The notes beneath the pieces were generated by a model. It saw only the letters and a program-made list of their open reading frames with translations. It was not told the DNA's origin and searched no databases. The position numbers and the translations under genes were made by a program. This document shows, piece by piece, positions 1 to 28,205 of a stretch of DNA of 28,205 nucleotides. Origin of the DNA: a virus. The DNA is taken from IMG/VR virus record IMGVR_UViG_3300035703_000354, positions 1 through 28,205 of that record; one strand, given 5' to 3'. The stretch's first letter is position 1. Every line of letters starts with the position of its first letter.

Positions 1-2
1 AC

Positions 3-134
3 AATACCAGGTTAGGCGAAATTGAATATGCTGATAAAAGCATACACTATGTAAAGGATGCAGCGATCAACTATATTCAAGGCATCCTGACTAGAGAAAT
101 CATCAAAAATTATCAAAAAAATGTTCTTGGATGA
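3..134 (+). CDS. C-terminal end of an upstream gene (partial, unrecognised)
   Basis: The third forward frame is open from the left edge of the window to a TGA at 132-134, giving 43 residues of a C-terminus. The other two forward frames close within the first 25 bases. The visible piece is mixed hydrophobic and charged, and helical in character (for example YVKDAAINYIQGILTREII). I do not recognise the family. A sigma70-like promoter begins 10 bases after the stop, which fits a gene end followed by a new transcription unit. The start and most of the protein lie outside the window. Confidence 0.55.
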   Translation, partial: NTRLGEIEYADKSIHYVKDAAINYIQGILTREIIKNYQKNVLG

Positions 135-144
135 CATAAATCAG

Positions 145-173
145 TTGACAACCATGAACTCTTACAGTATACA
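145..173 (+). promoter_or_regulatory. Sigma70-like promoter for the 205-1303 genes
   Basis: TTGACA at 145-150 is a perfect -35 hexamer. Seventeen bases later comes TATACA at 168-173 as the -10. The predicted start near 180 leaves a leader of about 25 bases that includes GGAG at 193-196, eight bases before the ATG at 205. The -10 lies inside a perfect dyad (163-182). Confidence 0.65.
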
Positions 174-182
174 TATACTGTA
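163..182. promoter_or_regulatory. Palindromic operator-like dyad over the -10 and +1
   Basis: TACAGTAT (163-170) and ATACTGTA (175-182) are perfect inverted 8-base arms around ACAT. The dyad covers the -10 hexamer and the predicted transcription start, a position where a bound repressor would block polymerase. In RNA only its 3' arm would be in the transcript, so a DNA-level operator is likelier than an RNA hairpin. No repressor gene is identifiable nearby. Confidence 0.4.
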
Positions 183-204
183 GCAACAAAGCGGAGACCA
201 AGAT

Positions 205-600
205 ATGGCGTACGGTGATTTCGAAACTGCTGTTGGAACTGAAGTTGGCGTAGTGCGTCGCGGTCGCAGTGGAGTATTGATGCTTGCCAAGTTTGGTACT
301 GTGACCAAAATCAACGGTCATGGTCATATCTTTGTTAAAAGCGGCGACACTGAATATCGCTTTACTCGTAGAGGCGATGCTTACAAAAACACCTGGGGGC
401 CCACGCTGTGCCATGCAGCGCAATTACGTGCGGAAATGATTCGCGACGAACAGCGCAAAGATCGAATCTGTGCTGCCCGTGAAATCGAATCCGTGATCAA
501 CGGTGGTTGGAGTTACTCGGGTACGTTCCACGTTTCGCGAGATCGAGTAGATCAACTCAAAACACTGGTAGCTAAATTGGAAACACTGATTGCAGAATAA
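205..600 (+). CDS. Hypothetical protein, small beta-rich N-terminal domain
   Basis: This 131-residue protein is not recognised. The ATG has GGAG eight bases upstream (193-196) and a good promoter before it. Residues 1-60 are glycine and valine rich, alternating hydrophobic and charged residues (GVVRRGRSGVLMLAKFGTV, then INGHGHIFVKSGDTEYRFTRRG), which suggests a small beta-barrel. The C-terminal half is helical and charged (RAEMIRDEQRKDRICAAREIE) and ends in a leucine-spaced helix. It is the first gene after a sigma70-like promoter and is followed after 13 bases by 614-1303, so the two are probably cotranscribed early genes. No membrane segment or signal peptide is visible. Confidence 0.7.
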   Translation: MAYGDFETAVGTEVGVVRRGRSGVLMLAKFGTVTKINGHGHIFVKSGDTEYRFTRRGDAYKNTWGPTLCHAAQLRAEMIRDEQRKDRICAAREIESVINGGWSYSGTFHVSRDRVDQLKTLVAKLETLIAE

Positions 601-613
601 GAGACAGACTCAA

Positions 614-1303
614 ATGGCAAAATTCAAAAAAAATACCTATGATACTGATCGTGTGCTTGCACTAGCAGTGGCAGTTGACAGTCGACAAGGCTTTATCAAA
701 AGCGGATTCGGCTTTTACGATCACGCTACTCGACTGCAAACATTGGACAACAAAACAGCTATCATCCGTGTGTTGGAAGGTGTTGATCCCGAGATTTCGG
801 CCACCGATAGTGACCTTGCATTGGTAGAAGAAATCAAAACCAGTTTCAAGGAAGAATTGATCGCCAAAAAGCTAATGAACAAAATTGTTGGATTTGAAGA
901 AAGTGTGCTTAGTGTTATCAGCGCAGACAAAGTAGATGCGTTTGGTATCAGTATTCTGGCCAGCTTGCCCAACAGTTTTCGTGTACAGCAAAAGCGGCAG
1001 GATCTGGAAAATTGGTTTGACTCGCATCGTGCTACTAGTGAGTTTGTGGGCAAGATTGGTGACCGACTCCGGTTCGATGTCGAAGTCAAAGACGTTAAGT
1101 TTATTGCCAAGTTTGGTATCCACTTGGTGACTTGTGTAAATAATGATGGTAACATTGTTAAGTTTTTCTTCAACCGAGAGCCTGACATCGGTGGCTTGAT
1201 TGAAGGCAAGCGTATGATTTTGACCGGTAAAGTCAAAACACATGATGTTAGTAAGTTCAGCCAGTGCAAAGAAACTGTGTTGAATTACGTTAAACTTGAA
1301 TAA
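614..1303 (+). CDS. Hypothetical early protein
   Basis: The protein is 229 residues from the ATG at 614. The frame is open from a TTG at 590, but that would overlap the preceding gene and lacks a ribosome site; the basic start MAKFKKNTYDTDRVL looks natural. A middle region (ISILASLPNSFRVQQKRQDLENWFDS) is helical. The C-terminal third (FDVEVKDVKFIAKFGIHLVTCVNNDGNIVKFFFNREPDIGGLIEGKRMILTG in pattern) alternates as in an OB-fold-like barrel, ending in a charged strand. That is only a fold impression; no catalytic motif is seen. It follows 205-600 closely and is followed by a separate promoter at 1309, so it likely closes a two-gene unit. Confidence 0.75.
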   Translation: MAKFKKNTYDTDRVLALAVAVDSRQGFIKSGFGFYDHATRLQTLDNKTAIIRVLEGVDPEISATDSDLALVEEIKTSFKEELIAKKLMNKIVGFEESVLSVISADKVDAFGISILASLPNSFRVQQKRQDLENWFDSHRATSEFVGKIGDRLRFDVEVKDVKFIAKFGIHLVTCVNNDGNIVKFFFNREPDIGGLIEGKRMILTGKVKTHDVSKFSQCKETVLNYVKLE

Positions 1304-1308
1304 ATCGC

Positions 1309-1336
1309 TTGACTCTGCGGCAGCAGATGCTATTGT
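1309..1336 (+). promoter_or_regulatory. Sigma70-like promoter for the AAA ATPase gene
   Basis: TTGACT at 1309-1314 is followed after 16 bases by TATTGT at 1331-1336, with TGC immediately before it as an extended -10. The predicted start near 1343 gives a leader of about 28 bases carrying AGAGG (1357-1361) nine bases before the ATG at 1371. Confidence 0.55.
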
Positions 1337-1370
1337 AATGAAGTAGACAAGAAACAAGAGGATGTGACGG

Positions 1371-2384
1371 ATGCAAAAAGTTCTAGTTCATAACGGCAGC
1401 TATCGGAATCTTGAGATTAAAAACACTGTGTTTACTCTTGTTAAAGAGTATACTGAAGGCAAAGACAGCAACTACATTACTGTAGACGGAGCCGAACATG
1501 CCGGATTGCCGGACAGTAAAGTCCGCATTAAGGTAGATGGTCGTGACAACTTCCAGATGATGGAAGGCGACGAAGTAGTCGAAGTTGCTAGCAAAGCTGC
1601 GCCTGAATCCGACGACACTATTATCGAACGACTGCGCGAACGTTTCCAAGTGCTGGAAGACATGACCTATGCATCGTGTGACGGTGTAGTGCGGGGCATG
1701 GTTGTTACTGGACCTCCGGGTGTTGGTAAAAGCTACGGTGTCGAAAAAGTCATCCGTGAAGCAGAGCTTATGAACAAAATGGGCGGCAGCACTGGTACCA
1801 CTGGCCGCAAGTTTGGCATGGAAAAGGGCGCTGCTAGCCCTATTGGTTTGTTCAAACTGTTGTATGAATATTCCAATGCCGGTAGTGTGCTTGTGCTGGA
1901 CGACTGTGATAGCGTGTTGTGGGACGAACAGTCGCTCAACTTGCTGAAAGCGGCACTAGACAGCAGCCCTAAGCGTTACTTGAGCTGGCGTTCGGAAAGC
2001 CGTGTGTTGAAAAACGAAGGCATCCCTGAAACGTTTGAATTCAAGGGTTCGATCATTTTCATTACTAACCTCAAGTTTGACAAAACACGGGGCAAGATCA
2101 AAGATCACCTTGACGCTATTATGTCACGCTGCCACTACTTGGACTTGACGCTAGATACGATGCGTGACAAATTCCTGCGCTGCCGTCAAATTGTGCAAGA
2201 CGGTATGTTGTATGATTACCAGTTTACTCAAAAAGATCAAGACGATCTGCTAGAGTACATCTTCGATAACCGTAACAAACTCCGCGAAATGAGTTTGCGT
2301 ATGGTTCTAAAAATCGCCGACCTTAAACGGATGAACGGTGATAAATGGAAACGCTATGTAGAGATGACCTGCATGAAGCGTTAA
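1371..2384 (+). CDS. AAA-family ATPase of unknown role
   Basis: The 337-residue protein has a clear P-loop, GPPGVGKS at residues 114-121, and a Walker B strand with VLVLDDCD at 173-180. A sensor-1-like strand (IIFITNLKF) lies near residue 228, and an arginine-rich helical C-terminus follows. The first 80 residues form a separate, probably beta-rich N-terminal domain. The protein therefore binds and hydrolyses ATP, probably as an oligomeric ring; its substrate is unknown. It is not the gp44 clamp loader by sequence, though its neighbourhood is replication-like. It has its own promoter and an AGAGG ribosome site, and it is followed by a structured 3' UTR and strong terminator, so it is a one-gene transcription unit. 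Similar stand-alone AAA proteins occur in marine T4-like phages. Confidence 0.85.
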   Translation: MQKVLVHNGSYRNLEIKNTVFTLVKEYTEGKDSNYITVDGAEHAGLPDSKVRIKVDGRDNFQMMEGDEVVEVASKAAPESDDTIIERLRERFQVLEDMTYASCDGVVRGMVVTGPPGVGKSYGVEKVIREAELMNKMGGSTGTTGRKFGMEKGAASPIGLFKLLYEYSNAGSVLVLDDCDSVLWDEQSLNLLKAALDSSPKRYLSWRSESRVLKNEGIPETFEFKGSIIFITNLKFDKTRGKIKDHLDAIMSRCHYLDLTLDTMRDKFLRCRQIVQDGMLYDYQFTQKDQDDLLEYIFDNRNKLREMSLRMVLKIADLKRMNGDKWKRYVEMTCMKR

Positions 2385-2394
2385 TCCAAACTGA

Positions 2395-2445
2395 TCCGGC
2401 AGTGGAACTCCTCTGTCAAAAGTTACTCTCACTCCCACTGCCGGA
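2395..2445 (+). ncRNA. Long-stem hairpin in the ATPase 3' UTR, possible small RNA
   Basis: An 11-base perfect inverted repeat (2395-2405 with 2435-2445, arm core CCGGCAGTGG) encloses a 29-base loop. The loop is pyrimidine-rich and contains CTCCTC, complementary to GAGGAG-type ribosome sites. Only seven bases separate it from the terminator hairpin. The pair resembles a 3'-UTR-derived small RNA or an RNA-stability element. No promoter is visible inside the unit, so any such RNA would come from processing of the ATPase mRNA. Confidence 0.4.
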
Positions 2446-2452
2446 CCAACTG

Positions 2453-2486
2453 GGGCTAGTAAGATGTCTTACTAGCCCTTTCTTTT
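2453..2486 (+). terminator. Intrinsic terminator after the AAA ATPase gene
   Basis: The arms GGGCTAGTAAG (2453-2463) and CTTACTAGCCC (2468-2478) pair perfectly over 11 bases with an ATGT loop. TTTCTTTT follows immediately at 2479-2486. This is a textbook rho-independent terminator, and the next promoter starts 22 bases later. Confidence 0.93.
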
Positions 2487-2507
2487 ACTAAGTACTTATG
2501 GTTGTAC

Positions 2508-2536
2508 TTGACATAATTCTAAAGGCAGTTTATAAC
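2508..2536 (+). promoter_or_regulatory. Near-consensus sigma70-like promoter of uvsW, start codon at +1
   Basis: TTGACA (2508-2513), a 17-base spacer and TATAAC (2531-2536) match consensus at 11 of 12 positions. Six bases follow, then the ATG at 2543, which is where +1 is expected. No Shine-Dalgarno can fit in such a transcript, so uvsW is predicted to be translated from a leaderless mRNA. A perfect 10-base palindrome (TAAGTACTTA, 2489-2498) lies just upstream of the -35. Confidence 0.8.
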
Positions 2537-2542
2537 AATAAC

Positions 2543-4048
2543 ATGAAATGTAAAATAGTTTTAAAAGACGAAATCAATTGTAAAATCGAAGGACTGGAAT
2601 TAACCACTCGTCGAACTCTTGAGAAAAAATTAAAGTTTTTGCTGCCTTATGCATTCCATTCTCCTGCTTACAAGCTAGGCAGATGGGACGGCTGTGTGAG
2701 TTTTTTCAGCACGGGTGGCAATACATTTATCAACTGTTTGCCTTATATCATTCCTGTACTGGACGCTGCTAGATATCAAATCGAGATCGAGGACAACAGA
2801 CATCGATGGGACTTGTCGTTCCCGCAAATAACAGAAGATTACTTCAGTCACAAGGTATGGCCGGCTAAACATCCGGCTGCTGGCGAACCAGTTGTGTTGC
2901 GCGATTATCAAGTGGATATCATTAACCAATTTCTTGCCAATCCGCAGTCCTTGCAAGAGATTGCAACTGGCGCAGGCAAAACACTGATCACCGCTGCACT
3001 TAGTAATTTGGTCGAAATGTCCATTGACATTGACACCAAAGTGCAGCAAAAACTCGCCACAGGCAAAAGCGGTGCCCGCAGTATTGTCATCGTCCCCAAC
3101 AAAGATCTAGTAGTTCAAACAGAAGCAGATTATATTAACTTGGGGTTAGATGTAGGTGTATACTTCGGTGACCGTAAAGATCTCAATCGTACGCACACCA
3201 TCTGCACTTGGCAAAGCCTCAATGTAATCGACAAGCGATTCAAAGACGGCGAAAGTGAATACAGTTTAGCAGATTTTTCTCAAGGCGTAGTGTGTTTGAT
3301 TGTAGATGAAGTGCATCAAGCCAAAGCAGATGTACTCAAGAAGTTGTTGACAGGCGCATTCAGTAACATACCAATTCGTTGGGGGCTGACTGGTACTATT
3401 CCAAAGGATGAATGGGAGAAGCTAACACTTACAGTTAGTCTAGGTGATGTTATAAACAAACTAGCAGCCAGCGAATTACAGGACATGGGTGTTCTTGCAA
3501 GCTGCGACGTTAACATTTTGCAGCTACAAGACAACGTTACTTATGGCAATTACCAAAGCGAATTGACTTATCTCACTACAAACACAGATCGACTCGATTA
3601 TATGGCAACACTTATCAATACTCTGGCGGAGGATGGCAACACATTGGTGCTGGTTGATCGTATTAGTTCTGGAGAAGGATTAATGGAGCGGCTAGGCGCA
3701 GACGCAGTGTTTGTGAACGGTGCAATGAAGTCCAAAAACAGAAAAGAAGAATACGACGACATTGCTGACTCTGACAACAAGATCATCATAGCAACATATG
3801 GTGTAGCAGCGGTGGGCATCAATATTCCAAGGATTTTCAATCTTGTGCTGATCGAACCCGGGAAAAGTTTTGTAAGGGTAATTCAAAGTATTGGCCGGGG
3901 TATTCGCAAAGCTAAAGACAAAGACAGCGTGAGAGTATGGGATATCACTAGCAGTGCAAAGTTCAGTAAACGACACCTGACAGAACGCAAAAAGTTCTAT
4001 ACAGAAGCAAAATATCCTTTCACTGTTACAAAGGTAAACTACAAATAA
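2543..4048 (+). CDS. uvsW: UvsW-type superfamily 2 DNA/RNA helicase
   Basis: The 501-residue length is close to T4 UvsW. In T4 this ATP-dependent helicase unwinds branched DNA and R-loops and switches replication from origin- to recombination-dependent mode. Superfamily 2 motifs appear in order: ATGAGKT (141-147), a VIVPNKDLVVQ block (182-192), DEVH (255-258), GLTGTIP, IATYGVAAVGINIP and QSIGRGIRK. Residues 1-100 form a UvsW-like N-terminal domain with KLGRWDG. The frame is open from an ATG at 2498, but that codon lies upstream of the -35. The near-consensus promoter (2508-2536) instead points to ATG 2543, six bases after the -10. The gene sits directly after a strong terminator and so starts its own unit. 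Confidence 0.95.
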   Translation: MKCKIVLKDEINCKIEGLELTTRRTLEKKLKFLLPYAFHSPAYKLGRWDGCVSFFSTGGNTFINCLPYIIPVLDAARYQIEIEDNRHRWDLSFPQITEDYFSHKVWPAKHPAAGEPVVLRDYQVDIINQFLANPQSLQEIATGAGKTLITAALSNLVEMSIDIDTKVQQKLATGKSGARSIVIVPNKDLVVQTEADYINLGLDVGVYFGDRKDLNRTHTICTWQSLNVIDKRFKDGESEYSLADFSQGVVCLIVDEVHQAKADVLKKLLTGAFSNIPIRWGLTGTIPKDEWEKLTLTVSLGDVINKLAASELQDMGVLASCDVNILQLQDNVTYGNYQSELTYLTTNTDRLDYMATLINTLAEDGNTLVLVDRISSGEGLMERLGADAVFVNGAMKSKNRKEEYDDIADSDNKIIIATYGVAAVGINIPRIFNLVLIEPGKSFVRVIQSIGRGIRKAKDKDSVRVWDITSSAKFSKRHLTERKKFYTEAKYPFTVTKVNYK

Positions 4049-4091
4049 CAAAACTACAGTCGAGCTATATGATTGGCGTGACCGAACACTT

Positions 4092-4121
4092 TTGCAAGGC
4101 TTACTGTTTTGCAACTAATAT
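4092..4121 (+). promoter_or_regulatory. Possible promoter for the 4131 gene run
   Basis: TTGCAA (4092-4097) and TAATAT (4116-4121) are separated by 18 bases. The predicted start is near 4128, leaving almost no leader before the ATG at 4131, and no Shine-Dalgarno is visible there. TTTTGCAA occurs twice (4090-4097 and 4107-4114), so part of the match may be repeat-driven. This is weaker than the uvsW promoter. Confidence 0.35.
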
Positions 4122-4130
4122 GGATTAACA

Positions 4131-4631
4131 ATGAAGATACTAACAGTTGATAACGAATCATATGATTTAGACTATGTGCCGGAAGAGATTGACGACATCA
4201 GGTATTGTGTGCTAGATTACAGCGACAAAGACAATGCAGACTATATTTTTGTACCATTGGTGTTTCTTGAAAGTTTCAACAGTCCGGCAGCAGTATTGAA
4301 ATTAGGTAATCACACGATCACTGTGCCGCTGGATTGGAGCATGATCGTGTGTGATGCAGAAGTAGGTGATCCGGAAGTGTTGCCTATTACTAGCTTAAAC
4401 GATCGAGGATTTAGGGCATTTTTGTTCAACCCTATCTCTGGGTTTTTGCCTGACTTTGCTGAGATTGAGATCGTGAATATCTATCAAGAAATGCGATGGT
4501 ATTTCCCCAAGCTCAAGTTTGGGCATATACTAGCGATTCCGCTCACTACAGGGCCCAAGCCCAAGTGTGCGTACTTTGTTAAAGAAACAAATAAAATTCC
4601 GGATGTATTGAGCACAGAAGATCTATGGTAG
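4131..4631 (+). CDS. Conserved hypothetical protein of the replication cluster
   Basis: This acidic 166-residue protein lacks signal, membrane or catalytic motifs that I can name. It resembles a family I associate with marine T4-like phages, with blocks such as FVPLVFLESFNSPAA, VPLDWSMIVCD, LNDRGFRAFLFNPISGF and a C-terminal KCAYFVKETNK. The many aromatic and proline residues between strands suggest a compact beta-rich domain. It starts the overlapping run 4131-7068, with its end overlapping the gp62-like gene by seven bases. That coupling to a clamp-loader-like gene suggests a replication or transcription accessory role, but that is an inference from position only. Confidence 0.8.
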   Translation: MKILTVDNESYDLDYVPEEIDDIRYCVLDYSDKDNADYIFVPLVFLESFNSPAAVLKLGNHTITVPLDWSMIVCDAEVGDPEVLPITSLNDRGFRAFLFNPISGFLPDFAEIEIVNIYQEMRWYFPKLKFGHILAIPLTTGPKPKCAYFVKETNKIPDVLSTEDLW

Positions 4632-5089
4632 ACAAACTAAGCATTAAAGAAGAACTACGTGCAATTGATTGCCGAGACAGAGACTGGTGGACCAGTCTCT
4701 CAGAGGAAGAACAATCCAAAGTCAGTATATTTGTTCTTATGCGCTACACTAGTGCAGTAGACAGCAAAAACTTTGCAGTGCAATCGCATTATTTGACCAT
4801 GACTAATGATTTTGTGAATGTACACAACAACATTCTTAGACACCACCCGCAGTTGCAGCATAAACTATTGCAGTTAGCAGGAATCGGTTCACCACAATTT
4901 CATCCATGGATTGCTCCCGGCAAGCGAGGCAAAAAAGACAAGCTACAGAGTTGGTTAGCAGAACAATATCCTACCTACAACGATGACGAATTGGACCTGC
5001 TAGTATCTACTAACACCAAAGAAGATTTTGTTGATCGTATGGAACAGCAAGGCATGACTCCTAAGGAAATCAAAGAACTATTCAAATGA
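4625..5089 (+). CDS. 62: Likely clamp-loader small subunit (gp62-like)
   Basis: The 154-residue, mostly helical protein shares the general layout of T4 gp62, which stiffens the gp44 ATPase ring while it loads the gp45 sliding clamp. The most similar stretch is LLQLAGIGSPQFHPWIAPGK, followed by a basic KRGKKDK patch. T4 gp62 has LIGSG, a hydrophobic run and PRGKR in the same order, followed in both by a helical C-terminus. It is somewhat shorter than T4 gp62 (187 residues). The gene overlaps its neighbours on both sides (7 bases upstream, ATGA downstream), so translation is probably coupled. No gp44 or gp45 gene is in the window. The call is a resemblance judged by eye and could be wrong. Confidence 0.5.
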   Translation: MVDKLSIKEELRAIDCRDRDWWTSLSEEEQSKVSIFVLMRYTSAVDSKNFAVQSHYLTMTNDFVNVHNNILRHHPQLQHKLLQLAGIGSPQFHPWIAPGKRGKKDKLQSWLAEQYPTYNDDELDLLVSTNTKEDFVDRMEQQGMTPKEIKELFK

Positions 5090-5745
5090 TCTGTTGCGAA
5101 TACTGTAAACAAACTTTCAAAAGCGAACGCACTGCGGCAGTGCATATGTGCGACAAGAAGCGAAGATGGCTGCAAAAATCTATGCCAGAATCTATAGCTG
5201 GGTTTGCTGCCTTTGATTTGTTTTACAGACTGGGTATGCAAAGCAAGCCCAAAACCTTTGATGAATTTGTGAACAGTCAGTACTACAGTGCCTTCGTAAA
5301 GTTTGGTAGCTATTGTATCAACACACGAGTAATCGACACTGAAGCGTATACTCGATGGCTGATAAGAAATCAAACCAAACTCAAAGACTGGCCCACTGAT
5401 CGCATGTACACACTTTTTGTGCGAGATTATTTGAAAAAAGAAAGTGTTGGTCGTGCATTAGAGAGATTTGTGGAATGTGCAAGCGAACTAGATTACTTTA
5501 GTGAATTTTGGGAACGTGCTAGTGGCTATTTGATAGCTGACTGGGTAGAGACTGGAAAGATCAGTCCTTGGATCTTGCTGTGCAGTGACAGAGCAACACA
5601 AGCGATACATAGGCTAAACAGCGAGCAGATAAACAAAATAGCTGCATCCATTGATGCAGACTACTGGTCCAAGAAGCGTGATCTGAACCCTGCAGATGCT
5701 AATTGGGTTAGCCAAATTATAGATGGAGTAACTGATGGACATTGA
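5086..5745 (+). CDS. C2H2-type zinc-finger conserved hypothetical protein
   Basis: The first 22 residues, CEYCKQTFKSERTAAVHMC after the initiator, form a single zinc-finger-like unit (C-x2-C, then H and C). The remaining 195 residues are helical, with many aromatic residues and patterned blocks (FVNSQYYSAFVKFGSYC, GKISPWILLCS, DYWSKKRDLNPADANWV). The protein resembles a family I associate with marine T4-like phages whose function is not established. A single finger could bind nucleic acid or a protein partner. The start overlaps the gp62-like stop as ATGA, and the end overlaps the DnaE-like gene by 11 bases, so it sits in the middle of a tightly coupled replication-type run. Confidence 0.8.
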   Translation: MICCEYCKQTFKSERTAAVHMCDKKRRWLQKSMPESIAGFAAFDLFYRLGMQSKPKTFDEFVNSQYYSAFVKFGSYCINTRVIDTEAYTRWLIRNQTKLKDWPTDRMYTLFVRDYLKKESVGRALERFVECASELDYFSEFWERASGYLIADWVETGKISPWILLCSDRATQAIHRLNSEQINKIAASIDADYWSKKRDLNPADANWVSQIIDGVTDGH

Positions 5746-6316
5746 TATTGATTTTGCAGATCGAACCCGTGCTTTGCAGTTGTTCAAGCATACCCCTGCT
5801 AGAATACAAAATCGCAAACACAACACAGGTATATATTTTCACAGAGTGCCAGTGGATCCTTTTAAAAACATATGCACACTTGACCACAAGCTGGCAGACA
5901 ACGCAGAATATTTTAAATTGGATCTGCTAAATGTGACTATATACAAAGACATAGCGGACGAAACCCATTTGCAGCGGCTTATGAATCAAGAGCCAATTTG
6001 GGAATTGCTACAGCATGACGAGTTTGTGGGCAAACTGTTTCACGTGTCGGAGCATATAGATGTGCTAAAAAAACTAAAACCCGACAGTGTGGAAAAGTTG
6101 GCGGCAGTACTGGCAATTATCCGCCCAGCAAAACGATATTTGGTCAATCACACTTGGGAAACAATTTTTAACGAAGTATGGATTAAGCCCGAATCTGATC
6201 AGTATTTCTTTAAAAAAAGTCACGCATTTTCCTATTCAGTAGCAGTGGTAGTACACATGAACTTATTGTGTGAACAAATGATGCAGACATCTGTTAGTAA
6301 ACACAAGGAACTATGA
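5735..6316 (+). CDS. Miniature DnaE-like (C-family polymerase) protein
   Basis: The 193-residue protein has the order of conserved blocks of bacterial DNA polymerase III alpha, greatly shortened. DIDIDF at 2-7 parallels PDFDVDF (E. coli D401 and D403). KHNTGIYFHRVP at 28-39 parallels KHAGGVVIAP. YFKLDLLNV at 59-67 parallels VKFDFLGL (D555). LFHVSEHIDVLKKLKPDSVE, then AVLAIIRPAK parallels VFQLESRGMKDLIKRLQPD and ALFRPG. FFKKSHAFSYSVAVV near the C-terminus parallels FNKSHSAAYALVSYQ. All three catalytic aspartates are kept (D4, D6, D63), but the D6-D63 spacing is 57 rather than about 152 residues, and there is no PHP, OB or beta-binding region. A stop at 5729 rules out an upstream extension. It may be an inactive relic, an accessory factor or a minimal nucleotidyltransferase. 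The comparison rests on remembered E. coli sequence. Confidence 0.8.
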   Translation: MDIDIDFADRTRALQLFKHTPARIQNRKHNTGIYFHRVPVDPFKNICTLDHKLADNAEYFKLDLLNVTIYKDIADETHLQRLMNQEPIWELLQHDEFVGKLFHVSEHIDVLKKLKPDSVEKLAAVLAIIRPAKRYLVNHTWETIFNEVWIKPESDQYFFKKSHAFSYSVAVVVHMNLLCEQMMQTSVSKHKEL

Positions 6317-7068
6317 TAATGAACGACATCGACCAGGACAGGTTTGTTAGAGACATAGAACACGAGGGCTTTACTGTGCACCGTGAAATTTTTGATCTCG
6401 ACAAAATAAAAGAACTTAACGATTACGCAGCCACACTAACACCCGAACGTGGACATGACAAAAATAAAAAATGGTATGGGTGGAACACTGTATCCAAAAT
6501 GGCAGAGCCTATGTCCGAAGTTGACTGGGGATATTTTTGGACTGCTAGAGCAGAGCATCCTTATATCGAAGAAATCAAAAACGTACTGCGTCCTTGTGTG
6601 AACGCAACGTTTGGCGAAAACAATTGGGTATGGCATGTGCAGGATTTTATCGTGCTGCAACCAGGTATGAATTTTTATCGACCTCATATCGATACTCCTT
6701 ATAGATTCAAGGAATTCAGGTATTCAAAAGAACTGTTGGGTATGCAGTTTATGGTGATGATGTGTGATTTCAATGAATGGAATGGAGCAACTGGTTATGT
6801 ACCAGGCACACACAAATACTATTATGATGCAATAGATATGCGTGACAACAGTATCGGTTGGGAGATATTTTTCAACGACAACTACAAACAATACACTGCA
6901 CCCGCAGGCAGTATGGTAGCGTGGCATCCCAGATTGTTGCACAGTACTATGCCCAACAAAACAACGGAAACCCGGCGTGCGTTATTGATTCACGCAGCAG
7001 AAAAAACAACAGCAAGACGTTTAGAAACAATCGATCCCCAGATTAACAGTGTTCTGCGGAAAACCTAA
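6313..7068 (+). CDS. PhyH-like 2-oxoglutarate/Fe(II) dioxygenase
   Basis: This 251-residue protein belongs to the phytanoyl-CoA dioxygenase-like group of Fe(II)/2OG oxygenases. The iron triad is visible as H125-x-D127 in RPHIDTPYRF and H210 in LLHSTMPN. R221 or R222 is placed to bind the 2OG carboxylate. A GYVPGTHK loop between them is also typical. Such enzymes hydroxylate a carbon substrate using O2 and 2OG; the substrate here is unknown, and phage relatives are suspected of modifying nucleobases, proteins or host metabolites. The start overlaps the DnaE-like stop as ATGA. A second ATG at 6319 has better spacing to AAGGA (6305-6309), so translation may begin there. It ends the forward run and meets the minus-strand gene tail to tail. 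Confidence 0.88.
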   Translation: MIMNDIDQDRFVRDIEHEGFTVHREIFDLDKIKELNDYAATLTPERGHDKNKKWYGWNTVSKMAEPMSEVDWGYFWTARAEHPYIEEIKNVLRPCVNATFGENNWVWHVQDFIVLQPGMNFYRPHIDTPYRFKEFRYSKELLGMQFMVMMCDFNEWNGATGYVPGTHKYYYDAIDMRDNSIGWEIFFNDNYKQYTAPAGSMVAWHPRLLHSTMPNKTTETRRALLIHAAEKTTARRLETIDPQINSVLRKT

Positions 7069-7445
7069 AACTTTCTAACAAGCTGTATGTTTCTACGTTT
7101 GATTCGGCGTTGTACAATGTTGTTTAAACTCACAATAGGCCCATGTATAACCACAAAATCTTTGATACTAAATGTGGTAAGCGTGGGCTTATATTTTTCC
7201 CACCTGCTTTTTAAGATAATGTTTATGGGTATAAGTCTGTTGGTTCCCCACCACCATTCTTCGCCCAGTTCTAGAAATTCTTTTTTGTCGTCTATGCTTT
7301 TTATATTCTCGAAGTTATACATACTAGCTAATTGATTGTCTACGTTTTGTATTATGCCCACGTATTCATTGCCGCCATAAGCAACAAGCGTTAAAAAGGG
7401 AAAGTCTTCGAGTAAATTTTGATATTTCTTAGGAATGTTTGTCAT
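7065..7445 (-). CDS. Conserved hypothetical protein, only minus-strand gene
   Basis: This 126-residue protein reads from the ATG complementary to 7443-7445; the frame extends to a TTG at 7463 but MTNIPKKYQNLLED looks like the natural start. It has well-formed protein texture (VAYGGNEYVGIIQNVDN, then EFLELGEEWWWGTNRLIPIN), including a WWW run that I associate with a family in marine T4-like phages. The C-terminus is basic (RRIKRRNIQLVRK). No functional motif is recognised. It overlaps the end of the PhyH-like gene by four bases and is divergent from the late structural gene at 7489. Ribosome-site complementarity upstream is weak. The opposite-strand ORF here is poorer in texture. Confidence 0.8.
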   Translation of the reverse strand: MTNIPKKYQNLLEDFPFLTLVAYGGNEYVGIIQNVDNQLASMYNFENIKSIDDKKEFLELGEEWWWGTNRLIPINIILKSRWEKYKPTLTTFSIKDFVVIHGPIVSLNNIVQRRIKRRNIQLVRKF

Positions 7446-7462
7446 CTTATACTTACTTAGCA

Positions 7463-7470
7463 AATAAATA
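7463..7470 (+). promoter_or_regulatory. T4-type late promoter for the 7489 gene
   Basis: AATAAATA matches the T4 late consensus TATAAATA at seven of eight positions, with no -35 needed in that class. The predicted start near 7476 gives a 13-base leader beginning at the GGAG ribosome site (7475-7478). Confidence 0.65.
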
Positions 7471-7488
7471 CTAGTGGAGATTTGTACA

Positions 7489-8283
7489 ATGATATATCAA
7501 GGCACAGCATACAACTATAATCAGCGAAGTGAGATATTGCTTCCCACTCGCAACGGCACCAGCTATTATGGTCCTCAAAATCACAAACCACTAATAATTT
7601 ACAGCGGTTTAGACTGTGACTTAGAGTTCTTTGTTAGAGACACCAATCGTAAACCTGTTAGTTTGCACAACAAAACGTTTGTTGCTAAAGTTGTTGATAG
7701 GATCTCAGGAAGTGTGCGGTTAACTGAAACTCTTGTTCCCGTGGACTACGACACCGGTAATTTAGTAATGCGTATCTCACAAGATGACAGCTATGGATTA
7801 GATGCCGGCTTGTATGATATCGTTATTACTTATACTGATGCGTCCAACAGAACTTTTGGACTAAACAGCGATCAAAACAACAGAATTAGTTTTGTGCTAA
7901 AAGTCAATGACAATCCATTACCTACACTAAGAGAAAGTGCGGTGCTAAACACATTTACTACTAGCGACACCCGTTATATTACCAGCAGATCACCAAGCAC
8001 CGCAGCGGTGTTCAATCGTGACGGCACCAATACTTGCGCAGTGTACACCACCAACTACAGCGGGGTATTTTATGCACAAGCTACACTAGAATTGAATCCC
8101 ACTGAGTCTGACTGGTTCACTATACAACTTGATCCAGAAAATGCCGAAGACAGTTATACATTTACTTCTGCTAGTGGGGTGACACCTTTCACATGGGATG
8201 GTATGTTTGTGTGGGTGAGATTTTACCATACACCTGCTTTAGGCAATACCGGAACACTTGACAAAGTGCTTTATAGAAACTAA
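7489..8283 (+). CDS. Putative virion structural protein (baseplate or fibre type)
   Basis: The 264-residue protein is beta-rich, with Thr, Ser, Asn and aromatic residues and few helices. Residues 35-145 (LDCDLEFFVRDTNRKPVSLHNKTF, DAGLYDIVITYTDASNRTFGL in pattern) look like the immunoglobulin-like N-terminal domain of baseplate upper proteins that joins a fibre to the baseplate. The C-terminal 70 residues look like a second beta domain with WFTIQLDP and MFVWVRFYHTP. The ATG at 7489 has GGAG (7475-7478) ten bases upstream. An upstream GTG at 7474 would lie before the predicted transcript start. The late promoter supports a virion role. The exact tail component is not identified. Confidence 0.75.
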   Translation: MIYQGTAYNYNQRSEILLPTRNGTSYYGPQNHKPLIIYSGLDCDLEFFVRDTNRKPVSLHNKTFVAKVVDRISGSVRLTETLVPVDYDTGNLVMRISQDDSYGLDAGLYDIVITYTDASNRTFGLNSDQNNRISFVLKVNDNPLPTLRESAVLNTFTTSDTRYITSRSPSTAAVFNRDGTNTCAVYTTNYSGVFYAQATLELNPTESDWFTIQLDPENAEDSYTFTSASGVTPFTWDGMFVWVRFYHTPALGNTGTLDKVLYRN

Positions 8284-8286
8284 TAT
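8258..8286 (+). promoter_or_regulatory. Sigma70-like promoter of the primase gene, start codon at +1
   Basis: TTGACA (8258-8263), 17 bases, then TAATAT (8281-8286), then six bases and the ATG at 8293. The geometry is identical to the uvsW promoter. The promoter is embedded in the last codons of the late structural gene, whose TAA stop (8281-8283) forms half of the -10. No Shine-Dalgarno precedes the ATG, so a leaderless mRNA is predicted. Confidence 0.7.
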
Positions 8287-8292
8287 AAACTA

Positions 8293-9309
8293 ATGATAGT
8301 CTTAGAATTCGTCAAGCAGCATCTGCCTGGCTCTTGGCGTATGACTCCAAGTGGCTGGATCAGTGGAAATTGTCCTATGTGTGCAACACGGGGACACAAG
8401 GCAGACACACGACGGCGTGGCGGAGTAATGTTCAGTGCAGATTCTGTTCAGTACAATTGCTTCAATTGTGGATTCAAAGCAGGATGGTCACCGGGAATCA
8501 AAATCAGCAAAAATCTCAAAGAGTTGCTGGTTATATTTGGAGCAGATCCTGCACAAATACAAAGAGTGAACTTCGAACTACTTAAACAAGATGAACACGA
8601 CAATATAGCAAAGCAATTTATTCCCGAAGAACAAGCACAACTGGCAAAAGTTTCTTGGGAACCAGAACCTCTGCCTGACAATAGTAGACCACTGGATCAA
8701 GTTGACACCAGTGAACTAACTGAATCACAACTAGAAAAGTTTGTGGTAGCATGTGAATATGTGCAGCAACGAGGCTTGGGGTTCTATGATAAATGGCATT
8801 GGTCTAACTTCAAGCATTTTGAAAACAGAGTAATATTGCCGTTTTACTATCAAAACATGATTGTGGGCTACACTGCAAGATGGGTGATGCCAAACCGACA
8901 GCCAGAAATACCCAAATACTATTTGCGCAATCCGCAGAATTTTGTTTACAATTTGGATGCACAAGCCAGTCACAAATACGTTATTGTCACCGAGGGACCA
9001 TTGGATGCGCTACTAGTGGGAGGAGTTGCGCTGAACGGTAATTCCCCTAACACAGTACAATGTACTTTGATTGACCAGTTAAATAAAAAAGTCATACTGG
9101 TACCAGACTTTGACAAAGCAGGGTCGGAAACAATCAGTGCTGCGATCAAACACGGGTGGGCAGTTAGTTTTCCGCCGTGGGAAAACTGCAAGGATGCAGG
9201 CGATGCAGTGGAAAAATACGGCAGATTGTTCGCAGTACGCAGTATCATTGACAGTGCTGAAACTGGCAGCACTAAAATACAACTATTAGCTAAACAGTAT
9301 TGCAAATGA
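8293..9309 (+). CDS. 61: DNA primase, gp61 type
   Basis: The 338-residue protein is a T4 gp61-like DnaG-family primase, which makes RNA primers for lagging-strand synthesis together with the gp41 helicase. The N-terminal zinc ribbon has C27-x2-C30 and C56-x2-C59. A TOPRIM core follows, with VTEGPLDALL (E234, D238) and VILVPDFDKAG (D272, D274) coordinating metal. Length matches T4 gp61 (342). The gene ends in an ATGA overlap with a small ORF that in turn overlaps the helicase gene, so primase and helicase are cotranscribed. The promoter places the ATG at the predicted +1. Confidence 0.93.
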   Translation: MIVLEFVKQHLPGSWRMTPSGWISGNCPMCATRGHKADTRRRGGVMFSADSVQYNCFNCGFKAGWSPGIKISKNLKELLVIFGADPAQIQRVNFELLKQDEHDNIAKQFIPEEQAQLAKVSWEPEPLPDNSRPLDQVDTSELTESQLEKFVVACEYVQQRGLGFYDKWHWSNFKHFENRVILPFYYQNMIVGYTARWVMPNRQPEIPKYYLRNPQNFVYNLDAQASHKYVIVTEGPLDALLVGGVALNGNSPNTVQCTLIDQLNKKVILVPDFDKAGSETISAAIKHGWAVSFPPWENCKDAGDAVEKYGRLFAVRSIIDSAETGSTKIQLLAKQYCK

Positions 9310-9518
9310 TACGAAGAAATGCTATATATAAACATTACATAGAAACCATTGAGCATTTTGCATGGTTCCCTATTAGGTTAACAAACAATAAAATAATCTG
9401 GCTTTGTACGTATTACGAAGAACTATATTTGTTTTCGGCAGGATTTGGATTTGCCAGACTATGCAGTAGCTATATGACCAGAGACGAATACATTATAAAG
9501 AAGTTGAGTGGGAGTTGA
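9306..9518 (+). CDS. Small hypothetical protein between primase and helicase
   Basis: The 70-residue ORF starts with an ATGA overlap on the primase stop, and its own TGA overlaps the helicase ATG (TGATG at 9516-9520). This is strong architectural evidence for translation. The protein is rich in aromatic residues (YKHYIETIEHFAWF, WLCTYYEELYLF, GFGFARLCSSY), with a basic N-terminus, and has no recognisable motif. An amphipathic or peripherally membrane-associated small protein, or a primosome accessory peptide, would fit; neither is shown. The TTG at 9300 is a less likely start. Confidence 0.65.
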   Translation: MIRRNAIYKHYIETIEHFAWFPIRLTNNKIIWLCTYYEELYLFSAGFGFARLCSSYMTRDEYIIKKLSGS

Positions 9519-10909
9519 TGAGCGAAAATTATACTGACGAATTGCAAAAACTATACATCGAATTTTTACTAGCCGACAAAGATTTGTTTGTTCGGTGCAA
9601 TGCTATATTGCAAAGCAAGTACTTTAACAGACGTTATCAACCAACAGTTGACTTTATTAAAGAACATGTGGACAAATATGGACAATTGCCTACGCACGAA
9701 CAGATCAGTGCAAAAACAAACACCAAGCTAGATGATGTAAGCAGCAAGATCACCAAAGAACATAAATCTTGGTTTATGGATGAGTTTGAAAAGTTTTGCA
9801 GACACAAAGCACTAGAGGGTGCAATCCTGGCCAGCGCCGACAAACTTGAGCGCAACGAATATGGCGCAGTGGAACAGCTAATTAAAGAAGCAGTGCAAAT
9901 TGGTCTTGCAAAAAGTTTCGGTACAAACTATTGGGAAGATCCTGCTGGTCGTATTCAAAAGATCAAAGACAACAGAGGTCAAAATAGTTCAGGCTGGGTT
10001 ACGTTTGACAGTGTGTTGTATGGTGGATTCAACCCAGGCGAACTTAACATTTTTGCAGGCGGATCTGGTTCTGGTAAATCGCTGTTCATGCAAAACTTGG
10101 CATTGAACTGGGCGTTGCAAGGAAAGAACGTTGTTTACATCAGCTTGGAACTTAGTGAAGAACTTTGCAGTATGCGTCTCGATGCTATGCTCACTGGTAT
10201 GAGCACAAAAGACGTTATGAAAAGTTCAGATGACGTTGAGCTCAAAGTTAAGATGGCAAGTAAAAAAGCAGGTCGACTTCAGATCGTACAGTTACCCAAT
10301 GGGTGTACGGTCAACGACATCAAAGCATACTTGCGCGAATATCAAATCCAAAACAACATCGAAGTACATGCATTGCTTATCGACTACTTGGATCTTATGA
10401 TGCCCGCAGGACATAAAGTACCAGCAAGCGATCAGTTTATGAAAGATAAATTTGTATCGGAAGAACTACGTAACCTAGCAGTAGAACTACATATCTTGTT
10501 TGTTACTGCATCGCAGTTGAATCGTAGTGCAGTTGACGAAGTTGAATTTGACCACAGTCACATTGCAGGTGGTATTAGTAAGATCAACACCGCAGATAAC
10601 TTGATTGGTATTTTCAGTAGTCGTGCTATGCGTGAGCGTGGGCGTGTACAGATCCAGTTTATGAAAACACGCTCTAGCAGTGGGGTAGGTACTAAACTGG
10701 ATCTTGCTTATAACATGGAATCACTGCGTATTGCAGACTTAGACGAAGATGAACGTGATGATGAAAACAGTCAAGTCACTAGTATCTATCAAAAGCTAAA
10801 AACCAAAACTACTATTGCACCTGGCAATCAAGTAGTGGATGAAACTGCGGCAAAAAGTTCAATGGACAACGCCGACAGACTCAAGAATTTGCTTAAACGA
10901 AGAGAATAA
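9518..10909 (+). CDS. 41: Replicative DNA helicase, gp41 type (DnaB/RecA fold)
   Basis: The 463-residue protein matches T4 gp41, the hexameric 5'-3' helicase of the replication fork and partner of the gp61 primase. The N-terminal helical domain spans about residues 1-130. The RecA-like core has GGSGSGKS at 181-188, a catalytic glutamate at 211 in YISLELSEE, a Walker B strand LLIDYLDLM near 290, and an SQLNRSA sensor block, followed by AGGISKINTADNLIGI. The C-terminal 60 residues are charged and probably flexible, where gp41 family members bind partners. ATG 9518 has GGGAG at 9510-9514 just upstream; TTG 9515 is the alternative. The start overlaps the preceding stop. Confidence 0.94.
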   Translation: MSENYTDELQKLYIEFLLADKDLFVRCNAILQSKYFNRRYQPTVDFIKEHVDKYGQLPTHEQISAKTNTKLDDVSSKITKEHKSWFMDEFEKFCRHKALEGAILASADKLERNEYGAVEQLIKEAVQIGLAKSFGTNYWEDPAGRIQKIKDNRGQNSSGWVTFDSVLYGGFNPGELNIFAGGSGSGKSLFMQNLALNWALQGKNVVYISLELSEELCSMRLDAMLTGMSTKDVMKSSDDVELKVKMASKKAGRLQIVQLPNGCTVNDIKAYLREYQIQNNIEVHALLIDYLDLMMPAGHKVPASDQFMKDKFVSEELRNLAVELHILFVTASQLNRSAVDEVEFDHSHIAGGISKINTADNLIGIFSSRAMRERGRVQIQFMKTRSSSGVGTKLDLAYNMESLRIADLDEDERDDENSQVTSIYQKLKTKTTIAPGNQVVDETAAKSSMDNADRLKNLLKRRE

Positions 10910-10965
10910 GTGCTAGAACAAAGATGTTGTGGACCTTATCTATATCCTATATATGATTCAGAAAC

Positions 10966-11040
10966 AGCGAGCATTACCCAAAACGGAGTCAATAATATGA
11001 GCCTGTGTGAGCCAAGTTGTAAGCCTATAATTTGCTCGCT
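10966..11040 (+). repeat. Inverted repeat enclosing a ribosome site
   Basis: AGCGAGCA (10966-10973) and TGCTCGCT (11033-11040) are perfect inverted 8-base arms separated by 59 bases. The enclosed segment includes GGAG (10985-10988) and the ATG at 10997. A GC-rich stem of this length stands out in AT-rich surroundings. It could fold the 5' end of the small gene mRNA or be part of a noncoding RNA after the helicase gene. Confidence 0.35.
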
Positions 11041-11161
11041 TGTCATTGATGATGTAATTCTTATTAACAATGAGTCATGCGCTTCTAATCGAAAACTGTT
11101 ACTTGCCATAAGTGCTAATCATCTCTGCTCTAGCATAGATATTTACCTGTATAACCGCTAA
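10997..11161 (+). CDS. Possible small protein in the helicase-late gap
   Basis: The 54-residue ORF starts at ATG 10997, with GGAG eight bases upstream (10985-10988), and ends at a TAA that is also the first three bases of the late-promoter TAAATA. A longer version from GTG 10910 exists but its N-terminal part looks unnatural. The sequence has five cysteines (SLCEPSCKPIICSLVIDD at the start) and a hydrophobic centre. No family is recognised. If this ORF is not real, the whole gap 10910-11172 holds only the inverted repeat and the late promoter. Confidence 0.35.
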   Translation: MSLCEPSCKPIICSLVIDDVILINNESCASNRKLLLAISANHLCSSIDIYLYNR

Positions 11162-11164
11162 ATA
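11157..11164 (+). promoter_or_regulatory. T4-type late promoter for the 11173-13272 operon
   Basis: GCTAAATA carries the TAAATA late core at 11159-11164. The ATG at 11173 is only eight bases further, so the predicted leader is about three bases and no Shine-Dalgarno is present. Confidence 0.6.
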
Positions 11165-11172
11165 GTGTTGCA

Positions 11173-11439
11173 ATGAAGAAAAATACGAGATCCATTTTAG
11201 AAGAAATTAATGCTATGTCTCCCAAGCGAGACAAGCGCCAGCTTGTTGAATCTAACGCACTGCATGTTATGCAAACTGCTATCAATCTAATAGAACTTAT
11301 TGATAAAAGTTTTCCACCTGACGTAGCGGAAGATTTACAAAAGCGACTTATTAATAGTATTCGAACCAAGGATCCCAAAAAATTTATTAGAGGAATACAA
11401 AGAGTTGAAGATCCACGATATCCTTCCGGGGACACATAA
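11173..11439 (+). CDS. Conserved hypothetical, first gene of late NTase-ligase operon
   Basis: This 88-residue helical protein is strongly charged (SPKRDKRQLVESNALHV, LINSIRTKDPKKFIRGI). A long central helix holds an acidic-hydrophobic pattern (IELIDKSFPPDVAEDLQK). It resembles short conserved proteins of marine T4-like phages whose function I do not know. The ATG lies about three bases after the predicted late transcription start. The 3' end overlaps the nucleotidyltransferase gene by 35 bases, implying coupled expression. Possible roles include a virion component or a partner of the two enzymes downstream; nothing in the sequence decides this. Confidence 0.75.
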   Translation: MKKNTRSILEEINAMSPKRDKRQLVESNALHVMQTAINLIELIDKSFPPDVAEDLQKRLINSIRTKDPKKFIRGIQRVEDPRYPSGDT

Positions 11440-12184
11440 GCGCCACTATTCGCGTGGCCCGCGTACCAAACGTATACTACAACAAAGTCTTGTTGTGACC
11501 GAAGGCGGTAATGTCTTTGATGATGCAGCGCCATTTTCGCACGATATTATTCCCAACATTATTCAATCTGTAAACAGTGTGTTAAGTCAAACACCTGCAA
11601 AAGCTATTCCTATCGGAAGCGGCGCAACTCCTACTCCGGGAAAAGTAAGTGGAGACTTGGACCTTATTGTAGACCAGGATATACTTGCACAAGAATTTAA
11701 ACTAGAAGATCCTAAACTTATACGTAAAAAGCTACGTCAAATGTTTGACTTGGCAGGAATGCAAACTGGCCAAAGCGGTGTTAGTGTACATGTTAGAATA
11801 CCAGTAGGCGATGCAGCGCACCAAGTTGATATTATGGTGGTCCCACATGCTGCAATGGTTAGTAAATTCCACACACATGATATTCCTGCAGGATCTCCAT
11901 TCAAAGGTGTGAATAAACATCTAGCTATGTCATACCTTGCTAAGAAAAAGAATATGCTGTGGAGCGCATTCCAAGGGTTGTTTAACAGAGATGAAGCAGG
12001 TAAAAAATCTAACTTGATCAGTAATGACATCGACGACATTGCAAAAGTGTTGCTGGGCAGAAACGCAGTTGCAAGAGATTTGGGTAGTGTTGAAGCCATC
12101 ATTCGAGCATTGCCCCCAGCAGAAGCAGAACAAATGTTAGCTGACATTAAATCAGATCCAAGTTGGAAAGAAGTATCACAATGA
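11405..12184 (+). CDS. Pol-beta-superfamily nucleotidyltransferase
   Basis: The 259-residue protein shows the nucleotidyltransferase signature hG[GS]x9-13Dh[DE]h. G71-S72 is followed by 11 residues and then D84-L-D86 (GDLDLIVD), with a third carboxylate at D142 in HQVDIMVVP. Members transfer a nucleotide to RNA, protein or small molecules; the acceptor here is unknown. The C-terminal half is helical, with a PAEAEQMLADIKSD end. The start is a TTG at 11405, with AGGA ten bases upstream (11391-11394); no in-frame ATG occurs before residue 113, beyond the active site. It overlaps both neighbours, with ATGA into the ligase-like gene, and is in a late-promoter operon. Confidence 0.78.
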   Translation: MKIHDILPGTHKRHYSRGPRTKRILQQSLVVTEGGNVFDDAAPFSHDIIPNIIQSVNSVLSQTPAKAIPIGSGATPTPGKVSGDLDLIVDQDILAQEFKLEDPKLIRKKLRQMFDLAGMQTGQSGVSVHVRIPVGDAAHQVDIMVVPHAAMVSKFHTHDIPAGSPFKGVNKHLAMSYLAKKKNMLWSAFQGLFNRDEAGKKSNLISNDIDDIAKVLLGRNAVARDLGSVEAIIRALPPAEAEQMLADIKSDPSWKEVSQ

Positions 12185-13272
12185 GAGCCACAGATTTTTT
12201 AAGTGAAAGTATTTTGACAGAAGCAACAAAAGTGGGCCGTGAATGGCAACACTTAGAAGATCTTGTGTTTGTTGACGGAAGCCAAGGCGCTTTGAATGCT
12301 GCGAACATTTTAAAGAACCTAGGCAGTGGCGCAACTGAACTTAACATCAAGTGGGACGGACGTATTGCACTTTACTGGGGTCGCGAACCTGACGGTACGT
12401 TTGTACTAGTAGGTAAAAACGGCTGGGGTAAAGAAAAACACACTACACCAGAAGATATGCAAAACGCTATTACCACTGCTGGTAAAGGTGAAGAGTGGCG
12501 CCAAAAGCTAGGTGCTGATATGGCACAAGTATTTGAAATTATGGAAAAGAATACCTCTCCACAGTTTAGAGGATATGCAATGGGCGATTTGCTTTGGTAT
12601 CCAGGCGACCCATATCAAATGACTAAACAAGGCATTGTGTTCACCCCAAACAAAGTTACTTACACAGTAAATCCCACAAGTGACTTGGGCAAACGTATTG
12701 CACAAAGTAGCGTAGGTATTGCTGCACACTTGTATTACAAAGAGTTTGGATCATCCGACGGTATGGCATTAACTGATGTAGCTGGGCTAAACGGAAAAAC
12801 CGCTGTTGTACTAAATTCTAGAATCACATCATACCAAACAAAAATAGACACTAGTGCTGTGGATGATATTATTAACGATGCTAAAGCAAATGCACAAGCT
12901 ATTGACAGTTTACTTGAACCACAACCTGGATTGAGTGACATGAAAGCTATCATTTACACCTACGTAAATCAAATGAGTCGTGCAGGACGTTTAAATGATC
13001 TTGCAACTGGATTCTTTGACTGGCTTAAAACAAGTAAAGTAAGTACACAGAAGCAAGCTAAAATACTTGCAATGCCGCAAAGCAAGTCTATTCCGTTGCT
13101 GTTCAACCTTGTGCTAAAAGTGCAGCGTGTGAAAGATGATATCATCAGTCAACTTGATCAACAAACATCTGACATTACTGCGACAACTGACGGACAAGCA
13201 GGCGGTGAAGGTTATGCAGCAAATGCAGAAAAAGTAAAACTAGTACCGCGCCAACGCTGGGTACCAAGCTAA
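12181..13272 (+). CDS. KxDG-containing ligase-like protein of T4-like phages
   Basis: The 363-residue protein carries LNIKWDGRIALYWG at residues 54-67. K57-x-D-G60 is the motif I pattern of covalent nucleotidyltransferases (DNA and RNA ligases, capping enzymes), in which the lysine takes AMP or GMP. A motif III-like strand follows at about 127-137 (FRGYAMGDLLW). I cannot find a convincing motif IV (EG) or V (KxK), so activity is uncertain; the family could be a derived or inactive ligase fold. The C-terminal 60 residues are basic, with glycine-rich and KLVPRQRW segments. The start overlaps the nucleotidyltransferase stop as ATGA, and a late promoter follows the stop. The product may act on nucleic acid ends late in infection or travel in the capsid. 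Confidence 0.65.
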   Translation: MRATDFLSESILTEATKVGREWQHLEDLVFVDGSQGALNAANILKNLGSGATELNIKWDGRIALYWGREPDGTFVLVGKNGWGKEKHTTPEDMQNAITTAGKGEEWRQKLGADMAQVFEIMEKNTSPQFRGYAMGDLLWYPGDPYQMTKQGIVFTPNKVTYTVNPTSDLGKRIAQSSVGIAAHLYYKEFGSSDGMALTDVAGLNGKTAVVLNSRITSYQTKIDTSAVDDIINDAKANAQAIDSLLEPQPGLSDMKAIIYTYVNQMSRAGRLNDLATGFFDWLKTSKVSTQKQAKILAMPQSKSIPLLFNLVLKVQRVKDDIISQLDQQTSDITATTDGQAGGEGYAANAEKVKLVPRQRWVPS

Positions 13273-13273
13273 G

Positions 13274-13281
13274 AGTAAATA
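13274..13281 (+). promoter_or_regulatory. T4-type late promoter with start codon at +1
   Basis: GAGTAAATA ends in the TAAATA core at 13276-13281. Five bases (CTGCT) then separate it from the ATG at 13287, which falls at the start site expected for a T4 late promoter. No Shine-Dalgarno is present. Confidence 0.68.
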
Positions 13282-13286
13282 CTGCT

Positions 13287-13997
13287 ATGGAATTAAACTT
13301 TGTTCGAGATCTAAATGAAAGCACTATGTATCGCAGTCGTCAGCAAGCACAAGCTACTGATGCTCGAGACATGATTGACTTTGCATTTTTAAATTTACTC
13401 ACCCTGCATATACTTTATAATGATTATACCACTGCACCAATAGCACAAGGCTATGCTAAAAGAACAATGCAGTATAGAAATTTTGACAACTATTATCAAA
13501 GTGCAACTGACTTGTATGTGGCACTTAATTCGATAAAAACTAATTCTGTTGCAGGCGGTGCTAATGCAGCCATACAAATGAACAGAGTAAACTTGCCAGA
13601 AGCAAAGATCAAACAATATCTCACACTAATGTCACAGGGTATGCCTGTGCCTAATCCCTCGACTTTTCTAGTACAGTTTGAACGCGGTATGGATATACAA
13701 GACAGTAACTATAGAAGTATTCGTCGATTAGCAGGCAGTTGGCCCACACTAGACAATTTGCAAAAAGGATTAGTGGTTACTAGACTGCTACAGTTTTATA
13801 GAACAAAAGCCATACGTAGCGAACTGTACGGCGCATTAAACAACTTTGCTAAACTAAACAGCTTGGAAATAAAGGGTGTCGACAACGCCGAAGCCAAGTC
13901 TATCAAAAGCAAAGTGGCCACAGTGGCAATGAATACCGCAGCTATTGCCGGAGGCTTTGCAGCGGGCAGAGCATTTGGCAAGTGGCTGGTAAAATAA
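13287..13997 (+). CDS. Late protein with C-terminal hydrophobic helix, probably virion
   Basis: The 236-residue protein is mostly helical, with Gln, Asn, Tyr and Arg residues in the first 150 positions. Residues 207-236 form an alanine-glycine-rich hydrophobic helix (MNTAAIAGGFAAGRAFG), followed by a basic KWLVK end, like a membrane-inserting or capsid-internal segment. No family with known function is recognised; the late promoter and position among virion-type genes suggest a structural or injected protein. It has no Shine-Dalgarno, and the ATG sits at the predicted late +1. The next gene begins nine bases after its stop. Confidence 0.75.
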   Translation: MELNFVRDLNESTMYRSRQQAQATDARDMIDFAFLNLLTLHILYNDYTTAPIAQGYAKRTMQYRNFDNYYQSATDLYVALNSIKTNSVAGGANAAIQMNRVNLPEAKIKQYLTLMSQGMPVPNPSTFLVQFERGMDIQDSNYRSIRRLAGSWPTLDNLQKGLVVTRLLQFYRTKAIRSELYGALNNFAKLNSLEIKGVDNAEAKSIKSKVATVAMNTAAIAGGFAAGRAFGKWLVK

Positions 13998-14006
13998 GCT
14001 ATCACA

Positions 14007-14423
14007 GTGACTCAACGCTATATTGTTTACACCCTAATTGATATAACCAACAGCGATGTGGTCAGTGCAAGAACTGATGATATTCGAGGATATAATCAAC
14101 AACAAAATCTCAATACATTATTACAGCTTATCAGTCTGAGAAGTCAGCCGGTATATGCACAAGTTTCGATAATTAAGACACAAGATTTAGTTAATTATAG
14201 GTTCGGAAATCAATTTAAAGGACTACATACAGTATGGAAATTAGAGTTTGCATCAGAGCATACGGATGTTTTTTTAAAAGACAATAACGATGTTTATTTG
14301 CTGGAACATGATTGCGACGGTGCTGCGTTTACTGCTAATCTAAATGAAACAGTAAAATTTAAAAACACCACAATTGAAACTCGAGATGTTGATGCGATAA
14401 ACACGTACTTTTTAAAAGTATGA
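14007..14423 (+). CDS. Conserved hypothetical protein, GTG start
   Basis: The 138-residue protein begins at a GTG, with no in-frame ATG near. Its N-terminus (TQRYIVYTLIDITNSDVVSA) resembles a conserved marine T4-like phage protein. The fold looks mixed alpha/beta: strand YIVYTLIDIT, helix NLNTLLQLISL, strands YAQVSIIKTQD and VWKLEFASEH, and an acidic segment LKDNNDVYLLEHDCDG. No Shine-Dalgarno is visible, so translation may depend on ribosomes leaving the gene nine bases upstream. Function is unknown; it is probably expressed late with the 13287 gene. Confidence 0.72.
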   Translation: MTQRYIVYTLIDITNSDVVSARTDDIRGYNQQQNLNTLLQLISLRSQPVYAQVSIIKTQDLVNYRFGNQFKGLHTVWKLEFASEHTDVFLKDNNDVYLLEHDCDGAAFTANLNETVKFKNTTIETRDVDAINTYFLKV

Positions 14424-14429
14424 TGTTTT

Positions 14430-14437
14430 GCTAAATA
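14430..14437 (+). promoter_or_regulatory. T4-type late promoter for the holin-like gene
   Basis: GCTAAATA holds the TAAATA core at 14432-14437. The predicted start near 14443 gives an unusually long leader of about 80 bases before ATG 14523, containing competing hairpins around the ribosome site. Confidence 0.55.
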
Positions 14438-14481
14438 TTATTACAATTTAGGCACATCAACTCAGGCACACATATCAAGGC

Positions 14482-14514
14482 TCCTATCTTAACAAATCAC
14501 TAGAAGTGATAGGA
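14482..14514 (+). promoter_or_regulatory. Ribosome-site-sequestering hairpin with an alternative fold
   Basis: TCCTATC (14482-14488) can pair with GATAGGA (14508-14514), which contains the AGGA ribosome site of the gene at 14523. An alternative hairpin, ATCACT-AGA-AGTGAT (14496-14510), uses the same GAT and would free the AGGA. The two folds exclude each other, which is the layout of a translational switch. Confidence 0.4.
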
Positions 14515-14522
14515 AGTGAATT

Positions 14523-14813
14523 ATGTCATCAACAATAACCACGCAATTAGAGCGTACAAACCTTGAAGCACATGTCGATTTGTGTGCAGAAAGATATAGA
14601 GTCTTGGAAGAAAAAGTAAGCAATATTGAAGATCGCCTTGGGCGAATCGAAGACGGTGTACAGCAGATGCGGTTTGACACCAATGCCTCTTTGGCGCAGA
14701 TGCGAGAAGACAGCATCAGACAACATCAAGACAATTCCAAGATACTGATAGGCGCTGCTGCCAGCGTGGTTGCAGGCATTATGACTATCATTGTTGTTAT
14801 ACTTATGATGTAA
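14523..14813 (+). CDS. Holin-like protein: coiled coil with C-terminal membrane helix
   Basis: The 96-residue protein has two parts. Residues 8-72 form a heptad-patterned coiled coil (YRVLEEKVSNIEDRLGRIEDG). Residues 74-96 form one hydrophobic membrane span (ILIGAAASVVAGIMTIIVVI) at the extreme C-terminus. This is the layout of XhlA-type haemolysin/holin-associated proteins and of some T4-like phage membrane proteins. In lysis such proteins help release endolysin; other membrane or tail-anchoring roles are possible, and no endolysin gene is in the window. AGGAAGTGA (14511-14519) is the ribosome site, apparently controlled by a leader hairpin. Its TAA stop is part of the next late promoter. 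Confidence 0.7.
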   Translation: MSSTITTQLERTNLEAHVDLCAERYRVLEEKVSNIEDRLGRIEDGVQQMRFDTNASLAQMREDSIRQHQDNSKILIGAAASVVAGIMTIIVVILMM

Positions 14814-14819
14814 TAAATA
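14812..14819 (+). promoter_or_regulatory. T4-type late promoter with start codon at +1
   Basis: AATAAATA (TAAATA at 14814-14819) begins inside the stop codon of the holin-like gene (TAA 14811-14813). Five bases later is ATG 14825, at the predicted +1, with no Shine-Dalgarno. The stretch TAATAAATAC plus WTGCATG is nearly identical to that before the PAAR gene. Confidence 0.72.
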
Positions 14820-14824
14820 CATGC

Positions 14825-15109
14825 ATGAACCTAATTGAATTAAATACCTCCAACGCCATAGTAGAAGCTCAACTGGTTTGGGCACGTTCAGGCAACACTA
14901 TCACTCGTAAGTATCGTTGCACAGTTGGCCAGCGATCAGGAAGACTAGTATCTAATCCAGGACAGTGCAGTGCTCCTATAGATATCAAAAAACGTTTGGT
15001 ACTAGCAAAAACTAAAGCACGTATGGGCACAAGATTACAGAAAAAAGCAAAGTTTACCAAGCGGTTCAATCCAGCTAGTAGGGCTGTGCAGAAGTTGAAC
15101 AAGGTGTAA
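14825..15109 (+). CDS. Small very basic late protein
   Basis: The 94-residue protein is highly basic, with Lys/Arg clusters in KARMGTRLQKKAKFTKRFN and KKRLVLAKTK. An N-terminal strand region (IVEAQLVWARSGNTITRKYRC) is followed by a GRLVSNPGQCSAPIDI segment. I associate this pattern with a conserved family in marine T4-like phages. The charge suggests nucleic acid binding, for example a DNA-associated capsid protein, but no named domain is seen. Its ATG is at the predicted late +1. A run of short genes (15114-16101) follows, spaced 4 to 5 bases apart or overlapping, so they are probably one transcript. Confidence 0.78.
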   Translation: MNLIELNTSNAIVEAQLVWARSGNTITRKYRCTVGQRSGRLVSNPGQCSAPIDIKKRLVLAKTKARMGTRLQKKAKFTKRFNPASRAVQKLNKV

Positions 15110-15113
15110 TGCA

Positions 15114-15371
15114 ATGAAAGTAAGAGATATACTAGAATACGGTATGGCAGATGAGCCCGTATACGGAACAAGTAAAGCGGCGTTACGAACCCAGACCACA
15201 GACATGGCCAATCAATTCAAACGACAAACAAATCAAGCGCAAAACGCAAGCGATGAAGCAAACATCAAAGCAGCACACGATTACCACAGCCAAAAACGAA
15301 AACGTGTTGTGCCCACCGGTATTCCAGCTAGAATGTTAGCGCCGCAGACTCCGGGTAGTCCAGCACAATGA
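15114..15371 (+). CDS. Small hydrophilic hypothetical protein
   Basis: The 85-residue protein starts at ATG 15114, four bases after the previous stop. It is hydrophilic, rich in Gln, Asn, Ala and Lys (FKRQTNQAQNASDEANIKAA), and its C-terminus is Pro-rich (VVPTGIPARMLAPQTPGSP). Its N-terminus (MKVRDILEYG) resembles the short start peptides of several neighbouring phage proteins. It is likely disordered in part. No function is recognised. It overlaps the next gene as ATGA and belongs to the late run from 14825. Confidence 0.68.
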   Translation: MKVRDILEYGMADEPVYGTSKAALRTQTTDMANQFKRQTNQAQNASDEANIKAAHDYHSQKRKRVVPTGIPARMLAPQTPGSPAQ

Positions 15372-15592
15372 GAGCAATAGTAACCAAAGGCGGATTCTAC
15401 ACGTGGATCAACGCCAGAGAAAGTAAGTTTTTAGAAGAACATTTCAACGGGGTGGAATTGTTGGACAAACAAAACCTCAATGAACATGAACAGTACCTTG
15501 CACAAAATCTTGTTAGCAGAGGTGTACTTGACAAAATAGTAGATCGTAAATCGATAAATTACAAACTTAACATCAATAATCTTGGCAGGTAA
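15368..15592 (+). CDS. Small hypothetical protein
   Basis: The 74-residue ORF begins with an ATGA overlap on the preceding stop. It has mixed alpha/beta texture: strand MRAIVTKGGFYTWI, then helices around FLEEHFNG and EHEQYLAQNLVSRGVLDKIV. The helical second half, with NLVSRGVLDKI, resembles a small winged-helix-like pattern, although this is only an impression. The next gene begins two bases after its stop and has AGGTAA as a weak ribosome site. Confidence 0.68.
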   Translation: MRAIVTKGGFYTWINARESKFLEEHFNGVELLDKQNLNEHEQYLAQNLVSRGVLDKIVDRKSINYKLNINNLGR

Positions 15593-15594
15593 CT

Positions 15595-16101
15595 ATGAAC
15601 GAAGACTCAGACATGACAACGATTTTGAGAAAATTGAAATCGCTAGATTCCCATACCCAAACTATACTGCACGAAACCAGTAAGCAATTAGCAGAAGATG
15701 CAGTGCATGATATTGATCTCGCAGTAGCAATTAACCAGACCGTAACCAATTCCAGTGTAACTGTACACAACTACAAGATAGATATTGTTGCAGCCGAATT
15801 TGCAGGTAGAACCAAAGACTTTTACAATATCATTGATTTGTCAGAAAACAAATCGCTATACACTGATATTGCACTATTTGAAACTGCAATGGCAATTGTT
15901 AAAAAACTTATGGTCAATACCATATCAGGCATTGACGAATTGGTTCAACTTGATTTGGATTATTCGAATTCTTTATACGAAGTGTATATACACAAGCATA
16001 ATGCAAAAACATCATTGAATGAAGATATTTCATTGGCAAAAATGGATAATGCTAAACGCAGGGTCTTTGAAGCAAAGCGTAAAATTTTGAAAAGACTATA
16101 A
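15595..16101 (+). CDS. Helical conserved hypothetical late protein
   Basis: The 168-residue protein is almost entirely helical. A central segment (DIALFETAMAIVKKLMVNT) is amphipathic, and the C-terminus is a basic coil (MDNAKRRVFEAKRKILKRL). Middle residues (VHNYKIDIVAAEFAGRTKDFYNIID) form probable strands. I associate the family with marine T4-like phages but no function is known to me. The TAA stop (16099-16101) doubles as the start of a late-promoter TAAATA. Its place just before a scaffold-like acidic protein fits a virion-assembly gene. Confidence 0.72.
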   Translation: MNEDSDMTTILRKLKSLDSHTQTILHETSKQLAEDAVHDIDLAVAINQTVTNSSVTVHNYKIDIVAAEFAGRTKDFYNIIDLSENKSLYTDIALFETAMAIVKKLMVNTISGIDELVQLDLDYSNSLYEVYIHKHNAKTSLNEDISLAKMDNAKRRVFEAKRKILKRL

Positions 16102-16104
16102 ATA
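16097..16104 (+). promoter_or_regulatory. Consensus T4-type late promoter
   Basis: TATAAATA is a perfect match to the T4 late consensus. It overlaps the stop codon of the upstream gene. The predicted start near 16110 gives a 15-base leader with AAGGGAA (16110-16116) nine bases before the ATG at 16125. Confidence 0.82.
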
Positions 16105-16124
16105 CACTAAAGGGAATCACTATC

Positions 16125-16964
16125 ATGTATTTAAACGACTTAAACTCAGCAAATCACAGTGTGGATAAGATTAATCGTATCCTAGCTAGTACATTTGGTC
16201 ACAACATTAATTTAGGCGAAATGAGCACCAACGCCTTAACTCGTATGCTCACTACAACAACTGCAAAGATTGCAATTATTAAAGAAAATGATTTGAAGTA
16301 TTGGGAAAATCCACAATACAACAAGTTAAAACTTATAGAACATCAATTGACCACTTATATTAAAGAAGTTGCACCTGCTAGAAAAGATGGCAAACGTGCT
16401 AAAATGAAAGAAAGCATTGTAATGGAACAAGACCTAGATCAAGCAGAAGTGCTGTTAGCAGCCAAGGAAATGGTTGACAAACTACAAAAGATGGTAGAAG
16501 ACGTTGCAGCAATGCAAGTACAAGAACTAATGCCAATCACTGATGCAATGAAGAATCAACTTGGATTTGAAATTGCCGAACAATTCAACACCGCAGCAGA
16601 TGCAGCACTAGGTGGATTACTAGATCAACTAAAATCCGCTAAAGACGCATTGGACAACGCTACGCTACAAGCAAGTGGCCAGCCAACCAATGGTCCTGCG
16701 CCAACAGACATGTCTGACATGAGTGACATCGACGACGATATGGCAGGCCTAGAAGACGATGGGTTTGACGGTGACGATGCAGCCGCTGGTGCAGACAACA
16801 CAGTCGGACGTGAACTAAAAGCAGAGAGTGCTATGGACCGTATGGAAAAGCGAGCACTTGCTGAAAAGCGTGTTCTACTAGCCAAAAAGCGTGTGGTTGA
16901 AGCTGCCCGTGCTAAAGGTTTCTCTGAATCAGCTATTACAAAGTTGATGGCAAAAATCAAATGA
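16125..16964 (+). CDS. Acidic helical virion-assembly protein, scaffold-like
   Basis: The 279-residue protein has three parts. An N-terminal helical region includes NALTRMLTTTTAKIAIIKENDLKYW. A long coiled-coil-like middle (about 95-190) has LLAAKEMVDKLQKMVEDVAAMQVQ in pattern. An Asp-rich linker at about 200-230 (DMSDIDDDMAGLEDD) precedes a basic helical tail (KRALAEKRVLLAKKRV, ending in AITKLMAKIK). Acidic linkers and coiled coils are common in prohead cores and scaffolds, and the family occurs in marine T4-like phages, but the specific role is inferred. It has a perfect late promoter and Shine-Dalgarno, and its stop overlaps the next start as ATGA. Confidence 0.75.
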   Translation: MYLNDLNSANHSVDKINRILASTFGHNINLGEMSTNALTRMLTTTTAKIAIIKENDLKYWENPQYNKLKLIEHQLTTYIKEVAPARKDGKRAKMKESIVMEQDLDQAEVLLAAKEMVDKLQKMVEDVAAMQVQELMPITDAMKNQLGFEIAEQFNTAADAALGGLLDQLKSAKDALDNATLQASGQPTNGPAPTDMSDMSDIDDDMAGLEDDGFDGDDAAAGADNTVGRELKAESAMDRMEKRALAEKRVLLAKKRVVEAARAKGFSESAITKLMAKIK

Positions 16965-17284
16965 GATTTGAACAACTAGTAAACGAAAGCACTGTTGATC
17001 AAGGCAATATCCTCAATGATGTTGAGGAATTATTGACTCGTGCTAAAGCCCGTGGTTACACAAAGTTAAGCACACAGTCGGTGTTTAACAAAATGAAATC
17101 CATTGGTTACAGCGTTGATATGCAGAGTTTATTGCGTTTACTAGTTGGAATAACCAGCGTTGGCACTGCCAATGAAAAAGAAATTACTCTCGACACTGCG
17201 TTACCTGATTCCCCCGATAAACAAAAAGACGCAGGTGTCGTGAGTAAACTAGCAAGTAAGCAAATACAAAAGGCCGTACAATGA
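16961..17284 (+). CDS. Small hypothetical late protein
   Basis: The 107-residue protein overlaps both neighbours as ATGA. The first 75 residues are helical (ILNDVEELLTRAKARGYTKLS, SVFNKMKSIGYSVDMQSLLRLLVGI), with a helix-turn-helix-like look. The second half is polar, probably flexible, with a Pro/Asp segment (TALPDSPDKQKDAG) and a lysine-rich end. No function is recognised. Its place between a scaffold-like and a fibre-like gene in one late transcript suggests a virion-assembly role. Confidence 0.72.
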   Translation: MRFEQLVNESTVDQGNILNDVEELLTRAKARGYTKLSTQSVFNKMKSIGYSVDMQSLLRLLVGITSVGTANEKEITLDTALPDSPDKQKDAGVVSKLASKQIQKAVQ

Positions 17285-17898
17285 CATATAGTATTAACAG
17301 TAACCAAGCTAAATCAATTGCCAGAAACGACCTTGTTATCTTTAATGAAATCAATACTCTGATGCAACAAGTTATCGCTGATACAGAGTCGGGATTGTAT
17401 GAAACCACAATCAGTGATGCTACTACTATGACCGAATCCACTCCCGCTATTACACTTACTGGTACCGTAACTAATCCAACTATTACCAATGGGCAGACTT
17501 TCATAATCGCCGGCACTACTATTGTGTTAGGCACCAGCGGCACTAACTTGAACAGCATAATTTCTGATATAAACGACGCAGCGGTCAGCGGTGTAACAGC
17601 TAGTAAAAGCAGTAACCGTTTGGTTGTTACTTACACTGCGCCCGCAGCTACTACTTGGTCAGTCACAGTTGGTGCAGGATCTGCAAACACTGCGCTGGGC
17701 ATACCAAGTGGCACCACTACTGCTACTAATCCTAGCAGTGTGACTTATTTCAACGTTTGGCAAGGAAATTCCACTGATCGTCCAAAAACAGATCAGATGA
17801 ACCAAGTGATTCAGTACTTTGAAAATCTTGGCTACAGTATAGACCGTCAAACCAACACTTCCACTAATAAAACGTTCAAATGGGTTATTGGTTATTGA
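17281..17898 (+). CDS. Putative virion protein with flagellin-IN-like beta insertion
   Basis: The 205-residue protein has a helical N-terminus (residues 1-50). A Thr/Ser/Gly-rich beta region at about 55-140 contains FIIAGTTIVLGTSGTNLNSI, then ISDINDAAVSGVTASKSSNRLVV. That order (a short strand pair, a helix with xIxDIN, then strands ending in LV) resembles the IN motif of flagellin and hook-associated proteins and of some phage tail proteins. The C-terminus returns to a helical FxNLGY segment. It is likely displayed on the virion. The end overlaps the -35 of the exonuclease promoter. The start overlaps the preceding stop as ATGA. Confidence 0.72.
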   Translation: MTYSINSNQAKSIARNDLVIFNEINTLMQQVIADTESGLYETTISDATTMTESTPAITLTGTVTNPTITNGQTFIIAGTTIVLGTSGTNLNSIISDINDAAVSGVTASKSSNRLVVTYTAPAATTWSVTVGAGSANTALGIPSGTTTATNPSSVTYFNVWQGNSTDRPKTDQMNQVIQYFENLGYSIDRQTNTSTNKTFKWVIGY

Positions 17899-17923
17899 CA
17901 TTGTAACACTAGTGCTGTAATGT
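17895..17923 (+). promoter_or_regulatory. Sigma70-like promoter of the exonuclease gene, start codon at +1
   Basis: TTGACA (17895-17900), 17 bases, then TAATGT (17918-17923), six bases and ATG 17930. The spacing is the same as for uvsW and primase. A TGTAAT at 17916-17921 with a 15-base spacer is an alternative -10. An imperfect dyad lies within it: outer arms ACATT (17898-17902) and AATGT (17919-17923) around a perfect CACTAGTG (17907-17914). Confidence 0.6.
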
Positions 17924-17929
17924 GATTAG

Positions 17930-18604
17930 ATGTTAACCATAACCCACCCTTACCCATATCAAGAATTAAAACGCAAATCTATAGACGGTAAACGCCTATA
18001 CGAAAATCCATGGGGAGATCCTGTCCCCAGTGTAACTACTATTCTCGACAAAACAAAACCCAGAGAAAAACGAGAAGCACTCAACAATTGGAAACAACGT
18101 GTGGGCGAAGCAGAAGCCCAGCGTGTTGTTACTGAAGCAGCTAACACTGGGACTTACATGCACGCCATACTAGAGAATTGGGTTAAGAATGAAACCTATT
18201 CCGGCGAAGCAACTGTGCAGTCACGCCTTATGGCCGAGACTGTTATTAAAAATATAGAGCCACACATCACTGAAGTTTGGGGTAGTGAAGTAAATCTTTG
18301 CTACCCCGGATTGTATGCTGGCACCACTGACCTTGTTGGCATGTGGAAAAACAATCCTGCTATCATGGATTTTAAGCAAACAAATAAACCAAAAAAACGT
18401 GAATGGATTGACGACTACTTTATGCAAGCTGCGGCGTATGGGATGGCTCATAATGAACTGTACAAAACCAATATACAACATATTGCAATTTTCATGTGCA
18501 GTAGAGAATGCGAATGGCAGTTGTTTGAAGTTGGCCCCGAAGAGTTCAAACATTGGGAAGAAAAGTGGGCTGCTAGAGTAGAACAGTTCTACAATCTCAA
18601 CTAA
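17930..18604 (+). CDS. PD-(D/E)XK exonuclease, RecB/Cas4-like
   Basis: The 224-residue protein shows the RecB-family nuclease layout. PVPSVTTILD (31-40) is followed by H78 in TGTYMHAILENW, E120, D134 in YAGTTDLVG, D147-x-K149 in IMDFKQTNK, and Q166 with Y170 in FMQAAAYGMAH. These residues coordinate metal and cut DNA. Similar proteins are annotated as exonucleases in marine T4-like phages, probably for host DNA breakdown or recombination. The promoter overlaps the preceding virion gene and places ATG at the predicted +1. The TAA stop is the first part of a late promoter. It is thus an early-type gene inserted in a late region. Confidence 0.9.
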   Translation: MLTITHPYPYQELKRKSIDGKRLYENPWGDPVPSVTTILDKTKPREKREALNNWKQRVGEAEAQRVVTEAANTGTYMHAILENWVKNETYSGEATVQSRLMAETVIKNIEPHITEVWGSEVNLCYPGLYAGTTDLVGMWKNNPAIMDFKQTNKPKKREWIDDYFMQAAAYGMAHNELYKTNIQHIAIFMCSRECEWQLFEVGPEEFKHWEEKWAARVEQFYNLN

Positions 18605-18607
18605 ATA
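18600..18607 (+). promoter_or_regulatory. T4-type late promoter for the fibre-like gene
   Basis: AACTAAATA contains TAAATA at 18602-18607, starting with the exonuclease TAA stop. The predicted start near 18613 leaves a 16-base leader with GAGGA (18616-18620) before ATG 18629. Confidence 0.65.
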
Positions 18608-18628
18608 TGTTATACGAGGAAACAACAC

Positions 18629-19294
18629 ATGTCAGATACACGCATTAGTAAAATTAAAACAAGACAAGGCGACTTTGATGATCTGCCTATGCTGGACCCA
18701 GGCGAATTTGGTTATGCAAAAGACCAACGCAGATTGTTTATCGGCAACGATTCCGTTAGTGTAGGTACAGGCAACGCTTCCAAAACGCAATTTACTGTGG
18801 ACGCAGATGTTAGCAGTCCGAATGTTATTTCAGTTTATATTAACGGCACAGCCGTTAACCCATCCACATACAGTATTGTGGGAACTACACTTACATTCAC
18901 TTCGGCCCCAGCTAGCGGCGCAGTTATCACTATGCGATTCAACAGTGAAATAGAAATCGACAAAGACATCACCCGTCCTAGCAGTTTGAGTTTAGCAGCA
19001 GGCGGAACCAACGCTGCAACAGGTTTTCAATTTGATACTACACAGTATAACGTGTGTATTATCGACTATACACTAGAAAGCACAGCAGGCGTTCGTGTTG
19101 GTCGATTGAGGTTTGCGATAGATCAAAGCAATAGTGCAACTGCGCTAGATGACAACTACACTGAAACAGCCGCAGTTGCAGTGGTGTTTAGTTTGAATAC
19201 TGCAACAGCTAATACACTAAAGCTAATGTACACTGATACTGCATCATTGATCACCAAATTCAAATACACATATCAACTTTGGAACAGCAATTAA
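18629..19294 (+). CDS. Tail fibre-like structural protein
   Basis: The 221-residue protein begins with TRISKIKTRQGDFDDLPMLD, then PGEFGYAKDQRRLFIGND. The LxxGEFGYAxDxxRLFIG pattern is the N-terminal attachment domain of many phage fibre and tropism-determinant proteins. A beta-rich domain follows (VISVYINGTAVNPSTYSIVG, TLTFTSAPASGAVITMRF). The C-terminal 90 residues (NVCIIDYTLESTAGVRVGRL, then a threonine-rich strand region) resemble fibre tip domains. It probably attaches to the tail or baseplate and may contact host receptors or another fibre subunit. GAGGA precedes the start by nine bases. Its end overlaps the next gene by 16 bases. Confidence 0.82.
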   Translation: MSDTRISKIKTRQGDFDDLPMLDPGEFGYAKDQRRLFIGNDSVSVGTGNASKTQFTVDADVSSPNVISVYINGTAVNPSTYSIVGTTLTFTSAPASGAVITMRFNSEIEIDKDITRPSSLSLAAGGTNAATGFQFDTTQYNVCIIDYTLESTAGVRVGRLRFAIDQSNSATALDDNYTETAAVAVVFSLNTATANTLKLMYTDTASLITKFKYTYQLWNSN

Positions 19295-19737
19295 AGCACA
19301 GGGCTTGGTTTGAGTCTCCTGCAACCAGGCTAAATCGTTGGAGAGAATTTAGGAAAACCCTAGATTCCAGTGACTCGCTCGCAGTGTGCCAAACAGTGTT
19401 GAGTTGGTGGGAAAGCGCACCATTGGTCAGTATTAGTATTGATCCGGTCAATCCTGACCAGTGGCCTACACCCTGGGAGATGCTGCATCAAGGCGACTTC
19501 TGTGAAAACAGTTTGGCGTTGGGTATGGCTTATACCATCTACTATGCAAATATTTCTATCCCAGTGGATCTTATGTATATCACATGTAGAGATGAAGGCT
19601 TTCAGAGATTGTGTGCATTTGTAGACAATAAACACCTGCTTAATTTCACACGAGGAAAGATAAGTACTTTTCCGGGCAACCAATGCTCAATATCTTATCA
19701 AATATCCATCAACGACATAATTAAAAAACAACAATAA
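19279..19737 (+). CDS. Conserved hypothetical protein with TTG start
   Basis: The 152-residue protein starts at TTG 19279; the conserved-looking block WFESPATRLNRWREFRKTLD begins ten residues later and there is no in-frame ATG before residue 69, so the TTG is well supported. Other blocks are VLSWWESAPLVS, DQWPTPWEML and KHLLNFTRGKIS. I associate this family with marine T4-like phages, where it is widespread but uncharacterised. Its rich tryptophan content and length suggest a compact globular protein. It is translationally coupled to the fibre-like gene, with a 16-base overlap, so it could be a fibre chaperone or assembly factor; that is inference. Confidence 0.78.
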   Translation: MEQQLKHRAWFESPATRLNRWREFRKTLDSSDSLAVCQTVLSWWESAPLVSISIDPVNPDQWPTPWEMLHQGDFCENSLALGMAYTIYYANISIPVDLMYITCRDEGFQRLCAFVDNKHLLNFTRGKISTFPGNQCSISYQISINDIIKKQQ

Positions 19738-19799
19738 CACCAGCCCAGCACAGATATGTTTGGGTAAACTATCTTATATTTTAAGGAAACCGCACGACG

Positions 19800-22103
19800 A
19801 TGAGCAATATTCAAGTAGTAAAAAGAGACGGATCAAAAGAAAGCATAAACTTAGACAAACTGCACAAAGTGGTTTTTTATGCGTGTGAAGGTATCAATGG
19901 AGTTAGTCCAAGCGAAGTTGAAATCAAAAGCAGTTTGCAATTTTACAATGGTATTACCAGCAACGCAATTCAAGAAACACTTATCAAAAGTGCAGCAGAT
20001 TTGATTAGTGAAGAAACCCCCAATTACCAATGGGTGGCAGGCAGATTAATTTTATATCATCTTAGAAAAATAGTCTACAATCGTTACGATCCTTGTCATT
20101 TATTTGAACTCATCAATCGAAATGTTGCTGAAGGTTTTTATGATCCGTCGTTGCTTACTGAATACACAGAAGCTGAGTGGGATGAACTCAACAGCTACAT
20201 CAAACACGAGCGTGACGAAACACTTGCTTACGCAAGCATGGAACAGTGGCGCGGCAAGTATTTGGTGCAAAACAGAGTCACTGGCGAAATTAAAGAAACT
20301 CCACAAATTGCATATATGCTGATTGCTGCAACACTGTTTTCCAGCTACCCAGCAACTACTCGGTTACGTTGGGTAAAGGACTATTATGATGCTATCAGCT
20401 TGCATGACATTAGTTTGCCAACTCCTGTTATGGCAGGTGTGAGAACCCCACAGCGACAATTCTCTAGTTGTGTGCTTATCGAAACCGGCGACAGCTTGGA
20501 CAGTATCAATGCCACTACTAGCAGTATTGTGAAATACGTGAGCCAAAAAGCAGGTATCGGTATTGGCGCAGGATCTATCAGGGCGATTGGCTCTCCGATT
20601 CGCAAAGGAGACGCTTATCACACTGGAGTGATTCCGTTCTATAAAATGTTTCAAGCTGCAACGCGATCATGTAGTCAGGGCGGTGTACGTAATGGCGCTG
20701 CGACACTTTACTATCCAATTTGGCATTTAGAAGTGCAGGATCTATTGGTTCTGAAAAACAACAAAGGCATCGAAGATAACCGTGTTAGACACATGGACTA
20801 CGGCGTACAGTTCAACAAAATAATGTACGAACGGTTGATCCAGGGTGGTAATATCACACTGTTTAGTCCTGCAGATGTGCCCGGATTGTATGATGCGTTT
20901 TTTGCAGACCAAGATCGTTTTAAAGAACTCTACGAGACCGCAGAACGTAATACCAAACTACGTAAAAAAGTAGTCAGTGCATTGGATTTGTTCAGTGCTT
21001 TTATGGGAGAACGCAAAGACACTGGTCGCATCTATCTTATGAACGTAGATCATGCAAACAGTCACGGCGCATTTAAACCAGACTTGGCGCCAGTTAAACA
21101 AAGCAACTTGTGTTGTGAAATCAATCTGCCTACAAAGCCATTAAATGACTTCAATGACGAAGCAGGCGAAATTGCGCTGTGTACGCTCAGTGCAATCAAT
21201 TGGGGCAACATTAAAAAGCCCAGTGATTTTGCCAAGCCATGTGAACTAGCAGTGAGAGGGCTTGATGCACTTTTGAGTTATCAAGATTATCCAGTCAAAG
21301 CAGCACAACTTGCAACAATGGGAAGACGACCATTGGGTGTGGGTATCATTAACTTGGCTTATTGGATGGCCAAAAACGACATGACCTATACTTCACCTAA
21401 TCTAGAAATGATTGACGAATATACAGAAGCGTGGAGTTACTATTTGATCAAAGCTAGTGCGGATCTTGCAGTAGAACAAGGTGCTTGTGTGTGGAACGAT
21501 CAGACCAAATACAGTGACGGTGTACTGCCAGTTGATACTTACAAGCGTGAAGTAGATGAACTAGTTGCTCCAGTAGAGCGTATGGATTGGGCCGGACTGC
21601 GCGAACAGCTTAAACAAACAGGTATCCGAAACAGCACACTGATGGCGCTTATGCCCGCAGAAACTTCTGCGCAGATCAGTAACGCAACTAATGGCATCGA
21701 ACCTCCGCGCAGTTTAGTCAGCGTCAAACAAAGCAAACACGGTGTACTCAAACAAGTGGTGCCCGGAATTCACAAATTAAAAAACAAATACGAATTGCTA
21801 TGGAATCAATCTAGCCCAGAAGGCTATTTGAAAATTATGGCCATACTTCAGAAATATATTGATCAGGGTATCAGTGTCAACACCAGCTACAATCCACAAT
21901 TCTTTGAAGATGAAAAGATTCCGATGAGTACTATGCTACAACATCTGATGATGTTCTACAAGTATGGCGGTAAACAGTTGTACTACTTCAATACCTATGA
22001 CGGCGCTGGTGAGATTGATATTGACAAGTTCGGCCAGTCTAATATAGTGTTAGAAGATACAACTCAACTAGACGACGCGGCTTGTGACAGTTGCACAATT
22101 TAA
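19800..22103 (+). CDS. nrdA: Class Ia ribonucleotide reductase, alpha subunit
   Basis: The 767-residue protein closely follows E. coli NrdA (761). It reduces ribonucleoside diphosphates to deoxyribonucleotides for phage DNA synthesis. An N-terminal ATP-cone (VKRDGSKESINLDKLHKVVF) is intact. Active-site blocks are present: FSSCVLIETGDSLDSINAT, the NLCCEINLPTKP motif with catalytic Cys and Glu, CTLSAINWGN, RPLGVGIINLAYWMA, NATNGIEPPR, and the tyrosine pair in KQLYYFNTYDGAG. The C-terminus ends ACDSCTI, a CxxC swinging pair that is more closely spaced than in E. coli (CxxxxC). AAGGAA (19783-19788) is 11 bases before the ATG. I see no convincing promoter; a TATATT at 19775 lacks a -35. nrdB follows after ten bases. 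Confidence 0.97.
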   Translation: MSNIQVVKRDGSKESINLDKLHKVVFYACEGINGVSPSEVEIKSSLQFYNGITSNAIQETLIKSAADLISEETPNYQWVAGRLILYHLRKIVYNRYDPCHLFELINRNVAEGFYDPSLLTEYTEAEWDELNSYIKHERDETLAYASMEQWRGKYLVQNRVTGEIKETPQIAYMLIAATLFSSYPATTRLRWVKDYYDAISLHDISLPTPVMAGVRTPQRQFSSCVLIETGDSLDSINATTSSIVKYVSQKAGIGIGAGSIRAIGSPIRKGDAYHTGVIPFYKMFQAATRSCSQGGVRNGAATLYYPIWHLEVQDLLVLKNNKGIEDNRVRHMDYGVQFNKIMYERLIQGGNITLFSPADVPGLYDAFFADQDRFKELYETAERNTKLRKKVVSALDLFSAFMGERKDTGRIYLMNVDHANSHGAFKPDLAPVKQSNLCCEINLPTKPLNDFNDEAGEIALCTLSAINWGNIKKPSDFAKPCELAVRGLDALLSYQDYPVKAAQLATMGRRPLGVGIINLAYWMAKNDMTYTSPNLEMIDEYTEAWSYYLIKASADLAVEQGACVWNDQTKYSDGVLPVDTYKREVDELVAPVERMDWAGLREQLKQTGIRNSTLMALMPAETSAQISNATNGIEPPRSLVSVKQSKHGVLKQVVPGIHKLKNKYELLWNQSSPEGYLKIMAILQKYIDQGISVNTSYNPQFFEDEKIPMSTMLQHLMMFYKYGGKQLYYFNTYDGAGEIDIDKFGQSNIVLEDTTQLDDAACDSCTI

Positions 22104-22113
22104 AGGAAATACT

Positions 22114-23244
22114 ATGAGTACAGTTTTTAATATCGATAATCGCAGCGATCACACCAAGTCACTAGCTTTTCTTGACCCCAGTGGTGGCCCCAGTATTCAA
22201 CGCTACGATACGCTAAAGTATCCAGCGTTTGACAAATTCACTGACAAGCAACTAGGCTTTTTTTGGAGACCAGAAGAAATTGACGTGATGAAAGACAGTA
22301 AAGATTTCAAAGAGCTGACTGAACATGAGCAGCATATCTTTACTTCAAATCTAAAACGACAAATCCTGCTGGACAGTGTACAAGGTCGTGCTCCGGTAGA
22401 AGCGTTTAGTCCAATTGTAAGTTTGCCTGAGCTGGAAAACTGGATCATCACTTGGACATTTAGCGAAACCATTCACAGTCGCAGTTACACACATATCATT
22501 CGAAACATCTACAGCAACCCTAGCAAAATCTTCGACGAGCTGCTGGATATTGCAGAGATTGTGGATTGTGCGGAAGACATTAGCAAAAACTACGACGATC
22601 TGATTGAACTAGCCAGCTGGTACAATTTGCTAGGAGAAGGTACACACACAGTTAACGGAAAAACAGTAGTAATTGATCTGTATGAACTAAAAAAGAAACT
22701 GTGGCTTGCGTTGATGAGTGTAAACATTCTCGAAGGTGTTAGGTTCTATGTTAGCTTTGCTTGCAGTTGGGCATTTGCTGAACTCAAAAAGATGGAAGGT
22801 AATGCAAAGATCATCAAGCTAATTGCTCGTGATGAGAATTTGCACTTGGGCAGTACACAACTTCTTCTAAAAACGTTGCGTAAAGATGACAGTGATTTTG
22901 ATAAGATTGCAGCGGAAACAGAAGCAGATTGTGTTAAAATGTTTGTAGACGCAGTTGAGCAAGAAAAAGCATGGGCAGACTACTTGTTCAAAGATGGTAG
23001 TATGCTCGGATTAAACAAGCAACTGTTGTGCGAATATATTGAACATATTGCAGGCAAGCGTATGGTAAATGTTAGCTTGCCTAAAATCTATAATCAAACT
23101 AGTAATCCGCTACCTTGGACACAAAAGTGGATTGCAGGTGCAGAAGTTCAAGTAGCACCGCAGGAAACAGAAATTTCAAGCTATACTATTGGCGCCGTTA
23201 AGCAAGATGTAGATGGCAACACTTTCAAAGGATTTAGTTTATGA
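22114..23244 (+). CDS. nrdB: Class Ia ribonucleotide reductase, beta subunit
   Basis: The 376-residue protein houses the di-iron site and tyrosyl radical. Visible ligands are D87 in ILLDSVQGR, E118 and H121 in FSETIHSRSYTHIIRN, and the later ExxH-type blocks in NILEGVRFYVSF and RDENLHLGSTQ. The radical tyrosine is Y125 in SRSY, so it is a conventional Y-radical enzyme. The C-terminal tail (TFKGFSL) matches the kind that docks on NrdA. AAGGA (22103-22107) lies six bases before ATG 22114; the upstream GTG at 22084 overlaps nrdA and is unlikely. The stop overlaps the glutaredoxin start as ATGA. Confidence 0.97.
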   Translation: MSTVFNIDNRSDHTKSLAFLDPSGGPSIQRYDTLKYPAFDKFTDKQLGFFWRPEEIDVMKDSKDFKELTEHEQHIFTSNLKRQILLDSVQGRAPVEAFSPIVSLPELENWIITWTFSETIHSRSYTHIIRNIYSNPSKIFDELLDIAEIVDCAEDISKNYDDLIELASWYNLLGEGTHTVNGKTVVIDLYELKKKLWLALMSVNILEGVRFYVSFACSWAFAELKKMEGNAKIIKLIARDENLHLGSTQLLLKTLRKDDSDFDKIAAETEADCVKMFVDAVEQEKAWADYLFKDGSMLGLNKQLLCEYIEHIAGKRMVNVSLPKIYNQTSNPLPWTQKWIAGAEVQVAPQETEISSYTIGAVKQDVDGNTFKGFSL

Positions 23245-23510
23245 TTACAGTTTACAGTAAAGCAGGCTGCGGGTATTGCAGTCTAGCAAAAGATTATCTC
23301 ACTAAGCACAACTTTGAATTCGAAGAAGTTAGAATTGACTTAGACGAAACAAAACTTTCGTGGATCAGAGAACAAGGACACCGTACAGTGCCTCAAATCT
23401 ATTACAAAGGTTTGGTGTTAGTGGAAGGCGGCGGCTTGCCATTGAGTAAAATGGAACCCGTTGCAGTAAAAAAATTGATGGAAAATATTGATGCTACAAC
23501 CAGCCTTTAA
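23241..23510 (+). CDS. Glutaredoxin, NrdA electron donor
   Basis: The 89-residue protein is a glutaredoxin with active site CGYC at residues 10-13 (KAGCGYCSLAKDYL). TVPQIYYKG provides the cis-proline loop, and GGGLPLSK a glutathione-binding-like loop. It reduces the NrdA disulfide formed in each turnover. Length and layout match small phage glutaredoxins such as T4 NrdC. The gene is translationally coupled to nrdB by an ATGA overlap, completing a nrdA-nrdB-grx operon. The last 20 bases overlap the next gene. Confidence 0.95.
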   Translation: MITVYSKAGCGYCSLAKDYLTKHNFEFEEVRIDLDETKLSWIREQGHRTVPQIYYKGLVLVEGGGLPLSKMEPVAVKKLMENIDATTSL

Positions 23511-23808
23511 AGTAAATGATGTAGTTACTATCAAACTAGTAACAGGGGAAGAAATTGTAACACGATTGGGCGACCCCGAAAGCACTTCGTTTACTATATC
23601 AAGACCATTGGTGTTTACAGTGAATCCGCAGAGCGGGCAGGCAATGTTGATACCATGGCTAATGAGTGTGGAAGCAAAAGATCCAACACCGATTGTACTG
23701 TACAAAACTTCCATTGTTAGTATGACTCGACCTGTCAAACAAATCGCAGATCATTATACTCAAGCAACATCGGGTATTGTTACTGCGCCAGCGGGTCTTG
23801 TAATCTAA
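23491..23808 (+). CDS. Sm/LSM-like small protein
   Basis: The 105-residue protein has FKVNDVVTIKLVTGEEIVTR (6-25), the strand-turn-strand pattern of the Sm1 motif (IxLxxGEExxGRL). It is followed by strands ISRPLVFTV and MLIPWLMS, giving an Sm-like five-strand barrel impression. The C-terminal 25 residues are polar. Sm-like rings bind RNA (Hfq) but this phage group is uncharacterised, and the fold could be another SH3-like barrel. It overlaps the glutaredoxin gene by 20 bases. ATG 23491 is chosen over TTG 23488. Its TAA stop (23806-23808) starts the late promoter of the PAAR gene. Confidence 0.65.
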   Translation: MLQPAFKVNDVVTIKLVTGEEIVTRLGDPESTSFTISRPLVFTVNPQSGQAMLIPWLMSVEAKDPTPIVLYKTSIVSMTRPVKQIADHYTQATSGIVTAPAGLVI

Positions 23809-23814
23809 TAAATA
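23807..23814 (+). promoter_or_regulatory. T4-type late promoter of the PAAR gene, start codon at +1
   Basis: AATAAATA, with TAAATA at 23809-23814 and the preceding stop in its upstream part. Five bases later is ATG 23820, at the expected +1, with no Shine-Dalgarno. TAATAAATAC plus WTGCATG repeats the arrangement at 14811-14827. Confidence 0.72.
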
Positions 23815-23819
23815 CTTGC

Positions 23820-24119
23820 ATGGCAGGTTTTGTACACAGAGAAGGCGATGCAAGAAGCTGCGGAGCAACTACTAAAGCTTCTTGCGCAACCGTCAGAATT
23901 AATGGAAAATTCATAAGCATAGAAGGCGATACCAACAGTCACGGCGGCGGCGCATTGCGAGCCACTCAAACTGCGGGCAAAGTCAGAGTTAATGGTCGTC
24001 CAGTTATTATACTCAATGACCCAGCAGCACCAGACAAATTGTGCCCACCATTGGGCGGCGCACATTGCAACCCCAAAGCATCTAGTGCTAGTCCAAACGT
24101 AAGAGCAGGCGGCGGTTAA
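23820..24119 (+). CDS. PAAR-type tail spike tip protein
   Basis: The 99-residue protein carries the PAAR layout: GFVHREGDARSCGA at the N-terminus, then VRINGKFISIEGD, SHGGGALRAT, VRVNGRPVIILND and a C-terminal LCPPLGGAHCN. The spaced HxxGD, His and Cys residues would bind the metal that shapes the sharp tip. PAAR proteins cap the baseplate central spike and pierce the host envelope; T4 gp5.4 is the counterpart. Length is typical. Its start is at the predicted late +1, and its stop (TAA 24117-24119) overlaps the next ATG by one base. Confidence 0.88.
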   Translation: MAGFVHREGDARSCGATTKASCATVRINGKFISIEGDTNSHGGGALRATQTAGKVRVNGRPVIILNDPAAPDKLCPPLGGAHCNPKASSASPNVRAGGG

Positions 24120-25690
24120 TGACACAATTTACAGATTTCAAAGCAGGTCTTCAAAACGCAAGTGAATACCTGGATGCAAGACATCACCTTAGCGGTACCA
24201 CTGCATTAGGCAATGACGCATTGCGTATTGTGGGTAGCGCAGAGTATAGCTTTACGCTGCGAGAACTATTGTGCAGCGTGCTGGCAGGCAACGGATTTAA
24301 GCTGCCCAATCTACAGATATGTTTACATGCAAACATTGCAGAACTGTTGGGTATTCCCAACCTTCAGGCTGAACTAGCTCAGGCACTAGGTCAATTGCAG
24401 GGTGCGCTAGAAAGTTTTATGGATCATACAAAGATAGATGATGTACTGGGCAGATTAAACAGTGTGTTGTCGGAAGCACAGCAAGTGGCAAACTTGTTGA
24501 ATTTCTGTGCAGTGCCAATGGATCCAATTGCTATACCCAATCTATTAGAACGTGCATTTGGTAGTTTCTTAGGAGCAGGCAAAAGTATTATTGACGCTAT
24601 TGGCAGTATTGCGCCCGAAGAAGTGTGTGCATGTATTGGCCCCAGCGGATTCAACAGCAACGTGTTTAACGGCGGTATACTAGGAAAGATTGCCGACAAT
24701 CTAGAAGCAATCAACTTGGGCAACTTGGGCCAAAGTATCATTGACGATATTAAAAATGAAATTAATATGGTGGGCAACAGTATTGCTAGTTTGATTAATT
24801 TTGAGAATAATATTGGAGGTGCGTACAGTCAAGGTGGCAGTCAATTTAGTACACCTGGGTGTAATAGTGAAGTCGGAGTTATGCACAACTCGGCGGGCGG
24901 TGGTCTAGCTGGAAATGCAAGAATCGCTAGCACATTAAAAAGCGTATATGATAACCTAGCTGGTTATCCAGTACAGTATCAATACAATCGAAACCCTGCC
25001 GGCGGGTCAATGATCGACAGTATTGGTACTGGAGAAATCAAAGAATATCCCAACATTTTTTATCTATTGTTAGACCCCGAAATGATAGATTTGTTGGACA
25101 ACTTAGATGATCCAACTCCTCGCATCAGCAATCAAAATCCAGTGTACGATTATTGCGGAAACATAATCGGTTACACTGCAAATTACACCGAGCGCCCGGT
25201 AGAGAAAAGTGAAGGCAGTGTACCAGTTGTACCAGTGGACCGCCCCGGCTATCAAGCTGGCGGACTAGCTACAAACAGTAATGCCGCTGCTGGTGCTCCT
25301 ACTATTGCAGGGTCTGCTTCCACTGGGACCAGTGACACTTATGTCAAGTACACCCAGCTGCAAACCACAAATAGTCTAGTAGAGACTGTAAAATTCAACA
25401 ACGTAATACAACAGCCCGGGACCGGCAAGACCTGGTTCTTTACTGTAGACGCACTTGCGGGAGATTCTGCTGGGTCTACCAGACGTGTGTTCAAAGTAGA
25501 AGGTGTGGTTCAAAACCAATCAGGCACGTTGTCTATAGTGGGGTCTAACATCACTACTTTGTTTGGCTCGACTGGTAACAGTTGGGACGTTGACGCAGTA
25601 GTGGATAGTAATATCTTTAAGATAAGAGTGTACGGCCAAGCTGCTACCATTATCAATTGGAGCCTGAAATTGTCTATTGTAGAGCTTTGA
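24119..25690 (+). CDS. Large virion protein, tail tip or fibre type
   Basis: The 523-residue protein is cotranslated with the PAAR gene (TAATG overlap). Residues 1-240 are helical and hydrophobic-patterned, with repeats of leucine-rich segments (IAELLGIPNLQAELAQALGQ, LEAINLGNLGQSIIDDIKNE in pattern) and several cysteines. A Gly/Ser-rich linker (residues 240-300) leads to beta-rich domains. The last 110 residues (VKFNNVIQQPGTGKTWFFTV, then VYGQAATIINWSLKLSIVEL) match the common phage fibre C-terminal pattern ending in a W-alternating strand. I cannot place it in a named T4 gene; it may be a tail tip partner of the PAAR spike. The PAAR gene's late promoter serves both. Confidence 0.78.
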   Translation: MTQFTDFKAGLQNASEYLDARHHLSGTTALGNDALRIVGSAEYSFTLRELLCSVLAGNGFKLPNLQICLHANIAELLGIPNLQAELAQALGQLQGALESFMDHTKIDDVLGRLNSVLSEAQQVANLLNFCAVPMDPIAIPNLLERAFGSFLGAGKSIIDAIGSIAPEEVCACIGPSGFNSNVFNGGILGKIADNLEAINLGNLGQSIIDDIKNEINMVGNSIASLINFENNIGGAYSQGGSQFSTPGCNSEVGVMHNSAGGGLAGNARIASTLKSVYDNLAGYPVQYQYNRNPAGGSMIDSIGTGEIKEYPNIFYLLLDPEMIDLLDNLDDPTPRISNQNPVYDYCGNIIGYTANYTERPVEKSEGSVPVVPVDRPGYQAGGLATNSNAAAGAPTIAGSASTGTSDTYVKYTQLQTTNSLVETVKFNNVIQQPGTGKTWFFTVDALAGDSAGSTRRVFKVEGVVQNQSGTLSIVGSNITTLFGSTGNSWDVDAVVDSNIFKIRVYGQAATIINWSLKLSIVEL

Positions 25691-25694
25691 GTAT

Positions 25695-25702
25695 CATAAA
25701 TA
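25695..25702 (+). promoter_or_regulatory. Late-promoter-like element before the small early genes
   Basis: ATCATAAATA carries TAAATA at 25697-25702, just after the large virion gene. The predicted start near 25708 has no clear late gene after it. A GTG at 25705 opens a 48-residue frame ending at 25851, but it lies just upstream of that start and has no ribosome site. The element may drive late transcription through the small genes, or be fortuitous. Confidence 0.4.
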
Positions 25703-25743
25703 CTGTGTCAACTATAAAATTATCAATTATTGGCATTTTTTCA

Positions 25744-25772
25744 TTGACAGGTAAGTCGTCTTGCCATAGTAT
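25744..25772 (+). promoter_or_regulatory. Sigma70-like promoter for the small early genes
   Basis: TTGACA at 25744-25749, 17 bases, then TAGTAT at 25767-25772. The predicted start near 25779 gives a leader of about 25 bases with GGAG (25793-25796) before the tiny ORF at 25804. Confidence 0.65.
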
Positions 25773-25803
25773 CTTAGTAATAAGAAAATTATGGAGAGAC
25801 GTC

Positions 25804-25851
25804 ATGGCACATTTTAAACAAATTTTTGGCACTGAAAGGCAATATAAATGA
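25804..25851 (+). CDS. Tiny ORF (15 residues), possible leader peptide
   Basis: The frame starts at ATG 25804, with GGAG (25793-25796) seven bases upstream, and encodes MAHFKQIFGTERQYK. The TGA stop overlaps the next ATG as ATGA, the same coupling that joins most genes here. It follows a good promoter. It may be a translated leader that passes ribosomes to the 25848 gene, or simply noise; it is too short to judge by composition. Confidence 0.35.
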   Translation: MAHFKQIFGTERQYK

Positions 25852-26138
25852 GATCAAAACACACAGGCAACGGTAGAAAAATTTTAGCCAAAGTGGAAGT
25901 TCCACTTAGCGTCGAGGACATTACTATTTTCGCACTGCGACACCTAGACGACATCGGAGACAATGACCCTCGCGATACTATGTTGCGCAGTAATAAACGA
26001 GAGATTTTTGGGTTTGCTAAAACAGCAATCTTTCGATGGGGCACCGAAGAACCCAAAACATATGTGAAGCAAAAGCTCAACGGCCATTTTGCTCCTATAC
26101 AACAAATTGTGCAACACAAATTTCCAGAGTGTGATTGA
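25848..26138 (+). CDS. Small hypothetical early protein
   Basis: The 96-residue protein begins at an ATGA overlap, with AAAGG (25835-25839) eight bases upstream. The first 15 residues are basic (MRSKHTGNGRKILAK). The middle is acidic and helical (DDIGDNDPRDTMLRS), and a C-terminal half contains RWGTEEPKTYVKQKL. No domain is recognised. It heads a chain of three overlapping small ORFs (25848, 26138, 26293) behind a sigma70-like promoter, the usual appearance of early host-takeover genes in T4-like phages, though such a function is only an expectation from position. Confidence 0.7.
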   Translation: MRSKHTGNGRKILAKVEVPLSVEDITIFALRHLDDIGDNDPRDTMLRSNKREIFGFAKTAIFRWGTEEPKTYVKQKLNGHFAPIQQIVQHKFPECD

Positions 26139-26296
26139 TGACAAACGTAATTGACTTTCACGCCAAACGTGAGCAACACACCAAAAAAAATATTCAATTC
26201 ATTCCAATTGGCACTGTCGAATCGACATTCGACGTAGTGTATGATATTGACTATGACAAATTTTTCAAAATGTTTAAAATCGAGGAACCAAAATGA
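26138..26296 (+). CDS. Small hypothetical early protein (52 residues)
   Basis: The ORF starts at ATG 26138, overlapping the previous stop by one base (TGATG), and runs to a TGA at 26294-26296 that overlaps the next ATG. It encodes 52 residues, beginning MTNVIDFHAKREQHTKKNIQ, with an aromatic and acidic C-terminal half (STFDVVYDIDYDKFFKMFKI). No family is recognised. The exact chaining with genes on both sides is the main evidence that it is translated. Confidence 0.6.
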   Translation: MTNVIDFHAKREQHTKKNIQFIPIGTVESTFDVVYDIDYDKFFKMFKIEEPK

Positions 26297-26472
26297 ATCC
26301 CACTAACCGAAATGATCGCAATACTCCGCAATCATTGATTGACGAATTCCTCAACAAAGGCGGCACAGTTACAGTGTGCAACGCAGGAGCAAAAACAGAA
26401 GACATCAAGTATATTGGTGGATTTTACGCCAAGAAGAAAAAAGCCAAAGATGGCGAAAAATTTGACAAATAG
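26293..26472 (+). CDS. Small hydrophilic hypothetical early protein (59 residues)
   Basis: The ORF begins with an ATGA overlap at 26293, where GAGGAA (26283-26288?) in the sequence just upstream serves as a possible ribosome site, and ends at TAG 26470-26472. The N-terminus is Asn/Arg rich (NPTNRNDRNTPQ). A GGTVTVCNAGAKT segment and KYIGGFYAKKKKAKDG follow, giving a basic C-terminus. The central piece could be a short beta hairpin. No function is recognised. A new promoter begins four bases after the stop. Confidence 0.6.
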   Translation: MNPTNRNDRNTPQSLIDEFLNKGGTVTVCNAGAKTEDIKYIGGFYAKKKKAKDGEKFDK

Positions 26473-26475
26473 TGA

Positions 26476-26504
26476 TTGACTAACAAATCAAGATGTCTTA
26501 CATT
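26476..26504 (+). promoter_or_regulatory. Sigma70-like promoter for the small membrane gene
   Basis: TTGACT (26476-26481), 17 bases, then TACATT (26499-26504). The predicted start near 26511 gives a leader of about 23 bases containing TAGGAA (26523-26528) before ATG 26534. Confidence 0.55.
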
Positions 26505-26514
26505 AGTAATGTAA
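26498..26514. promoter_or_regulatory. Perfect dyad over the -10 and +1
   Basis: TTACATT (26498-26504) and AATGTAA (26508-26514) are perfect inverted 7-base arms around AGT. The left arm contains the -10 hexamer and the right arm the predicted start. The layout parallels the dyad at 163-182, with the same outer TACA and TGTA elements but different spacing. An operator is a reasonable reading. Confidence 0.4.
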
Positions 26515-26533
26515 TCAATTGATAGGAACAGCT

Positions 26534-26716
26534 ATGATCAAGAACTTCCGAGACGCTGCTATTTTTTTGTTGACCATGTATGTACTTGTTGTGGCTGTGT
26601 GGGCCCGGACTAATCCAGCTTCGATTGGCGAATGGCAAGCGCAAAAAGACATTGCGTATGACGCAGTGTGGATGGAGTGGATTGGGGATTGTGATTGCAC
26701 AGTGCCACTGGAATAA
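26534..26716 (+). CDS. Small membrane-anchored protein
   Basis: The 60-residue protein starts at ATG 26534, with TAGGAA just upstream; a TTG at 26519 would be a poorer start. Residues 8-24 form one hydrophobic span (AAIFLLTMYVLVVAVWA) following a short charged N-terminus, so it is either a signal-anchored inner-membrane protein or an exported one. The rest is polar, with Trp residues and a CDC pair near the C-terminus. Early expression of small membrane proteins is common in T4-like phages. Its end overlaps the oxygenase gene by 22 bases. Confidence 0.65.
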   Translation: MIKNFRDAAIFLLTMYVLVVAVWARTNPASIGEWQAQKDIAYDAVWMEWIGDCDCTVPLE

Positions 26717-27435
26717 AAGACTTCATACACAGTTGCAGTGAATTAACACATTATCAGCTGATAAAACCTCGCCCTTCAGAGTTTGCTGATTGGCGAGGCA
26801 ATCACGCATTGATGATGGACTATGCGCAGTGGGTGCATACACAGTCACAATGTCCTAGTTTAAAATTATCAATTGACGTGCCTGTCGATGAAATATTTGC
26901 AGAAGCACAAGCCAGCTTAGACAAATTTGTGACTCACAGAGATCATGAGGGCAACACTGGCTGGCGCAGCGCAGCAATACATGGCATCAGTACTCAGCAT
27001 ACCAACACTTGGACTACAAAAGATTACGGATTTGATACTGAACCCGAGTATGTTTGGACACAGCTAGCAGATGATTGCCCTGTAACCAAACAATGGATTG
27101 AGTCTTTTCCTTGCACTCGATTTCAGCGTGTTAGATTTATGTTGCTAGAACCAGGCGGCGTAATAGCACTGCACCGAGACAACCAAGCCCGTGCGCTGGA
27201 CGCAATCAATGTTGCAATTACCAATCCCGACGAGTGCAAATTTTATATGGAAGATGCAAACTTCATTCCGTGGCAACCGGGAGATGTGAGATTGATTGAT
27301 ATCGGCAGGTATCACACTGTAGTAAATAACAGCAACCACCCACGTATGCATATGATTATTCATGGATGGTGGGACATAGACATCTATAGAAAAACCTGCG
27401 AAAGTTACGATGAACTCACCTGTTTATATTTTTAA
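26695..27435 (+). CDS. Asp/Asn-hydroxylase-like 2OG-Fe(II) oxygenase
   Basis: The 246-residue protein has the aspartyl/asparaginyl beta-hydroxylase-like core at about 147-225: RFMLLEPGGVIALHRDNQAR supplies H160-x-D162. DVRLIDIGRYHTVVNNSNHP supplies H207, and R217 in RMHMIIHG is placed to bind 2OG. It would couple decarboxylation of 2OG to hydroxylation of an unknown substrate. The start is a TTG at 26695, with GGGGA upstream (26684-26688); no in-frame ATG occurs before residue 40. The first 140 residues contain WR- and aromatic-rich segments that could hold the substrate. Its 3' end overlaps the unknown gene at 27410 by 26 bases, suggesting the two products work together. Confidence 0.82.
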   Translation: MHSATGIKDFIHSCSELTHYQLIKPRPSEFADWRGNHALMMDYAQWVHTQSQCPSLKLSIDVPVDEIFAEAQASLDKFVTHRDHEGNTGWRSAAIHGISTQHTNTWTTKDYGFDTEPEYVWTQLADDCPVTKQWIESFPCTRFQRVRFMLLEPGGVIALHRDNQARALDAINVAITNPDECKFYMEDANFIPWQPGDVRLIDIGRYHTVVNNSNHPRMHMIIHGWWDIDIYRKTCESYDELTCLYF

Positions 27436-28021
27436 TACTGAAAAACAATTCGACAATCATTTGAATTTCGACTTGTATTATCTGCTACCCGCGGGTTTCA
27501 TGGATACACGGATTGTTAAGCAATCCAGCAATATTGTATATTATGATTTCAATCTACTAGCATTGTCTTTTAAAAAGACTCTAGTAGAGCAGTGGGATTG
27601 TTCTAAGCAACAGCTTTGGCAAATTGTTAATGATCTGGATTGTTTATACTGCTACAGCGACTACCAAGTTGTGGATTTTGATCGTCTGACAGACAAAGAA
27701 AAGTTTGATATCAACTGGCGCAACACATCGCCTTCGGACACTATGGAATCATTCTTCGAAATTAAACAGTCAAATATTCAATATCAGACCTTTGATATTG
27801 TGACTAATCCCATGTTGTGTGGACTAGTTAAACAAGACACTGCCCGCAAATACATTTGGTTTAGTAATTGCTTTGATTACAAGCACAATCACACACAGTC
27901 TGCACAATTATCATCTTTCGAGATTTTTTCAAAATCCGCCAAAAGACATCGGCTTTTTGTACATGGGCTAGATCCAATTCGTGACGATTACTGTTACAGT
28001 GATGCAACACAATTGTTCTAA
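27410..28021 (+). CDS. Unknown partner of the 2OG oxygenase
   Basis: The 203-residue protein starts inside the oxygenase gene (26-base overlap). It has an aromatic-rich sequence with FDLYYLLPAGFMDTRI, then SNIVYYDFNLLALSFKKTLVEQWD, and later ARKYIWFSNCFDYKHN. The YYDFNLLALSFKK segment has the look of a Rossmann-type strand-helix as in SAM-dependent methyltransferases, and IWFSNCF suggests a later strand. I cannot confirm a family. Paired expression with the oxygenase suggests a substrate-related or accessory role. No membrane span or signal is seen. Confidence 0.72.
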   Translation: MNSPVYIFNTEKQFDNHLNFDLYYLLPAGFMDTRIVKQSSNIVYYDFNLLALSFKKTLVEQWDCSKQQLWQIVNDLDCLYCYSDYQVVDFDRLTDKEKFDINWRNTSPSDTMESFFEIKQSNIQYQTFDIVTNPMLCGLVKQDTARKYIWFSNCFDYKHNHTQSAQLSSFEIFSKSAKRHRLFVHGLDPIRDDYCYSDATQLF

Positions 28022-28064
28022 GTAATCTTTGGTATTGATTTTCTCCCAAAAATCGATTAGGCTG

Positions 28065-28108
28065 TAAGCGAAGATCCGCTTATGTAAAGAAGCAAGTTTT
28101 CGCTTATG
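28065..28108 (+). repeat. Alternating hairpin element with CGCTTATG repeats
   Basis: CGCTTATG occurs at 28077-28084 and 28101-28108. Upstream TAAGCG (28065-28070) can pair with CGCTTA of either copy, giving a short hairpin (loop AAGATC) or a longer one in which AAGCGAA (28067-28073) pairs with TTCGCTT (28099-28105). No T run follows, so this is not a simple terminator. The interval 28022-28176 otherwise holds only a promoter and ribosome site. Confidence 0.4.
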
Positions 28109-28121
28109 GTTATTAAGCTAG

Positions 28122-28150
28122 TTGACTTAGACCCCACTGTTGTCTATAAG
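28122..28150 (+). promoter_or_regulatory. Sigma70-like promoter near the right edge
   Basis: TTGACT (28122-28127), 17 bases, then TATAAG (28145-28150). TAAGT and ACTTA (28147-28151 and 28153-28157) form a short dyad across the predicted start region. AAGGAG (28165-28170) follows as the ribosome site of the gene at 28177. Confidence 0.72.
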
Positions 28151-28176
28151 TAACTTACCGACAAAAGGAGAAGTTA

Positions 28177-28205
28177 ATGAAGATGTCAAACATTATCGGT
28201 TGTGT
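28177..28205 (+). CDS. Start of a gene cut off by the window edge
   Basis: ATG 28177 follows AAGGAG (28165-28170) by six bases and a strong sigma70-like promoter. The visible start reads MKMSNIIGC and continues beyond the edge; ATG 28183 is an alternative. Too little is seen to name it. Confidence 0.6.

Follow-up and report, generated by a model that had tools for sequence, protein, structure and literature searches.

Late Promoters and Their Genes in the Window

The stretch of DNA analyzed here, called the window throughout, is a T4-like phage fragment of 28,205 bp from IMG/VR with genes for ribonucleotide reductase, virion structural proteins, and a PAAR protein. One of its proteins matches cyanophages weakly, and nucleotide comparison with a phage collection gave trivial matches only and no close isolate. 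Three genes of the window begin exactly five bases after the late promoter core TAAATA (d=5, where d counts the bases that separate the ATG from the last A of this core). The first core (13276..13281, + strand) is joined by the spacer CTGCT to the ATG at 13287 of a predicted leaderless late gene (13287..13997, + strand), whose 236-aa product has no PHROG match. The second (14814..14819, + strand) comes immediately after the TAA stop codon of the preceding gene and is followed by the spacer CATGC and the ATG at 14825 of another predicted leaderless late gene (14825..15109, + strand; 94 aa, no function assigned). The third (23809..23814, + strand; spacer CTTGC) stands before the ATG at 23820 of a predicted leaderless late gene for a PAAR-type protein (23820..24119, + strand; PHROG 281). 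At a fourth core (11159..11164, + strand), the spacer GTGTTGCA extends d to 8, and the late virion structural gene that starts at 11173 (11173..11439, + strand; PHROG 11854) probably has a leader of 3 nt. The bases preceding TAAATA at these four sites are G, A, A, and C.

Three further late promoters on the + strand precede genes whose leaders carry a Shine-Dalgarno (SD) sequence. Their cores lie at 7465..7470 (gene 7489-8283; d=18, GGAG), 16099..16104 (gene 16125-16964; d=20, AAGGGA), and 18602..18607 (gene 18629-19294; d=21, GAGG), and the leaders measure 13, 15, and 16 nt, respectively, when +1 is placed at d=5. The original prediction had given the positions and gaps of the four short-spaced cores, and had described these three genes as having leaders of 13-16 nt with ribosome sites; on re-checking, all proved exact.

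TAAATA occurs 13 times on the + strand and twice on the - strand of the window, and this total of 15 is below the 25 expected from shuffled sequences, so the sites are not merely abundant. As a separate observation, this scarcity, together with the location of 13 of the 15 sites on the coding strand, suggests that stray late promoters are selected against. Comparison with relatives confirms the starts: orthologues use the same ATG or, for 13287, an upstream d=5 ATG about 26 codons away. In the latter case, the proteins of the relatives are longer by about 26 residues at the N terminus, and their ATG again lies at d=5.

Distances between TAAATA and Start Codons

The histogram of TAAATA-to-ATG distances proposed with the original prediction was run over relatives of the window (viral contigs L002-L222, about 120 contigs), in which dereplication left 1,152 TAAATA sites. 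It is not flat. An ATG is found at d=5 for 146 sites, whereas d=4, d=6, and d=8 account for 13, 17, and 28 sites, respectively, and permuted hexamers produced no independent peak in the same relatives. When starts of ORFs of at least 60 aa are counted, there are 130 at d=5, 18 at d=8, few at other distances from 6 to 16, and a wide rise across d=17-30. SD complementarity follows these distances closely, going from 1% of cases at d=5 and 0% at d=8 to 96% at d=18.

The peak does not depend on repeated sampling of the same genes. With each gene family counted once across ten long contigs and the window, 46 families lie at d=5, while other short distances average 3.5 (Poisson 6e-35), and the same family-level count in phage HTVC008M gives 12 versus 1.0. 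A motif-free scan of positional hexamers upstream of ATG codons ranks TAAATA at d=5 above all others, SD motifs included (67 versus 4.2 expected), while its one-mismatch variants are not enriched at this distance (14 versus 21.8 expected). Chance was dismissed on the strength of the histogram, the permuted hexamers, the one-mismatch variants, and the family-level counts. The start codon at d=5 is nearly always AUG, with 46 ATG families against nine GTG or TTG families. Leaderless GTG and TTG starts were rejected as a class, their excess over a background of about 3.2 families being merely weak.

Orthologues That Switch between Two Layouts

Distances were also compared among orthologues of individual window genes. 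Under an assignment with a mild bias toward any ATG that is in frame at d=5 or d=8, a bias that affects neither the 1,152-site histogram nor the motif-free scan, d=5 is found in 35 of 44 dereplicated orthologues of 13287, in 34 of 39 of 23820, and in 32 of 46 of 14825, where four others are at d=8. By the same assignment, 17 of the 30 orthologues of 11173 have d=8 and one has d=5, with the remainder at d=15-27. Orthologues of 7489 range over d=16-25 (SD in 100%), those of 16125 over d=17-32, and those of 18629 mainly over d=18-33 with a single member at d=5. Leaderless families (13287, 14825, and 23820) hold d constant, whereas SD families (7489, 16125, and 18629) drift.

Orthologues alternate between d=5 or d=8 without an SD and d of at least 15, mainly with one, and members that depart from d=5 or d=8 have mostly gained a longer leader, often with an SD. 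For example, TAAATACATGC-ATG at the 14825 gene of the window corresponds to TAAATATATGCAAGGAGTTTTTTTCT-ATG at its L145 orthologue (64% identity). The geometry, its conservation, the absence of an SD, the preference for AUG, and the two-state switching of orthologues can all be read directly from the sequences.

Predicted Position of Transcription Initiation

Late promoters of phage T4 are a textbook system. Their octamer TATAAATA occupies positions -13 to -6 (PMC1524935), so a spacing of d=5 corresponds to +1. A pyrimidine is found at -1 in 98% of d=5 sites, and an A stands before TAAATA in 75% of them. In the d=8 class, 89% of sites have a T at d=4 and 100% have a purine at d=5, which indicates that this signature tracks the promoter and not the ATG. 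Genes of the d=8 class thus probably start transcription at d=5 as well, leaving a 3-nt leader. The same trend (pyrimidine at d=4, purine at d=5) is seen at T4 WATAAATA sites. At leadered promoters of the relatives the initiator is less clear, with A or T at both d=4 and d=5, and +1 may therefore shift by one base. Taken with the T4 geometry, the pyrimidine/purine signature would place the RNA 5' end of d=5 genes on the A of the start codon.

In HTVC008M, a divergent pair of head genes leaves no space for leaders. The DNA end protector gene (- strand, start at 18916) and the head closure gene (+ strand, start at 18943) have 26 bp between their start codons, TAAATA is at d=5 on each strand, the promoters overlap, and the annotated starts agree (positions 18916-18943 correspond to L335:4417-4444). 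Any leader would have to come from within the neighboring gene. The region of the T4 head-closure orthologue also has divergent TATAAATA elements, but SD leaders are present there.

The original prediction that some late promoters place the ATG at +1 without an SD is strongly supported, on comparative grounds, by the one-base-wide peak in 46 families, the absence of SDs, the pyrimidine at -1 in 98% of sites, and the orthologues with two layouts. Its proposal that two modes of translation coexist within late expression finds comparative support in the occurrence of SD-leadered late promoters beside zero-leader ones.

Sigma70-Type Promoters with the Same Geometry

The positional hexamer scan also revealed TTGACA at d=29 (26 versus 1.1 expected). 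These sites share the layout TTGACA-N17-TAnnnT-N6-ATG, in which the -10 element occupies -12 to -7, a pyrimidine is at -1 in 25 of 32 cases, and an SD is present in 0%. The main families are 2543, 8293, and 17930, and the window has the layout at all three. At 2508..2536 (+ strand), TTGACA-N17-TATAAC places at +1 the ATG of a gene (2543 to 4048) identified as a helicase by Pfam ResIII/Helicase_C, an arrangement common to six genomes including the window. The longest ORF begins at 2498, upstream of this conserved promoter, and the true helicase start is most likely 2543 rather than 2498. The second promoter (8258..8286, + strand; TTGACA-N17-TAATAT) sets the ATG at 8293 (gene to 9309) at +1, and every one of 26 dereplicated orthologues has TTGAC at the identical position. 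The 338-aa product has a CxxC motif and was judged primase-like by eye only. The third (17895..17923, + strand; TTGACA-N17-TAATGT) does the same for the ATG at 17930 (gene to 18604), whose product was judged nuclease-like, again by eye only. Of its 64 orthologues, 41 have TTGAC within 1 nt of the window position.

A sharp TTGACA peak is missing from T4 and KVP40. Sigma70-type leaderless promoters in pelagiphages were considered and dismissed, as no sharp TTGACA peak was found there either. From their promoter type, the sigma70-type promoters described here would serve early genes. The original prediction had framed the leaderless mode as belonging to late expression, which is too narrow in scope, since sigma70-type promoters share the ATG-at-+1 geometry. 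That two unrelated promoter types converge on an ATG at +1 is an argument for selection on the zero leader as such.

Distribution among T4-Like Phages

The arrangement TAAATA-N5-ATG occurs 6-10 times in each long relative contig, 12 times in HTVC008M, and in six ORFs of Mosig and three of the methylophage Melnitz (ORFs of at least 60 aa). The corresponding counts are three in T4, one in KVP40, none in Syn9, and one in S-PM2, and the positional hexamer scan recovered no TAAATA d=5 class from either T4 with KVP40 or Syn9 with S-PM2. T4 was rejected as a carrier of the class because its three cases are not WATAAATA late promoters. No gene is at d=5 or d=8 behind a T4 WATAAATA site, and all genes found there have d of 13 or more.

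The DNA end protector gene is at d=5 in HTVC008M, Mosig, and Melnitz, even though the proteins are only about 39% identical. A gp55-type late sigma factor is present in these three isolates and in one distant relative (G006); profile search found none in the nearer contigs, which are incomplete. The TAAATA core precedes late virion genes, with matches to head closure, neck adaptor, sheath, tube, PAAR, and hub proteins. A study of pelagimyophages reports no success in predicting their late promoters, and leaderless genes go unmentioned in it (PMC7029224). A literature search, with most subscription papers outside its reach, found no published account of leaderless late genes in T4-like phages, and the zero-leader layout is apparently unreported for this virus group.

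Probable Leaderless Messages and Alternative Explanations

Very probably, these promoters yield leaderless mRNAs, because a TAAATA that ends five bases before the ATG would put +1 on the A of the start codon. A T4-type late element, TAAATA or more usually ATAAATA, would direct RNA polymerase to begin on this A in an initiator context with a pyrimidine at -1 before the A at +1, and the ribosome would then initiate at the 5'-terminal AUG without SD pairing. The d=8 genes would form a sister class with the same promoter start position, three bases ahead of the AUG. Other late genes of the same genomes would retain a leader of about 12 nt or longer with an SD, and a few other genes, such as the helicase, would reach the same ATG-at-+1 layout by way of sigma70-type promoters. 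Leaderless translation of the d=5 genes is accordingly a prediction from promoter geometry.

Most d=5 genes closely trail a co-directional gene, with 4-25 nt in most cases from stop codon to ATG, and read-through transcripts are therefore probably made too. It is conceivable, though unlikely, that such longer transcripts started upstream, with translation coupled to that of the preceding gene, are what matters, and that TAAATA near the ATG is incidental or forced by tight packing. The TAA within TAAATA is indeed often the stop codon of the preceding gene. Coupling, however, does not call for TAAATA at a single fixed spacing or for a pyrimidine at -1, and the HTVC008M pair of DNA end protector and head closure genes is divergent, with 26 bp between starts. 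Moreover, sigma70 promoters arrive at the same +1 with a different element, and T4, KVP40, Syn9, and S-PM2 are also compact yet lack the class.

AU-rich leaders are known to aid initiation in some bacteria, and TAAATA before the ATG might be a translation signal of this kind instead of a promoter. This is very improbable given that only the exact TAAATA is enriched, one-mismatch variants not being so, and that the same element, often preceded by A, lies 16-34 bases upstream of SD genes including those for sheath and tube. Most loci come from four families, but chance or inheritance of TAAATA by a few conserved genes through common descent is scarcely credible when the peak persists in 46 families counted once each, the separate lineage of HTVC008M has its own set of 12, and adjacent distances remain at background.

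Proteins Encoded by the Predicted Leaderless Genes

If the d=5 genes are leaderless as proposed, the identities of their products may hint at a purpose. In HTVC008M, leaderless genes include those for the DNA end protector, head closure, tail tube cap, tail completion, tape measure, and wedge proteins, and the neck adaptor gene is at d=8; SD leaders are found at the genes for capsid, sheath, and tube. In Mosig and Melnitz, the SD energies of these last three genes run from -8.4 to -10. The families matched by leaderless or d=8 genes of G001 and G005 are those of neck adaptor, head closure, sheath stabilizer, and hub lysozyme, and sheath and tube there have SDs of about -9. In T4 virions, proteins of the leaderless or d=8 group are present in low copy, and capsid, sheath, and tube proteins in high copy.

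Among the named proteins, to which this partition applies, leaderless virion genes mainly encode low-copy parts, and sheath, tube, and capsid genes have the strongest SDs. As a more speculative hypothesis on purpose, zero leaders might give low, economical expression of low-copy proteins and SD leaders might serve bulk virion parts. The original prediction had suggested that the two modes set protein levels or timing; levels fit this pattern, and timing is unsupported. A broader possibility, offered tentatively and with considerable doubt, is that in a clade of T4-like phages leaderless translation is a programmed means of setting virion stoichiometry. Low-copy assembly parts, together with some enzymes of replication, would come from 5'-AUG messages and bulk parts from SD leaders, with the phage perhaps altering the ribosome or initiation factors during infection to favor either.

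Relation to Known Systems

The promoters described here resemble T4 late promoters (gp55/gp33/gp45; TATAAATA at -13 to -6) in their TAAATA core, late virion genes, inferred start five bases on, and purine at +1. They differ in that T4 genes behind WATAAATA have d of at least 13, whereas here a large class has no leader. The cI mRNA of phage lambda is leaderless and is likewise a phage message that starts at its AUG, but it represents one repressor gene versus the many virion and some non-virion genes here. Leaderless initiation in lambda has been noted alongside bacterial leaderless genes, in which a -10-like element lies about 10-12 bp from the start codon (PMC3160421). Both the d=5 late genes and the sigma70-type genes have a -10-type element at about this distance. 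TA-led leaderless genes of Actinobacteria and Deinococcus-Thermus share this element and the absence of an SD (PMC3160421), whereas the present cases are from T4-like phages, use phage late-type and sigma70-type promoters, and occur beside SD-leadered genes. The pelagimyophages HTVC008M and Mosig and the methylophage Melnitz share TAAATA-N5-ATG, in 12, 6, and 3 ORFs, respectively; the pelagimyophage study neither succeeded in predicting late promoters nor mentioned leaderless genes (PMC7029224).

If the class is true in marine T4-like phages, it would represent systematic 5'-AUG initiation during lytic infection. It would also offer a natural comparison of one promoter with and without a leader, at times in orthologous genes, and the cultured phage HTVC008M makes a direct test possible. 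The zero-leader layout may be one reason that the late promoters of pelagimyophages escaped prediction, and starts in such genomes may be set wrongly by gene callers that look for an SD.

Additional Observations

Two annotated proteins are possible means of altering host translation: a RimK-like ATP-grasp protein in Melnitz (L338, 82-1131) and a translation initiation factor in Atu_ph07 (L229, 244-747). Within the window, the intergenic region 14432-14522 has a TAAATA about 85 nt ahead of gene 14523. The leader of this gene holds a repeated GGCACA-type motif, found in the same place in L007 and L002, and is possibly structured or regulated. Finally, the products of 12181, 13287, 15114, 16125, and 16961 have in common an N-terminal motif like LNES, LNDLN, or DILE, which is perhaps a signal for prohead targeting or protease cleavage.
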